Shown here in pieces: positions 1 through 64,000 of a stretch of DNA of 64,000 nt (within the stretch, counting starts at the first letter, position 1; each line of letters opens with the position of its first letter). Below the pieces are notes generated by a model, which did no database searches, was not told the origin of the DNA, and saw nothing but the letters and a program-made list of their open reading frames with translations. This DNA comes from Salinisphaera sp. Q1T1-3. Its GTDB lineage: Bacteria > Pseudomonadota > Gammaproteobacteria > Nevskiales > Salinisphaeraceae. The stretch is taken from the NCBI RefSeq assembly GCF_003602005.1, contig NZ_QZWD01000012.1, positions 1 to 64,000 of the forward strand, in the 5' to 3' direction. A program made the position numbers and the translations under genes.

Positions 1-167
1 TGGCGGCTCTGGCCACACGATCAGAGCACGAGACACGATTCCGGATCGCGTTGCTGAGTCGGGGATGGGCGCTGTTACGACAAACCATGCAGCGCATACC
101 CAACGTCAAAAAACCGCCCTGGCAAGCTCTTAAGGCCGATCTCTATTGCTATCCAACATCGACCTGA
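1..167 (+). CDS. C-terminal end of an ORF, possibly a transposase (cut by window edge)
   Basis: A reading frame is open from the window edge to TGA at 165-167 and encodes about 54 residues, rich in Arg/Leu and ending in a CYPTST tail. The peptide has the look of the basic C-terminal helix of a DDE transposase, and an IS-like terminal sequence follows directly downstream, but the catalytic part lies outside the window. The family call is therefore inference. It could equally be the end of another island gene. Confidence 0.35.
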   Translation, partial: AALATRSEHETRFRIALLSRGWALLRQTMQRIPNVKKPPWQALKADLYCYPTST

Positions 168-170
168 TTT

Positions 171-196
171 GTGGGGAACCCTCAGGGTCCGTCCCC
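171..196. mobile_element. Putative IS end downstream of the truncated ORF
   Basis: A stretch beginning GTGGGGAACCCT and continuing CAGGGTCCGTCCCC lies 3 bases after the stop of the partial ORF. GGGxCxGTCCCC-type ends are often seen at the edges of insertion sequences. The matching opposite end would lie to the left of the window, so the element cannot be confirmed here. Confidence 0.35.
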
Positions 197-220
197 TATA
201 TCTCTATATCTCTATATCTC
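197..220. repeat. Perfect tandem repeat (TATATCTC)x3
   Basis: Three exact head-to-tail copies of the 8-mer TATATCTC sit between the putative IS end and the hsdR stop codon. The stretch is much more AT-rich than the chromosome. It could be a slippage-prone tract; no gene depends on it in any visible way. Confidence 0.8.
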
Positions 221-300
221 TTCCAGAGAATACCGTCTGTTCTGTTTCATGGCTCCAGTCTCTCAAGTGTTGGAGCCACGGGAAATCCCAGTGCGATTCA

Positions 301-3300
301 CTAAATCTGCCCACCTACCCCTTTGAACTTCTCAACAAAAGCCGAAATCTTATCTAATACGGTCTGCTTCTTGGTCTTGTACTGCGGGTTGAGCGGGCTC
401 ATTTTCGGCAGGGTGGCATTGAGCGCCGTACCGTTCTCAGTGGCATATTCACGCTTCAGCGACACCTTGATGTAGCGGCGAGCCTCAGCCTCGTTCAGCC
501 CCTCGGACTGGATCAGCGTGTGTGCTTCTCGCTTCTGCTCAGCTTGGGCGAAGTTAAAGAAGGCATCAATGATGCTGGCTTTATCGCTAATGTCGTCAAG
601 ATCAGTCTGATGAATGAAATCCACGATCAGGCTTTCTTTTGCCCGGTTGCCAATACTGGCCCGAATTAGCCGTCGGACTTCGTCGATCAGATCTTCTTTG
701 TTCTTGGTCTTTTTGTTGTGCTCAAAGATCAGTTCAAGGATATAGTCCAGGTTGATCTCCTGGGACTTCAACAGGTCTACCTCAAAGACCACATCATCCC
801 AATCCAGGGTGGATTCGTCTTTCTGCTCTCCGTCCTTCTGCCGTCGTAGCCAGTCCCGTGTGTCGTTGTAGGTTGATCGATAATCCTGAATAAGGCGCTC
901 GGACGGCACCTTGATCTTCTGCATCGACTCCAAGTCGATGTCGCTGAGGTAATGCTTGGCCTTGAACGCCTCAACTGCGTCTGCGTCGTTCACGTCTAGC
1001 GTTTGCAGGGCTTGCAGGCTGGTGAATTCGTCATAATTGCGCAGTACGTTTTCTACCCGGAGGTACTCGCCAAACAGCTTTACGAAGTCTTTCTTATCTT
1101 GCTCTTTGACGATATCGGCCGGGTTCGGGAATCGGCTTTGCAGCTCCTCGACCACGTCCACGTAGCCACGGCTGGTTTTGCCTGTGGCAATGTCGGTAAA
1201 CCCCTCCATGTATTCCCGGTAGCTCTTCTCCAGGACTACATTCTTGGTATTGGCGTTGCCAAACAGGGTGATCGCATCAATCGTGTTCTGTTCCAGGTCA
1301 CGAAAGGTCACGATATTGCCGAAGGTCTTGGTGGCGTCAAAGATGCGGTTGGTACGGGAAAACGCCTGCAACAGCCCGTGGTAACGCAGGTTCTTGTCGA
1401 CGAACAGCGTATTGAGACGCGGCGCATCAAAGCCCGTCAGAAACATTCCCACTACAATGACCAGGTCGATTTGTTCTCCTGGTTCGAGCCTGCGCCCGAC
1501 GCTGTCTTCGCCCTTAACCCGGAGGGCTAGATCTCGGTAATAGTTCTGGAAGCCTTTGCTGTCGACCCCAAAGTTGGTCTTGAACGCGGCGTTGTAGTCG
1601 CCAATGGCCTTACTCAGAAACTCCTTGGCGCTGCTGTTCATGGCAGTCACCTCAAAGCTTTCGTCGGCAATGTCGCCGATCGCGTCTTGCGCTTCGTTTG
1701 CGGCGAATGAAAAGATCGTCGCGATCTTCAGACGCTTGTTGTCCTCTACGCCCGCCTGCGCCTCGCCGAATGCCTCGTAATACGCCTTGGCAGCATCCAC
1801 GCTGCTCACGGCAAAGATCGCGTTGAAGCCGCCGTTTACTTCCCCGCTACCCATGTGGGCGCGGTGCGTCTTCAGGCGAAAGTTCTCGAGGATGTAACCG
1901 GTGATCTCGCGAATACGCTCCGGGTGCAGCAGCGCCAACTTGTTCTCGGCGGCAGAGAGCTTCTGCTCATCCTGCTCGGTTTCAATCGCCTTAAACTGCG
2001 GCCGCACATCGTTGTAGTCCACCTTGAACTTCAACACTTTCTCATCGCGGATGGCGTCGGTGATCACATACGAATGCAACTCGCGCCCAAACACGCTGCT
2101 CGTGGTCTCCGCGCCCAAGGCGTTCTGCGGAAAGATCGGCGTACCGGTAAAGCCAAACTGGTAATAGCGCTTGAACTTACGTTGCAGGTTCTTCTGCGCC
2201 TCACCGAACTGGCTCCGGTGGCACTCATCAAAAATGAATACCACTTGCTGCCTGTACACCGGCAGCTCGTCATCACCGCGCATCAGGTTGTTCAGCTTCT
2301 GAATGGTGGTGACGATGATTTTGTTGTCGTCCTTGTCCAAGTTGCGCTTTAGCCCGGCGGTGCTGTCCGAGCCGTTCACGCTGTCGGGCGAAAAGCGCTG
2401 GTACTCCTTCATCGTTTGGTAATCGAGGTCCTTTCGATCCACGACGAAAAACACCTTGTCGACAAATTCCAGCTCGGTTGCCAGCCGCGCCGCCTTAAAG
2501 CTCGTCAGCGTTTTGCCGGAGCCGGTGGTGTGCCAGATGAAGCCGCCGCCCTCAGTCGAGCTCCACTGCTTGGCCTGATACGCGCTCTTGATCTTCCACA
2601 GAATGCGCTCAGTGGCGGCAATCTGGTACGGCCGCATCACCAGCAGCGTATTGCCCACGTCGAACACGGAATACTTCAAAAGCACTTCCAGTAGCGTGTG
2701 CTTCTGGAAGAACGTCGCGGTGAAGTCCTCCAGATCCTTGATAAGCGCGTTGTCCGACTTCGCCCAGTGCATGGTGAAGTCGAAGCTGTTCTTATCGCGC
2801 TTGGTTGTATTGGCAAAGTAGCGGGTGTCTGTACCGTTGGAGATCACGAAAAGCTGCAGGTACTTGTACAGCGAGTTGTCAGAGTTGAAGCTCTCCTTGC
2901 TATAGCGATGCACCTGGTTGAAGGCTTCGCGGATGGCCACGCCGCGCTTCTTGAGCTCCACCTGCACCAGCGGCAGGCCGTTGACCAGAACGGTCACGTC
3001 GTAGCGGTTCGCAAAGCTGCCGGTTTGCTCGAACTGTTTGATCACCTGCAGCCGGTTATTCAACGCATTGCGTTTGTCCAACAGGTAGATGTTTTCGATG
3101 TGCCCATCGTCGAACACAAAATCATGGATGTAGTCCTCATGAATTTTGCGGGCTTTGTCCGTGCTCTTTTCGCTAGCCGGGTCCAGGTATTGGTCAACGA
3201 AGCGCTGCCATTCGTCATCGTTGAACTGCACATCGTTCAGCCGCTGCAGCTGTCCACGCACATTGGCCAGCATCGCCTGCATCGAACGAATGTCACGGGC

Positions 3301-3450
3301 GTAGGTGTAGCCTTGATTCTCCAGATCACGGATGAACTCATGTTCGAGAGCATCCTCGCTCTGATACTGCTCCCTTACCTCGTGACCGCGCTGGAAGCGG
3401 TCGAGGACAATGAACTGACTGGTCTCGGCTATGGTTTTTTGTTCGCTCAT
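301..3450 (-). CDS. hsdR: Type I restriction enzyme motor/nuclease subunit HsdR (type IC-like)
   Basis: Restriction subunit that translocates and cuts DNA in complex with HsdM and HsdS. The 1049-residue length is that of type IC HsdR. The nuclease core shows D151 (YDVTVLVNG) and E165-x-K167 (VELKKRG), the same residue numbers as the catalytic D151/E165/K167 of EcoR124I. The SF2 helicase motor follows: Walker A TTGSGKT at 308-314, DECH at 408-411 and TGTP at 435-438. The start ATG overlaps the prrC stop by 4 bases (ATGA), so it is last in the hsdM-hsdS-prrC-hsdR operon. GC is visibly lower than in the core genes from guaA onwards, which suggests transfer. The reading frame is intact. Confidence 0.97.
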
Positions 3451-4607
3451 GCCCCGTGCTCCGCGTTTGCAGCGGGCGTGCCGGGCGCCGATTTGAAGCG
3501 GTAGGTCTCATTGATCTTGCTTACCAAAAACGCCAGCATGCGTTTGTCGTCGTCCCTAAGCTCCGTCACCTCTGCCGCTGAATGCTTTGAGTGGCTGAAC
3601 AGATTGATCATTCTGGATTCGTAGGGGTTTGTTCTCCCGTCCGAGGTCGTGGGCAGCAAATCTGCCCATTTCTCGTAGCCCAAAAAGGTGGACGTCTTTT
3701 CGAGAAGGTTTCTCAAAAAGTTGAAGTGGTACTTGCGAACTTGACCGGTTGCAATGGCCGTTTCGAGTTCCCGCTTTAGGTACAAGTGGTAGGAGAATGG
3801 CGAATCACTCGTTTGATTCTTCAAGGTGTGACTACCGTCTTCCGCCTTTTGAAGCAGATACTTACTTGCATTCCCGAATTCGTTGTGCAACACGTTGTAG
3901 AACAGCGGGTTGTGCGTGGTGATGATGAACTTTAGGGCACTCTCACTGCGCTTGATAATGCCGGCAATATCCACCGCTAGCTCTATCAGGTGATTGTCAT
4001 CCAGCGAGCTGACCGGGTCATCAATAAACACATACTGCAAGGCGTTAAACTGATCAGTGTCGCGCTCACCCTCTTCGGCAACATTGAGCGTTTCCACCAC
4101 CAAGTCCAACATCGTGTGGAACACGCTCCAAATAAACGTGCTTTCCTCACCTTTTGAGAGCTTGACGTTGGGTTGTCGCGCCTCGTTCCCGCGCTCAAAC
4201 GAAAAGCTAACCTCGGAGAAGTCCGGATTGAAAACTGCGTTGAGCTTGTCGCTGCTGTAATGCTGAAAATGCTCTATCGCGTTCTGATCCTGCCCTTGCT
4301 CGACCAGCGCCCACTTCGTGAAAGCATTAGGCTGGATCATCAACTTGGGCGCTAAGTCTTCGGCCAGGTCGTTGTCCCAATAGAAGAGATCCTCAGTGAA
4401 CGCGTTGTAGTACAAAATCTTCAGAGGCGACGAAACGGCTTCCACCTCTTCGTCGTCTTCAAGTTCGCTACCAAGCTTGGGTGCGACTAGCGTCTTGAAC
4501 TCACGAGAAAGACGCGTCTTACCACTGCCGTTGAAGGCATAGATCAGCTGTACTTTCTTGTCACTCGCCCGGAGTTGCTTGGCTATGTCTCGCAGGCTCT
4601 GGCTCAT
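3447..4607 (-). CDS. prrC: PrrC-type anticodon nuclease, ABC-ATPase regulated
   Basis: Predicted tRNA anticodon nuclease kept silent by the flanking restriction complex; E. coli PrrC cuts tRNA-Lys when a phage disables the restriction enzyme. I use the ATG 1 base after the hsdS stop (386 residues), because [12 protein letters not shown] matches the known N-terminus; an ATG at 4625 would add 6 residues. Counting from 4625: Walker A FNGSGKT 31-37, conserved [16 protein letters not shown] 72-87, ABC signature LSKGE 156-160, Walker B/D-loop [11 protein letters not shown] 200-210, H-loop H238. The nuclease part keeps R305-x3-E309 (LRNLLEK) and H345 (FSHS), matching the R320/E324/H356 triad of PrrC. 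It lies between hsdS and hsdR exactly as in the prr locus. The comparison rests on remembered sequence, not an alignment. Confidence 0.93.
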
Positions 4608-4608
4608 C

Positions 4609-5868
4609 TCAGGCCACCGCCTCATCGGGGAAATCGGGCTTCGGGAAGCTCAGCAACAGGTCGCGGTAGTACTCGTATTGTTTTTGGCGCAGTTCGATTT
4701 CACGCGGCAGCCCTTCGCTGATGGAATGTGTGAGGATGTGGAACTTATCAAGAATGGCGACGATGCGCGCTTGTTCGGCGAAGGATTCTTCGGGGTCTTC
4801 CGGGAATGGTATTGGGATGCGGAATCCTTTGATGATCCCGGAGTTTAGGTCGCCTCGGGCGCCTTGCCCCATATCCCTCAATTTTTCATAATTTTTACTG
4901 ACCCAGTGAAACACGTAACGATAAAGTGCTTTCTCAGAGTCAATTTCTAAACAGCAACAGTGCTGATTGGTTGTAAGAGGGATTTTATTGATCCCCGACC
5001 GGCCTGCGGTTGCGCCAGAAATTGCAACAATAACGCAATTTTCAGGAATCCATTTAGCGGCGGTCTCTTCTACGGCCGCCTGAGTGATTTTTACCGCAGT
5101 TTCGTGAATTTCGGCAAAGGTAACTTCTTGGGTACGCAGCCAAGGTATCTCACCACCATCATAGTATTTTGCGTTACCAGCCTTCGGTGTTGCGCCAGAA
5201 TAGGAATTCAAGCAGACATCACCCAACGTCTTCCACTCCACATCGCCCTCCTCAAAGGTGAGGAGCTGATCGCGGTAGTAGGCGTATTGTTTTTTGCGGG
5301 CGGTCAGCTCTGTGGTTAGCTCGGCGGTCAGCTCGGTGAAACGATCCAGTATGCGGCCGATCTGTGTCTGAATCGACAGCGATTTTTCGGGGTTGTCTGG
5401 GCAGGGAATTGGTACGGGTATTATCTGCAGTTTTGCCTTCGTGAGCTTGGCACGGTCGCCCCCGGATAAGAAGGGCAAAAAATTTACTGTGGACAAAATG
5501 TGGTATAGGAATCTGGTGCTGACTTCATCCTTTCCACCCACTACGTGCACGTGATTGTTTGCCCAAAACCTCCCTTCCGCGTACTGGATCGAATAATTCT
5601 CCAAGCTTGCGGAGCCATCTTCCGCAATAAGAACGAACTCGCCGTCATGAGTATAGCCTTCAACGTAATCTTGCACGTTGTTGGCGCCGTAATACGGGGT
5701 TTCACCTGGAACGCGCAGAGATGCATTCACAGGTCGTCGGCCTCGATTGGCGATTTCAAAAAACTGATCGTTCCCTAACGGCACCCATTCCACGTCTGCG
5801 CCATCAAGCAGCCGCTCCAAGAAAGCCGGCACTCGTGCGGTGGCTGCAGCGTCTTGCAACTCGCTCAT
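4609..5868 (-). CDS. hsdS: Type I restriction-modification specificity subunit HsdS
   Basis: DNA-recognition subunit, 419 residues, with two target recognition domains. The first is followed by a central conserved segment with [12 protein letters not shown] repeats and [15 protein letters not shown]; the second ends in the related [15 protein letters not shown]. The TAEL-type repeats are the hallmark of type IC (EcoR124) HsdS, where copy number sets the spacer length of the bipartite target. Its start overlaps the hsdM stop by 4 bases, and prrC begins 1 base after its stop. The second recognition domain (about 4830-5220) is distinctly AT-richer than the flanking conserved parts, consistent with domain exchange. 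The recognition sequence cannot be predicted. Confidence 0.96.
5299..5334 (-). repeat. Three 12-bp TAEL-type repeats inside hsdS
   Basis: Three consecutive 12-base units on the minus strand encode ELTA, ELTT and ELTA. Units 1 and 3 are identical (GAGCTGACCGCC); the middle one differs at 4 bases. In EcoR124I and EcoR124II, gain or loss of one such unit changes the recognition spacer by one base. The diverged middle unit would reduce slippage compared with perfect repeats. Confidence 0.85.
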
Positions 5869-7412
5869 CCCTCAATCTCCGTCACAATCGCATCAATATC
5901 GTGTCGTAGCCCGTCGATCTTGCGCACGGTGGCAGCAATCTCCCGATTCAACTCGGCAATATTGATGATCTCGCGGGTGTCTTTGGCTTCCACGTAAGAG
6001 CTGACGGACAGGTTGTAGTCCTTCTGCGCAATCATCTCCATGCGCACGGATTGGGCGACGTGGGCGACGTCTTCCTTGCGGTCAAACAGCTCGAGAACCT
6101 TATCGACATGACAGTCGGTCATCAGGTTGGTGTTGGTGCCTTTTCTGAAAAACTCTTCGCCCGAGGCATCAATGAATTGCACGCTCGTATCGTGCTTGTG
6201 TTTGGAGAGCACCAAGATGTTCACGGCGATGGTGGTGCCGTAGAACAGGTTGGGCGCTAGTGAGATGACCGTTTCGACAAAGTTGTTGTCCACCAGGTAT
6301 TGCCGAATAGTCTTCTCTGCGCCGCCGCGGTAGAAAATACCGGGAAAGCAAACGATGGCGGCTCGTCCCTTGGCCGACAGGTAGTTGAGGCAATGCAGCA
6401 CAAACCCGAAATCCGCTTTGGACTTGGGCGGCAAGACGCTGGCTGGGGCAAAGCGATCGTCGTTGATCAGCGTGGGGTCATCGCTGCCGATCCATTTCAC
6501 GGAATACGGCGGATTGGAGACGATGGCATCGAAGGGTTTATCGCTCCGAAAATGCGGATCGGTGAGGGTATTGCCCAGCTGGATGTTGAACTTGTCGTAG
6601 TTCACGGTGTGCAGGAACATGTTCATCCGCGCCAAGTTGTAGGTGGTGTGGTTTATCTCCTGCCCAAAGAAGCCGTCCTCGATGAGGTGGTCAGCCATGT
6701 ATTTTTTTGCCCGCAGCAGCAGCGCACCGGAGCCGGCTGCGGGGTCATAGATCTTATTGATGCTGGCCTGCCCGTGAATGGCCAGCTGGGCGATAAGCTT
6801 GGATACATGCTGCGGCGTGAAAAACTCGCCGCCGGATTTGCCGGCATTAGCCGCATAATTGCCGATTAGGTATTCGTAGGCATCGCCGAAGACATCGATC
6901 TCGCTGTCTTCAAAGCGCCCGAACTCCAGCGCATTGACGCCTTTGAGCACAGCGGCCAGGCGGGCGTTCTTGTCTTTGACGGTTTTGCCCAGGCGGTTGC
7001 TGGTGGTGTCGAAGTCATCAAACAGGCCTTTGATGTCTTCTTCTGAGTCGTAGCCCAGCGCGGAGCCTTCGATAGCGGTGAAGATGGCCTTGAGGTCGGT
7101 GTTAAGGTTCTCGTTGGTGTTGGCCCCGGCTACCAAGTTTTCGAACAGCTGGCTGGGGTAGATGAAATACCCCTTGGTTTTGACGGCGTCGTCCTTGATG
7201 TCATCGGTGATGAAGTCGTCGCTAAGCTTGGCGTAGTCCACGCTGTCATCCCCGCCCTCGATGTAGCGGGAGAAGTTTTCGCTGATAAAACGGTAGAACA
7301 GCGCCCCGAGCACGTACTGCTTGAAATCCCAGCCGTCCACCGTACCGCGCACCTCGTTGGCGATCTGCCAGATACGACGCTTGAGTTCATCGAATTGTTC
7401 GGTGCTGGTCAT
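5865..7412 (-). CDS. hsdM: Type I restriction-modification DNA methyltransferase subunit HsdM
   Basis: N6-adenine methyltransferase that protects the host recognition sites and forms the M2S1 core of the enzyme. It has 515 residues, typical for HsdM. The N-terminal HsdM bundle (about 1-150) is followed by the SAM-binding motif [11 protein letters not shown] at 222-232 and the catalytic NPPY at 300-303. [16 protein letters not shown] before the methylase core is also typical. First gene of the operon. A TATAAT-like hexamer lies 15 bases upstream of the ATG, but no clear Shine-Dalgarno is visible, so the leader may be very short. Confidence 0.97.
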
Positions 7413-7427
7413 AAAATTTGGTTTTAA

Positions 7428-7433
7428 ATTATA
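7428..7433 (-). promoter_or_regulatory. Possible -10 box of the hsdM-hsdS-prrC-hsdR operon
   Basis: On the minus strand a perfect TATAAT lies 15 bases upstream of the hsdM ATG, in the AT-rich 90 bp gap between hsdM and the PIN gene. No convincing -35 hexamer is found at 16-18 bp spacing. Use of this box would give a leader of roughly 10 bases without a ribosome binding site. Confidence 0.3.
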
Positions 7434-7502
7434 TGAATGGGTTACGGTTGATTTCGGAAATTATTCTTAATAGACAACGATTTGAAGCGTGCCAACCCCG
7501 CA

Positions 7503-7910
7503 CTATCGGATATCAAAAAGGTATTCTTCCGGCGTCAAAGCCGGCATCAGTGAGTCGCGAAAATCTCGGACGTTACGTGTCACGATATGCGTACACGAAT
7601 GCGATTCGGCCGCAGCTGCGACGACCGCGTCTTCGAAATCCGGCCAATCCAAAATTCTTGCTCTTTTCAACTCACTATCGGTAATACCGGCGACCTCGAA
7701 ATATCTGAGCAGCCAATCCACTACGCGGTTGGCGATCGCTGCGGTTTGGTGTCGTGACACCAGATAATGAAGCGTGGTGAAAGCGTGAGCCGGCAGGCAC
7801 GCGGCAACGCGGCCATCCGTCACTCGCCCCATCACGGCCGCCGACGCGCTGTAGTGCGGTTCTCTTTTCTGGACCACGTCGAGAACGACGTTCAGATCGA
7901 TAAGAATCAC
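7503..7910 (-). CDS. PIN-domain ribonuclease toxin (VapC-like)
   Basis: Predicted Mg-dependent RNase toxin of a type II toxin-antitoxin pair, 135 residues, the usual VapC size. Acidic PIN residues are visible: D5 in MILIDLNVVLDV, D91/D94 in WPDFEDAV and D116 in TRNVRDF, with the characteristic strand-plus-TRN pattern near the end. The ATG overlaps the stop of the upstream antitoxin gene by 4 bases. It sits in the accessory island between guaA and the restriction operon and may stabilise the island; that role is inference. Its RNA target cannot be read from sequence. Confidence 0.85.
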   Translation of the reverse strand: MILIDLNVVLDVVQKREPHYSASAAVMGRVTDGRVAACLPAHAFTTLHYLVSRHQTAAIANRVVDWLLRYFEVAGITDSELKRARILDWPDFEDAVVAAAAESHSCTHIVTRNVRDFRDSLMPALTPEEYLFDIR

Positions 7911-8158
7911 TGGCCGTGCTTGGTGGACTGACGCTCACGCATTTCGGCCTCGGCATCCATATCGGCTGGTAGCAGACCCGTGATTTCATCCAGCGCAGCT
8001 GGCGGCGCTTCGTTATCCAGCAGGCGCATACGCCGCAGATAGCGATCGATGACTTCGGTCACGCTCAGGCCGTTCGCTTTTGCATACCGTTTAACGAAGT
8101 CCACGTCCTCCACGGGCAAACGAATGGTGAGCTTGGATGTTTCTATCGCCATCGCCAA
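7907..8158 (-). CDS. Antitoxin, ribbon-helix-helix type (DUF6364-like)
   Basis: Small 83-residue partner of the downstream PIN toxin. The N-terminal ETSKLTIRLPVEDVDFVKRYAK followed by NGLSVTEVIDRYL has the strand-helix-helix layout of ribbon-helix-helix antitoxins. The acidic C-terminus (LLPADMDAEAEMRE) is the likely toxin-binding part. It overlaps the toxin gene by 4 bases and is first in the pair, as usual. Palindromic sequences directly upstream (8161-8193) are candidate autoregulatory operators. Confidence 0.8.
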   Translation of the reverse strand: MAMAIETSKLTIRLPVEDVDFVKRYAKANGLSVTEVIDRYLRRMRLLDNEAPPAALDEITGLLPADMDAEAEMRERQSTKHGQ

Positions 8159-8160
8159 TA

Positions 8161-8193
8161 CCGTACGGCTTATTTAAATAAACTGTACGGCTT
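8161..8193 (-). promoter_or_regulatory. Candidate operator/promoter of the antitoxin-toxin pair
   Basis: Within 3-35 bp of the antitoxin start there is a perfect 8-bp palindrome CCGTACGG (8161-8168), a perfect 12-bp palindrome TTATTTAAATAA (8170-8181) and a second GTACGGCTT (8185-8193). The two GTACGGCTT copies are direct repeats spaced 22 bp apart, two helical turns. This layout suits cooperative binding of a ribbon-helix-helix dimer over an AT-rich -10 region. Confidence 0.55.
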
Positions 8194-8340
8194 TTTGGTG
8201 GCGGGGTAAAACACGGTACGGGCCGCAGCTCGATACCGCACGGTGCAGAACGCCCAAACGCCCGATTTCGTATTTTTGGCGGCGGGAAGAAAAGTCACTT
8301 CAGTAGAGATGCGGTTTGCTTTAGAACAGCAGGGCCTGCC

Positions 8341-9918
<1,578 letters not shown>

Positions 9919-10029
9919 CGCTATTCCCGTGGCTTGCGGTCGGTCCGGCCGGTGCAACGCCGGCCCCAAACAAGAAGGCGCAGATCGCGAACGACCTGCG
10001 CCGGCTGTACTCGAAACGCCGAACGCCCG

Positions 10030-11502
10030 CTAGTCGACGCGGTAGTTCGGCGCTTCCTTGGTGATGTTCACGTCGTGGACATGGCTTTCCTTCATGCCGG
10101 CCGATGTGATCTGCACAAACGTCGGTTTGGTGCGCATCTCGCTGATGTCGTGGCAGCCGGTATAACCCATGGCCGCACGCAGGCCGCCGATGAGCTGGTG
10201 CACGATGCCGCCGAGCGGGCCCTTGTAAGCCACCCGGCCTTCGATGCCCTCGGGCACGAGCTTCTGGATTTCCTCGGACGGGTCCTGGAAATAGCGGTCC
10301 GCACTACCCTGGCTGCCGCTCATGGCGCCCAGCGAGCCCATGCCGCGATAGGCCTTGAAGGAACGCCCCTGATAGAGCTCGATCTCGCCCGGGGCTTCCT
10401 CGGTGCCGGCAAACATGCCGCCGATCATGGTGGCGTGCGCGCCGGCGACCAGTGCCTTGGCCAGATCACCCGAGAATCGGATGCCGCCGTCGGCAATCAC
10501 CGGTACGTCGGTATCGGCCAGCGCGTCGGCCACGTTGGCCACCGCCGAGATCTGCGGCACGCCGATACCGGCGACGATGCGCGTCGTACAGATCGAGCCG
10601 GGCCCGATGCCGACCTTGACCGCGTCCACGCCGGCCTCGACCAAGGCACGTGCGCCTTCGGCCGTGCCGACGTTGCCGCCGATGATCTGCAGCTCGGGAT
10701 GCCGCGTCTTGAGTTCCTTGATGGTGGCGAGTACGCCCGAGGAATGGCCGTGCGCGGTATCGACAACCACGACATCCACGCCCGCCTCCACAAGGGCGGC
10801 CACGCGGTCGGTGGCATCCGGACCGGGGCCCACAGCCGCGCCGACGCGCAGGCTGCCGTTGGCGTCCTTGCAGGCGTTGGGAAAGTCGGTGGACTTCTGG
10901 ATGTCCTTGACCGTGATCATGCCGCGCAACGCAAAGTCGTCGTTGACGACCAGGACCTTTTCGATGCGATGGGCATGGAACAACGACAGGATCTCGTCGC
11001 GCGGCGCCCCTTCGCGCACGGTGACCAGCTGCTCGCGCGGGGTCATCACATTGGTGACGGTCGCGTCGAAGCGGGTCTCGAAACGCAGATCGCGACTCGT
11101 GACGATGCCGATCGGCTGGCCGTTGTCGACAACCGGCACGCCGGAGATGCCGTGCTGGCGGGTCAGTTCCAGGACTTCGCGAATCGTGGCATCGGAGCGC
11201 ACGGTGATCGGGTCCGAGATGACACCGGATTCGTATTTCTTGACCTGGCGCACATGGCGCGCCTGGGCCTCGGCCGACATCGACTTGTGAATGATGCCGA
11301 TGCCGCCTTCCTGGGCCAGCGCAATGGCCAGCGCGGCCTCGGTGACGGTATCCATGGCCGCCGAGACCAGCGGTATGTTCAGCGTGATGCCGCGCGTCAG
11401 CCGCGTGGACAGGTCCACGTTGCGGGGCAGCACGTCCGAGTACGCAGGCTGGAGCAGCACATCGTCGAACGTCAGGGCTTGCTCGTTGATTCTCAGGGTC
11501 AT
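10030..11502 (-). CDS. guaB: IMP dehydrogenase
   Basis: NAD-dependent oxidation of IMP to XMP, the committed step to guanine nucleotides. It has 490 residues. The TIM barrel is split by two CBS domains at roughly 95-205. The catalytic cysteine is C305 in GPGSICTTR, and the substrate loop [10 protein letters not shown] is present. First gene of guaB-guaA; a TATAAT promoter candidate lies about 70 bp upstream. xseA is divergent. Confidence 0.98.
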
Positions 11503-11573
11503 AGGCTCGCGCGGTGTGAGCGACGCTGCTTTGCGTGACCATCTACGCGCAAGCGACGCCGCAAAGACTGCGG

Positions 11574-11602
11574 ATTATACAGGCAAGCCGGGTTGCGATC
11601 AC
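11574..11602 (-). promoter_or_regulatory. Putative guaBA promoter
   Basis: On the minus strand a perfect -10 TATAAT (11579-11574) is preceded, after 17 bp, by a weak -35-like GTGATC (11602-11597). Transcription would start near 11567, leaving a leader of about 65 bases before the guaB ATG. No PurR-like palindrome was recognised. Confidence 0.5.
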
Positions 11603-11659
11603 GCCCGAAACATCATCCGGCCGTGCGCTCGTCGCATCGCACCGGCCCGCGAGAACTGC

Positions 11660-13015
11660 ATGCGCCCAGGCGAAACGCCCACTGTCTTTTCCGTGACCGA
11701 GCTCAATCACGCCGTGCGCGATCTGCTCGAACACAGTTTCGGCCTGCTCTGGGTCGAGGGCGAGATCTCCAACCTGGCCCGGCCGCGCTCCGGACACGTG
11801 TATTTCTCGCTGAAGGACGGCGAGGCGCAGGTGCGCTGTGCGCTGTTTCGCAACAAGGCCCGGCTACTGCGTGTCGCCCTCGACAACGGCACCCAGATCC
11901 GGGTGCGGGCGCGGGTGAGCCTGTATGCCGCCCGTGGTGACTACCAGCTCATCGTCGAGCATGCCGAGGACGCCGGCGCCGGCGCACTGCAACGGGCCTT
12001 CGAAGAACTACGAGCCCGGCTGGATGCCGAAGGGCTGTTCGCTGCCGAGCGCAAGCGCACCCTGCCCGCCAGCCCGGCGCGCATCGGCGTGATCACGTCG
12101 GCCACCGGCGCGGCGATTCGTGACGTGCTGTCCGTGGTGTCGCGTCGTTACCCGCTCGGTGCGGTGCGTGTCTACCCCGTTCCGGTTCAGGGCGAGGCCG
12201 CGGCCCCTGCGATCAGCCAGGCCGTGACGCGAGCCGGCGAACGGGCCGATTGCGATGTGCTGCTTCTGGTGCGTGGCGGCGGCTCGCTCGAGGATCTGTG
12301 GGCCTTCAACGATGAACGCGTCGCCCGCGCTGTGGTGGCCTGCCCCGTGCCCGTGGTCTCCGGCGTCGGCCACGAGGTGGATGTCACCATCGCGGACCTG
12401 GCCGCCGACGTGCGTGCCGCCACGCCGTCGGCGGCCGCGGAACTCGTCTGCCCGGATCTGTCGGCCACCCGTGCCCGCCTGCCCCAGATGGAACAACGTC
12501 TGGCCCAGCGCATGATCGGCCGTCTGGTCGAAAACCAGCGCCGGCTCGCCGCGCTGCATCAGCGACTGGATCGACAACGCCCGCGCCGCCGTCTCGAAAC
12601 CGCCGCGCAACGGCTCGACGAGGCGGAAATGCGGCTGCAGCGCATCGCCAACACACGCCTGGCGGCGGCGCGTCGCTCTCTGCAATTAGTCGAAGACCGA
12701 TTGCAGCGCAGCCGCCCTGCCACGCGGGTCGCGCGGCAGCAGCGTCACGTCGCCGGGCTCGCGCAACGGCTTGATCGAGCGGGCCTGCAGCGATATCGCC
12801 AGGCCGAGACACGGGTACGCGGTGTCGTGCGCGCCCTGCACGGGGTCAGCCCTTTGCAAACGGTGGCGCGCGGGTATGCTATAGCTCGCGATGTCGACGG
12901 TCGGGTCATTCGCACGGCCGAAGCCGTGTCCCCGGGCGATCACATCGCGATCGATCTGGCACGAGGGCGGCTGGATTGCGAGGTGCAATCACGCAGGGGA
13001 CCCGAGACGGACTGA
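11660..13015 (+). CDS. xseA: Exodeoxyribonuclease VII large subunit
   Basis: Large subunit of the single-strand-specific exonuclease VII. From the ATG that gives [16 protein letters not shown] it has 451 residues, as expected. An N-terminal OB-fold is visible ([22 protein letters not shown]), followed by the catalytic segment [18 protein letters not shown] and the [17 protein letters not shown] and [13 protein letters not shown] motifs. A long helical C-terminal region carries many Arg and Gln. The open frame continues further upstream across the guaB promoter, but that part is not family-like. The small subunit gene xseB is not in the window. Confidence 0.96.
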
Positions 13016-13079
13016 CTGAATCACATCGTCGTGCGCACAGCGATCGCCGCGACATCTGCAAGGGGTTTGACTTTCGATC

Positions 13080-14165
13080 ATGACGAGTTCGCCGCACGCA
13101 ATCACGATGCGACGCCTGGCCACTGCTTCGGCACTGGCTTCGGCAATTGCCCTGACCGGCTGTGTCACCGGTGGTCCCCGCCTGGTGACACCTGATCCGC
13201 CGCCCATTCCCGACGCCGGGCCGAATGTGCCTTCGAGCGCACACGTCGTTCTCAAGGACGGCCAGCAGGTCGTGGCCAATACGGCCGCCGGCAAGATGAA
13301 GATCGAGGCCGGCCCCGGTCTGCGTCGCGTGTTCGACTGGGACGGGCTGCGTCGCGGCGCTATCGTCGACCCGCGCGCGTCGTCGTTCGCCGGCGGCAAG
13401 ACCAACGGGCTGACCTACGATGGCACGCCCAAGGTCTGGGACAACGCCAACGGCATCACGAAGTTGCGCTATGAAGAGGGTGAGCGCCACTTCGAGAACA
13501 TGGACGATGCCATGATCTGGATGCAGATCCGGCGCCTGTACTACACCTACAACAACCAGGGCGTGGTGCTCGGCTGGAAACGCGAAGGCAACACCCTGCA
13601 TACCGAACTCTGGCAGTTCTATGTGGACGGCAAGAAACCCACATCGATGCCGGACGCCCGCGACAGCAGCATCAACGTCGGTAAACTCGTCGTCGAACCA
13701 CAGAAGATGTACCCGCATCTGGTATTCAACGACGGCCATACCGAGCCCTATAACGCCGAAACAGCGTCGTCCTACAAGGGCGGCGGCAGTGCCGGCAAGG
13801 CTGACGAATCGGGTAAGCAGGCAGACAACTGCAACTGGTTCAAACGGCTGTTCCACCAGTGTCCGGCGCCGAAACCGGCACCGGCACCGGCTGAAGACAC
13901 CGCCAGCGCGAAGCCGGCCCAACCGGCGCCGGCGCCCAGCGAGCCCAAACCGGCCGAACCGCCGAAGCCGGAACTGCCGAAGGCGACCATCACCGGCAAC
14001 GTCGTCAATATTCGCAGCAAGCCGACGACCAAGTCGGATGTGCTCAGGCAGGCGAAGAAAGGCGATACGGTCGAGATCGTGAAGTCCGAGAACAAATGGA
14101 GCTATGTCCAGTTCGCGGATGGCAAGAAAGGCTGGGTCGCCGACTTCCTGCTCAAGAAGCAGTAG
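13080..14165 (+). CDS. Lipoprotein with C-terminal bacterial SH3 domain
   Basis: Predicted envelope lipoprotein of 361 residues and unknown function. A signal peptide ends in the lipobox LTGC with Cys28, so the mature protein would be lipid anchored. The middle (about 45-250) is a folded region rich in aromatic residues that I do not recognise. A Pro/Ala/Lys linker (about 262-300) leads to an SH3b domain (about 302-361: ITGNVVNIRSKPTTKSD ... KKGWVADFL), a fold that often binds peptidoglycan. It follows xseA by 64 bp; an AAGGGG lies upstream of the chosen ATG. A second ATG 9 codons in would also keep the lipobox. Confidence 0.8.
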   Translation: MTSSPHAITMRRLATASALASAIALTGCVTGGPRLVTPDPPPIPDAGPNVPSSAHVVLKDGQQVVANTAAGKMKIEAGPGLRRVFDWDGLRRGAIVDPRASSFAGGKTNGLTYDGTPKVWDNANGITKLRYEEGERHFENMDDAMIWMQIRRLYYTYNNQGVVLGWKREGNTLHTELWQFYVDGKKPTSMPDARDSSINVGKLVVEPQKMYPHLVFNDGHTEPYNAETASSYKGGGSAGKADESGKQADNCNWFKRLFHQCPAPKPAPAPAEDTASAKPAQPAPAPSEPKPAEPPKPELPKATITGNVVNIRSKPTTKSDVLRQAKKGDTVEIVKSENKWSYVQFADGKKGWVADFLLKKQ

Positions 14166-14178
14166 GCCGCGTCGCAGA

Positions 14179-14216
14179 CAGGCTGCGGGGACGGTAGAGA
14201 CCGGGCCCGCAGCCTG
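14179..14216 (+). terminator. Hairpin downstream of the SH3 lipoprotein gene
   Basis: CAGGCTGCGGG (14179-14189) pairs with CCCGCAGCCTG (14206-14216), an 11-bp perfect stem with a 16-base loop, 13 bp after the stop codon. There is no T-run, so it may stabilise the mRNA end rather than act as a classical terminator. Confidence 0.5.
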
Positions 14217-14245
14217 ACGCGACTGTGTCGTCAATGGGCGACCGT

Positions 14246-14896
14246 ATGCATGAACCAGCGCCCGAGGTCCGATGCCTATATTGAATCCGACGGAACCCGC
14301 TTAATGCGACGATTCTCGACCGGCTGCCGCAACTCGCATTGACCGTCGGCTGGCTTGTGTCCGGCTGCCTGCTCCAGACGCTCTGGAATCTGCAATGCGG
14401 CCACGCACCGGAACGCGGCATCCTCGATCATGACCTCTTCTATTTCGACGACGCGGATACCGGCTGGGAAGCCGAAGACGCGGTGATCCGTACGGCGGAG
14501 CGTCTGTTCGCCGATCTGCCGATCGATATCCAGGTTCGCAATCAGGCACGGGTGCATCGCTGGTATGCCGAGAAATTCGGCCAAGCCTGTGCGCCCCTGA
14601 CAAGCAGCTGCGACGGTATCGACCACTTTCTGAACCAGTCGCCCTGTTTCGGCGTGCGCCGTCTCGGAGACGAGCACGAAGTCTATGCGCCGCTCGGCTT
14701 TCATGACCTGTTCGCCATGACGCTGCGCCCGAACCCGCGACGCGCGTGACCGAAAATCTACCAGGCCAAGACTCGTCGCTGGTCCAGCCTGTGGCCGGCA
14801 CTGACCGTCCGGCCCTGGCCCACCGACACCGAACATATCGAACCGACTGCATCAGCGGCAGGCGGCCGATTCCGGGTGCCGACAACCGCCCTGTAG
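14246..14896 (+). pseudogene. Nucleotidyltransferase-family pseudogene (DUF925/NTP_transf_6) with two TGA codons
   Basis: One frame from ATG 14246 to TAG 14894-14896 encodes a nucleotidyltransferase-family protein throughout, but is cut by TGA at 14282-14284 and TGA at 14747-14749. Family features flank both stops: RRNPLNATILDRLPQLAL before the core, GILDHDLFYFDDAD and VRNQARVHRWYAEKFG in the core, APLGFHDLFAM and RPNPRRA before the second stop, then KIYQAKTRRWSSLWPAL and VRPWP after it. A shortened product could start at TTG 14339 (136 residues) but would lack both conserved ends. The second TGA is consistent with a CGA-to-TGA change. Sequencing error would also explain it. Confidence 0.75.
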
Positions 14897-15153
14897 CGAT
14901 GTCGGTGAATATGACCGGGCTCTGAGAACCACCGTTTCGATCGGCGCCGCGCCTCGAGTCAGGCTTGGCCCGGCGTGGGCGCGACGCGCAAGACGCACGG
15001 CCACCCGATCATCGAAACCGATGCCGCCGTACCGGGCCCGCTGCCCGCGACGCGCATCCATGGCTTGGCCGATATCCTGGCCGCCCCCCGGCGAACCATC
15101 CGCGGTCTGCATGAACCGAGGGTCGGGGCCGACGATGGCCGCTGTGCACCGAA

Positions 15154-16527
15154 TCAGCGCCGGCGCGGCCTGGGTCTGGCCTTCGCCTTGTCCGCGTACG
15201 GATTCTCGCTGTTCTTGAACACCAGATGGATCGGCGTGCCGAACAGATCGAAGTGTTCACGGAAACGCCGGACCAGATAGCGCTTGTACTCGGCGGACAG
15301 ACGCTGCGTCTGGTTGCCGTGGACCACGATCTTGGGCGGGTTCTGGCCACCCTGATGCGCGAACCGGAGCTTGATCCGACGCCCGTGAATCGCCGGTGGC
15401 GCATGGGCTTCCACCGCCGCCTCCAGCGCGCGGGAGAGCTGCGGCGTGGACAGCTCGGCAAACAGAGCGCGATGCGATGCCTGGACCGCGTCCAGCAGAT
15501 TGCGCAGGCCAGAGCCGTGCAACGCCGAGATGAAGACCAGCGGCAGAAAATCGAAAACGCCCATCCGCTCGACCAGATCCGCGTGCAGGCGCTCGCGATA
15601 CCGGGCATCGAGCCCGTCCCATTTGTTCACCGCGATGACCGCGGCCCGCCCACGCTCGACCACCAGATTGAGCAGGCGGATGTCCTGTGTGGATAGCCCA
15701 GCGGCCCCGTCGATGACGAGCAATACCACCTGCGCCTGCTCAGCCGCCTGCATGGCCTTGATGACGCTGATTTTTTCCAGCGCGTCGTCGATTCGTGCCC
15801 GACGCCGCACGCCGGCGGTATCCACGATCACGTAGGGCTTGTCGTCGAACGTGAATTCGCTGGCCACAGCATCGCGCGTGGTGCCGGGCGCGTCCTGGGT
15901 GAGCATGCGATCGTCGCCAATCAAACGATTGACGAGCGTCGACTTGCCGGCATTCGGGCGGCCGAGCACCGCCAGGCGGACGGCATCCGAGCGATGGGCC
16001 CGAACCGCGGCGCGCGGCGACGGCAGATCGGCGAAGACATCATCGAGCAGCAGATTGACGCGATCGCCGTGTTCGGCCGAGATCGCCCACGGATCGCCCA
16101 GCCCCAGGGCGTGGAATTCGGCCGACGCACCCACGGTGGTCTGGCCTTCGCTCTTGTTGACGGTGATGATCACCCGCGCGCCCTGACGACGCAGCTGCGC
16201 TGCGATCGCCTCGTCGCCGCTCATGATGCCCTGGCGATAATCCACCACGAGCAGAACGACGTCGGCTTCTTCCAGCGCGGCGTTGGTCTGGGCGAGTGCG
16301 CGGGCGTCAATATCCTCGTCGTCCTGACCGATCCCGCCGGTATCCACCACGATATAGCGCTGACCGGCGTGCACGGCATAGCCATAGTGCCGGTCACGCG
16401 TGACGCCAGGCTGGTCGGCAACCAGCGCATCGCGCGAGCGCGTCAGCCGGTTGAACAGCGTGGACTTGCCGACGTTCGGCCGACCGACGAGTGCGACGAC
16501 CGGCAGCGCGGCCCCGAGTTCGGACAT
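15154..16527 (-). CDS. der: Ribosome biogenesis GTPase Der (EngA)
   Basis: Double GTPase needed for maturation of the 50S subunit, 457 residues. Two G domains are clear: first P-loop GRPNVGKS at 15-22 with DTGG and NKSE; second GRPNAGKS at 189-196 with DTAG and NKWD. A C-terminal KH-like domain ends in a basic tail (KARPRPRRR). It is last in a block with bamB (9-base gap), yfgM and hisS, the usual gammaproteobacterial order. The 257 bp between it and the pseudogene hold no recognisable gene. Confidence 0.97.
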   Translation of the reverse strand: MSELGAALPVVALVGRPNVGKSTLFNRLTRSRDALVADQPGVTRDRHYGYAVHAGQRYIVVDTGGIGQDDEDIDARALAQTNAALEEADVVLLVVDYRQGIMSGDEAIAAQLRRQGARVIITVNKSEGQTTVGASAEFHALGLGDPWAISAEHGDRVNLLLDDVFADLPSPRAAVRAHRSDAVRLAVLGRPNAGKSTLVNRLIGDDRMLTQDAPGTTRDAVASEFTFDDKPYVIVDTAGVRRRARIDDALEKISVIKAMQAAEQAQVVLLVIDGAAGLSTQDIRLLNLVVERGRAAVIAVNKWDGLDARYRERLHADLVERMGVFDFLPLVFISALHGSGLRNLLDAVQASHRALFAELSTPQLSRALEAAVEAHAPPAIHGRRIKLRFAHQGGQNPPKIVVHGNQTQRLSAEYKRYLVRRFREHFDLFGTPIHLVFKNSENPYADKAKARPRPRRR

Positions 16528-16536
16528 GAAAAGGCC

Positions 16537-17712
16537 CTACTGCCCGTTCGGCACGAAGCGCACACGCGCCAGTTCGCCGTCCGCACCGAGCACGATGGCC
16601 TGGTTGCCATCGACGACGACCGGTTGGGCGCGAATCGCTTGCCCGAACGGCCGGCCGCGGGCGATCTCGTGCCCGTCATCGCGCGACAACCAGTGCAGAT
16701 AGCCTTTGTAATCGCCGACCAGGACATTGCCGTCCAGGACCGTCGGCGCCGAGACCTTGCGGTACTGGAAGCTGTCGTTCTTCCAAGCCGGTTCGCCGTT
16801 GGCCGCCGAGACGCCCCATACCACGCCGTCCAGCCCGGTGACATAGAGCTGGCCATTGTCCAGCGCCATGTTCAGGCCGGAGGCGATCGCGTGTTTCCAG
16901 CGGATCTGGCCGGTGTTGCGCGATAGCGCGGCCACGACATCGCCCGTGCTGGCCGCGAAGATCGTGTCGCCATCGAGCAGCGGCGCGGCGTCGACATCGA
17001 CGATGCGGTCCAGCTCCGAGCGACCGTCCGGCAGTGCCACGGTCTGCGACCATTTCTGTTCGCCGGTCTGCAGGTCCAGCGCCAGCATCTTGCCGCTGTC
17101 CATGCCGATGTAGACGGTCTGGTTGCGGATCTTCGGCGTCGATGTCCCGCGCATGGTCAGGTTGGGCACCGTGCCCTCGATCGTCCACAGCCGCTTGCCG
17201 GATGCCAGATCCATGGCAGCGACGTGTCCATCGACCGTCCGCGCGACCGCGATACCGTCGGCACCGGCCGGCGGCGCGATCACTTCGCTGGACAGATCGG
17301 TCTGCCACTGCTTGGCCCCGTCATCGGCCGAGACGGCGATGACCTGGCCGTCCCGCGTGCCGACGAGCAGCCGGTCGTCGACCGTCGTCGGGCCCGAGGC
17401 CAGCGTGGCATCGAGACGCGTATGCCACAGACGCCGGCCGTTGGCCAGGTTGAAGGCCGCGACCTCACCGTCGCGATTCGCGGTATAGACCCGGTTGCCG
17501 GAAACCGCGGGCACGAAGCCGTCCTCGTACTTGCCCTGGCCCTTGCCGCCGTTGCTGTGCCAGACGACCTGCATGCGATAGGTCGGTGCCGGCAGATCGG
17601 TCAGCGGTTTCGGCTGGGCAATGCTCTTGCCGCCACCGCAGCCCGTCAAACCGAGCGTGGACACTGCCAGGAGCAGCGCCAGCGGAGCGAACGCGTGTCG
17701 AAGATTTCTCAT
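16537..17712 (-). CDS. bamB: Outer membrane protein assembly lipoprotein BamB
   Basis: Beta-propeller lipoprotein subunit of the BAM complex that inserts outer membrane proteins. The signal peptide ends in LTGC with lipidated Cys25. PQQ-like WD repeats follow (for example NLANGRRLWHTRLD, DLASGKRLWTIEG, DLQTGEQKWSQTV). It has 391 residues, the family length. Its start overlaps the yfgM stop by 4 bases, and der follows. Confidence 0.96.
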   Translation of the reverse strand: MRNLRHAFAPLALLLAVSTLGLTGCGGGKSIAQPKPLTDLPAPTYRMQVVWHSNGGKGQGKYEDGFVPAVSGNRVYTANRDGEVAAFNLANGRRLWHTRLDATLASGPTTVDDRLLVGTRDGQVIAVSADDGAKQWQTDLSSEVIAPPAGADGIAVARTVDGHVAAMDLASGKRLWTIEGTVPNLTMRGTSTPKIRNQTVYIGMDSGKMLALDLQTGEQKWSQTVALPDGRSELDRIVDVDAAPLLDGDTIFAASTGDVVAALSRNTGQIRWKHAIASGLNMALDNGQLYVTGLDGVVWGVSAANGEPAWKNDSFQYRKVSAPTVLDGNVLVGDYKGYLHWLSRDDGHEIARGRPFGQAIRAQPVVVDGNQAIVLGADGELARVRFVPNGQ

Positions 17713-18401
17713 GATGCGTCGGAAGCGTTGTTGGAGGCCGAGTCCGAGGCAGAATCCGCATCGGACGACGTCGCGCCAGCCGGCGCGCTCGACTGGAGTT
17801 TTTCGGTCAAGGGCTGTCGCGGCACGTCGGAAGGCAACCGGTCGAGTGCTTTCCGGAAAGCCGCGTGGGCGGCCTGCCGATCGCCCTGGGCCAGATGGAT
17901 ATCGCCGGCCAGCTCGGCAAACAGCGCATCGAAAGCCGGCGGATGATCGCCGTCGAGCAGTTTCAGTGCTGCATCAGGCTTGTTCTGCGCCCAGCGAATC
18001 CGGGCATCACGCACCGTGGCGATGGCCCGCATGCCCTTGTCCTGCGCGTTGTTCGCAGCCCAGTCGAGGCGCGGCGCGGCCTTGTCCAGCTGCCCCTGGT
18101 CGACGTAATAACCGCCCAGCGCCAGCGCAGCTGCGCCGGCATATGGCGTGCCGGCATAGTCGCTCTGGAGCGTGTTGACGAGATTGACCATGCCGCCGGT
18201 GACATTGCCCTGCCCGATGCCATTGGAGACCTGGGCGTACATGTCGGCCGCCTGGTTGTTCTGGCGTGCCTGATACCAGTGCCAGCCGTACCAACCGGCG
18301 AGCACCACGACACCGATGACGATGCCGACGATGGCCGCCGTGCCGTTCTTGCGCCACCAGCGTCGGGCGGTATCGAACTCTTCGTTTTCCAGTTGGGCCA
18401 T
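17709..18401 (-). CDS. yfgM: YfgM-family ancillary SecYEG translocon protein (TPR)
   Basis: Inner-membrane protein with a periplasmic TPR-like domain that links the Sec translocon to periplasmic chaperones in E. coli. The N-terminus MAQLENEEFDTARRWWRKNG is a family hallmark. A single membrane helix spans about 22-42, followed by helical repeats and a C-terminal Ser/Asp-rich tail (SSDADSASDSASNN) not needed for the fold. 230 residues. Between hisS (54 bp upstream) and bamB (4-base overlap). Confidence 0.92.
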   Translation of the reverse strand: MAQLENEEFDTARRWWRKNGTAAIVGIVIGVVVLAGWYGWHWYQARQNNQAADMYAQVSNGIGQGNVTGGMVNLVNTLQSDYAGTPYAGAAALALGGYYVDQGQLDKAAPRLDWAANNAQDKGMRAIATVRDARIRWAQNKPDAALKLLDGDHPPAFDALFAELAGDIHLAQGDRQAAHAAFRKALDRLPSDVPRQPLTEKLQSSAPAGATSSDADSASDSASNNASDAS

Positions 18402-18455
18402 GCAATCCCCTTGAATCAGGCACGCCGCCTCGGTGGCGGTCTCGGTGTCGGTTGA

Positions 18456-19736
18456 TCAGTCCGTATGCGAAAGCAGCGCCGCGATACGCGTCGGCGCGTC
18501 GTCACGTGCCACGACTTCCTGTTCCCGGTCGTCGGTCAACGGTTTGATCTGAATGGTATCTGCTGCCGCCTCGTCATCCCCGAACACCAGGGCCAGACGG
18601 GCCCCGCTGCGATCGGCCTTCTTGAACTGCGACTTGAAACTGCCGCCGCCGGCGTGCACGCGCAGACGCAGCCACGGCAGCGCATCGCGCAGGCCTTCGG
18701 CGACCGCTGTCACCCGGCCGGTGGCCGTATCACCCTGGTGGACGAGATAGGCATGCGGGCCGACATCGTCGATGGCCACGCCCTGCGCCGCCATGAGGGC
18801 AACCACCCGCTCCACGCCCATGGCGAAGCCCGTGGCCGGCGTCGCGCTGCCGCCCAGCTGTTCGACGAGGCCGTCGAAGCGGCCGCCGGAGCATACGGCG
18901 TTCTGCGCGCCGAGGTCGTCGGTCAGCCACTCGAAGACGGTTCGCGTGTAGTAGTCCAGCCCGCGCACGAGTCTCGGGTTGACCGTGTATTCGATGCCGA
19001 GCGCCTTGATGCCGTCGCACAGCCCCTGAAAATGGGCGGCGGATTCCTCACCGAGATAATCGGTCAGCGTCGGCGCCCCGGCGATCAGCGCGGCAAGATC
19101 GGGATTCTTGCTGTCGAGAATACGCAACGGGTTGCGATCCAGACGTCGCTGACTGTCGGCATCCAGCGCGTCGAAATGATTGCTGAAGTAGGCATGCAGG
19201 GCATCGCGATAGATCTGTCTCTCGGCCGGTGTGCCGAGCGTGTTGATCTCCAGACGCAGACCGCGAATGCCAAGCCGTGCGAACAGGCGCGCCGACAAGG
19301 CGATCTGTTCGACATCCACGTCCGGCCCGGTCTGGCCGAAGGTCTCCACACCGAACTGGTGGAACTGGCGCTGTCGGCCTTTCTGCGGTCGCTCGTAGCG
19401 GAACATCGGCCCGACGTACCAGAGCCGCTGCGTGGCGTTGTGCAACAGACCGTGCTGTACTCCGGCACGCACCACGCTTGCCGTGCCCTCCGGGCGCAGC
19501 GACATACGCTCGCCGCCGCGGTCCTCGAAGGTATAGAGCTCTTTTTCCACGATGTCGGTGGTATCGCCCACGCCGCGTTCGAACAGCCCGGTGTGCTCCA
19601 TGATCGGCACCCGGATCTGCTCATAACCGTAGGCAGCGAACACTTCCTGCGCGACGCGCTCGAGTGTGTGCCAGAGCGCGTTTTCCGCGGGCAGGACATC
19701 ATGCATGCCACGGATGGACTGAATACGCTGGCTCAT
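18456..19736 (-). CDS. hisS: Histidyl-tRNA synthetase
   Basis: Charges tRNA-His. The start MSQRIQSIRGMHDVLP is preceded by AAGGAA at good spacing and gives 426 residues. Class II signatures are visible: motif 2 around MFRYERPQKGRQRQFHQ, the RPEGTASVVR segment, the HisA-type LVRGLDYYTRTVFE and the CSGGRFDGL loop. The C-terminal anticodon-binding domain follows. It comes only 16 bp after rodZ; in most relatives ispG lies between these two genes and is absent here. Confidence 0.97.
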   Translation of the reverse strand: MSQRIQSIRGMHDVLPAENALWHTLERVAQEVFAAYGYEQIRVPIMEHTGLFERGVGDTTDIVEKELYTFEDRGGERMSLRPEGTASVVRAGVQHGLLHNATQRLWYVGPMFRYERPQKGRQRQFHQFGVETFGQTGPDVDVEQIALSARLFARLGIRGLRLEINTLGTPAERQIYRDALHAYFSNHFDALDADSQRRLDRNPLRILDSKNPDLAALIAGAPTLTDYLGEESAAHFQGLCDGIKALGIEYTVNPRLVRGLDYYTRTVFEWLTDDLGAQNAVCSGGRFDGLVEQLGGSATPATGFAMGVERVVALMAAQGVAIDDVGPHAYLVHQGDTATGRVTAVAEGLRDALPWLRLRVHAGGGSFKSQFKKADRSGARLALVFGDDEAAADTIQIKPLTDDREQEVVARDDAPTRIAALLSHTD

Positions 19737-19752
19737 CGGCCGGAATTCCTTG

Positions 19753-20799
19753 TTAGTCGTTGCTGCTGTCGCCGGCGGCACCCGACGGTGCGGCCACGCT
19801 GAGTGTGGCCACGCTCGAGCCGTTGGTCTGGGAGGCCACGTCGACCGGCTGGCCGCCGATGGTGACCTTCACGCCGGGCGCAAAGCCGAGTCGCACTTCA
19901 TACGGCGGTTCGCCGTTGAAGGTCTGGGTCTGCCCGGATTCGAAGATGCCGGAGGCCAGCCGATTGCCGTTGGCATCGGTGACCCGAACCCAGGATCGCT
20001 TGTTGAAATTCAGCACCAGACGATTCGGTGGCACGGACGGCGTCGTCTGCTGGGTATTGCCGCCGTTCTCGTCCGGGCCTGACGAATTGTCGCCGCCCGG
20101 CGGCTGGATGCCGAGCGTCTGGTTGACGTTGCGCCCGCCGGTGGTCTGACCGGTCCGCGGCTGATTGTTGCCACTGCCCACCACATCGGGCGTGTTACCG
20201 CCGGCGATGCCGTCGTCGGCGCCGCTCTCGGCCGGCGTGTTCTCAGCGGCGCTGGATTGCTGGCCCGTGGTGTCTGGCTGGGTGTCCGCTTCGGTCTGGA
20301 CGGTCGTTTCCTCGTTACTGTCGCTCGCTCCCGAGGTCACCGGATTGGAAGGGACGAAATACAACGCGACGAGAATCGCCACGACCACGATGGCCAGTAA
20401 CAGGAAAAGCCGGCCAAAGCGCGATCCGCTGGGGGTCACGTCCTGCGGGATGACGTTGACATGGCTCGGCGAGGCCGTGTGCGCCCCGGCTGTCGGCCCG
20501 GCCCAGGCCGAATACGCCCGCATCATGCGATCCAGGTCGATATCCAGAACCTTGGCACACTGGCGATAGTAGCCGCGCGCGAACACGGGCTGCGACAACG
20601 CCTGAAAATCGTTGTCCTCCAGGGCCGCGACGGTCTTGGGCGACAGTTTGGTCTGCGCACACAGATCATCGATCGAATATTCGTGCGCCAGACGGGCTTC
20701 GCGCAGAATCTCGCCCGGCGAGACACCATCGGCCTTGTTATGTGACAGGCCGGTCGTCGCGGGATCTTCTTCGATGTGGTCGTCGTGCGGTGCAGTCAT
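19753..20799 (-). CDS. rodZ: RodZ-like cytoskeletal/cell-shape membrane protein
   Basis: Bitopic membrane protein that couples MreB filaments to wall synthesis. I choose the ATG whose bases overlap the pilW stop by 4 ([14 protein letters not shown]), giving 348 residues. A Cro/C1-type helix-turn-helix spans about 26-95 (GEILREARLAHEYSIDDLC), with one membrane helix at 131-149. A Ser/Thr/Gly/Asn-rich periplasmic linker precedes a C-terminal DUF4115 beta domain (about 245-330). The HTH is used for MreB binding in this family, not DNA binding. Confidence 0.92.
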   Translation of the reverse strand: MTAPHDDHIEEDPATTGLSHNKADGVSPGEILREARLAHEYSIDDLCAQTKLSPKTVAALEDNDFQALSQPVFARGYYRQCAKVLDIDLDRMMRAYSAWAGPTAGAHTASPSHVNVIPQDVTPSGSRFGRLFLLLAIVVVAILVALYFVPSNPVTSGASDSNEETTVQTEADTQPDTTGQQSSAAENTPAESGADDGIAGGNTPDVVGSGNNQPRTGQTTGGRNVNQTLGIQPPGGDNSSGPDENGGNTQQTTPSVPPNRLVLNFNKRSWVRVTDANGNRLASGIFESGQTQTFNGEPPYEVRLGFAPGVKVTIGGQPVDVASQTNGSSVATLSVAAPSGAAGDSSND

Positions 20800-21551
20800 T
20801 GCCGCGATGGCTCCCGTTGGCCCGGCGATGAGCTCGCCGCGGGCTGGTTCGCGTTGTGGTAGCGCTTCAGATAGGACTCGGCGGCTGCGCGATCGTTCAT
20901 CGCGGATTCGATATCCGCCGCCAGACGCAGCTGCTCGGCATCCAGTGTCGTGGCTGAATCGGCACGCTCGATATACGCCCGTGCCTTCATGTAATCCTGC
21001 GCATGGTATGCGATATCGGCCAGCTGCGTCAGGGCCGTCGGCTGACGCGCATCGATCGCCAGTGCCTGTTCGAAATAGTCGGCAGCCCTGGCGGTCTGGT
21101 CGGCCCGCGCCAGACACAGCCCGGCGTTGGCCAGCGTATCCGCGCGATCGGTCACATTCGGCGCCGACAGCGCTTTCTGGAAGTTGGCCAGACCGGCCTG
21201 CGTGTCACCGTGCTTGCACAAAAACGCAGCAAAGCTGTTGTAGACCGCCGGGGACTGGCGCGCTGCCAGGGCCTTTTCGAAATAGCGCCGCGCATCGGCC
21301 GGGGCGTTACGTCGATCACTGACGACAGCCATTCCCCAGTTCGCGGTGAAATCATCGCTTTCGTAGTGCAGCGCCCGCTGGAAGGCCTGGGCTGCCCGTT
21401 CGTTATCGTTCTTGCGCAGATATTCGGCGCCGACGTTGGCATTGGCGGCCGCTGCCTGTGGCTTGTCGACCCCGGCATCGGTGGCACAGCCGGTGAGCGA
21501 CAGCGCCCAGAGCGCTGCCACGGCGATGCCGCCCGCACCGATTGCCTTCAT
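20796..21551 (-). CDS. pilW: Type IV pilus biogenesis lipoprotein PilW/PilF
   Basis: Outer-membrane pilotin that assists assembly of the PilQ secretin. The signal peptide ends in LTGC with Cys22. Six or so TPR units follow ([60 protein letters not shown]). 251 residues. It overlaps rlmN upstream and rodZ downstream by 4 bases each, the typical setting. It implies that the organism has type IV pili encoded elsewhere. Confidence 0.93.
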
Positions 21552-22732
21552 ACGCCGGACGCGGGCTTGGCAGCGCCCTCGACGCGGATCGGCACGTCCC
21601 GGAAGTGTCGTTTCTGACGGCTGGCCACGCGGCCGACCAGCTGACCGCAGGCCGCATCGATATCGTCGCCACGCGTGCGACGCACCGTCGTGCGCAGACC
21701 GCGGGCGTGCAACAGATCCTGAAATGCCCGGATCACCGACTCCGCGGGGCGGTCATAGCCCGACCCCTCGAACGGGTTGAACGGAATCAGGTTGATCTTG
21801 GCCGGCCGATTGCCCAGCAGACGCACGAGTTCACGGGCATGCTCGGGCTGGTCGTTGACCCCAGCCAGCAGGACATATTCGTAGACGACGTGCGCACGTC
21901 GTTCCTTGCCCTCGATGTAGCGATCGCATGCCGACATCAACTCGGACAACGGATACTTGCGGTTGATGGGCACCAACTCATCGCGCAGATCGTCGTTGGG
22001 GGCATGCAACGAGACAGCCAGCGCCACGTCGACTTCTTCGCGCAGCCGGTCCATGAAAGGCACGAGTCCGCTCGTCGAGACGGTCACACGACGCTTGGAC
22101 AGGCCGAAGCCATAATCGTCGAGCAGGATGCGAATGGCCGGAATCACTTCGCGGTAATTGGCCAGCGGCTCGCCCATGCCCATGAACACGATGTTCGTGA
22201 GTGCCCGTGTCCCATGAACCGCGCCCTGGGCCCGCAGGTCGTGCTCGGCCATCCAGACCTGGCCGATGATCTCGGCCGTGGTCAGGTTGCGATTGAGCCC
22301 CTGCTTGCCAGTGGCACAGAAGGAACAGTCCAGCGCACAGCCGATCTGCGACGAGATGCACAGTGTCGCGCGATCGGCTTCGGGAATATAGACCGCCTCA
22401 ATGGCGTTATCGGGGTCCAGATCCTGGGTGACCGCCAACAACCATTTGCGCGTGCCATCACGGCTGGACTGCTCTCGAATGCGCGTGGGCGGACAGATCT
22501 CGGCGATCTCCGGCAGCCGCTCGCGCAGCTTCTTCGACAGATCGGTCATTTCGCTGAAGTCGGTCACGCCGCGGGCATAGATCCACTGCATGACCTGCTT
22601 GGCCCGAAAGGCCGACTCGCCGTGCCGCTTGAAGAACGACGCCATGGCCTCGCGATCCAGGCCGAACAGGTTCACGCGCGCGGGTCGCCGCGTCGCTCGA
22701 GACTGTCTGGGTTCGGATACAACGTCGCTCAT
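21548..22732 (-). CDS. rlmN: Dual-specificity 23S rRNA/tRNA adenine-C2 methyltransferase RlmN
   Basis: Radical SAM enzyme methylating A2503 of 23S rRNA and A37 of several tRNAs. 394 residues. The CxxxCxxC cluster motif is C132-C136-C139 in [15 protein letters not shown]. The SAM-binding GMGEPLANY and the C-terminal cysteine segment AACGQLVG are present. It lies between ndk and pilW, the usual order, and overlaps pilW by 4 bases. Confidence 0.98.
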
Positions 22733-22760
22733 GGCATCGCCTCAGCGTGGGCCGGGCTGT

Positions 22761-23186
22761 CTAGCGCGGGCAGAGACCGCCCTGGCCGAAAAAGAACTCG
22801 ATCTCGTCGGCCGCGGTTTCGGGCGCATCCGAACCGTGGACGGCATTGGCGTCGATCGATTCGGCGAAATCGCCGCGAATGGTGCCCGCCTCGGCTTCCT
22901 TCGGATTGGTGGCCCCCATCAGATCACGGTTCTTGGCAATGGCGTCCTCGCCTTCCAGGACCTGAACCATGACCGGGCCGGAAATCATGAACGACACGAG
23001 ATCGTTGAAGAAACCACGCTCGGCGTGCACGGCATAGAACTGCTCGGCCTGCTCGCGCGACAGGTGGATCATGCGCGCGCCCACAATGGCCAGGCCGGCG
23101 TCTTCGAAACGACGATAGATCTCGCCGATCTTGTTCTTGGCGACGGCATCGGGCTTGATGATGGACAGGGTGCGCTCTGCGGCCAT
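22761..23186 (-). CDS. ndk: Nucleoside diphosphate kinase
   Basis: Transfers the terminal phosphate between nucleotides through a phosphohistidine. From the start [15 protein letters not shown] it has 141 residues, standard for Ndk. The active-site H117 is in NAVHGSD, with the following [15 protein letters not shown] conserved. AGGAGATCCC precedes the ATG. First gene of the ndk-rlmN-pilW-rodZ-hisS run. Confidence 0.98.
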
Positions 23187-23364
23187 GGGATCTCCTACGG
23201 AACTTGCGGTTGCGATAGATCGCGTGCCGCGGCGTGCACGCGATGTCAAACGCCTATTGTATCGCGGCTGAGGCGTGGGTGTAACCGGGCGCATGGACAC
23301 ACCCCATCGTCGGGACGTTCGGCCTGAAGCAGGACAGCACGACACAGGCGGTTGTCCCGTATCA

Positions 23365-23388
23365 GGCGGTCATCGCGCGATGACCGCC
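23365..23388. terminator. Perfect 24-bp palindrome between ndk and the A-type carrier gene
   Basis: GGCGGTCATC and GATGACCGCC flank a GCGC loop, a 10-bp stem. It lies about 20 bp downstream of the stop of the minus-strand Fe-S carrier gene and is followed by no T-run. It is probably the 3' end structure of that operon. Confidence 0.5.
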
Positions 23389-23409
23389 CCGCCTGCCGGT
23401 CTTCAGGCT

Positions 23410-23769
23410 TCAGACCATGAACGACTCACCGCAGCCACAGGCGTTCTTGGCACGCGGATTGTCGAATCGGAACATGCGATTCAGCCCTTCCGAACGAAAA
23501 TCGACCGTCGTGCCTGCCAGAACGTCCATATGCTTGTGCGCAACGACCACCTTGGCGCCGTCGTGCTCGAAGACATCATCCTCGGCCTCGACTTCGTCGG
23601 CGTAGTCCATGGTGTACATATAGCCGGAACAGCCGGACTTGCGCACGCCCAGGCGCAGGCCGAGGCCATGTCCGCGCTTTTCCAGCTGATGACGGATCCG
23701 TTCGGCGGCCGCTGTCGTGATCGACAGCCCCGCAGTCTGGCTCGCGATGTCTTCGGTGGTTTCGCTCAT
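23410..23769 (-). CDS. A-type iron-sulfur cluster carrier (IscA/ErpA family)
   Basis: Delivers Fe-S clusters to apo-proteins. 119 residues from MSETTEDIASQ. The three conserved ligand cysteines are present: C47 in KSGCSGYMYTMDY, and C111 and C113 in NACGCGESF. Whether it is IscA or ErpA cannot be settled by eye, so no symbol is given. It is the last gene of a run with the IscU-like protein (5-base gap), the cysteine desulfurase, cysE and trmJ. Confidence 0.93.
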   Translation of the reverse strand: MSETTEDIASQTAGLSITTAAAERIRHQLEKRGHGLGLRLGVRKSGCSGYMYTMDYADEVEAEDDVFEHDGAKVVVAHKHMDVLAGTTVDFRSEGLNRMFRFDNPRAKNACGCGESFMV

Positions 23770-23774
23770 AGCTT

Positions 23775-24143
23775 CTATCGTCCCAGATTCGACAAGGCCT
23801 TGGCCAACACATCGATTGCCATGACTGCGGCATAACGCTGTGTTGCGGAAAGACAAAAGGCCTGCTCGATATCGTTCGGCATCAGAGACTGTGCCGATGC
23901 CACGGTCTGGCCGGAAACCCGCGCGCAGAGCCCGTCGAGCACTGCAATCACGACCGGGGGCCCGTAAGCGGCGAAAGCAGCCGTCAATCGACCCTGATCG
24001 TCCACGCGGAGAAAAAGCCGGCCCCGTGCATCCGCACCGGGCGTTTCGATCACAGCATCGGCATGCCACTGGTCGCTGTCAACATCGCAGCGGGCATGGG
24101 CCGGCGCCAGAAAGTGCGCCATGACGGGCGACCGGCCGGTCAT
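23775..24143 (-). CDS. IscU/NifU-like protein lacking the ligand cysteines
   Basis: A 122-residue protein with the outline of an Fe-S scaffold: FLAPAHA near the start, AAFAAYGPPVVIAVLDG, then ATQRYAAVMAIDVLAKAL. In IscU the corresponding places hold the cluster cysteines (YGC, HC); here they are P62 and A105, and the first cysteine position (about 33-42) also has none. Remaining cysteines (C19, C73, C97) are elsewhere. It is therefore unlikely to hold a cluster in the standard way. It overlaps the desulfurase gene by 4 bases and occupies the place of iscU. The family assignment is by pattern only. Confidence 0.65.
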   Translation of the reverse strand: MTGRSPVMAHFLAPAHARCDVDSDQWHADAVIETPGADARGRLFLRVDDQGRLTAAFAAYGPPVVIAVLDGLCARVSGQTVASAQSLMPNDIEQAFCLSATQRYAAVMAIDVLAKALSNLGR

Positions 24144-25330
24144 AGTGCCGCCGCCAGCCGGCGCAGGCGCACGACTTCCGCGATAAAGCGGGCTGCGGCT
24201 GCATCGACACCCGCCTCGTCGGTATCCATACCCAGCGAGAACCGCACGCTGGCCGCGGCATCCCGGGGCGCACAGCCCATCGCGCGCAGAACATAAGACG
24301 ACTGGCCCCGGGCCGCGCTGCACGCCGCGCCGCCGGACACCGCCACCGCCGGCGACCCATGGGCGAGGCCCGTACGCAGCGCCTCGCCGTGCACGCCCTC
24401 GACCGACACATTGAGAAACGGCGCGGCAACACGGGTATCGGTCGGCCCGTTGCGCGTCACGCCGTCAAGAGCCGACAACGCTGCCCACAACCGGTCACGA
24501 AGCCGGCCAAGCGAGGCCTGTCCGGCGGCGCTTTCGGCCTGGGTCGCCGCGACCGCCGCCCCGAAGGCAGCAATCTGATGCGTCGGCAATGTGCCGGCGC
24601 GTCGACCGTTCTGCTGCCCGCCGCCCAGGATCTGCGGTGCCAGCCCGACCCGCGGTCGCTTTCGAACATAGAGCGCGCCGATACCGGGCGGCCCGCCCAG
24701 CTTGTGCGCCGACATCGACATCAACGCGATCGGCGTGGCCGTCACGTCGATCGGCAATCGCCCGAGGCTCTGGGCCGCATCCACATGGAGCGGCACACCG
24801 GCCTCGGCGCAGCGTGCGGCAATCGCCGGAATATCGTGGATCGCGCCGGTCTCGTTATTGACGTGCATGAGGCTGACCAGATCGGCGCCGGCCGCCAGTG
24901 CCGTGTCGAGCGCGCCCGGCGCCAGCATCCCGTCGCCGTCCACGCCGAGCCAGGTCACGGTCACATCCGCCCGTCCGGACAGATGCCGCAACAGATCGCG
25001 TGTGGCGGCGTGCTCGGTCTCGCAGGACACGATATGCAGCGGGCGCTGAGCGATATCCCGACCGCGGGCCGCGAATTCGATGACACCACGGATCGCCAGA
25101 TTCGTTGCCTCGGTCGCCCCGGAGGTCCAGACCAGCGAGCCCGCGGGCGCATTGATGGCCGAGGCCAGGGCCTGTTCAGCGGTCGCGATGTGTGCGGCAG
25201 CCCGCTCTCCCGGACGGTGCAGCGCCGATGGATTGGCACTGGCATCGTCGAAGACCGCGAGCATCGCGGCACGCCCGGCCGCGCCCAGCGGCGTGGTCGC
25301 CGCATGATCGAGATAAATATCGGCGTCCAT
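24140..25330 (-). CDS. Cysteine desulfurase (IscS/NifS family)
   Basis: PLP enzyme releasing sulfur from cysteine for Fe-S clusters and thio-modifications. 396 residues from MDADIYLDHAATTPLG. The PLP lysine is in SMSAHKLGGPPG, the conserved histidine in CETEHAATRD, and the persulfide cysteine probably in SGGAACSAARG. It sits 10 bp after cysE and overlaps the IscU-like gene by 4 bases. iscR, which usually precedes iscS, is absent. Confidence 0.93.
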   Translation of the reverse strand: MDADIYLDHAATTPLGAAGRAAMLAVFDDASANPSALHRPGERAAAHIATAEQALASAINAPAGSLVWTSGATEATNLAIRGVIEFAARGRDIAQRPLHIVSCETEHAATRDLLRHLSGRADVTVTWLGVDGDGMLAPGALDTALAAGADLVSLMHVNNETGAIHDIPAIAARCAEAGVPLHVDAAQSLGRLPIDVTATPIALMSMSAHKLGGPPGIGALYVRKRPRVGLAPQILGGGQQNGRRAGTLPTHQIAAFGAAVAATQAESAAGQASLGRLRDRLWAALSALDGVTRNGPTDTRVAAPFLNVSVEGVHGEALRTGLAHGSPAVAVSGGAACSAARGQSSYVLRAMGCAPRDAAASVRFSLGMDTDEAGVDAAAARFIAEVVRLRRLAAAL

Positions 25331-25340
25331 GACGACCGTC

Positions 25341-26072
25341 TCAGTCCGGTCTGTCGACGTGTTGGGCATCCGCGCCGTCCGCCGACTGCGCCTGCACGCG
25401 TTTTTCGAGCGCATCCTGGCGCCGCTCCAGAGCATCGATATGATCGAGCATGGCATCGATGCCCCGCGAGACCGGGTCCGGCATGTCCTGTGTCACGCCG
25501 TACAGCGAGAAGCCGATACGATCAGCCGTTTCCTGCCGTCGATCCGACGGCGTCGCGTCACGGCATTTGACGAGCTTGGCTGGCACGCCCACGGCCGTGC
25601 AGCCGGCGGGCACTTCCTTGACCACGACAGCATTGGAACCGATGCGGGCACCGCGGCCGACCGTGAACGGTCCGAGCACCTGCGCCCCGGCGCCGACCAC
25701 AACGTCGTCTTCCAGCGTCGGGTGGCGCTTGCCCTCGTTCCAGCTCGTGCCACCGAGCGTCACACCCTGATAGATCGTGCAGTCGTCGCCAATCTCGGTG
25801 GTTTCGCCGATCGTCACACCAAAGCCGTGATCGATGAAGAAACGCCGCCCGATACGGGCCCCGGGATGAATCTCGATGCCCGTCAGCCAGCGTGCCAGAT
25901 GCGCGATCAGACGCGCCGGCCATGGCAGGCCGTGGTGCCAGCACCAGTGCGCGAGACGGTGCCACCACAAGGCGTGCAGTCCGGGATAGGTGAAGATCAC
26001 TTCCCAGACACTGCGCGCGGCCGGGTCGCGCTCGAATATCGCGTCCAGATCCTCTTTGAGCCGTGCGAGCAT
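25341..26072 (-). CDS. cysE: Serine O-acetyltransferase
   Basis: Makes O-acetylserine, the precursor of cysteine. 243 residues. Left-handed beta-helix hexapeptide repeats run through [37 protein letters not shown] and [24 protein letters not shown]. It is the short form without the large N-terminal domain of enterobacterial CysE, and has a C-terminal helical extension with [12 protein letters not shown]. It is placed between trmJ and a cysteine desulfurase, so cysteine production and use are genetically linked. Confidence 0.94.
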
Positions 26073-26258
26073 ATGGTTTCCAACGCACCGCCCTGCGGTG
26101 CCGTGGCGGCCGATCCGAGGGTCGGGCCCGGTGTGGGTGTTGCCTATGTCGGGCCGGATATCGCCGGATCAAGCCCGACAGACGGATCGACCGTGATTCT
26201 GGTATCGCTCAGCCTACACAAGCCGGCAAGTCCGGGCAGCCGGCACACCGCAACCGAC

Positions 26259-27005
26259 TCACTGGCCTCGCGAGCCGCGGTTGGCACCGCCGCGCGGGTC
26301 CAGCGAGCGCAGCGCGCCGCGCAGGATATTGACCTCCACGCGATCGGGAGCCGCGCGATAGAACAGGCGTCGCAGACGCCGCATCAGCAGCATCGGCTCG
26401 GCCGGATCGAGAAACCCGGACGCTTCGAGCACCGACTGCCAGTGCGAGAACAGGCCTTCCATGTCCGCGCCGGAAACCGGCTCATGCGCGAGCGTGCCGA
26501 CGACATCGGCCCCGGCCGCCATGCGCAGCTCGTAGGCCACGACCTGGACCGCGGCGGCCAGGTTGAGCGAGCTGTAATCGGGATTGGCCGGAATCTGGAG
26601 ATGCAGCTGACAGCGGTCGAGCTCGGCATTGTCCAGGCCGGCACGTTCGCGCCCGAACACGATCGCCACGGGGCCTTCGGTCGCGGCGGCCACCGCACGC
26701 TCTGCAGCCACGCGCGGGTTGACCAACGGCCATTCGGTCCGTCGGGTGCGGGCACTGGTGCCGACTGCCAGTACGCAGTCGGCCAGCGCCTCGTCCAGAT
26801 TCCCGACCACGCGGGCGGCCTCCAGAATATCCTCGGCGCCGGACGCGCGCGCGCTGGCCTCGGGATCGGGATAGCGTTCGGGGGCAACGAGCACGAGATC
26901 CGACAACCCCATGACCTTCATGGCGCGCGCGGCAGCGCCGATGTTGCCGGGGTGCTGGGCACCGACGAGAACGATGCGAAGGCGGGCGAAAGCGGTGTCC
27001 TGCAT
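26259..27005 (-). CDS. trmJ: tRNA (cytidine/uridine-2'-O)-methyltransferase TrmJ
   Basis: SPOUT methyltransferase acting on position 32 of tRNAs. 248 residues from the start MQDTAFARLRIVLVGAQHPGNIG. The SPOUT motifs IVFGRERAGLDNAEL and IPANPDYSSLNLAAAVQVVAYE are clear. The reading frame continues upstream antisense to suhB, but only the part from this ATG is family-like. It is divergent from suhB, as in many gammaproteobacteria. Confidence 0.95.
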   Translation of the reverse strand: MQDTAFARLRIVLVGAQHPGNIGAAARAMKVMGLSDLVLVAPERYPDPEASARASGAEDILEAARVVGNLDEALADCVLAVGTSARTRRTEWPLVNPRVAAERAVAAATEGPVAIVFGRERAGLDNAELDRCQLHLQIPANPDYSSLNLAAAVQVVAYELRMAAGADVVGTLAHEPVSGADMEGLFSHWQSVLEASGFLDPAEPMLLMRRLRRLFYRAAPDRVEVNILRGALRSLDPRGGANRGSRGQ

Positions 27006-27024
27006 GGAAATCCGTGGCAACGAG

Positions 27025-27053
27025 TCGGAATGATCGGGGCGATGCAATATACT
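27025..27053 (+). promoter_or_regulatory. Putative suhB promoter
   Basis: A -10-like TATACT (27048-27053) is preceded after 17 bp by a weak -35-like TCGGAA (27025-27030). The -10 lies 33 bp before the suhB ATG. Confidence 0.4.
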
Positions 27054-27086
27054 CGCCTGCGCTTTCAAAGAACCAGACCCGAAGCC

Positions 27087-27893
27087 ATGGCCAACGTTCA
27101 CCCCCTGACGAGCATCGCGGTCAACGCCGCCCGGCGTGCCGGCGACGTGATTCTGTCGTACTACCGTCGCGGCGAGACCGGCCAGGTGTCGCAGAAGAAC
27201 GAGAACGATTTCGTCACCGATGCCGATCATCAAGCCGAACGCGTGATCATCGACACCATCCGTCGCAGCTATCCCGATCATGCCTTCATCGCCGAGGAAT
27301 CCGGCGAGTCCGGCGATCCGGACACCGCCGAGGCGGTCTGGATCATCGACCCGATCGACGGCACTTCGAACTTCATCCGCGGCATTCCGCATTTCTGTGT
27401 CTCGATCGCCTGCCGGATCAAGGGCGTTATCGAACACGCGGTGATCTACGACCCGATCAAGGACGAACTGTTCACCGCTGATCGCGGCGTCGGCACGATT
27501 CTCGATGGCCGTCGGGTCCGCGTCTCGACGCGGCCGCGCCTGCGCGACGCGGTGCTGGCCACCGGCTTCACCTACGCGCGCTACGAAGACATCACCACGC
27601 GTCTGCCGCTCTACAATCGTCTGCTCTGCGCGAGCGGCGGCATGCGCTGTCTCGGCTCGGCCGCGCTCGGCCTGGCCTATGTCGCCGCCGGCCGACACGA
27701 CGCCTACTGGGAATACGGCCTGGGCCCCTGGGACATGGCCGCTGGCGTGCTGATGGTACGCGCGGCCGGCGGCATCGCCAGCGACGCGGCCGACAACGAC
27801 GCCAACCCGCTGGAGACCGGCAACATCCTGGCAGCCAACGCCAAGATCTACCCGCAGCTGCTCGACAAGATCGCCAAGACCCCGAAGGGCTGA
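27087..27893 (+). CDS. suhB: Inositol-1-monophosphatase family protein SuhB
   Basis: Li-sensitive phosphatase fold; in E. coli SuhB also joins the rRNA antitermination complex. 268 residues from MANVHPLTSIAVNAARRAG. Metal ligands are visible: E70/E71 in FIAEESG, DPIDGTSNF at 88-96 and WDMAAG near the C-terminus. Divergent from trmJ. A strong bidirectional terminator follows. Confidence 0.95.
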   Translation: MANVHPLTSIAVNAARRAGDVILSYYRRGETGQVSQKNENDFVTDADHQAERVIIDTIRRSYPDHAFIAEESGESGDPDTAEAVWIIDPIDGTSNFIRGIPHFCVSIACRIKGVIEHAVIYDPIKDELFTADRGVGTILDGRRVRVSTRPRLRDAVLATGFTYARYEDITTRLPLYNRLLCASGGMRCLGSAALGLAYVAAGRHDAYWEYGLGPWDMAAGVLMVRAAGGIASDAADNDANPLETGNILAANAKIYPQLLDKIAKTPKG

Positions 27894-27956
27894 CCCGCAG
27901 TGCCATGACCGGCACGCGCGGCGCGTGCCACGCGGGCCGGTCGATCAGCCATCCAT

Positions 27957-27987
27957 AAAAAAAGGCCGCCCGATGGGCGGCCTTTTT
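27957..27987. terminator. Bidirectional intrinsic terminator between suhB and secF
   Basis: An 11-bp stem AAAGGCCGCCC (27961-27971) / GGGCGGCCTTT (27975-27985) with a 3-base loop is flanked by seven A on the left and five T on the right. It works in both directions and separates the convergent suhB and secD-secF units. Confidence 0.9.
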
Positions 27988-28025
27988 CGTGGCCAGACAC
28001 CGAATCGGCGCCGGGCAACTGCCGC

Positions 28026-28967
28026 TCAGCGTGTCGCCTTGGCCGCCTTCTCGGCGTCTTCTTCCTTCGGCGGGAACAGATCGTGGGCGTTGATCTTCAG
28101 TGCCAACGCCAGCGCGCTTGCCACGAAGATCGACGAGTACGTCCCGGTGAGAATCCCGACGAGCAGCGCAGCCGCGAACCCGTGGATGACCGGCCCACCC
28201 AGGAAGAAAAGGGCCAGCAACGTCATGATGGTCGTGCCCGAGGTCATGAGCGTTCGTGCCAGCGTCTGGTTGACCGAGGCATTGATCACTTCGGTCGGCG
28301 TGGCCTTGCGCATGCGGCGGAAGTTCTCGCGAATACGATCGAACACCACGATGGTGTCGTTGAGCGAGTAACCCAGCACCGCCAACAGCGCGGCCAGCAC
28401 GGTCAGATCGAAATCCATGTGCGTGAAGGAAAATACGCCCAGGGTGATCAGGATATCGTGCACGAGTGCGGCCACGGCCCCGGCCGCCAGCTTCCAGTGG
28501 AAGCGGAAGATGACGTAAATCAGGATCGCCATCACGGTGTAGAGCAGCGCCAGACCGCCCTTGTTGACCAGATCCTGTCCGACCTGCGGACCGATGAATT
28601 CCACGCTCTGCAGGCTGGCGCCCGACGGGCCGGACTTCTGCAACGCGTTCATGACGTTGTCGCCGACGGTCGCACTCTTTTCGCCGTCCACCGCGGGCAG
28701 CCGGATGAGCGCGGTATCGGCACTGCCGAAGTGCTGGACCGTACGATCGTCGTACCCGGCCTTGTCCAGCGCGTTGCGCACGTCGGGCAGGCTGACCTCG
28801 TTCGGATACTGGACATGCACGACCACACCGCCGGTGAAGTCGATACCGAACGTGAGCTTGCCGATCGCAAGCGATGCAGCCGAGGCCAGCAACAGGACGG
28901 CCGAGATGATGACCGCATAGCGGCCGAAGCTGACGAAATCGATCGATGTGTTCTTGATCAGACGCAT
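28026..28967 (-). CDS. secF: Protein translocase subunit SecF
   Basis: RND-family partner of SecD that uses the proton gradient to aid late export steps. 313 residues with six predicted membrane helices. The N-terminal helix is followed by FGIDFTGGVVVHVQY, the periplasmic P1 segment and VLGYSLNDTIVVFDRIREN in the transmembrane core. It follows secD by 9 bp. Last gene of tgt-yajC-secD-secF. Confidence 0.97.
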   Translation of the reverse strand: MRLIKNTSIDFVSFGRYAVIISAVLLLASAASLAIGKLTFGIDFTGGVVVHVQYPNEVSLPDVRNALDKAGYDDRTVQHFGSADTALIRLPAVDGEKSATVGDNVMNALQKSGPSGASLQSVEFIGPQVGQDLVNKGGLALLYTVMAILIYVIFRFHWKLAAGAVAALVHDILITLGVFSFTHMDFDLTVLAALLAVLGYSLNDTIVVFDRIRENFRRMRKATPTEVINASVNQTLARTLMTSGTTIMTLLALFFLGGPVIHGFAAALLVGILTGTYSSIFVASALALALKINAHDLFPPKEEDAEKAAKATR

Positions 28968-28976
28968 AACAACAAC

Positions 28977-30830
28977 CTAGATCGAGATCTTCTTCAGCCG
29001 CGCCTTGCGACCGTAGATGAGATTGACCACCGCACGGGTCCCGAGGATCGCAGTGAACATCGATGTAACGATGCCCAGGCACAGGGTGACCGCGAAGCCC
29101 TTGATCGGCCCGCTGCCGAAACCGAACAGCATGACGGCCGCAATCAGCGTCGTGATGTTCGCATCGAAGATCGAGGTGAACGCCTTGTCATAACCGATCT
29201 TGATCGCCGACTGCGGTGGACTGCCGGCATCCAGCTCCTCGCGTATGCGTTCGAATATGAGCACGTTGGCATCAACGGCCATGCCGATCGTCAGCACGAT
29301 GCCCGCGATGCCGGGCAGCGTGAGTGTGGCCTGCATCAACGATAGCGCGGCGACCACGAGCACGAGATTCATGAACAGCGCGGCATCCGCGATCAGACCG
29401 AACACCCGGTAATAGATGGCCATGAAGAAGACCACGACCAGAAAGCCGACGATGACCGCGTTACGCCCTTCGGCGATGTTGTCGGCACCGAGGCTCGGCC
29501 CGATCGTGCGCTCCTGAACGATGTTGACCGGCGCGGCCAATGCGCCGGCACGCAGCAACAGCGCCAGATCATGCGCTTCGCCGCGCTCCAGCCCGGTGGT
29601 CTGGAAACGCTTGCCGAACGCACTCTGGATGTTGGCCACGCTGATCACGCGCTGATCGGTGACCGGTTTGGTGACCTTCTTGCCGTCGACGTAATTCGTC
29701 TCGAAGCGGGTCTCGGTGTAGAGCACCGCCATCGGATCGCCGACGTGCGCCGAAGTGACGTTGAACATCTTGCTCGCCGCCTGCCCGTCCAGCGTGACGA
29801 ACACCGCCGGCTGGCTGGTCTGCTGGTCGAAACCCGACGAGGCATCAACGAGCTGGTCACCCGAGGCGATGACGTCATCCTTGAGCAGGATCGGTTGGCC
29901 GTTCTTGGTGTGATACAGCTCCGAGCCGCTGGGCACGTTGCCGGTGCGCTCGGCCTGCTGGGCGTCGTGCGACTGGTCGACCAGTCGGTACTCCAGCGTC
30001 GCCGTCTTGCCCAGCAGGCGCTTGGCCTGAGCCGTGTCCTGTACGCCCGGCAGCTCGACCACGATCCGATCCTGGCCTTGACGCTGGACCAGCGGCTCGG
30101 CCACGCCGAGCTCGTTGACGCGGTTGCGCAGCGTGGTGAGGTTCTGCTCGAGCGCGAACGTCCGGATATCCGTGGCCCGCTTGTCCGTGAGCTTGGCAAC
30201 CAGCGTGTTGTCGGCCTGGGGCGCCGGGCTGAACTCCAGATTGGAGAACTGGCCGGGCAGCGCATTCTGTGCCGCCTGTAAAGACTGCTGGTTCGGGAAG
30301 ACCACACGTACCGAACGGCCGTCCTGATAGGCGCGGCTGTAGCGGATGTTGTTGTCGCGCAGATAGGCCGGCACGTCGCGCGAATAGCGCTGATACGTGT
30401 TGTTGTAGACCGTGTCCATGTCGACCTGGAGCAGGAAATGCACGCCGCCGCGCAGATCCAGACCAAGCGACATGGGCTGAGCACCGATCGCCCGCAGCCA
30501 GGCCGGCGTGGACGGTGCCAGGTTCAGCGCGACCGTGTAATCGTCGCCGAGTTGGCGCTTGAGTACGCCGGCCGCCTTGAGCTGGGCATCGGTACTGGCA
30601 TAGCGCGCCAGCAGACGGCCATCGGTGAGCGACACGCTCTCCGCGCCCATCTGCTGATTGGACAGAATCGTGTCGACACGCTGGACCAGCTGCTGGCTGG
30701 CGCCGCCGCCATCGGCACGCGAGACCTGAACCGCCGGCTGCTCGCCGTAGAGGTTGGGCAAGGCGTACAACACGCCAACCGCGAGGACGACGAGCAACAA
30801 CGCATATTTCCAGATCGGATAACGATTCAT
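28977..30830 (-). CDS. secD: Protein translocase subunit SecD
   Basis: Membrane protein of 617 residues with one N-terminal helix, a large periplasmic region and five C-terminal helices. Hallmarks are LGLDLRGGVHFLLQVD, RVNELGVAEPLVQRQGQDRIVVELPGVQD and the TM4 segment GMAVDANVLIFERIREEL. Works with SecF and YajC at the SecYEG channel. Lies 46 bp downstream of yajC in the standard order. Confidence 0.97.
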   Translation of the reverse strand: MNRYPIWKYALLLVVLAVGVLYALPNLYGEQPAVQVSRADGGGASQQLVQRVDTILSNQQMGAESVSLTDGRLLARYASTDAQLKAAGVLKRQLGDDYTVALNLAPSTPAWLRAIGAQPMSLGLDLRGGVHFLLQVDMDTVYNNTYQRYSRDVPAYLRDNNIRYSRAYQDGRSVRVVFPNQQSLQAAQNALPGQFSNLEFSPAPQADNTLVAKLTDKRATDIRTFALEQNLTTLRNRVNELGVAEPLVQRQGQDRIVVELPGVQDTAQAKRLLGKTATLEYRLVDQSHDAQQAERTGNVPSGSELYHTKNGQPILLKDDVIASGDQLVDASSGFDQQTSQPAVFVTLDGQAASKMFNVTSAHVGDPMAVLYTETRFETNYVDGKKVTKPVTDQRVISVANIQSAFGKRFQTTGLERGEAHDLALLLRAGALAAPVNIVQERTIGPSLGADNIAEGRNAVIVGFLVVVFFMAIYYRVFGLIADAALFMNLVLVVAALSLMQATLTLPGIAGIVLTIGMAVDANVLIFERIREELDAGSPPQSAIKIGYDKAFTSIFDANITTLIAAVMLFGFGSGPIKGFAVTLCLGIVTSMFTAILGTRAVVNLIYGRKARLKKISI

Positions 30831-30876
30831 AACGCCCCGATGGGTGGACAGAAAGCAGGCACGAACAACGCGTCGA

Positions 30877-31206
30877 TCAGAGCGACTCGATCGTGCCCTT
30901 GGGCACGACGCTGGTCACGGAGGATTTCTGAACGCGCACTTCGATGCCGTCGGCGACTTCGACGACAAGGAAATTCTCGCCGACCTGACGGATACGGCCC
31001 GCCAGGCCGCCGGCCGTGACGATCTCGCTCCCCTTGTCCAGGCTTTCCAGCAGCTGCTTGTGTTCCTTCTGGCGCTTCATCTGCGGCCGAATGATCATGA
31101 AATACATGAACACGAAGAACACGACGACCATCAGCACGGTCGGGATGATGCTGCCGCCCTCGGCGCCGCCACTCTGTGCATAGGCGGCCGGAATCAGAAA
31201 ATCCAT
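30877..31206 (-). CDS. yajC: Sec translocon accessory protein YajC
   Basis: Small membrane component of the SecDF-YajC complex. From MDFLIPAAYAQSGG it has 109 residues. One membrane helix (IIPTVLMVVVFFVFMYFMII) is followed by RPQMKRQKEHKQLLESLDKG and the GGLAGRIRQVGENFLVVEVADG domain. Between tgt (182 bp upstream) and secD. Confidence 0.95.
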   Translation of the reverse strand: MDFLIPAAYAQSGGAEGGSIIPTVLMVVVFFVFMYFMIIRPQMKRQKEHKQLLESLDKGSEIVTAGGLAGRIRQVGENFLVVEVADGIEVRVQKSSVTSVVPKGTIESL

Positions 31207-31388
31207 CTTGTTCTGCCCTCGAAGAATGAACGAGACCCGCCGACGCAAACCACCGGGCGGGCAAATCGAGCGCCACAGTATGCCATAGGGTCTATCGCGT
31301 TTCGTATGACACACCGGCCGCCGACGGCCATCGAAACAATGCCGCCACAAGGCCCGCGCCGGGCACCAAGGCGAGCGCCACAGTCGGG

Positions 31389-32567
<1,179 letters not shown>

Positions 32568-32577
32568 TCACGGGCGA

Positions 32578-32607
32578 TTGTTTCGCCTGCAAGTCTGTGC
32601 CTAGACT
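32578..32607 (+). promoter_or_regulatory. Putative dacB promoter
   Basis: TTGTTT (32578-32583) and TAGACT (32602-32607) are separated by 18 bp. The -10 ends 29 bp before the dacB ATG, and an AAGGAAA ribosome binding site lies in between. Confidence 0.5.
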
Positions 32608-32636
32608 GGCGCCGATCGCTCCCAAGGAAACCCAAC

Positions 32637-34151
32637 ATGACCGCCGTCGTGCTCGCGAAGTCGTTGTGGCGCCAGACAACCCGCGGCTCTGCGCGGCTTG
32701 GCCCGCTGTTCGTTCTATGGCTCGCCAGTTTCGGCGCAGTTGCAGCGCCGGCGGATCTGTCCAACCTGCGCAATCTCGCCTCGCATGCCCAGGTCTCGGC
32801 CATGGTGGTTCGGTTGTCCGACAGGGCGACCATCGCGTCGCTCAACCCCGATCAGCGACTAACGCCGGCCTCGGTGAGCAAGCTGTTCTCGGCCTCGGCC
32901 GCACTGCAGCAGCTTGGCCCGGATCATCGATTCACTTCCCGATTCGCCAGCCACGGCCTGGTCCGCGGCAATACGCTCGACGGTGACCTGGTGTTCGTCG
33001 GCGGCGGGGACCCGTCACTGGACAACAAGCATCTACGCGAACTCGTCGCCCGGTTGCAGGCCCGCGGCGTACACAGCGTCACGGGTGATCTGATCGTCGA
33101 CGACGGGCTCTGGGGCACCGTGCCCTGTCTCACCCAGGATCGCTGCAACGCCAAGACCCGCGCCTCGCATGCCTACAGCGCCCCGCTGTCCTCGGCCGGC
33201 GTGAACTTCGGCACCGTCACCGCCAGCCTCTATCCGGGCGCACACAGCGGCGCGACGGTACAGGTGGCTCTGCATCCGGCCGACCTGCCCGGTTACGACA
33301 TCGACAACCAGGTTCGAACCGTCTCCCGCGACGGCAAGGCGGGCGTCATGGCCTGGCGCACCTATGCCAACGGCCGCTCGACGCTCCATCTGCGCGGCAC
33401 GCTGCCGGTCGGCTACGGGCCATACGATCTGCAACGTGCGGTCACCGGCGCCGCGGACGAGACCGCCCGCGTGCTCTCGGCACTACTGGCCAATGCCGGC
33501 GTACACGTCCAGGGCCGTGTTCGCACGCGATCCAGTGACGTCGACAGCGAGGGGGCGACGCTCGCCACCGTGGAAAGCAGCTCGCTCGCCGAGCAGCTGA
33601 TCCCGATGCTGGCCTATTCCAACAACTACATGGCCGATGCGTTGACGCTGGACGTTGCCGCCGACAGTGGCTACAACCTGCCGCTCACGCTGCCCCGCGC
33701 CGCACAATCGCTCGAAGCACTTTCCGAACGTGCCAACCAGTTCGCCTATCCACAGCTCAAGCGCGGCGGCGCCGACTTCACCAGCGGCAGCGGGTTGTCG
33801 CTCGGCAACAACCTCTCGGCGCGCGATCTGGTCTCGCTACTCGACTACATGTTTCATCAGAACGCCCTCTTCCCGTCGTTCTACGGCGCTATTCCCGTGC
33901 CCTTGTCGGCACCTTCACGCACGCTCAAGCAAGGCGATTTCGACTTCCAGACTCGTATCGTTGCCAAGACAGGCACCCTGTCCGAACCGGTCACCGTGCG
34001 GGCCCTGGCCGGCTACATGCGGCTGTCCGACGGCAGCTTTGCGGCCTTCGGCATCGTGATCAACGGCACCAGGCAGGATCCGGCGCTGAGCTATCAACAG
34101 ACGGTGACCGCGTATCAGCACGATCTGGAGAACATCCTGGCGAACTACTGA
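32637..34151 (+). CDS. dacB: D-alanyl-D-alanine carboxypeptidase/endopeptidase (PBP4, peptidase S13)
   Basis: Periplasmic low-molecular-mass penicillin-binding protein that trims peptidoglycan cross-links. 504 residues with an N-terminal signal peptide (cleavage near FGAVAA). Penicillin-binding motifs: S79-V-S-K82, S328-N-N and K444-T-G-T. The long insert between the first two motifs (about 100-270) is the S13-specific domain. Divergent from tgt; no operon partner. Confidence 0.96.
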   Translation: MTAVVLAKSLWRQTTRGSARLGPLFVLWLASFGAVAAPADLSNLRNLASHAQVSAMVVRLSDRATIASLNPDQRLTPASVSKLFSASAALQQLGPDHRFTSRFASHGLVRGNTLDGDLVFVGGGDPSLDNKHLRELVARLQARGVHSVTGDLIVDDGLWGTVPCLTQDRCNAKTRASHAYSAPLSSAGVNFGTVTASLYPGAHSGATVQVALHPADLPGYDIDNQVRTVSRDGKAGVMAWRTYANGRSTLHLRGTLPVGYGPYDLQRAVTGAADETARVLSALLANAGVHVQGRVRTRSSDVDSEGATLATVESSSLAEQLIPMLAYSNNYMADALTLDVAADSGYNLPLTLPRAAQSLEALSERANQFAYPQLKRGGADFTSGSGLSLGNNLSARDLVSLLDYMFHQNALFPSFYGAIPVPLSAPSRTLKQGDFDFQTRIVAKTGTLSEPVTVRALAGYMRLSDGSFAAFGIVINGTRQDPALSYQQTVTAYQHDLENILANY

Positions 34152-34267
34152 CGCATGGTGCATGACATCGTCGCGATACGAGCCGAACGGTCGACGGCTG
34201 GTTGCGCCACAACACCGCCACAGGTCGTGTTCGAGCACAGGCAGATTCGGATTGCCGCGAATTTTTC

Positions 34268-34296
34268 TTCACCCGGCGCGCCGACGTCGTTATACT
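34268..34296 (+). promoter_or_regulatory. Promoter of the tRNA-Leu gene
   Basis: TTCACC (34268-34273), 17 bp spacer, TATACT (34291-34296). The -10 ends 13 bp before the tRNA, with a GC-rich GCGCGGCG discriminator as is common for stable RNA genes. Confidence 0.55.
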
Positions 34297-34309
34297 GCGC
34301 GGCGTCGTG

Positions 34310-34396
34310 GCCCGGGTGGCGGAACTGGTAGACGCGTCGGACTCAAAATCCGATTCTGGTGACAGAGTGCGAGTTCGAGTCTCGCCCCGGGCACCA
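34310..34396 (+). tRNA. tRNA-Leu (anticodon CAA)
   Basis: An 87-base class II tRNA. The acceptor arms GCCCGGG and CCCGGGC pair perfectly, followed by discriminator A and an encoded CCA. The anticodon stem TCGGA/TCCGA encloses the loop CTCAAAA, so the anticodon is CAA (reads UUG). A long variable arm and the T-loop GTTCGAGTC are present. Confidence 0.97.
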
Positions 34397-34905
34397 CGAT
34401 CCCGATGACGGACGGCAGCATGTGTCGAGCCGTTTCATCGCATCGCCACTGAAATCGCCTCCGGCGTCTCGGCGGTCGCCGCCGCAGACCGTGCCAGATG
34501 CGCGAAGACCTTCCATGTATTGACCGTCGTGCACATAACGCCGTAGCGCGGCCTTTTGGGCCAAACCGCTTGGCGGCCGGGCTTTTGCGCGCGCCTGAGC
34601 GGCGTTGCCGCTCGCTCATTTGCATTCAGCAAACGGCGCTCGCGGCGTCTTGTCAGACGCGCGCAAAAGACACCGGCGCGACCGTAGATGAATAGATCAG
34701 AGGTTCCTTAGCATAACGACCAACACCCCGCCCCCAGGAACCGTGCATCGCGTGCAAGCCGGCACGGCGATTGGCCCGGACACTCGCGGTGCCTGCCCGA
34801 AATCGGAAGACCACCGCTGAATCGACATCCCTGACCGGCGATGACCATCGCACGTCGCCCGCCCGCCTCCGATAACGGCCATCCGCCCCAAAAAGACGAG
34901 ATATT
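34397..34905. other. 509-bp stretch without a convincing gene
   Basis: Between tRNA-Leu and the next gene no reading frame matches a family I recognise. It contains a 17-bp inverted repeat pair at 34582-34669 (listed separately) and GC-rich hairpins. A 65-codon minus-strand frame (34435-34632) exists, but nothing supports it as a gene. No copy of the tRNA 3' end, which would mark an integration site, was seen. Confidence 0.6.
34582..34669. repeat. 88-bp inverted-repeat element
   Basis: CTTTTGCGCGCGCCTGA (34582-34598) and its near-complement TCAGACGCGCGCAAAAG (34653-34669) match at 16 of 17 positions. The interior carries a second hairpin, GAGCGGC-GTT-GCCGCTC. It resembles a REP-type palindromic unit or a miniature element; no second copy was noticed in the window. 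Confidence 0.6.
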
Positions 34906-35544
34906 ATGTGGTCCTGGATCCAAGACAATGCATCGGCACTTTCGGCCGTCTCCGGTCTGGTCACCGTGGCACTGTGGTTTTTCTATGCCCAGCTGCTCAC
35001 GCACAGTTTCCGGCGTCAGCGCGTGGCGCGCGTGCTCATCAACCAGTGCTACGGCGACGATTGCGCCTCTGTGTGTCTGGTCAGCAACATGAGTCACGAA
35101 CCGGTCTATATCCAGTGTCTCGTGCTGGCACTGAACACCGGCGAGGCCCGCTACACATCGTCGATCACCGACCTCGATCGCGCCGAGAGCGCTCGTGGCA
35201 TGGACGACAGCGGGACCTCGGTGACGCGTCAGGGCCCGTTACTGTCCGGTCACGCCATGCGGATCGGCCGGTTCGATTCACTGATCGACAAGGCCGCGCG
35301 GGACCATGGCCTCATCGACCCCGATCGCACCATCCTGCAGACGCAGGATCTGCAGTCGGTCGATGTGACCGCCATCATCAACTACGGGCCGGATGCGCGT
35401 GCGCTCGGTTTTGCACGTCGTTTTCTCATCCGCCGCGACGACAATGAGGCCCTGCGCGTACGGCCGGAGACCGTCGCCACATCCCGCCTGACGAATCGCC
35501 GCTCGCGACAACGGATGCAATACTGGCTTGCGCAGATGACATGA
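34906..35544 (+). CDS. Hypothetical protein with one N-terminal membrane helix
   Basis: I do not recognise this 212-residue protein. One membrane segment (about 13-30, SAVSGLVTVALWFFYAQL) is followed by FRRQRVARVLINQ and a soluble domain with CLVSNMSHEPVYIQCLVLAL that could be beta-rich, then a basic C-terminus. The layout resembles small membrane-anchored hypothetical proteins of marine bacteria. The ATG is the first in frame, and the codon pattern is that of the surrounding genes. No operon partner within 90 bp. Confidence 0.6.
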   Translation: MWSWIQDNASALSAVSGLVTVALWFFYAQLLTHSFRRQRVARVLINQCYGDDCASVCLVSNMSHEPVYIQCLVLALNTGEARYTSSITDLDRAESARGMDDSGTSVTRQGPLLSGHAMRIGRFDSLIDKAARDHGLIDPDRTILQTQDLQSVDVTAIINYGPDARALGFARRFLIRRDDNEALRVRPETVATSRLTNRRSRQRMQYWLAQMT

Positions 35545-35635
35545 CGCTCGCCTCTCGGTTCCGACGCGACGATGGCGCTGTCATGGCCCTGCCGAACGGA
35601 ACTTGTATCATGCGCAGGACTCGAAATATCCACGC

Positions 35636-36148
35636 ATGTCACTCGACGACAAAGGCCAAGTAGTCTCCGTGAGCTCTGTTGCCCCGACCGCGGCTCGACA
35701 AGCCGCCTCCGACCCCATTGCCCGCCTGCATCCGCGGCTGGTCGCCGACTGCCATGTCATCGGCCGTCTCGAGCGCGCGACCGTGCTGCTGCACCGCCAT
35801 GCGGCCATCGGTTGGTTGCTTCTCGTGCCCGATACCGATGCGACGGACTGGCAGGAACTCGACGATGCGGAATACGAGCGCATCGCCCTCCAGCTGCGCC
35901 AGCTGAGCGCGTTCGCCTGCGACTGGTTCGAGGCCGACAAGATGAACGTTGCCGCGATCGGCAATGAAGTCGCGCAGTTGCACATCCATGTGGTGGCGCG
36001 CCAATACGACGATGTCTGCTGGCCGAAACCGGTCTGGGGCCATCTGCCCGGCAGCGGCCCGGCCTATGACGCCGAGACACTGGAGCGGCTGATCACCGAC
36101 CTGAGCCAAGCACTGCGCCTGAGCCGGATCGAGTCTGCCCGTGGCTGA
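35636..36148 (+). CDS. HIT (histidine triad) family protein
   Basis: Predicted nucleotide-binding HIT protein, 170 residues from MSLDDKGQVVSV. The triad region is QLHIHVVARQYDD near residue 117, followed by CWPKPVWGH, and FAADKMNVAAIGN-like sequence precedes it. HIT enzymes hydrolyse or transfer nucleoside phosphates; the substrate here is unknown. An upstream TTG would add 11 residues. Its end overlaps slyX by 8 bases. Confidence 0.85.
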   Translation: MSLDDKGQVVSVSSVAPTAARQAASDPIARLHPRLVADCHVIGRLERATVLLHRHAAIGWLLLVPDTDATDWQELDDAEYERIALQLRQLSAFACDWFEADKMNVAAIGNEVAQLHIHVVARQYDDVCWPKPVWGHLPGSGPAYDAETLERLITDLSQALRLSRIESARG

Positions 36149-36347
36149 GCCGACTCTCGCCGAACTCGAGGTCCGCATCGCTTATCAGGACGATACGATC
36201 GAGCAGCTCAGCACACAGATCTATCGTCAAAGCCAGATGCTCGACCGCCTGGGCGAGCGCTGTCGCCAGCTTGAACAACAGATCGAGCAGCTACGCGAAA
36301 CGAAATCCGACGCCCCGGTCGACGACGCGCCGCCGCCGCACTACTAG
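36141..36347 (+). CDS. slyX: SlyX family protein
   Basis: Short coiled-coil protein of 68 residues with unknown role, starting at GTG 36141. LEVRIAYQDDTIEQLSTQIYRQSQ and the PPPHY C-terminus are family hallmarks. It overlaps the HIT gene by 8 bases. Its TAG stop codon is the first bases of an inserted ~309 bp repeat element. Confidence 0.9.
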   Translation: MAEPTLAELEVRIAYQDDTIEQLSTQIYRQSQMLDRLGERCRQLEQQIEQLRETKSDAPVDDAPPPHY

Positions 36348-36655
36348 GGCCTGTTGATGTTTCGTTCGAGCGCCTTTTCGTCGAGAGACCGCTGTGTGTC
36401 CGGCAAGGCGCGAGTCGCCGATCGTGGCGTGCCACGATCCAGACTCGCAACGCCGCAGGGCGCCCATCGTCGATTTTTCATGGGCGGCCCACCCGAAAGG
36501 GGCAAGTACCCCGAAATCAAAAACACGACGGCAATCCCGCGTTCCAGCACGCAGGCGCCGCATGACTGCGCGGCGCCCGCGACGCCTCGTCTTGCCGCCC
36601 ATCGTCAACTTCAGGGCGAACTTCGCGCAGACTCCCACGAAACATCAACAGGCCC
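36347..36655. mobile_element. MITE-like repeat, copy A, with 19-bp perfect terminal inverted repeats
   Basis: A 309-bp element bounded by GGGCCTGTTGATGTTTCGT (36347-36365) and its exact complement (36637-36655). It is homologous, in opposite orientation, to the element at 42022-42316: the outer 110 bp match at about 101 positions, while the middle is more divergent. Its first G is the last base of the slyX stop TAG. No transposase is encoded, and open frames inside are not conserved between copies, so it looks non-autonomous. No target duplication is visible. Confidence 0.85.
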
Positions 36656-36656
36656 C

Positions 36657-36820
36657 AGGCCTGTTAACACGTCCCGCGTGCGCCGCGCTGGCGCGCATTT
36701 TTTGCAAGCCAAGGCATCGGGCGCGTACGGCCGTCATTCTGGCGTCGCGAACGGCAACGCCGGATTGCGGAAAAGGACCGCCGTCCCGTCGGGTTGCACC
36801 CAAAGGGTTAACACGCCCTA
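36657..36820. mobile_element. Short related element with GGC(C/G)TGTTAAC ends
   Basis: Directly abutting copy A, this 164-bp stretch begins AGGCCTGTTAACACG and ends GGGTTAACACGCCCTA, an inverted pair with the shared core TGTTAAC. The right end supplies the CTA that is the TAG stop of the neighbouring minus-strand gene. It may be a different member of the same kind of palindromic family. Together with copy A it fills the whole gap between two convergent genes. Confidence 0.6.
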
Positions 36821-37204
36821 GAACTGGATACGACCGCCGCCCTGGCCGCCGCCGTAACCACCGTCGCCGCCCTGGCCCGGCACCTGGATACGCTGACTCT
36901 GCTGACGCTGCATTTCCTTGAGCTCGTCGATCGCGCGCTCGGCGGCGGCGTTGACGGCCTCCGGAAACTTCTCGATGGCCTCGGCCAGATCGCTGGCTTC
37001 GAGATCGAACGACAACGGCAGGTTGCCTGCCGGCGTCATCAGGCTGGCCGAGCCTTCGTAATGCACGTCCCGGCTCGTGTCGTCCTCGCCGGTGGCGGTG
37101 ACCGGCGTCAGTTTGCGGATACTGCCGACCTTGAGATCCGTGAAGGATTCCTCGCGATACATGTTGTCGGCATCGATCTTGATTTCCGGCATGTTCTCGG
37201 CCAT
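36818..37204 (-). CDS. Hypothetical protein with glycine-rich tail
   Basis: A 128-residue protein of unknown function, from MAENMPEIKIDADNMY; AAGGAAGAG lies at good distance before this ATG. The core mixes acidic segments and helices (LAEAIEKFPEAVNAAAERAIDELKEMQRQQ). The last 20 residues form a flexible Gly/Gln-rich tail (GQGGDGGYGGGQGGG) ending in RIQF. The stop codon lies in the terminal bases of the adjacent repeat element, so the C-terminus may have been altered by that insertion. Confidence 0.7.
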   Translation of the reverse strand: MAENMPEIKIDADNMYREESFTDLKVGSIRKLTPVTATGEDDTSRDVHYEGSASLMTPAGNLPLSFDLEASDLAEAIEKFPEAVNAAAERAIDELKEMQRQQSQRIQVPGQGGDGGYGGGQGGGRIQF

Positions 37205-37273
37205 GACGTCTCTTCCTTGTGGCAATGGATTGAACGCGGCGAAGGATAACAGCCGCAGCCGAGGTGCGATGAA

Positions 37274-37885
37274 TCAGTCGCCCGGCAATGCGGCCATGGC
37301 ATCGGAGACACGACGCGCGAGATCGGTCTTGAAGTGTTCACGCAGCCGACGCCGGGCATCATCGGCGTTACCCGAAGTGACAAGTTCCTGTTGCATGCCC
37401 TGGTAACGAAGCGCATCGACGGCCTGGCCACGCCTGGGCGTGGTGAACAGGCTCGTCGTGGCCGCCGCGGTGTAGACGCTGCCGGTCTCGTCCTGATGCC
37501 GGCTGGTGAGCACCATGATACGCAGCACCTGAACCCGGTCCGGCGGCGTTTGGCCGACGTCGAGCGTGATGACGGCACGTTTCAGGCCGGAGAGCGTCTC
37601 GCGGGCCATCGCCTCGACCAGATCCGCCGGCAGGATACGATCATCGCCCGCCGTCTCGGCGGGCACGATCTCCAGGTACAACGGTCGTTGCGTCGCGCTA
37701 CCGGGCGACTGCGCGGATGTGGTCGCAGCCGTCGGCTCGGCCGCGATGGCCGAACCCATTCCGCACACCGACATCGCGCCGGCCAGAGCCGCGGCGAGCA
37801 CGAGTCGATATGCCAGCCGCAGCAGCACGCTCTGGTGAAACGCACCGCTTCGCCGATGCCCATCGCCACGGATACGCACCGACAC
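37274..37885 (-). CDS. Predicted exported protein, unknown function
   Basis: 203 residues from a GTG start located 5 bases after the ppc stop, so it is probably cotranslated with ppc. A signal peptide is visible (LLRLAYRLVLAAALAGAM ... AIAAEP, cleavage near residue 48). The mature part has LYLEIVPAETAGDD and a C-terminal helical region (RRRLREHFKTDLARRVSDAMAAL). I do not recognise the family. A later start closer to the signal peptide is possible. Confidence 0.65.
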   Translation of the reverse strand: MSVRIRGDGHRRSGAFHQSVLLRLAYRLVLAAALAGAMSVCGMGSAIAAEPTAATTSAQSPGSATQRPLYLEIVPAETAGDDRILPADLVEAMARETLSGLKRAVITLDVGQTPPDRVQVLRIMVLTSRHQDETGSVYTAAATTSLFTTPRRGQAVDALRYQGMQQELVTSGNADDARRRLREHFKTDLARRVSDAMAALPGD

Positions 37886-37890
37886 AGCCG

Positions 37891-40692
37891 TCAGCCGGTG
37901 TTGCGCATGCCGGCCGCGATCGCGTTGATCGAGCGCAGTACCGGATCCAGCCAGACGCGATCGCCGTTTTCGCGATAACGGGTCAGAGCCGCGGTCTGGA
38001 TATGGTTGAGCGGATCGAGATACGGCCGGCGCCGGTCCAGCGAGGTCTGGAGTACCGGATCGTCGTCCAGGATCTGCTTTTCGCCGGTGATCCTCAGCAC
38101 GCCGCTGACCGCGCGGTCATACTCGGCGCGAATCGCATCGAAGACATGGGCATGATCGGCAGCCAGACGGGCGTATTCGGTCGCGATCGGCATGTCGGCC
38201 TTGGCCAGCGACATCTGCACGTTATCGATGATGGTCCGGAAATACGGCCAGTCCTGATAGAGACGCTGCAGTGTCTCGGCCTCGACTCCGGCTTCGGTCA
38301 GTGCCGTGCCGAGACCGAGCCAGCCTGGGAGCGTGTGCCGCGACTGTGCCCAGGCGAACACCCAGGAGATGGCCCGGATCGAGCCCTTGTCGAGCTTGGC
38401 CCGCGACGGGCGCGAACTCGGCCGTGACCCGATGTTGAGCGCCCCGATCTCGGTCGTCGGTGTGGCCGCCTTGAAGTAATCGAAAAAGCCTTCGGTGTTC
38501 TCGGTGAGATCGCGATAGAAGCGCTCCCCCGCATCCGCGAGCCGGGCCGCGACATCCGAATAGTCCGCATCCGAGGGGCGCGATGCGCTGGCCTTGAGCG
38601 TGCCGGTGACGCCGAGCGTGAGCTCGTTGACCGCCGTTTCCGGATTCGAGTACTTGGCGAAGATCATCTCGCCCTGCTCGGTGAACTTGATGCGCGAGCG
38701 CACCGTGCCCGGCGGCTGGCTCATGATGGCCTGATGCGTCGGCCCGCCGCCGCGACCGACGGTGCCGCCCCGACCGTGGAACAGCGTGCAGTCGATGCCG
38801 TGCCGCTCACACAGCGCGACCGCCTCCTGCTGGGCGCGATAGAGCTGCCAGCGTGAGGTCATGATGCCGCCGTCCTTGCACGAATCCGAATAGCCGAGCA
38901 TGACCTCCTGACGCTTCGTGCCGTCGGTTTCGCCGGCTTCCAGAAAAGCCCGGTAGTGCGGATTCTCGAGCAGCTTGTCGAGTACCGGCTCGATGTGCTC
39001 GAGATCGGCCACGGTCTCGAACAGCGGCGCGATGCCGAGCGGCGGTCGGACATCGCCGGCCGGGTCGTAAACGCCGGTCATGCGCATCAGCCAGACGAGT
39101 GCCAGCACGTCGGAGGCGCTGTGGGTCATGGAGATCACGTAGCTGCCGAAGGCCGCATGGCCCAGCGTGCGCGTGAATTCGCAGACCACGTCCAGCGATT
39201 CCAGCGTGTCCTCGACGTCGGAAGACACGTCTACCCGCCCGATGGCCGGCAGTTCGTCACGGCCCAGCTCGCGGTTGAGCACCGCCACGCGCCCGTCCTC
39301 GTCGAGCGAGTCGTAGTCGGGCTCGATCTCGAGCGCGGCCATGAGTTCGTGCACGCACTGCGTGTGACGGGTGGACTCCTCGCGCAGATCCAGACGGGCA
39401 AGATGGAAACCGAAGGTCTCGACCAGACGCTGGAGATCCTTGATGCGGTCGTTGGCGATGGCCTCGTCGCCGTGGCCGATCAACGATTCACGCATGATAC
39501 GGATGTCTTCGAGCAGGTCGTCGGCGGCATGATAGGCCAGCGGCGGCCGTTCGCTGCGCTCGGCGCGCAGTCGCAGCTCGGTCTGGATCTGATCGATCAT
39601 CGCCGAGATGCGGCGCCGCATCAGATAGAGCTTGCGCCGATACGGCTCAGCGGCATAGCGCTCGGGACGCACGCCGGTATGGGCAGCGATACGCTGTTCG
39701 TCCGCCTCGAGCGAGGCGAGAAAGGCATCACTGGGCGCACACCAGCGCGCCGAAAAGGACAGCCGGCTCGACAGCTCGTCGATCCGTCGTTCGTATTCCT
39801 GAAGAATCTCGCGCGATTGCAGACGCAGCGCGTAGCGTGTCTCGCGTGCAGTCACGTACGGGTTGCCGTCGCGATCGCCCCCGATCCAGGAACCGAAGGT
39901 CAGCACCGGCGGCGCATCCACTGCCTTGACACCGTAGGCCTTGGCCAGCGCCTTTTCCAGGTTGTTGTAGATCTGCGGAACACTGGCGAACAACGAAGCC
40001 CGGAAGTAATACAGGCCGTTGCGGATCTCGTCCTCGACCGTCGGCCGCGAGCGACGCAGCTCCTCGGTCTTCCAGAGCACCTGGATGTTCTGGCGGATGT
40101 GTTCTTCGATCTCGGCACGCTTGAGCTCGTCAGGGTTGCCGAAGGTGAGTTCCTGGAACCACTCGAAGATACGTCGCAGCGAGTCGAGTACCGCGCGCGG
40201 CTTGGCCTCGGTCGGGTGCGCGGTGAATACCGGAATGAAGGACAGCTTCTCGAGACGCCCCAGAAGATCGTCGAGCGACACCCCGTCGGCGGCCATGTCG
40301 GCGAACGTGCGATTGAACGAGCCCAGCCAGCGCGGGTCGCCGTCGGCGGCGAGCTGGCGTCGCGTGCGATGGGCATGCAGCTCTTCCAGCAGATTGGCCA
40401 GATTGAAGTAGATCGCGAACGCCCGGGTGACCTCGGTCATGGTTTCGGCGGGCAGCTCGTCGATCAGCGCCATCAGACGGGCGCGTTCCTCGGCGTCGTC
40501 ATTCTCGCGCAGGCCGATGAAGCCGCGCCGCAGCGCCTCGACCGTATCGAAGACTTCCGAGCGCGCCTGAGACTGCAGCACGTCGCCCAGCAGCGCGCCG
40601 GCGCGTCGGACCTGAGCACGCAGTTCGCGATCGGCCGCAGCCTGGTCGGCCGAGCCGGTGGCGGGATGCTTTTCGTTGATCGCTGGATTCAT
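37891..40692 (-). CDS. ppc: Phosphoenolpyruvate carboxylase
   Basis: Carboxylates PEP to oxaloacetate to refill the TCA cycle. 933 residues from [10 protein letters not shown]; the frame continues upstream antisense to the Nudix gene, but that part is not family-like. The catalytic H159 is in [11 protein letters not shown]. Further hallmarks are [29 protein letters not shown] and the invariant C-terminal RNTG. Divergent from the Nudix gene; followed at 5 bp by an exported protein. Confidence 0.97.
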
Positions 40693-40836
40693 ATTCGATT
40701 GGTTCTGGAATCGTTTTCCCTGGGACCGAGGATAGCAGCGTTTCGGGTCGAATCTGCAGTCATCGCCTCGTCGGGCCTGTCGCAAAGACCACGCTGCGGT
40801 AGGATGCCGGTTTCCAGGATCTGCGTGTGTTGTGCC

Positions 40837-41418
40837 ATGCCTCGACCAATGCGCTTCTGCCCGAACTGCGGCGCGCCCACCGAATACCGCATTCCCGAAG
40901 GCGATGATCGCAAGCGCAATGTCTGTACCGCCACGGGTGAGATCTTCTACGACAATCCGCGCAATGTCGTTGGCTGCATCGTCGAGTACGACGGTGCGAT
41001 CCTGATGTGTCGACGCGCCATCGAACCACGGCGGGATTTCTGGACACTGCCGGCAGGGTTTCTCGAGCTCGACGAGACCACCGCCGAGGGCGCGGTGCGC
41101 GAGACGTTCGAGGAAACCGGCGTCACCGTGACCGACCCGCAGTTGTTCTCGATGCTGGACGTGCCGCACATCGGCCAGGTCCATATGTTCTTCACCGCCA
41201 CGCTGATCGGTGAACGCATGCCGGCCGGTCCGGAAAGCAGCGAAGTCGCCTTCGTCGATCCGGCCGCGATCGATTGGGCGCAACTGGCCTTTCCGACGAT
41301 TCATCGCACGCTTGAGCGCTATGTCGATGACCGACGCCGTGGCCACAACGGGCTGCACGTCGAGCGACTGGATGCCCAGGACTGGAACGCGATGCATCTG
41401 GCCCGCGATCCGGCCTGA
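40837..41418 (+). CDS. Nudix hydrolase with N-terminal zinc ribbon
   Basis: Predicted nucleotide-diphosphate hydrolase, 193 residues. A zinc ribbon opens the protein (C8-C11 in FCPNCG, then C30). The Nudix box GFLELDETTAEGAVRETFEETGV occupies 74-96 and has all GX5EX7REUXEEXGU residues. An ATG four codons later is also possible. The substrate is unknown. Confidence 0.92.
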   Translation: MPRPMRFCPNCGAPTEYRIPEGDDRKRNVCTATGEIFYDNPRNVVGCIVEYDGAILMCRRAIEPRRDFWTLPAGFLELDETTAEGAVRETFEETGVTVTDPQLFSMLDVPHIGQVHMFFTATLIGERMPAGPESSEVAFVDPAAIDWAQLAFPTIHRTLERYVDDRRRGHNGLHVERLDAQDWNAMHLARDPA

Positions 41419-41547
41419 GCACGGCAGGTCATGCTCGAGCCGGCAACGTCTTTTCGGCTTCGTTATTAACCGCGCCGCAGACAGCGGCTGCGAAGGCATT
41501 GAAAATGAACGACGGATAGCCGCCGGCGTTTCTTTTCGATGGCGTCG

Positions 41548-41574
41548 AAAACAGCTGACGTCGTCAGCTGTTTT
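41548..41574. terminator. 27-bp near-perfect palindrome, probable bidirectional terminator
   Basis: AAAACAGCTGACG and CGTCAGCTGTTTT flank a single T, giving a 12-bp stem with a GTC loop and a T4 tail (A4 on the other side). It lies 130 bp after the Nudix stop, before the ferredoxin gene. An operator role is less likely but not excluded. Confidence 0.6.
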
Positions 41575-41698
41575 GGTGCCGGATTAATAATACGGCGTCG
41601 ATCGCGCCCTGTGGCCTTCCGAAACCGGCGCCTGCTGGTAGACTGCCGCCGTTTGCCATTCAACCATCTGTCGATTTCCGAGGGACGAGGCTGACGCA

Positions 41699-42022
41699 AT
41701 GACCTTCGTTGTCACCGAAAACTGCATCAAGTGCAAATACACCGATTGCGTGGAAGTCTGCCCGGTGGACTGCTTCCATGAAGGCCCGAATTTTCTGGCC
41801 ATCGATCCCGAGGAGTGCATCGATTGCACCCTCTGCGAACCGGAATGCCCGGTCGAGGCAATCGTCTCCGAAGATGATTTGCCCGAGGACCAGGCCGATT
41901 TCCTGGCGCTCAACGCAGAGCTGGCCAGCAAATGGCCTGTGATCACCGAGGTCAAGACACCGCCGGACGATGCCGACGAGTGGGCCGACAAGCCGAACAA
42001 GCGCGAGCTGCTGGAACGCTAG
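41699..42022 (+). CDS. fdxA: Seven-iron ferredoxin (FdxA type)
   Basis: Small electron carrier with one [3Fe-4S] and one [4Fe-4S] cluster, 107 residues. Cysteines at 9, 12, 17, 21, 25, 40, 43, 46 and 50 reproduce the pattern of Azotobacter ferredoxin I (each number one higher). The C-terminal part (about 65-107) is the long helix-containing extension of this subfamily. Its TAG stop is shared with the first base of repeat copy B. Confidence 0.95.
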
Positions 42023-42316
42023 GGCCTGTTGAGGTTTCGTGCGAGTCCGCGCCAAGCGCGCCCTGACATTGACGATGGGCGGCAAGACGAGGCGTAGTGC
42101 GCGCCGTGCCGTGATTCTGCACCAGCGGGCGACAACGCTGGATTGCCGTCGTGTTCTTGATTTTTGGGGCGCTTGTCCCGAAGGGTTGGGCCACAAATCC
42201 CGCCCGGCGGCGTTGCGAGCCTGAATCGTGGCACACCGCGATCGGCGACTCGCGCCTTGCAGAACACACTGTGGTCTCTCGACGAAAAGGCGCTCGAACG
42301 AAACCTCAACAGGCCC
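42022..42316. mobile_element. MITE-like repeat, copy B, inverted relative to copy A
   Basis: A 295-bp element bounded by GGGCCTGTTGAGGTTTCGT (42022-42040) and its exact complement (42298-42316). It is the reverse complement homologue of copy A. Each copy has perfectly matching ends, yet they differ from each other at position 12 (T in A, G in B) on both ends. It begins inside the TAG stop of the ferredoxin gene. No coding capacity is conserved. Confidence 0.85.
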
Positions 42317-42394
42317 AAGGGCCGGTCGGCGTCGCCGCCGCCTGCCGGCACGACACGTGGCATACGCCTGTCCAGAAGACGGCCGTGGGCGGCA

Positions 42395-42961
42395 CTACCG
42401 ACGCCACGATGATGAGATTGCCTGGTCATCCTCGTCACAATCGGCGGCGGCAACCTGCGACAGCATATCGACGTAGGCCGACGAACATCGGTCGGCGGCA
42501 TCAATCGCGAGTCGGCGGGCGATATCGGTGGCTTCGGCCTCACCGTCTGCCACGGCGGCCGAATCCGCCAGCACTACCTCAAGTTCCATGAAATCGCCGA
42601 GCCCGGCCACGCGGTCCACATGGATTCGCGTACGTCCGACACGATAGAGCCAGCGGGTCTTGTGAACCCGGCCGTGCACACCAAGCGCATCGGCCAACGC
42701 CCGGCGCAGACCGTCTGGATCATCGGTCGGTGTTCGCGTGTAAGACGAGATGGAAGCCGCCGTCTCGTCCGGGCGACGGTAGGCAATGAGTTCGCCGTGG
42801 CCATCGCCGAAATCACGCAGTTTCAGACGCCCATTGGCGCAGCCGAAGAACCAGTCCGTCTGGGTCATCGTCGCGATCCGATCGCCGGCCAGCGCAACAA
42901 CCCGCCGGGCAAACGTCGCGCGATCCGCGATCCGGGCCTTGATTTCAATATTGCGTGCCAC
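42395..42961 (-). CDS. CYTH domain protein (class IV adenylate cyclase/triphosphatase-like)
   Basis: 188 residues with the CYTH tunnel-fold pattern: N-terminal ARNIEIKARI (EIK motif), DWFFGCANGRLKLRDF, GELIAYRRPDE, HKTRWLYRVGRTRIHVDRVAGLGDFMELEVVL. Members hydrolyse inorganic or nucleoside triphosphates or make cAMP; which applies here is unknown. It lies 13 bp downstream of xerD in the same direction. The C-terminal tail is acidic. Confidence 0.88.
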   Translation of the reverse strand: MARNIEIKARIADRATFARRVVALAGDRIATMTQTDWFFGCANGRLKLRDFGDGHGELIAYRRPDETAASISSYTRTPTDDPDGLRRALADALGVHGRVHKTRWLYRVGRTRIHVDRVAGLGDFMELEVVLADSAAVADGEAEATDIARRLAIDAADRCSSAYVDMLSQVAAADCDEDDQAISSSWRR

Positions 42962-42974
42962 GTGGCGCGTCGTC

Positions 42975-43889
42975 TCAGCCGCGCGGATGATGGGCGCCGT
43001 GCAGGGCCTTCAGACGGGCACGGGCGACGTGTGTATAGATCTGGGTCGTGGAGAGATCGGCATGGCCGAGCAGCATCTGGACCGCACGCAGATCCGCACC
43101 GTGATTGAGCAGATGCGTGGCGAAGGCATGGCGCAGACCGTGTGGCGAAACGTGGGCTGATACCCCGGCCTGCTGGGCATAGCCCCGTATGCGGTGCCAG
43201 ACGTTCTGTCTTGTCATTCCCTGCCCGCGGCCGGTGACGAACAACGCATCGCAGCGCCGGGCGCCGAGCAGCACGGAACGCGCCGTGGCCGTGTACCGCG
43301 CGATCCATTCGCCGGCCACGTCACCAAGTGGCACGAGCCGTTCGCGCTGGCCCTTGCCGATGACGCGGATCACACCCTGGCGCGTGTTGACCTGAGCCAG
43401 CGTGGCACCGACCAGTTCGGAAACACGCAACCCGGCGGCGTACATCAGTTCCAGCATCGCCCGGTCGCGCAGCCCGAGATCGGTCTGGGCGTCCGGCGTC
43501 TTCAACAGGGCCTCGACATCGGCCTCGGTCAACGTCTTGGGCAAGCGCCGGCCCTGGCTTGGCATGTCGATCAGCGCGGTCGGGTCGCTCTCGATGGCGC
43601 CGGCCCGCTGCTGGTAGCGATAGAACTGACGCAGACTCGACAGAAGCCGGGCAGCACTGCGCGGGCTGCTGCCGGGTTTGTTCACGGTCGCCAGATAGGC
43701 CTGAATATCGCTGGCCGTCGCGGCCAGCAGACCCGCCGACGGACACTGGCTCGTGCCGGCAAAACGCGCCAGATCGGTACGGTAGGCCGCCAGTGTCGCG
43801 TCGGACAGGCCGCGTTCGGCCCAGAGACCGTCGAGAAAACGCTCGATCACGTCGACGACAGCGGGTTCGATAGCGTCGATGGCAGCCAT
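42975..43889 (-). CDS. xerD: Site-specific tyrosine recombinase XerD
   Basis: Resolves chromosome dimers at dif together with XerC. 304 residues from MAAIDAIEPAVVDVIERF. The catalytic set is complete: R155 (AAGLRVSEL), K179 (GKGQRE), H250-x2-R253 (SPHGLRHAFATHLL), H276 (LLGHADLSTTQIYTH) and nucleophile Y285. The N-terminal SAM-like core-binding domain matches XerD rather than phage integrases, and the setting is chromosomal. Divergent from zapE across 53 bp. Confidence 0.95.
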   Translation of the reverse strand: MAAIDAIEPAVVDVIERFLDGLWAERGLSDATLAAYRTDLARFAGTSQCPSAGLLAATASDIQAYLATVNKPGSSPRSAARLLSSLRQFYRYQQRAGAIESDPTALIDMPSQGRRLPKTLTEADVEALLKTPDAQTDLGLRDRAMLELMYAAGLRVSELVGATLAQVNTRQGVIRVIGKGQRERLVPLGDVAGEWIARYTATARSVLLGARRCDALFVTGRGQGMTRQNVWHRIRGYAQQAGVSAHVSPHGLRHAFATHLLNHGADLRAVQMLLGHADLSTTQIYTHVARARLKALHGAHHPRG

Positions 43890-43942
43890 CACGCGAGCGT
43901 ATAATGTTTGGCTTTGTCGAGCCAGCCAGGCCCCGGTTTTCC

Positions 43943-45037
43943 ATGTCCCGACCGACTCCGCTCTCCCCGCAGCAACGCTACGAGGCCGATCTCGAACGCG
44001 CCGATTTCGCGCGTGACCCGGCACAGGCCGAAGCGGTTGCCGCACTCGAGGACATTCACCAGGCACTGGTGGCACAGCGCACCACCAGCCACGGGCTGTT
44101 CGGACGCCGCAAGAAACGCGAGCCCGTCGCCGGGCTGTATCTGTGGGGCGGCGTCGGGCGCGGCAAGACCTATCTGATGGACTGTTTCTTCGACAGCCTG
44201 CCGTTCGAGGACAAGACGCGGCTGCACTTCCATCGTTTCATGGCCAAGGTGCATGCCGCGCGCAAGCGCTACGCCAACCAGCAGGATCCGTTGGTGAAGA
44301 TCGCCGAGGAATGGGCCGCCGACCGGGTGCTCTGCTTCGACGAATTCTTCGTCTCCGACATCGCGGATGCCATGATTCTGTCGCGTCTGACCGGCGCGCT
44401 TTTCGAACGCGGCGTCACGCTGGTCGCCACATCCAACGTGGATCCGGACGATCTGTATTCCGATGGCCTCAAGCGCGAGAACTTTCTGCCGGCGATCGAG
44501 CGCATCAAGACACACTGTCGTGTCATGCATCTGGCCGACGGTACGGATTATCGACTCGACCACATCGAGGAGTCGGATACCTATCAGACCCCGAGCGGCC
44601 CGGAAGCGGATGCTCGGCTCGGCGAGAGTTTCGACCGCCTGGCCGCCGGGCGCGTCGTCCACGCCGGCAACGTGGAGATCACCGGCCGCAAGATCGCCAC
44701 GCGTTATCGGGCCGACAACGCCGTCTGGTTCGACTTCGACGCGCTGTGCCGCAGCGCCCGCTCGGCCGGCGACTACATCGAGATCGCCCGGGAATATCCC
44801 GTCGTGATGATTTCGGACATCCCGATACTCACCGATCGTGACGAGAACGCGGCGCGTCGTTTCATCAACGCCGTGGACGAATTCTATGATCGGCGTGTCA
44901 ATCTCTTCGTCTCCGCCGACGCCGGCCCCGACGATCTGTATGCCGGCACAGCCCTCACCTTCGAGTTCGAGCGTACCGCGAGCCGGCTTCACGAGATGAG
45001 CACGGCCGAGTACATCGGTACCGCCCACCGACACTGA
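43943..45037 (+). CDS. zapE: Cell division protein ZapE (AFG1-like ATPase)
   Basis: AAA-type ATPase associated with the Z ring under stress in E. coli. 364 residues from MSRPTPLSPQQRYEADL. P-loop GVGRGKT at 70-76, then the family signature CFFDSLP, LHFHRFM and RVLCFDEFFVSDIADAMIL (Walker B). A TATAAT at 43900-43905 overlaps an earlier in-frame ATG (43904), which supports the downstream start. Confidence 0.93.
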   Translation: MSRPTPLSPQQRYEADLERADFARDPAQAEAVAALEDIHQALVAQRTTSHGLFGRRKKREPVAGLYLWGGVGRGKTYLMDCFFDSLPFEDKTRLHFHRFMAKVHAARKRYANQQDPLVKIAEEWAADRVLCFDEFFVSDIADAMILSRLTGALFERGVTLVATSNVDPDDLYSDGLKRENFLPAIERIKTHCRVMHLADGTDYRLDHIEESDTYQTPSGPEADARLGESFDRLAAGRVVHAGNVEITGRKIATRYRADNAVWFDFDALCRSARSAGDYIEIAREYPVVMISDIPILTDRDENAARRFINAVDEFYDRRVNLFVSADAGPDDLYAGTALTFEFERTASRLHEMSTAEYIGTAHRH

Positions 45038-45201
45038 CAACGCATCGCTACCATTGATCCGGCGTCCGTATACGCCGAAAGATGCGTGGACGATCGCCGG
45101 GCGGGCGGGCACGTTGAGCGTTTCGCACGGTCGCTCTGCCGGATGCCATCGGGCCGGCGGGCGGCGGCCTGACGATGTTGATACCGGCCACGGAGACGCC
45201 C

Positions 45202-46812
45202 ATGCGATCGTCCATGATGGACTGCCCCCTGCTGATCGACGATATTCTCGTACGTGCGGCCACGGAATTCGCCGATCACGAGATTGTCACGCAACTGCCG
45301 GACAAGCGTCTGCATCGCCAGACCTACGGCGACATGGCCGAGCGCGCGCGGCGGCTGGCCGGCGCGCTCCACGCCGCAGGCATCCAGCCCGGCGACCGGG
45401 TCGCCACGCTGGGCTGGAACACCTACGCCCATCTCGAGGCCTATTTCGGTATCCCGGCGATGGGCGGCGTCTGTCACATGGTCAATATCCGGCTCGCGCC
45501 GGAGGACATCGCCTGGATCATCAATCACGCCGAGGACCGGATCCTGATCGTCGACGATGTACTGTTGCCGCTCTATGCACGATTCGCCGATGCCATCAAT
45601 GTCGAACGGATCATCGTCGTACCGTTGACCGGCGAGTCGGTTGATCCGGCCTACACCGATTACGAAACCCTGCTCGCCGATGCGCCGGCCGACTTCGTCT
45701 TGCCCGCAAAACACGAAGACGATGCCTGCGGCATGTGCTACACCTCGGGCACCACGGGGCGTCCGAAGGGCGTGCTGTATTCACACCGCTCGACGGTACT
45801 GCATGCGCTGACCTCCTCACTGCCGGACAATCTCGATCTGTCCTACAACGACACCGTGCTGCCGGTGGTGCCGATGTTCCACGTCAATGCCTGGGGTCTG
45901 CCCTACTCGGCTGCATTGACGGGCGCGAAACAGGTCCTGCCCGGTCCACATCTGGACGCCGCCAGTCTGCTCGATCTGTACGCCGCCGAGCGCGTCAATA
46001 TCTCGGCCGGCGTGCCGACCATCTGGATGGGGATTCTCAACGCGCTGGACGCCGAACCCGATCGCTGGGATCTGCGCGCGGATCTGCGCATGGTCGTCGG
46101 CGGCTCGGCCGCACCGGAATCGATGCTGCGACGCTTCGACGGCCACGGCCTGACACTGGTCCAGGCCTGGGGCATGACGGAAACCTCGCCGATGGGCACG
46201 AGCGGCGGGATCAAGCCCGCGGTGGCCGAACTCGACGAGGACGCACGTTACGCCCGCCGGGCCACGGTCGGCACCACGGTCGCCCTCACCCAGACACGTA
46301 TCGTCGACGAGTCTGGCCGGCTCGCCCCGCGCGACGGCCGGACGATGGGCGAGCTGCAGATCCGCGGCCCGTGGATTGCCGGCAGCTATTATCACCTGGA
46401 CAACGACCGCGACAAGTTCACCACGGACGGCTGGCTGCGAACCGGGGATATCGCCACGATCGACGCCGACGGTTATGTCGACATCACCGACCGCACCAAG
46501 GATGTCATCAAATCCGGCGGCGAATGGATTTCCTCGGTCCATCTCGAAAACGAGATCATGGGCCATCCCGGCGTGGCCGAGGCAGCGGTCATCGCCCAGC
46601 CCGACGAGACCTGGGGTGAACGACCGCTGGCCGCGATCGTCACGCGCGCCGGGCAAACGCTCACCGACGCCGATATCCGGACGCATCTACTCGCCCGGCT
46701 GCCGAAGTGGATGGTGCCGGAGGCCTATGTCTTCGTCGACGAGATCCCGCGCACGGCCACCGGCAAGTTCAGCAAGCTCGCCCTGCGGGCGACACTCCAG
46801 CCCGACGAGTAG
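45202..46812 (+). CDS. Acyl-CoA synthetase (AMP-forming)
   Basis: Adenylate-forming ligase that activates a fatty or short-chain carboxylic acid to its CoA thioester. 536 residues from the ATG that follows GGAGA at 6 bp. P-loop YTSGTTGRPKG at 180-190; WGMTETSPMGT; adenylation segment DGWLRTGDIATIDADGY; catalytic lysine in RTATGKFSK near the end. It is closest in outline to medium/long-chain ligases (3-methylmercaptopropionyl-CoA ligase-like), but the substrate cannot be read by eye. It stands 230 bp upstream of the polyprenyl-arabinose operon and is probably separate. Confidence 0.9.
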   Translation: MRSSMMDCPLLIDDILVRAATEFADHEIVTQLPDKRLHRQTYGDMAERARRLAGALHAAGIQPGDRVATLGWNTYAHLEAYFGIPAMGGVCHMVNIRLAPEDIAWIINHAEDRILIVDDVLLPLYARFADAINVERIIVVPLTGESVDPAYTDYETLLADAPADFVLPAKHEDDACGMCYTSGTTGRPKGVLYSHRSTVLHALTSSLPDNLDLSYNDTVLPVVPMFHVNAWGLPYSAALTGAKQVLPGPHLDAASLLDLYAAERVNISAGVPTIWMGILNALDAEPDRWDLRADLRMVVGGSAAPESMLRRFDGHGLTLVQAWGMTETSPMGTSGGIKPAVAELDEDARYARRATVGTTVALTQTRIVDESGRLAPRDGRTMGELQIRGPWIAGSYYHLDNDRDKFTTDGWLRTGDIATIDADGYVDITDRTKDVIKSGGEWISSVHLENEIMGHPGVAEAAVIAQPDETWGERPLAAIVTRAGQTLTDADIRTHLLARLPKWMVPEAYVFVDEIPRTATGKFSKLALRATLQPDE

Positions 46813-47042
46813 CCGCGAGCCGCATCCGGCGTGATCGTTGGCCAGGCCCGATCGATCCGCCCGGATGGCCCCGGATACGGACCGGTTCACGCAGGCCGAT
46901 GAAATCGTTCCCGTTCAGCTTGCGGGCGCTTTACGGTTTGCTAGCCTTCGCGCCGATCGACATATTCACGATTGGCACGAGGGGAATCGGGGCCTGACTC
47001 AGGTACGGATCGTATGCCAATAAACTGCGCTCAAGCTGCACC

Positions 47043-48047
47043 ATGTCGGGCGCTTCCCGACGACCTGTACGGCATGACGGTGAAACTCGCTTGCCGCGCC
47101 TGACCACCGTCGTCGCTTCGCTGGCGATCGGCGTTCTACTCTATTTTTCGCTCGTCGCCGGTATCGACGGGCAGCGAACGCTCGCGGCCATACAGCGCAT
47201 GGATCCTGCCGGCTGGCTCGGCATATTCGGTCTGTCGCTCGCCAACTACGGTCTTCGATTCGTCCGCTGGCACGGTTACATGCGCTGGCTGGGGCATCGG
47301 GTGCCGCTCGTGCGGCATCTGTTGGTCTATCTGGCAGGTTTCGCGCTGACCACCACGCCGGGCAAGGCCGGCGAAGGCGTGCGAGCGGTCTATCTGGCGC
47401 GTCGTCGCATTCCTTATGCGCACAGCGTGGCCGCGATGTTCGCCGAGCGCCTGCTGGATCTACTGGCGATCATCGCCCTGTCCTGTCTGGCGATCCTGTC
47501 GTTCAGCGGCTACGCCGTCTGGGTGATCGCCCCACTGGCCGTGATCGCGGGCCTGCTCGCGGCGATGCACAACCGTCGGCTGCTAAAATATGTCCAACGC
47601 CGGGTCGAAGGCGCCGATGGCATGATCGCCGGCGTGGCGCATGTCTTCGTCCACGCCTGGGAGCGGGCGTTCGTGCTGTTGTCGTGGCGACCGTTGATCG
47701 GGGGCTTTTTGATCGGTTGCCTGGCCTGGGCAGCCGAGGGTGTGGCGCTGTATCTGATCGCCGACCGGCTGGATATCTCGCTCGGCGTGACCATGGCGGT
47801 GGGTATCTATGCCACGAGCATGCTGATCGGGGCGCTGTCGTTCGTGCCGGGCGGGCTCGGCAGTACGGAAGCCGCCATGACCATTCTGCTGAAACTGACC
47901 GGCATCGCAAGTACCGCCGCGTTGACCGTCGTACTCATCGCCCGCCTGGCGACACTCTGGTTCGCGGTACTGCTCGGTTTGTGCTGTCTCGTGGCACTGG
48001 AAATCGAACACCGCTGGCTGCCTGCCCACGGGAGACCTTCCACATGA
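47043..48047 (+). CDS. Flippase-like membrane protein (LPG synthase TM region family)
   Basis: 334-residue integral membrane protein with about eight helices, in the family that contains the membrane part of MprF and the UPF0104 proteins. Hallmarks are NYGLRFVRWHGYMRWLG near the start, AGFALTTTPGKAGEGVRAVYL and LSFVPGGLGSTEAAM. Members act in lipid or polyprenyl-linked sugar translocation. The stop overlaps the HAD-UbiA start by 4 bases, so it belongs to that operon. A role as translocator of the polyprenyl-arabinose donor is inference. Confidence 0.85.
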   Translation: MSGASRRPVRHDGETRLPRLTTVVASLAIGVLLYFSLVAGIDGQRTLAAIQRMDPAGWLGIFGLSLANYGLRFVRWHGYMRWLGHRVPLVRHLLVYLAGFALTTTPGKAGEGVRAVYLARRRIPYAHSVAAMFAERLLDLLAIIALSCLAILSFSGYAVWVIAPLAVIAGLLAAMHNRRLLKYVQRRVEGADGMIAGVAHVFVHAWERAFVLLSWRPLIGGFLIGCLAWAAEGVALYLIADRLDISLGVTMAVGIYATSMLIGALSFVPGGLGSTEAAMTILLKLTGIASTAALTVVLIARLATLWFAVLLGLCCLVALEIEHRWLPAHGRPST

Positions 48048-49477
48048 CGCAAGCTAGTGCTTCCGACGCTGCGCTGGTCGTCGATCTCGACGGCACGCTG
48101 GTTCACACGGATCTGCTGATCGAATCAGCATTCGTGTTGGCACGCGAGCGCCCTCGGAGCCTGCTCAAGATGCCGGCGTGGCTGTGTGCCGGCAAGGCCA
48201 CGCTCAAACACGAGATCGCCAGCCGCGCGGCGCTCGATGTCGGCCGCCTGCCCTACAATCGCGCATTCATCGCGTATCTGGAGACCGAACACGCCGCCGG
48301 CCGGCGTATCGTGCTGGCCACGGCCGCCGATCGACGATATGCCGAGGCCGTGGCTGCGCATCTGTCGCTGTTCGAGGCCGTCCTGGCCAGCGACGAGACA
48401 ACGAATCTGTCGGGCGAGCGCAAGCTGGCCGCGATACGAGCCTATCTCGGCGACGACACCCCCTTCGAGTACGCCGCCGATCACAGCGACGATCGCGTGA
48501 TCTGGGCATCGGCACAGGGCACGCTGCTGGTTGGCGCCGACAACGGGACACGCGACTGGGCCGAACGCAACGTTCACGTGACCGAGAGCTTCGATCGTCC
48601 CCATCGTGGCATTGCGACATGGCTGCGTGCCATGCGGCTGTATCAGTGGGCAAAGAACATCCTGATCTTCGTCCCGCTGATGGCCACGCACTCGCTCGTG
48701 GGCATCGACACGCTGGCGGCGGCCTGCATGGCGTTTCTGGCCTATGGTCTGCTGGCCTCGAGCGTTTATCTGCTCAACGATCTCGTCGATCTGTCCGATG
48801 ATCGCCAGCATCCCAACAAGCGATTCCGTCCCCTGGCCAGCGGTGCCCTGCCGTTGTTGCACGGCATCATCGCCATTCCGGTGCTCATGGCCACCGCCGC
48901 GCTCATTGCCCTGTTCCTGCCGCCGCTGTTCGGGGCGGTACTGGGCATGTATTACGTGCTCACACTCGCCTATTCGATGGTGCTCAAGCGTGTGGCGTTG
49001 ATCGACGTGGTCACGCTGGCCGCGCTCTATACGCTGCGGCTGATCGCCGGCGGCGTGGCGACCGGCATCCATCTGTCGTTCTGGCTGCTTGCGCTGTCGA
49101 TGTCGATGTTCCTGAGCCTGGCCATGGCCAAGCGTTGCACCGAGCTGTTGCTGGTGCGCTCCGGCCATACGGCCTCCCTCGGCCGCGGTTATCGTGAAGC
49201 GGATATCGAAACACTCAAGACCCTGGGCACAGCGGCCGGCTATGCCGCTGTGGTGATTCTTGCCCTCTACATCAACAGCCCGGACATCACGGAGCAGTAC
49301 GATCATCCCGCGCGGGTCTGGCTGCTGTGCCCGGTCGTGCTGTACTGGATCAGCCGGATCTGGCTCATGACGATGCGCGGACGCATGACCGATGACCCGA
49401 TCGTCTTCGCTGCCCGGGATCGCGCCAGCCAGATCTGTATTCTGCTCGGCGGACTGATCATGATCGCCGCCCTATGA
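48044..49477 (+). CDS. HAD-UbiA fusion: polyprenyl-phosphate phosphoribosyltransferase-like
   Basis: 477 residues in two parts. Residues about 8-185 form a HAD phosphatase-like domain (VVDLDGTLVHTD with D14/D16; ATAADRRYAEAV; GADNGTRDWA). Residues about 195-477 are a UbiA prenyltransferase with N245-D246-x2-D249 in the motif NDLVDLSDDRQHPNKRFRP, typical of the decaprenylphosphoryl 5-phosphoribose synthase branch (Rv3806c). The pathway needs a step removing the 5-phosphate, and the fused HAD domain could supply it; that is inference. It overlaps both neighbours by 4 bases. Confidence 0.88.
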   Translation: MTQASASDAALVVDLDGTLVHTDLLIESAFVLARERPRSLLKMPAWLCAGKATLKHEIASRAALDVGRLPYNRAFIAYLETEHAAGRRIVLATAADRRYAEAVAAHLSLFEAVLASDETTNLSGERKLAAIRAYLGDDTPFEYAADHSDDRVIWASAQGTLLVGADNGTRDWAERNVHVTESFDRPHRGIATWLRAMRLYQWAKNILIFVPLMATHSLVGIDTLAAACMAFLAYGLLASSVYLLNDLVDLSDDRQHPNKRFRPLASGALPLLHGIIAIPVLMATAALIALFLPPLFGAVLGMYYVLTLAYSMVLKRVALIDVVTLAALYTLRLIAGGVATGIHLSFWLLALSMSMFLSLAMAKRCTELLLVRSGHTASLGRGYREADIETLKTLGTAAGYAAVVILALYINSPDITEQYDHPARVWLLCPVVLYWISRIWLMTMRGRMTDDPIVFAARDRASQICILLGGLIMIAAL

Positions 49478-50802
49478 CCGACGCTGCCTATTCCAGCTGG
49501 GGTCGCCTGCCGGGCCACGAGGGACCGGCCCGTGTCTTGCGGCCCGCACAGCGGGCCGATGCACGGCCGGAGGCCCGCGATGTCTCGTGGCTGGCCTACG
49601 GTTGTGGTCGCAGCTACGGCGATGTGCCACGTAACGACGGCGGCGGCCTGATCGATACCGCTGCCCTCGACCGGTTCATCGCCTTCGACGCCGGAACCGG
49701 CGTCATCGAATGCGAACCCGGCGTGCAACTCGGCGATATTCTGCGTCTTGGGGTGCCGGCCGGCTGGTTCCTGCCGGTCACACCCGGCACGCAGTTCGTT
49801 ACCATCGCCGGCGCGCTGGCCAATGATGTGCATGGCAAGAATCATCACGTGGCCGGCACGTTCGGGGCGCATGTCGCCGCGTTCGATCTCTGGCGAAGCG
49901 ATGTCGGCGAGATTCACTGCCGCGCCGACAATGCACATCGCGACCTGTTCGCTGCCACCATCGGCGGACTCGGCCTGACCGGCCTGATCACGCGCGTGCA
50001 ACTGCGGCTCAAGCGCATCCCCGGGCCGTTCATGGACGTCGAGACGATTCGTTTCGAGACACTGGCGGATTTCTTCGCGCTCTCGGCAAACTCGGCCGAC
50101 AGCCATGAGTACACTGTCGCCTGGGTAGACTGCAGCGCCCGCGGCAATCGGCTCGGCCGCGGCTGGTTCATGCGGGCCAACCATCTGTCCGGACTGGCCC
50201 AGCCGCGACAACGCCCGCGCGGGCCCGGGCCGAGCGTGTTCGCCACGCCGCCATTTTCCTTGGTGAACCGCGCCACGCTCGGGCCCTTGAACAGTCTGTA
50301 TTTCCATCGACGCGCTCGACGACGCGATCGTGCGGCCTCGCATTACCAGCCTTATTTCTATCCGCTGGATGCCGTTCGTCACTGGAACCGGGTCTACGGG
50401 CCGCGCGGTTTCTATCAGTACCAGTGCGTGGTCCCGCCCGGCGACGCGCCGGCCGTCATTGCCGAACTGCTCGAGCGCATCGCCGCGGCCGGCCAGGGGT
50501 CATTCCTGTCGGTCCTCAAGATCTTCGGCGACATCCCGTCGCCGGGGCTGCTGTCGTTTCCGCGCCCCGGGGCCACGCTGGCCCTGGATTTCCCCAATCG
50601 CGGCGCCGAGACCACGCAGCTGCTCGATGCACTGGACAGCGTCGTGCGTGCTGCCGACGGCGCCGTCTACCCGGCCAAGGACGCCCGCATGGCGCCCGAA
50701 GCCTTTCGCCAGTTCTTCCCGCGCTGGCCTCAATTCGCGGACCAGATCGATCCTGCCTTCTCCTCGACGTTCTGGCGCCGCATCGCCGGAGAGCATGCAT
50801 GA
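49474..50802 (+). CDS. DprE1-like decaprenylphosphoryl-ribose oxidase (FAD)
   Basis: Oxidises the 2'-OH of polyprenylphosphoryl ribose as the first half of epimerisation to arabinose. 442 residues with a vanillyl-alcohol-oxidase type FAD domain: YGCGRSYGDVPRNDGGG, TPGTQFVTIAGALANDVHGKNHH. The substrate side matches M. tuberculosis DprE1: GFYQYQCVVP, FLSVLKIFGD, LDFPNRG, and catalytic lysine K402 in YPAKDAR (Mtb K418). The residue equivalent to Mtb C387, the benzothiazinone target, is A370. It overlaps the UbiA gene and the dprE2-like gene by 4 bases each. Confidence 0.92.
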   Translation: MTDAAYSSWGRLPGHEGPARVLRPAQRADARPEARDVSWLAYGCGRSYGDVPRNDGGGLIDTAALDRFIAFDAGTGVIECEPGVQLGDILRLGVPAGWFLPVTPGTQFVTIAGALANDVHGKNHHVAGTFGAHVAAFDLWRSDVGEIHCRADNAHRDLFAATIGGLGLTGLITRVQLRLKRIPGPFMDVETIRFETLADFFALSANSADSHEYTVAWVDCSARGNRLGRGWFMRANHLSGLAQPRQRPRGPGPSVFATPPFSLVNRATLGPLNSLYFHRRARRRDRAASHYQPYFYPLDAVRHWNRVYGPRGFYQYQCVVPPGDAPAVIAELLERIAAAGQGSFLSVLKIFGDIPSPGLLSFPRPGATLALDFPNRGAETTQLLDALDSVVRAADGAVYPAKDARMAPEAFRQFFPRWPQFADQIDPAFSSTFWRRIAGEHA

Positions 50803-51536
50803 GCAATATCGTCATCATCGGCGCGACCTCGGCCATCGCCGAGCGTGCGGCTCGTCGCTTCGCCGAACGCGGCGATGCCCTGTATCTGGTCGCCCGACGG
50901 GCCGACAAGCTTGCCCCGATCGCCGAAGACCTGAAGGTTCGGGGCGCATCGCAGGCCGGCACCCACACCATGGACGCCGACGACCTGGACGCGCACGGCG
51001 CGATGCTCGATGCCGCGGTCGACGCTCTGGGCGTGATTGACCAGGTTCTGGTGGCCTACGGCACACTGCCCGACCAACAGGCCTGCGAGGCCGATCCGGC
51101 GAGCGCCGTCGCGGCCTGGCATACCAATGCCGTATCGCCGATCGCACTGGTCACCGCGATCGCGAATCGACTCGAGGCCCAGGGCCACGGGCTGATCGCG
51201 GTGATCGGCTCGGTGGCCGGTGATCGCGGGCGGGCCAGCAATTATGTCTACGGCAGCGCCAAGGCCGGACTGGCGGCCTTTCTCGACGGCCTGCGTCATC
51301 GTCTGGCCGATACCGATATCGATATCCTGACGATCAAGCCCGGGCTGGTCGACACACCGATGACCGCCGAGATCGACAAGGGCCCGCTGTTCGCCGACGC
51401 CGAGCGCGTCGGACGCGACATCGTAACCGCCATGGACAAGCGTCGTGCCGAGATCTACACGCCAGGCTTCTGGCGGCTGATCATGGCCATCATCCGGATG
51501 GTGCCGCGCCCGGTGTTCCACCGCACGAAGCTGTGA
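50799..51536 (+). CDS. DprE2-like decaprenylphosphoryl-2-keto-pentose reductase (SDR)
   Basis: NAD(P)H-dependent short-chain dehydrogenase that completes the epimerisation. 245 residues from ATG 50799, which overlaps the oxidase stop. Cofactor loop VIIGATSAIAERAAR at the N-terminus, VAYGTLPDQ, active-site IGSVAGDRGRASN and Y-G-S-A-K in VYGSAKAG, then IKPGLVDTPMTAEI. Similar to Mtb DprE2 (Rv3791) in length and motifs. The next gene starts within its stop codon (GTGA). Confidence 0.92.
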   Translation: MSNIVIIGATSAIAERAARRFAERGDALYLVARRADKLAPIAEDLKVRGASQAGTHTMDADDLDAHGAMLDAAVDALGVIDQVLVAYGTLPDQQACEADPASAVAAWHTNAVSPIALVTAIANRLEAQGHGLIAVIGSVAGDRGRASNYVYGSAKAGLAAFLDGLRHRLADTDIDILTIKPGLVDTPMTAEIDKGPLFADAERVGRDIVTAMDKRRAEIYTPGFWRLIMAIIRMVPRPVFHRTKL

Positions 51537-53011
51537 TCGCTCGCCTGCGCGCCCGATGGCGAGCGGCCGGACGCGCCGGCGATCTGGCCCTGCTCGGCCT
51601 GATCTATCTCGTGTCGCGCGCGCTGGCCTGGCAGGCGGGCGTGGCGTTTCATCTCGACACCCTGAATACCGCCTGGCAGCTGCTGGATCCCGAGGTGCTG
51701 CGCCATGATCTGTTGGCCGGTGTGCTACACATGCCCGGCCAGCCGCCCCTGTACAATCTGGCGATCGGGGCGCTGCTCAAGCTGGGCGACGCGCTGGCCG
51801 TCGGGCCGGTTGGCCTGACCTGGATCTTCCGTGTTTTCTACGGCGCTCTCGCGCTTGTGGCCATCGCCCTGAGCCACGACCTTCTCCATCGCGCCCGAGT
51901 GGAGCAGCGCACCGCGCTGATCGTGATGGCGATCTTCATCTGTTCGCCGGCGTTCGTGCTCTACGAGGCGATGCCCTACTACACTCTGATGGTACTGGCC
52001 TGGCTCGTGCTGATCGCGTGCTGTCTCGACCGTTGTCTGGCCCGGCCCGGCTACGGTCGTGGCCTGCTGCTGTTCCTGGCCATGACGGGGCTGATCTATA
52101 CGCGATCGCTGTTCCAGATCGAATGGTTCATCGTGCTCGCCGTCTTCGTGATCCTGGCCTCACCTGGCGCCAGGCGACGCGTCGGGTTGGCGGCTCTTGT
52201 CCCGCTGGTACTGATCCTTGCGCTGTATGCCAAGAACGTGGTGCTTGTCGGCCAGTTCTCCACGTCCGACTGGCTGGGACTGAGTCTGGCCAAGATGACC
52301 ACGCTCAAGCTCTCGCCGCAGACACGCGAGACGCTCATACGCCAGGGCCGGCTGTCGCCGCTGGCCCGCGATGACCGCGCCTACGGCCTACGCGCGGCCG
52401 ATATCGACGTGCTGGGCGGCCCACCGCAGACCGGCAGCCCGGTGCTGGATACGCTCTATAAATCCACGGGTGCGGTCAATTACAACTATGCGCGTTTTGC
52501 ACAACGCGCCGATATCGCCACGCGGGATGCGCTGGCCACGATTCGAGCCCATCCCGGCATCTTCGCCCGCAGTGTCGGCACAGCCTGGCTGATGTTCTTC
52601 CGACCGGCCAGCGATTATCCGCTGCTTGGCGAAAACCGCACACATCTCGCCCCGTGGAACCGGCTCTACGGCAAGCTGATCGCGGGACAGCCGATCTATC
52701 CGCAGACTGCGACGTTCGCGCTCCGGATCGGCCATGTCGGCTGGTTCATCATGGCCGGTTACCTGCTGGCGGTCGGTTTCGGTGCCCTCGTGGCCATCCG
52801 CTGTCTGCGAGAGCGGCATCTGTCGCAAGGCGATGCCCTGTTGTTGTTCTGCTGGCTCAACGTACTCTACGTGAGCGTGGTCGGCAATGCCTTCGAGATC
52901 GACGAGAACCAGCGATTCCGTTTCGCGATCGAGCCGTTCATCGCCGTGCTGGCACTGCGCGGCCTCCAGGCGATTGCGATGCGTCTTCGGCATCGCCCGT
53001 CGCCATCATGA
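51533..53011 (+). CDS. GT-C type membrane glycosyltransferase, putative arabinosyltransferase
   Basis: 492 residues with about ten membrane helices, starting at GTG that overlaps the DprE2-like stop. The first extracytoplasmic loop has VAFHLDTLNTAWQLLDPEVL and HMPGQPPLYN, the pattern of polyprenyl-phosphate sugar-dependent GT-C enzymes (acidic residue in loop 1, PPLY). The C-terminal region contains FEIDENQRFRFAIEPF. Given its operon, the likely donor is polyprenylphosphoryl arabinose; the acceptor (LPS, pilin, glycan) is unknown. The function is inferred from context. Confidence 0.8.
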   Translation: MIARLRARWRAAGRAGDLALLGLIYLVSRALAWQAGVAFHLDTLNTAWQLLDPEVLRHDLLAGVLHMPGQPPLYNLAIGALLKLGDALAVGPVGLTWIFRVFYGALALVAIALSHDLLHRARVEQRTALIVMAIFICSPAFVLYEAMPYYTLMVLAWLVLIACCLDRCLARPGYGRGLLLFLAMTGLIYTRSLFQIEWFIVLAVFVILASPGARRRVGLAALVPLVLILALYAKNVVLVGQFSTSDWLGLSLAKMTTLKLSPQTRETLIRQGRLSPLARDDRAYGLRAADIDVLGGPPQTGSPVLDTLYKSTGAVNYNYARFAQRADIATRDALATIRAHPGIFARSVGTAWLMFFRPASDYPLLGENRTHLAPWNRLYGKLIAGQPIYPQTATFALRIGHVGWFIMAGYLLAVGFGALVAIRCLRERHLSQGDALLLFCWLNVLYVSVVGNAFEIDENQRFRFAIEPFIAVLALRGLQAIAMRLRHRPSPS

Positions 53012-53032
53012 GGCCGACGCAGCCCCGTCGAG

Positions 53033-56000
53033 TCAAGTCTGGGCAGCGCCGCTGAGGCTGGTACGCCCGGATTGGGTCAGGCGCGCCAGATCCCGGACCA
53101 CGACGGCCAGATGTTCGTGCCCGGGGTTGGCGATCGCCTGTAGTTCGGCAAGCCGGGCTTGAATGAAATCGTAGGTCTGGCGATTGGTCTCACGCCAGGT
53201 ATCGAGTGGTCGCGGCCCGCCCTCGGACAGGACCTGATCGACGATCCGCTGATGAATCCGATAGCTGTCGCCGCGCAGGCTCATGCGGGCCAGTGCCGGC
53301 CAGCGGCTGTTGGCCGGCAGCTGATGGATCGCCTCCTGCAGCCACGGCACACCGAGTTCATCGCCAAGCTGGTAGAAGATCGAGGCGACGTCAGTGGCCG
53401 CCACGCCGCGTTCCTCGGCCAGCGAGACGATGTCCATGATGCCGCCGCCGACATCGGCCGCGGCGATTCGCCGGGCGACCGGGCTTTCGACGCCGATTGC
53501 CTGCCAGGTCTCGACACTCTGCTCCCAGCGCTCACGATAGGCACCGGCCAGATAGTCCGGCAGATCGGCGAGCAAACCACGGGCGCCGGCCTGATAACGC
53601 GCCAGCAGCGTGCCGATGTCGCCGTCGATGCCGGGCGTCGACAACCACCAGTTCATGGCATGCTTGAGCAGCGCGATGACGATGCGATGCGCGCGATACT
53701 GCGCCTCCGTCGGAATCCGGTTGTCCAACGCATCGATCGTACTGAACAGCGATTCGCCGTCGAGCCAGCCGTCGGCCAGCACATAACCCCGCACGGCAGC
53801 CTCCATGCGCGTGCCGAAGCCCGCGGGCAACCGGTGTGCGCTGGCAATGCCCAGCCGGTCGACCATCTGATTGGTCACCAGTGTCGCAATGAGCTCGCGG
53901 CGCAGCCGATGGGATTTGACCGCCTCGGGAAAACGCGCGACGAGCTGGTCCGGCAGACCGTCCAGCAACCATTGCTCGAGCCCGGGATCGTCGGCCACGC
54001 CGGCATCGAGCGCGGCATCGGCCAGCGCGATCTTGTTGTAGGAGATCAGCACCGCGATCTCCGGCCGGGTCAGGCCGACGCGCTCGCGCGTGCGCAGCTC
54101 GATCGTCTCGTCGTCCGGCAGATTCTCAAGGCGCCGATCCAGGCGCCCGTCACGCTCCAGTGCCCGCAGGAAACTGACCTGCTCGTCGAAGCGCGCGACG
54201 GTCTCGGCCTCCATGAGGCTGATCTGCTGGGTCTGCAGATAATTGGTGCGTAATACGAGCGAGATCACGTCCGGCGTCATCTCGGCCAGCAGTGTATTGC
54301 GCGAGGCCCGATCGATACGCCCGGCGGCCTCGGCCGTGCCCAGTGCGATCTTGATATTGACTTCCAGATCGGAGGAATCCACCCCGCCCGAGTTGTCGAT
54401 CGCATCGGTGTTGATGCGGCCACCGGCCAGGGCATACTCAATGCGCCCGGCCTGCGTGAGCCCCAGATTGCCGCCCTCGCCGACCACCTGGGCGCGCAGA
54501 TCGCGCCCGTCGATACGCAATGCGTCATTCGCCCGGTCTCCGACCTGGGCGTGCGACTCGTGGCTGGCCTTGACGTAGGTGCCGATCCCGCCGTTCCACA
54601 GCAGGTCGACCGGGGCCGCCAGGATCGCGCTGATCAACGCGTTGGGGCTCAACCGATCGGCCGTGATGCCGAGCGCGGCACGGGCTTCGGCGGACAACTC
54701 GATGGTCTTGGCGCTGCGATCGTACACGCCGCCGCCGCGCGAAATGAGCTGGGTGTCGTAATCCCGCCAGCTCGAGGCCGGGCCCTTGAACAATCGCTGT
54801 CGCTCGGCGTAGCTGGCCCCCGGATCGGGATCCGGATCGATGAAGATATGCAGATGATTGAATGCAGCGACCAGCCGGATCTGCTCCGAGGCGAGCATGC
54901 CGTTACCGAACACATCGCCGCCCATGTCGCCGACCGCGACCACCGAGAACGGCTCGCTCTGGACATCCCGCCCCAGCTCGCGGAAATGTCGTTTCACCCC
55001 CTCCCAGGCGCCGCGCGCGGTGATGCCCATCGCCTTGTGGTCATAGCCGGCCGAACCGCCCGAGGCGAATGCATCGTCGAGCCAGAAATCGTATTCCGCG
55101 GACAGGGCATTGGCGATGTCGGAAAAGGTCGCGGTGCCCTTGTCCGCGGCCACCACCAGGTATGGATCCTCACCGTCGTGGGCGACCACCCGGTCCGGTG
55201 TGACAACGGCATCGCCGACGCGGTTGTCGGTGATATCCAGCAAACCACGGATGAAGACGCGATAGCCGGCGATGCCGCGTGTGGCACGCGTTTCGCGGTC
55301 GATATCGGCCGGCAGGTTCTTCAACACGAAGCCGCCCTTGGCCCCCACCGGGACGATGACGGCATTCTTGACCATCTGGGCCTTCATGAGTCCCAGCACT
55401 TCGGTGCGGAAATCCTCGCGTCGATCGGACCAGCGCAGACCGCCGCGTGCCACGGGTCCGCCGCGCAGGTGCACGCCTTCGACGTCCGGTCCATAGACGA
55501 ACGTTTCGACCCAGGGCCGCGGCTCGGGCAATTCCAGCAGGGCACTGGAATCGAGCTTGATCGAGACGTAGGGCTTCGGCCGCCCCTGTGCGTCACGCTG
55601 AAAGTAGTTGGTCCGGAGTATGGCCCGAACCACGGCATAGAACGCACGCAGTACACGATCGGTATCCAGGCTGGCGATCGCGTCGAGTTCGTGGGCGATG
55701 GCTTCATGGGCCGCGTTTTCGCCCGCCTGCGAACGGGCCTGGTCCGGGTCGAAGCGCAGCTCGAACAACTGGACCAGACGTCCGACAAGCGGCGCCTGCT
55801 CGGCCAGACGATCGCCGATATATACCGGTGAGAACGGCAGTTCGGTCTGCAGCAGATAGCGCGTGATGGTCCGGACCAGCACGACCTGCCGGGGCGAGAA
55901 TCCGGCATCGATGACCAGCCGGCTCAGCGTGTCGTCCTCGGCACGTCCGGCCATGATGTCAGCGAACGTGGCAGCCAGCGCCTCGCGCCGGGCCGGCTCG

Positions 56001-57832
56001 GCCAGCATGGCGGCCTGATCGTGGCGTGCCTCGAATTCGTGTATCCACTGCGGCGCGAAACCCGGGCGATTGATCGAGAACGGATGCTGGTTGATCACCG
56101 ACAGGCCGAAATGCTCGAACACCGGCAGCACCTGCGACAACGCCGGTTCCGGGCCGCTGCCGTACAGCTTGAGCGTCAATGCCCCGGCCTCGGAGGGCGG
56201 CATCGCCGCCAGCACCGGCACCGACTCGGCATCCAGCCCGGCGAGCAGCTGTGCATCGGCCACGGCGGCATCCGCCGACGTGCGATCACGATAGGCGGCC
56301 TCGAAGGCATTGGCATAGGCCGGCATGGAGGTTCCCGCCGCGCGGGCGGCGGCGGCGAATCGATCGGGCCAGGCACGGGTCGTGGCCACCAGCGCCGCCT
56401 CGACGGCATCGACATCGACCGAATCGGCGGTCTCGTCCGTGGCGATCTGGAACAGCAGACGGACGACCGCGCCCCGCAGGAAATCAGCGTCGGCGTCCTG
56501 AACGCGGCCGTCGAGCTGGCGTTCGAGTGCCTGCTCGATCTGCATGCGCAACGACACCGTATAGCGCTCGCGCGGAATATAGACGATCGCCGAATAGAAA
56601 CGGCGGTACCGGTCACGGCGCAGAAACAGCCGGAGCCGCTCGGTCTCGCGCATGTTGAGCACGCCGAGCACCGTGTCGTAGAGCTCGTTGTCACTGGCCT
56701 GGAGCAGCTCGTCGCGCGGGAAGGTCTCGAGGATGTAACGCAGGCTCTTGGCCGCATGCGAGCGCGGCCGCAGCGCTGCGCGTGCCATGACGTGGCCGAT
56801 CTTGCGCCGCAGCACCGGGATGTCCCGCGGGCTCGCCCGGTACGCCTCGCCCGAGAACAGCCCGAGAAACCGATGGGCGCCGATCACGTTGCCCGTGGCG
56901 TCGAGCCGCTTGATCGCCACGACATCCATGGTCTCCGGATGGTGTATCCACGAATGCCGGTTCGCCTTGGTGATGACCAGAAGACGCGAGGACTGGGTGT
57001 ATTCGTCGAGTACGCCAGCCGGGGCCACATAGCCGTCCGGGTCGAGTCCGGGGCGGTCGTCGCGCAGCAACCCGAGGCTTGTGCCGGGCACATCGATCAT
57101 CGCCTCGCCGGTGTCGTCGGCTTCGATCTCGCGGCCGCGATAACCGAGCAGCGTGAAATGGTCGTCGGCCAGCCAGGAGATGAACGCCTGGGTCTCGACG
57201 CGTTCTTCGCGATCGATCCCGCTGGCCGCGTGTTCGAGTTCGTCGATGACGGTCTGGAGCTTGCGCCGCATCGGATGCCAATCGGCGACCACGCAAGCCA
57301 GATCGGCCAGGCTGGATTCCACCTGCGCAATCAACGCTTCGTGGTCCAGCCCCGCCGGTGCGGCGAATTCGAGCCGGATCAACGATTCTTCGTTGCCGGC
57401 CGCGCGTTCGGCCCCGGCCGGCCCGATCCGAACGGGCCGTGCCTCGTCGTCGCGGGCGATACGCAGCACCGGATGCATGATCCAGTCGATCTCGGCACCG
57501 GTTTCACGCACGGCCAGTGCGACCGTATCGACGAGAAACGCCATGTCGTCGGCGACCGTCAGCAGGGCTGTATCGCAGGCCGAGGTCGGGTCGTCGATGG
57601 CTTCAAGGGCGACTCGTCGCGTGCCGCTCGGGCGTGGCTCGACCAGCAGTTCGTAGTGGGCTCGCAGCGCTGCATAGAGACGCTCGACCGAACGCACACG
57701 GAGTGCCTCGGCCGGCACACCGTCGAGGCAGGTCTCGACAAAATCGCTCATCGCCTGACGATCGGCGAGGGTCTCGTCTTCGCTCACGAGCGCTCGTACC
57801 TGGGCGATCACGGCAGCGGTCTGGGTGTTCAT
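53033..57832 (-). CDS. gdhB: NAD-specific glutamate dehydrogenase, large (GdhB/1600-residue class)
   Basis: Catabolic oxidation of glutamate to 2-oxoglutarate. About 1599 residues from ATG 57832 (a TTG three codons earlier is less likely), the size of the proteobacterial L_180 GDH class. The N-terminal ~700 residues carry regulatory ACT-like regions; the catalytic core follows with GGLRWSDRREDFRTEVLGLM, VPVGAKGGFVLK, GDMGGDVFGNGML and LLWNGGIGTYVKA. The C-terminal domain is helical. It stands alone and converges with the glycosyltransferase gene. Confidence 0.96.
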   Translation of the reverse strand: MNTQTAAVIAQVRALVSEDETLADRQAMSDFVETCLDGVPAEALRVRSVERLYAALRAHYELLVEPRPSGTRRVALEAIDDPTSACDTALLTVADDMAFLVDTVALAVRETGAEIDWIMHPVLRIARDDEARPVRIGPAGAERAAGNEESLIRLEFAAPAGLDHEALIAQVESSLADLACVVADWHPMRRKLQTVIDELEHAASGIDREERVETQAFISWLADDHFTLLGYRGREIEADDTGEAMIDVPGTSLGLLRDDRPGLDPDGYVAPAGVLDEYTQSSRLLVITKANRHSWIHHPETMDVVAIKRLDATGNVIGAHRFLGLFSGEAYRASPRDIPVLRRKIGHVMARAALRPRSHAAKSLRYILETFPRDELLQASDNELYDTVLGVLNMRETERLRLFLRRDRYRRFYSAIVYIPRERYTVSLRMQIEQALERQLDGRVQDADADFLRGAVVRLLFQIATDETADSVDVDAVEAALVATTRAWPDRFAAAARAAGTSMPAYANAFEAAYRDRTSADAAVADAQLLAGLDAESVPVLAAMPPSEAGALTLKLYGSGPEPALSQVLPVFEHFGLSVINQHPFSINRPGFAPQWIHEFEARHDQAAMLAEPARREALAATFADIMAGRAEDDTLSRLVIDAGFSPRQVVLVRTITRYLLQTELPFSPVYIGDRLAEQAPLVGRLVQLFELRFDPDQARSQAGENAAHEAIAHELDAIASLDTDRVLRAFYAVVRAILRTNYFQRDAQGRPKPYVSIKLDSSALLELPEPRPWVETFVYGPDVEGVHLRGGPVARGGLRWSDRREDFRTEVLGLMKAQMVKNAVIVPVGAKGGFVLKNLPADIDRETRATRGIAGYRVFIRGLLDITDNRVGDAVVTPDRVVAHDGEDPYLVVAADKGTATFSDIANALSAEYDFWLDDAFASGGSAGYDHKAMGITARGAWEGVKRHFRELGRDVQSEPFSVVAVGDMGGDVFGNGMLASEQIRLVAAFNHLHIFIDPDPDPGASYAERQRLFKGPASSWRDYDTQLISRGGGVYDRSAKTIELSAEARAALGITADRLSPNALISAILAAPVDLLWNGGIGTYVKASHESHAQVGDRANDALRIDGRDLRAQVVGEGGNLGLTQAGRIEYALAGGRINTDAIDNSGGVDSSDLEVNIKIALGTAEAAGRIDRASRNTLLAEMTPDVISLVLRTNYLQTQQISLMEAETVARFDEQVSFLRALERDGRLDRRLENLPDDETIELRTRERVGLTRPEIAVLISYNKIALADAALDAGVADDPGLEQWLLDGLPDQLVARFPEAVKSHRLRRELIATLVTNQMVDRLGIASAHRLPAGFGTRMEAAVRGYVLADGWLDGESLFSTIDALDNRIPTEAQYRAHRIVIALLKHAMNWWLSTPGIDGDIGTLLARYQAGARGLLADLPDYLAGAYRERWEQSVETWQAIGVESPVARRIAAADVGGGIMDIVSLAEERGVAATDVASIFYQLGDELGVPWLQEAIHQLPANSRWPALARMSLRGDSYRIHQRIVDQVLSEGGPRPLDTWRETNRQTYDFIQARLAELQAIANPGHEHLAVVVRDLARLTQSGRTSLSGAAQT

Positions 57833-57919
57833 CACGGACAACGATCGGGCTCTGCGGCGACGTTACGCCGGGCCCGTGCGCGAAACAAGACACGCCGTCC
57901 GGTTATCGACCAAAGATGG

Positions 57920-58573
57920 TCAGTCGTTATGACTGTCGCTCTGTGTATCCGGGGCCGCGGCCTGGAATGCCGCCAGCGACAGGCAGGCCCGATACACGCG
58001 GCGCAGCGTCGGGTAGGCATCCAGCCGCACGCCGTACCGCTCGGCCATGGAGATCTGCGGCACCAGGCACACATCGGCGAGACTCGGTCGCGCCGAGAAA
58101 CAGAACGAATGTTCGCCCGCCGGCTGGTCGGCCAGCAGTGATTCCATCGGCCCGAAGGCGGCATGCAGCCAGTGCTCGAACCAGGCACGGCGATGATCGT
58201 AGGCCACGTCCATCTCGTCGCGCAGGTAACGCAGCACCCGCAGATTGTTGAGCGGATGGGTATCGGCGATGGCGATCTGGGCGAACGACCGGATCCGGGC
58301 GCGCTGGCCGATATCGCCGTGCAGGAGCGGCCGCTCCGGATAACGTTCTTCGAGATATTCCAGGATCGCCGAGGACTGTGAGATCACCAGATCGTCATCG
58401 ACCCACAACGCCGGGATCAGCCCTTCCGGGTTGATTCGGCGAAATGACTGACGATCCGCAGCGGCACCGTCCAGCCCCGTGAAAATCGATTCGTAGGCCA
58501 CACCTTTACAATTGAGGGCGATGCGTACGCGGTGCGCCGAAACGCTGCGGTGATGCGTGAACAGCTTGAGCAT
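57920..58573 (-). CDS. Zeta-class glutathione S-transferase / maleylacetoacetate isomerase-like
   Basis: 217 residues with a thioredoxin-fold N-terminal domain (LFTHHRSVSAHRVRIALNCKGV; NPEGLIPALWVDDDLVISQSSAILEYL) and a helical C-terminal domain (FSARPSLADVCLVPQ). The ISQSSAILEYLEE segment is typical of zeta GSTs. The catalytic SSxS loop is replaced by RSVSAHR, so the serine arrangement is slightly different. Neighbouring tyrosine catabolism genes are absent, so the isomerase role is uncertain. Confidence 0.85.
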   Translation of the reverse strand: MLKLFTHHRSVSAHRVRIALNCKGVAYESIFTGLDGAAADRQSFRRINPEGLIPALWVDDDLVISQSSAILEYLEERYPERPLLHGDIGQRARIRSFAQIAIADTHPLNNLRVLRYLRDEMDVAYDHRRAWFEHWLHAAFGPMESLLADQPAGEHSFCFSARPSLADVCLVPQISMAERYGVRLDAYPTLRRVYRACLSLAAFQAAAPDTQSDSHND

Positions 58574-58647
58574 GACGATCCGGATGACGACGGAAACAGG
58601 CCGAAAAGCTTAGCAAACGCAGCGCGACAACAGACGAGAGATACGCC

Positions 58648-59019
58648 ATGAGCCAGGAACTGGACCGAACCGACGACGACGCGATGTCCGACGATGCCGG
58701 CAGCGACAGCGAACGTAACGTATTGCTCGTTACCTACGTGCTCTACGGGCTCGGCTGTTTCTTCTTCATCACGGCGGTGGCCGGGGTGATCGTCAATCAC
58801 ATCAAGCTTGGCGAGCTGCGCCGCCACGGCGGGCCCTGGACCCATCATCGCTGGCAGATGCGTACCTTCTGGTTCACGATGCTCTGGAGCGCGGTCTGTC
58901 TGATCCTCTCGCCCATCGGGATCGGGTTGCTCGGCTATTTCGTGCTCTGGATCTGGTGCTTCTATCGTTTCGTGCGGGGCATCGTCGCGTTCGCCGATCG
59001 CCGGCCCATGCCAGTCTAG
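58648..59019 (+). CDS. Small DUF4870-like membrane protein
   Basis: 123 residues: acidic N-terminus, a membrane helix at about 26-48, a short HHRWQMRTFWF link and two further helices at about 73-108. The VVNHIKxxE and HxRWQxRTFWF pattern is seen in the DUF4870/COG3671 group of unknown function. Divergent from the GST gene. The TAG stop is the first part of a long hairpin at 59019-59060. Confidence 0.75.
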   Translation: MSQELDRTDDDAMSDDAGSDSERNVLLVTYVLYGLGCFFFITAVAGVIVNHIKLGELRRHGGPWTHHRWQMRTFWFTMLWSAVCLILSPIGIGLLGYFVLWIWCFYRFVRGIVAFADRRPMPV

Positions 59020-59060
59020 GGTCTGTTGACCCGATCCGCGCGGGTCGGGTCAACAGACCC
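59019..59060. terminator. Long hairpin starting in a stop codon (GGGTCTGTTGAC ends)
   Basis: GGGTCTGTTGACCCGA (59019-59034) and its exact complement (59045-59060) form a 16-bp stem extended by two or three more pairs, loop GCGC. Position 59019 is the G of the preceding TAG stop. No T-run follows. The end sequence resembles the GGGCCTGTTGA ends of the MITE-like repeats at 36347 and 42022, so it may be a minimal relic of the same family that now acts as a transcript end. Confidence 0.7.
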
Positions 59061-59153
59061 CACGGCCGATGCGACGACAGCGTCCGCGGGCGTCGGCCCG
59101 TGTTAGCCTCATCCGTAGATATTTGTCCCGCGACATCGCCGCCGGAGTCGTCC

Positions 59154-61151
59154 TTGTCCCATGCCTCGTCCCCCGGTGCCGCACACATCGATCGATTCAT
59201 CGATGATTTCGAGCGGACACTCCACCGACTCGAGCAGGCGCCGGCGTTCTCGAAGTTCACACACGTCATGCAGCTGCTCGGCCATGCCGCCCGACTGCTC
59301 AAGAGCGAAGCCGGCATCACCGCGCTTTATCGTCATGCCGAACGCCTGGGGCCGGCCGGTGTCTTCGACGGCAGCGACTGGGCAGATCCGGCCGGCCTGG
59401 TGCCCGGGCTGGTCGGCCCCACCCTACGCGCCGGCGGCGACACGGCAGTCCTCGAATGCCTGAGCGAGCTGCGCATGCTGGCGATCGCCGACGGCCGCGA
59501 CGCGGCTGCCGTCCTGACAGCCGAGGAGGCCCGGGCGTTCCTGCGCCAGGTGCTGGCAGCCAATCTCGATCTGGCCTTTCCTGTTGCAACCGAACAGGAG
59601 CGGGAACGCGCAGCGATCGATGCCGAGCGCATTCGCGTGCTGTTCGATTTTCTACTGGCGCGGCTGGGCGCCGGCGCGATCATCGGTGACCTGCTCGACG
59701 AGGTCAGCCGGGTGATGACCGAGCGTCCGGTGCGTGCCCAGCGCGCCGACGCGCTCTTGCGAGCCGCCGATCAGGCGTTGGCCGCGGGTATCGCGGATGT
59801 CGCCATCCAGGGCATCGCCCGACACTGGCTTGCCGCCTTGAAGGGCCCGAGCGCGCTCGCCCAGGCCCATGCCGAAGCCGATTACGCCGCCGCGCTGGCC
59901 GATTGCGATCACGACCAGCTGACCGCCGAGGCCGGCGTATTCGGCGCTGCCATGAACGAGACCGGTCTGGTCAGTCCGGCCCACGCGCAGCTGATTCATC
60001 ATCTGACCGCGACAGCGCCGGCACTGCTACCGCTGGCGCTGGGCCTCGACGAGGTCGGTCGTGCAAGTCTCGCTGCCCACGGCGAGCGCCTGACCCCGAT
60101 CATCATCGCGGCGATCACGCCGGCCACGGCACGCGCGATCTACGGCCTGTCGCGCCTGCTCAACGCCGGTCTCCTGTTCGACCGTCCGATTCTGGCCGGT
60201 CTGCAGCGTCTCATGCGCATCACGCTGCATCCTGAAAGTGTCGCGGTGCTCGGCCAAGGCAACCCGCCGTCGGTTGATGCCGCAGACGTCGCGCCGACTA
60301 CGCGCCTGCTTGCCGGCACTCTGTCGGTGCTCGGCCAGCCCCGCGGTATCGATCAGGGCCACAACCCGACCTGCCAGTCGGCGCGCGCCATCAGCCTGTG
60401 GGCACAGAACGATCCGGGATATCTACTCGATCTCATCGCACGCGCGGCGCGCGACAACGATCTCGTCATGGATTTCGAGGGACAAAGCCTTCGCGCATCG
60501 GATCTTGCAGCCGGCATGGCCCGCGAACTGCATCCCGAGCTCGATCCGATCTCACGACTGCTCACGCCACACATCGACCGCATCTACGTCGAAATGGGAC
60601 GTCGCACCGTCGGCCGGGTCGGCGACGGGCATCGATGGGTGAATCGCGAACTGCACGGCTGGTGGGTGCTGCCGGACTTCGCCGAACTGATCGAACTGCC
60701 GGCCGGCGGCCTCATCACCGATTGCGAGACGTTCATTCGTCGCTTCCATGCCGCCTATCATCCGGCTTACAACGGCGGGCGCGAACTGGTCTATGCCCAG
60801 CCCTGCGGCATTGCCTCGACGACACATACCGGACAATGGGTCGGCTGGCACGCCGTGGCGATCCAGCGCGTGGCGCGCGGTCCCGACGGCGACTGGCGGG
60901 TCTATTTCTTCAATCCCAACCAGGACAAGGCCCAGAACTGGGGCCAGGACATCCTGACATCCACACACGACGCCGACGAGTTCGAGGGTGAATCATCCCT
61001 GCCCTTCGCACAGTTCGCTGCGCGCATCTACGTCTTTCATTATCGGGCAGAGGAAATCGGCACACTGGCCGAGGTGCCCGACCGGGACGTGACGGCGGTT
61101 CGTCGTCTGATTGCCGCCGGCTGGGGCCAGCGATTCGGCCTGACCGACTGA
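59154..61151 (+). CDS. Uncharacterised protein with papain-like Cys-His-Asn region
   Basis: I do not recognise a family. Start taken at TTG 59154, which has GGAG 6 bp upstream; 665 residues. The N-terminal ~370 residues are almost purely helical and Ala/Leu-rich. The C-terminal part has C407 in GHNPTCQSARAISLW, H566 in VGWHAVAIQR and N587 in YFFNPNQDK, the order and spacing of a papain-fold peptidase or transglutaminase (Cys, then Gly-x-His-Ala, then Asn). No signal peptide is visible, so a cytoplasmic role is likely. It converges on an ATP-grasp gene. The catalytic assignment is inference. Confidence 0.75.
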   Translation: MSHASSPGAAHIDRFIDDFERTLHRLEQAPAFSKFTHVMQLLGHAARLLKSEAGITALYRHAERLGPAGVFDGSDWADPAGLVPGLVGPTLRAGGDTAVLECLSELRMLAIADGRDAAAVLTAEEARAFLRQVLAANLDLAFPVATEQERERAAIDAERIRVLFDFLLARLGAGAIIGDLLDEVSRVMTERPVRAQRADALLRAADQALAAGIADVAIQGIARHWLAALKGPSALAQAHAEADYAAALADCDHDQLTAEAGVFGAAMNETGLVSPAHAQLIHHLTATAPALLPLALGLDEVGRASLAAHGERLTPIIIAAITPATARAIYGLSRLLNAGLLFDRPILAGLQRLMRITLHPESVAVLGQGNPPSVDAADVAPTTRLLAGTLSVLGQPRGIDQGHNPTCQSARAISLWAQNDPGYLLDLIARAARDNDLVMDFEGQSLRASDLAAGMARELHPELDPISRLLTPHIDRIYVEMGRRTVGRVGDGHRWVNRELHGWWVLPDFAELIELPAGGLITDCETFIRRFHAAYHPAYNGGRELVYAQPCGIASTTHTGQWVGWHAVAIQRVARGPDGDWRVYFFNPNQDKAQNWGQDILTSTHDADEFEGESSLPFAQFAARIYVFHYRAEEIGTLAEVPDRDVTAVRRLIAAGWGQRFGLTD

Positions 61152-61172
61152 TGCCGGCCCGTTGACCCGGGT

Positions 61173-61205
61173 GTCTGCCCGACGCCGGTGCGGCGTCGGG
61201 CAGAC
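61173..61205. terminator. Strong hairpin between convergent genes
   Basis: GTCTGCCCGACGCCG (61173-61187) pairs with CGGCGTCGGGCAGAC (61191-61205): a perfect 15-bp stem with a 3-base GTG loop, between the convergent papain-like and ATP-grasp genes. There is no T-run, but the position suits a shared transcript end. Confidence 0.65.
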
Positions 61206-61214
61206 GGCCTGGGG

Positions 61215-62441
61215 CTACACGTAATAGTCCAGCTCTTCCTGGTGCTTGAGCAGATCGCGCATCTTGTGCGGATCGTCGCCGAAGAAGAACACCAGCCCCC
61301 AGTGCGTACCAAAGGCGTTGCGCTTGGTCACGGTCTCCTGCAGCGGCGCGGTCAGCTCGTGAAAATCGAAGTACGGATGTTCCGTGACTTCGGTCGGCAT
61401 CTCGAGCTTGGAGACGACTCGCTTGCGCGGATAGACACCGAAGCAGCCGGCATATCCCTTGGCACCGGTGACTTCCTCGGGGAAGAACGCGTCGACTTCC
61501 GCCTGCGTCGTCTTCGGGTCGAAGACCAGCATCGAGGCCTGATACGCGTTGAAGCCATAGGCCCGCTCGATGAGTTCGAAGGCCTTGAACCCCGGCGGCC
61601 GATAGGCCACTTCACCGAAGTACATCGTGCCGTCCGAGGTCACGAAGTATTCCGGATGGATCTGACCGAACTGGATATCGAATGTCTTGATCAACAGTTC
61701 GATCTGCTTGGTGATCAGATTGCGCCAGGATTCCAGCTCCGGCGTGGCCGGCACGAACACCGAATAGCCGAGCGTGACGTATTCGGAGATGTTCAGGAAC
61801 TGGATCTTGCCGTTCCAGATCCAGGCTTCGACAGCGAATTCCCAGCCGTCAAGATGGCTTTCCATCAACAGCGGATATTCGGAGTCCGGGATCTGTTCGA
61901 TCTCTTCGGCCGAACGGATCATGCGATGTCCGAGGCATCCGGCCTTGTCGAAAGCCTTGAGATGAATCGGATCGTCCACGTCACCGTCGAGCTTCAGCAA
62001 CGTCTGGTTGACGCGCTTGAAGAAACGATACACGTCGTCCTTTTCGTGTGCTTCCTCGAAGATACCGACACGAATGCCGCCGAGCTGCGCCCGACGCTTC
62101 ATCAGTGCCTTGTCGCGGAACAGGACGGCCTGGCCGTGCAGCCGCGGGTTGTCCATGAGCACAGCGTTGATCGCCCCGGCCCATTCGACGACTTCCTCGA
62201 ACAGCGGCACGGCGGCATCCACCCCCATCTCGCGCAGGGTCTCGGCGATTTCCATCGACCGATCGTTGAGCCGCTCGAAATTCCACGGCACATAGGGGAT
62301 ATCGTGTTCCTTGCAGTAGTCCTCGGCCCATTCGGGCGCCACCACTACATAGCGGCGGTCGAATTTCGCGGCGGCCTCGATGGCCCCCATCGCCCAGCCG
62401 AGAAGCGCGATATAGCCCTTGTCCGAATTCTTGTCTGCCAT
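61215..62441 (-). CDS. ATP-grasp domain protein
   Basis: 408 residues. The ATP-grasp fold is suggested by NPRLHGQAVLFRDKALMKRRAQLGG (start of the ATP-binding lobe), HLKAFDKAGCLGHRMI, LLMESHLDGWEFAVEAWIWNGKIQFL and FGQIHPEYFVTSDGTMYFGEVAYRPPG (metal ligands E and R/N-type end). The carboxylate and acceptor substrates cannot be told. AT content is slightly above neighbours. It faces the papain-like gene across a shared hairpin and is followed by a sirtuin gene upstream of it. Confidence 0.85.
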   Translation of the reverse strand: MADKNSDKGYIALLGWAMGAIEAAAKFDRRYVVVAPEWAEDYCKEHDIPYVPWNFERLNDRSMEIAETLREMGVDAAVPLFEEVVEWAGAINAVLMDNPRLHGQAVLFRDKALMKRRAQLGGIRVGIFEEAHEKDDVYRFFKRVNQTLLKLDGDVDDPIHLKAFDKAGCLGHRMIRSAEEIEQIPDSEYPLLMESHLDGWEFAVEAWIWNGKIQFLNISEYVTLGYSVFVPATPELESWRNLITKQIELLIKTFDIQFGQIHPEYFVTSDGTMYFGEVAYRPPGFKAFELIERAYGFNAYQASMLVFDPKTTQAEVDAFFPEEVTGAKGYAGCFGVYPRKRVVSKLEMPTEVTEHPYFDFHELTAPLQETVTKRNAFGTHWGLVFFFGDDPHKMRDLLKHQEELDYYV

Positions 62442-62523
62442 TTCAGCTCCGTTGGAACCAGTGTCCCATGGACTCTAGCACAACCCGGAAAAACCGAAAC
62501 GGCGGGTGATTCGCGGCGTCGAA

Positions 62524-63378
62524 TCAATCGATCGCCTGATCGAGCACCTGGGTGCAATCGTTGTCGATCTTGGCACTGAGCAGCCCATCCGCCCGTGTAT
62601 GGCCGCGATTGATCGCCATGACCGGCAGCCCTCGGGCCGCTGCCTCGCGCACGAAACGAAAACCGGACCAGACCATCAACGAGGAACCGGCGACCAGGAC
62701 CGCATCCGAGGCCGCCAGGCCGGCCCATGCCCGTTCGACCCGCGACCGTGGCACCGCCCCGCCGAAAAAGACCACGTCCGGCTTGAGGACGCCACCGCAC
62801 ATCGGACATGGCGGCACCGAAAAACGGTCGTAGTCCACGTCGCCGAGCTCGATGTCGCCGTCTGGCCGAATCGCTTCGGCATCGGTCAGCCAGCCGGCGT
62901 TGGTCTCGATGAGTGTGGACTGCACCTCGTTGCGATGCACCCGTGTACCGCAATCCAGGCACACGACGCGATCGAGTCTGCCATGCAGATCGACCACGCT
63001 GGTGCTGCCGGCGGCCTGATGCAGGCCGTCCACGTTCTGGGTCACCAACAGCCCGATACGCCCGGCATGGCCCAGCCGTGCCAGCGCACGATGACCGATA
63101 TTCGGCCTGGCCCGCGCCACCGGCGGCCAGCCCGCCATGCTGCGCGCCCAGTAACGTCGCCGCTTGGCGAGCTGCTGGACAAATGCCTGATGCTGAATCG
63201 GACTGGCGCCTTTCCAGCCGCCCTGACGATCGCGATAGTCGGGGATGCCGGATCCCGTGCTCAGGCCGGCCCCGGTCAAGACGAAAAGACGTCGGTGCGA
63301 GGCGATGAACGCCCGGACCATCGCAACATCGTGCGGCGTATCGAGCGGATCGGTCGCTTCCGAGAGACAACCGTTCAT
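62524..63378 (-). CDS. Sir2-family NAD-dependent protein deacylase
   Basis: 284 residues with the sirtuin core: GAGLSTGSGIPDYR at 36-49, TQNVDGLH at 113-120, catalytic H132 in DLHGRL, zinc cysteines C140, C143, C191 and C194, and GSSLMVWSGF in the NAD site. It lacks the YR pair typical of desuccinylases at the usual place as far as I can see, so deacetylation is the plain guess. 82 bp upstream of the ATP-grasp gene in the same direction; coupling is uncertain. Confidence 0.92.
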   Translation of the reverse strand: MNGCLSEATDPLDTPHDVAMVRAFIASHRRLFVLTGAGLSTGSGIPDYRDRQGGWKGASPIQHQAFVQQLAKRRRYWARSMAGWPPVARARPNIGHRALARLGHAGRIGLLVTQNVDGLHQAAGSTSVVDLHGRLDRVVCLDCGTRVHRNEVQSTLIETNAGWLTDAEAIRPDGDIELGDVDYDRFSVPPCPMCGGVLKPDVVFFGGAVPRSRVERAWAGLAASDAVLVAGSSLMVWSGFRFVREAAARGLPVMAINRGHTRADGLLSAKIDNDCTQVLDQAID

Positions 63379-63682
63379 GCCGGATCCAGCGCCGCAAAAG
63401 CCGCCGTTTTAGAGCCCGGCGCGACGACGAGCCACATGACGTGTCGACATGTCCTCACCGGCCCGGACGAGATCGATTCGACGCCGGCGCCAATGCATTC
63501 GATGGCGTTATCGGGGATTGGCGGCATAGGGATTGCGGGCAGAAGCGCCTTCAGAACGTGCTGAACATACGACGCATCCGCCGCGGGCGATGCACGGTCG
63601 CGCCGCGGCGCGCCTGTTCGATGTCTCGTCACGGCAAGGCGCCCCGGTCGCGAAATCACGATGGCGCGTGCCGGCGTTTCGA
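63379..63682. other. 304-bp gap without a recognised gene
   Basis: Between the sirtuin start and the acyl-CoA-binding protein stop. Frames open here are not family-like. No strong hairpin, tandem repeat or tRNA-like fold was noticed; it should contain the sirtuin promoter on its left side. Confidence 0.5.
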
Positions 63683-63949
63683 TTAAGCGTCGGCGTCGCG
63701 GAGCTGATTGACCTTGTCGATATAGCCTTGCATGGCGGTATCCCGGCTCATGCCCTTGAGCTTGGCCCAGGCATCGTACTTGGCGCGACCCTTGAAATCC
63801 GTCATACCGGGGCGTTTGCCGCTGACGTCGCCTTCGTTGGCCTGTTTGTAGTGCGCGTAGAGCGCCAGGAGGTCGTCGTTGCTCGGACGCTTGCTCAGCG
63901 TCTCGACATCCGTCTGCGCCTGTTCGAAGTCCGCCTTGAGATCGGCCAT
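63683..63949 (-). CDS. Acyl-CoA-binding protein
   Basis: Four-helix carrier of long-chain acyl-CoA, 88 residues from MADLKADFEQAQTDV; AAGGAG precedes this ATG. Family pattern is clear: LLALYAHYKQANEGDVSGKRPGMTDFKGRAKYDAWAKLKGM with the acyl-CoA contact residues (Y, K, W) in place. Bacterial members are scattered; it may serve lipid turnover together with the acyl-CoA ligase encoded at 45202. Confidence 0.95.
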   Translation of the reverse strand: MADLKADFEQAQTDVETLSKRPSNDDLLALYAHYKQANEGDVSGKRPGMTDFKGRAKYDAWAKLKGMSRDTAMQGYIDKVNQLRDADA

Positions 63950-64000
63950 CTGATGCTCCTTGTTCATTATCAGTCAAACCGGGACGCGATGACCGGTCGA

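Follow-up and report, generated by a model that had tools for sequence, protein, structure and literature searches.

The five genes at positions 47043-53011 (+ strand) of the Salinisphaera sp. Q1T1-3 DNA analyzed here (the window, 64,000 nucleotides) very probably form a self-contained system for extracytoplasmic pentofuranose addition, the most likely predicted sugar being D-arabinofuranose. The operon chemistry itself is not new, being already known in proteobacteria from Citrobacter, the pili of P. paraeruginosa and rhizobial Nod factors. What differs from the known D-Araf/pentofuranose systems is the type of flippase, an MprF-fold protein in place of MATE or GtrA. On balance we favor the view that this PF03706/MprF-fold subfamily is a dedicated, previously undescribed class of polyprenyl-P-pentofuranose flippase, able to trade places with MATE and GtrA and in some cases joined in one protein with the substrate-making enzyme, and that the Salinisphaera member supplies a GT-C family that is new and confined to the genus.

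In the predicted pathway, the UbiA part of gene 2 would convert polyprenyl-P and PRPP to polyprenyl-P-ribose-5-P, and the HAD domain of the same protein would take off the 5-phosphate. DprE1 would oxidize C2 of the ribose, and reduction of the ketone by DprE2 would give polyprenyl-P-D-arabinofuranose. The MprF-fold product of gene 1 would move this donor to the periplasmic leaflet, and the GT-C protein of gene 5 would hand the sugar to a periplasmic acceptor, for which LPS O-antigen/core or some other surface polysaccharide is the most likely choice. This predicted chemistry is strongly supported. Donor synthesis, dephosphorylation and epimerization are predicted from family membership and active-site residues, and relatives with proven biochemistry exist for them; the putative flipping step rests on the fold of gene 1 and its strong genomic linkage, and sugar transfer by gene 5 is suggested by fold and position; the identity of the acceptor we infer. 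A preliminary description of this DNA had proposed the same logic, from polyprenyl-P-ribose through polyprenyl-P-arabinose to flipping and GT-C transfer, and families, active sites, fold and gene neighborhood uphold it; its notion of a mycobacterial oddity does not survive, and its link to pilin is weak.

Operon structure and distribution

All four gene junctions are 4-base overlaps (ATGA at 48044-48047, 49474-49477 and 50799-50802; GTGA at 51533-51536). The five open reading frames, with their order, strand and overlaps, were found as previously described, and so were the domains of genes 1 to 4: PF03706, HAD plus UbiA (NF006088), DprE1 (NF053785) and DprE2 (NF053786). The TTG at 47091 is more likely than position 47043 to be the start of gene 1, because most orthologues in the genus begin there.

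Table 1. Genes of the predicted pentofuranose operon, with positions in the window
Gene	Predicted product	Position	Strand	Evidence
1	Flippase-like protein, PF03706/TIGR00374, MprF flippase-domain fold	47091..48047	+	Pfam, AF2 model, orthologue starts
2	N-terminal HAD phosphatase plus UbiA-type polyprenyl-phosphate 5-phosphoribosyltransferase	48044..49477	+	NF006088, 8j8j, active-site residues
3	DprE1-type FAD oxidase (polyprenylphosphoryl-ribose 2'-oxidase)	49474..50802	+	DprE1 structures, conserved residues
4	DprE2-type SDR ketoreductase	50799..51536	+	Best PDB match DprE2, YxxxK
5	Orphan GT-C glycosyltransferase, predicted pentofuranosyltransferase	51533..53011	+	AF2 fold matches

Salinisphaera is a marine bacterium, and the HAD-UbiA and GT-C genes are both present in 11 of the 14 Salinisphaera genomes, with gene order conserved among those read at length. 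A donor module that is without the GT-C gene occurs in a related family. The GC content at third codon positions of the operon (77-82%) is similar to that of flanking genes. There is no support for a recent horizontal acquisition in this strain, given the flank-like composition and the presence of the operon in most of the genus.

The earlier view that a mycobacterial-type operon is remarkable in a gammaproteobacterium has to be abandoned. HAD-UbiA proteins scoring over the curated cut-off were found in 45 of 369 sampled Gammaproteobacteria, often together with DprE1/DprE2, and a HAD-UbiA enzyme has been characterized biochemically in Citrobacter (PMC11127046).

A candidate pentofuranose flippase

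Gene 1 matches PF03706 with an expect score of 1.8e-47 (162.7 bits; Pfam gathering score 33.4). Profile searches against PDB sequences gave no match for gene 1 and no real match for gene 5, and folds were therefore compared for both. The AF2 model of gene 1 (pLDDT 85, pTM 0.81) matches MprF structures with Z scores of 18-20, while the next best fold scores 5.5. Gene 1 and the MprF/PF03706 (UPF0104) flippases thus share family and fold, but gene 1 is without the aminoacyl-PG synthase domain, and the partner to which its type is linked or fused is a phosphoribosyltransferase.

The alternative that survives best, though we consider it unlikely, is that gene 1 moves another lipid, as an MprF-like phospholipid flippase, and that an unlinked GtrA or MATE protein flips the donor. 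The PF03706 flippases so far characterized transport aminoacyl-phosphatidylglycerol, and in 10 flippase-positive genomes outside the genus neither UbiA nor DprE1 lies close by. Several lines of evidence argue against this alternative. The flippase is present in 25 of the 369 Gammaproteobacteria, and 22 of these 25 also carry the UbiA enzyme, compared with 5.6 expected (Fisher 5e-13); outside Salinisphaera the proportion is 20/23. In 13 of those 23 genomes the flippase gene is near UbiA or DprE1, and the genes remain together despite shuffled order. In genome G028 flippase and HAD-UbiA are a single-ORF fusion, and the same join is found in G059. Also, an equivalent operon on a Rhizobium plasmid reads UbiA-GtrA-DprE1-DprE2-hypothetical-hypothetical, in which GtrA occupies the place of the flippase.

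To our knowledge, flippases of polyprenyl-phosphate sugars are mostly unproven, and our literature search found no proof that PF03706 proteins flip lipid-linked pentoses. The gene 1 type is joined to a single donor-making enzyme by gene fusion and by genomic linkage, and structures of its fold are solved, which makes it a clean, testable candidate for flipping the pentose donor.

Predicted donor synthesis

Gene 2 scores 617.6 bits against NF006088 (curated cut-off 351), with both domains present, and matches the Rv3806c structure 8j8j with an expect score of 1e-30. The HAD nucleophile D14 and the UbiA residues N245, D246, D249 and D253 are invariant in all 38 aligned sequences. The UbiA residues match the spacing in Citrobacter ORF15 (N247, D248, D251, D255), a HAD-UbiA enzyme that makes farnesyl-P-Ribf from PRPP (PMC11127046).

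The closest structures to gene 3 are those of mycobacterial DprE1 (expect score about 2e-68; next family 4e-10), and the best PDB match to gene 4 is DprE2 (21gq, also containing DprE1; 5e-34, next 9e-16). As in a DprE1/DprE2 pair, the genes overlap and the catalytic residues are kept: the equivalents of K418 and H132 in gene 3 (32/32), and in gene 4 a YxxxK motif read directly as YVYGSAK. Benzothiazinone drugs bind DprE1 covalently at a cysteine, and gene 3 has alanine at that position, the equivalent of C387.

Both proteins score below their equivalog cut-offs (gene 3, NF053785, expect score 1e-103, 347.9 bits against 500; gene 4, NF053786, 3e-60, 204.1 bits against 250), so their substrate may differ somewhat from the mycobacterial one. 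These scores leave a small chance that the sugar on the donor is some other pentose, either ribose or another epimer, and that the DprE1/E2-like proteins use a related substrate; in the same direction, Citrobacter systems produce Ribf or Xylf from the same entry enzyme, with a glycosyltransferase that accepts both donors (PMC11127046). However, DprE1 and DprE2 are adjacent here and have the mycobacterial pair as their clear best structural relatives, whereas the Xylf system is served by a single SDR epimerase rather than DprE1/E2 (PMC11127046). D-arabinofuranose is also the sugar suggested by reports of DprE1/E2 homologues in systems with Araf-containing glycans (PMC11127046). With its compact form, the operon might serve as a small-scale model of non-mycobacterial DprE1/DprE2 chemistry, and as a heterologous source of the D-arabinofuranose donor.

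The putative glycosyltransferase and its acceptor

Gene 5 matches no Pfam or NCBIfam model, and its identification as GT-C, which agrees with the preliminary description, is accordingly one of predicted fold. The best 50 structural chains for its AF2 model (pTM 0.80) are GT-C enzymes or GT-C-related subunits, with Z scores of 18.8 for Pmt2, 18.6 for STT3, 16.6 for ArnT, 15.4 for AftB and 14.2 for EmbB. The predicted fold is that of the transferase in a three-component pentofuranose system. An invariant D52 and a DENQRFR motif in gene 5 are candidate parts of its active site. No relatives were found outside Salinisphaera among the 369 Gammaproteobacteria and viral contigs, and no PMT_2 family member was found in the strain's own genome. 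The final transferase would be new for such D-arabinose systems and a new family to characterize.

Pilin and LPS had both been proposed as acceptors. Pilin is unlikely to be the main acceptor, because pilA adjoins its own O-antigen-ligase-type gene; an LPS/EPS-type acceptor is more likely, and LPS or another surface polysaccharide stays in consideration. The "PilW" once taken as a hint of pilin (20799-21551, - strand) is a TPR protein, uninformative on glycosylation. A GT-C enzyme does add D-Araf to pilin in P. paraeruginosa (PMC12369383), this genome encodes pilins, and in the relative G006 an 8-TM GT-C-like protein adjoins pilin; nevertheless, the same donor pathway ending on type IV pilin, as with TfpW, is improbable here. 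The gene directly after pilA is a Wzy_C ligase (O-antigen-ligase/TfpO-like; L126:4338-5795) rather than a TfpW type. This layout resembles that of TfpO, by which O-antigen units are added, and ...SCTHSG is the C-terminal sequence of the pilin. Pilins occur in 14/14 Salinisphaera genomes, three of them genomes where the operon was not found, and gene 5 has no neighboring pilin genes.

Wzy_C is present in 10/10 well-assembled operon carriers of the genus and absent from G013 (99% complete, without the operon). This correlation fits a polysaccharide acceptor weakly, because the operon-less genomes may form one clade. No O-antigen genes adjoin the operon, and no literature on Salinisphaera LPS, arabinose or sugar composition was found.

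Comparison with known systems

Work on Citrobacter established the HAD-UbiA enzyme and the three-component logic (PNAS 2024, PMC11127046). In both C. youngae O1/O2 (ORF15 HAD-UbiA, ORF14 MATE, ORF12 GT136; PMC11127046) and Salinisphaera, periplasmic addition is predicted, and a flippase and a GT-C protein accompany a HAD-UbiA protein whose catalytic residues agree in identity and spacing. O1 has no epimerase and O2 a single one, whereas Salinisphaera has the DprE1/DprE2 pair; the C. youngae flippase is MATE, while that of Salinisphaera falls outside MATE and has the MprF fold. Unlike its C. youngae counterpart, the Salinisphaera GT-C has no adjoining O-antigen cluster and no relatives detected outside the genus.

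The mycobacterial DPA pathway (Rv3806c, Rv3807c, DprE1/DprE2, Rv3789, Emb/Aft) has in common the UbiA phosphoribosyltransferase, DprE1/DprE2 and the GT-C fold. Its 5-phosphatase is Rv3807c, in contrast to the fused HAD domain of Salinisphaera, which also has another flippase, alanine at the C387 position of DprE1, presumably a C55 lipid, and no arabinan polymerase set that we could see.

The D-Araf pilin pathway of P. paraeruginosa PA7/Pa5196 (PSPA7_6245-6251, TfpW) likewise combines D-Araf donor genes with a GT-C transferase in a gammaproteobacterium, but in Salinisphaera pilA adjoins the Wzy_C ligase instead of TfpW, and donor and transferase genes lie in one operon. The noeCHOP/noeCNHOP operon for Nod-factor arabinosylation (Azorhizobium, Rhizobium IRBG74) also joins donor synthesis and transferase in a proteobacterium; it differs in its acceptor, a chitooligosaccharide signal, and in its separate phosphatase candidate, NoeN.

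Operon structure and enzyme assignments

The five overlapping genes predicted in the preliminary description are present on the plus strand, and every junction is an ATGA or GTGA overlap. Its ATG start for gene 1, however, is probably 48 bases too early, since most orthologues in the genus begin at the equivalent of a TTG at 47091. Read from translations, an acyl-CoA-ligase-type gene lies upstream on the same strand and a large, convergent glutamate-dehydrogenase-like gene lies downstream; the operon is therefore isolated, with no glycan cluster visible around it. Elsewhere in the window, positions 304-7412 (minus strand) resemble, from translations only, a type I restriction-modification gene set.

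Coordinates of the operon genes and of fused homologues on other contigs (L numbers)
Feature	Position	Strand	Basis
Gene 1 ORF	47043-48047	+	start of the preliminary description
Gene 2 ORF	48044-49477	+	ORF reading
Gene 3 ORF	49474-50802	+	ORF reading
Gene 4 ORF	50799-51536	+	ORF reading
Gene 5 ORF	51533-53011	+	ORF reading
Flippase (MprF fold)-HAD-UbiA single-ORF fusions	L045:7868-10330 and L043:661-2556		

Gene 2 combines HAD and UbiA domains (NF006088, 618 bits; closest solved relative Rv3806c), while genes 3 and 4 are nearest to mycobacterial DprE1 (E about 2e-68 vs 4e-10 for the next family) and DprE2 (5e-34 vs 9e-16). These scores uphold the HAD-UbiA, DprE1-like and DprE2-like calls made earlier. 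The HAD nucleophile of gene 2, D14, and UbiA residues N245, D246, D249 and D253 are invariant among 38 aligned sequences, and their spacing equals that of the residues probed by mutagenesis in ORF15, the HAD-UbiA protein of Citrobacter youngae. The equivalents of DprE1 H132 and K418 are invariant in 32 of 32 aligned sequences. By analogy with proven relatives, we predict that genes 2-4 catalyze the corresponding reactions. The residue aligned with mycobacterial Cys387, the covalent benzothiazinone target, is alanine in all 32 DprE1 sequences (gene 3 and its aligned proteobacterial relatives), so covalent inhibition of these proteins by benzothiazinones would not be expected.

Gene 5 had no match in Pfam or NCBIfam. 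The top 50 chains matched by its AF2 model (pTM 0.80) are all GT-C enzymes or related subunits, among them ArnT, AftA, AftB, AftD and EmbB, which sustains the original GT-C call; Foldseek returned nothing below E 0.001 (best 1.8e-3), so this assignment leans on VIA-align Z-scores. D52, the aspartate after TM1, is invariant in the genus alignment, as are M67-P71 (MPGQP) and D457-F464 (DENQRFRF). Fold and linkage suggest that gene 5 transfers the sugar.

A probable flippase linked to the donor enzymes

Gene 1 belongs to PF03706/TIGR00374, and its AF2 model matches the MprF flippase domain of Pseudomonas and Rhizobium with Z of 18-20 (all other folds, 5.5 or less), in agreement with its description as flippase-like. 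A gene 1 profile matched 25 of 369 Gammaproteobacteria genomes at E 1e-20. Phosphoribosyltransferase-type UbiA proteins occur in 22 of these 25 (5.6 expected; Fisher 5e-13) and, with the genus itself removed, in 20 of 23 (9e-12), p-values that are indicative given the partial dependence among the sampled genomes. Genomes were scored as UbiA-positive by manual inspection of the NF006088 table (best E about 1e-45 or better), and three HAD-only matches were discarded. The gene 1 profile derives from linked copies and is biased to that subfamily; gene positions in other genomes provide an independent test. In 13 of the 23 outside genomes no more than about 4 kb separates gene 1 from UbiA or DprE1, and the orders include gene1-UbiA-DprE1, UbiA-gene1-DprE1-DprE2 and gene1-DprE1. 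A single 821-residue ORF in genome G028 comprises flippase, HAD and UbiA; genome G059 has the same join, with unread bases interrupting the flippase portion. Fold and linkage together argue that gene 1 flips the donor. Archaeal UPF0104 proteins have been suggested to flip lipid-linked saccharides (PMC5898192), and our literature search found no earlier link of UPF0104 proteins to pentofuranose systems.

Distribution of the gene set

Gene 2 was found in 11 of 14 genomes of the genus, and gene 5 in the same 11. The order of genes 1-5 is constant in eight same-genus relatives (18 kb read). Named genomes with gene 2 loci are mostly Salinisphaera (S. shabanensis, S. halophila, S. orenii and others). 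Elsewhere in the order, related families usually carry gene1-gene2-gene3-gene4 and lack gene 5. Within one genus among them the donor module, genes 1-4, lies directly 3' of dxs, a gene of isoprenoid-precursor synthesis (L040:5625-8437; also L041, L042 and L045); in L040 the first base of gene 1 coincides with the final base of the dxs ORF. NF006088 scored above cut-off in 45 of 369 Gammaproteobacteria genomes, and about two thirds of the best 30 loci have a DprE1 no more than 1.5 kb away. Wider neighbourhoods contain GT-C-sized membrane proteins without Pfam match and small EamA- or GtrA-like proteins. Constant gene sets beside such differing neighbours point to a fixed donor module combined with variable transferases.

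NZ_JAGHQU010000015.1 (L053), titled Endozoicomonas sp. G2_2, clusters with Salinisphaera and is likely misnamed. A MAG labelled Micrococcales (L058, CAIPNT010000171.1) encodes a HAD-UbiA protein 41% identical, with pieces of DprE1 and DprE2 nearby.

The acceptor

Pilin and LPS had been named as candidate acceptors. The strain encodes pilins, and downstream of its best pilin gene comes a Wzy_C-family ligase gene, a layout resembling that of TfpO, the O-antigen-ligase-type pilin transferase; in P. aeruginosa strains with that layout the pilin glycan is an O-antigen unit (PMC11841053). Pilins occur in 14 of 14 genus genomes, including the three where no operon was detected; of those three, two are incomplete assemblies. 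Wzy_C proteins are present in 10 of 10 well-assembled operon carriers and absent from the operon-less genome G013, a co-occurrence that may reflect one evolutionary event. Another contig of the strain carries a polysaccharide-type gene cluster. Taken together, these observations weigh against pilin and, with moderate confidence, favour a surface polysaccharide as acceptor.

Pilin neighbours differ from genome to genome in the genus: in G006 (L158:2-1186 / L189) pilin adjoins a GT-C-like protein that has 8 TM segments and a long soluble tail, and in G011 (L163:1934-3337) it adjoins a sulfatase-family protein.

Comparison with known pentofuranose systems

Citrobacter ORF15 converts PRPP to farnesyl-P-Ribf, the route being completed by a MATE protein and a GT136 enzyme, and DprE1/E2 homologues are reported from Araf-containing systems (PMC11127046). 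The D-Araf made by P. paraeruginosa serves pilin glycosylation by TfpW (PMC12369383), and Nod factors are arabinosylated by noeCHOP/noeCNHOP (PMC5080398). On one Rhizobium plasmid the gene order is UbiA-GtrA-DprE1-DprE2-hypothetical-hypothetical.
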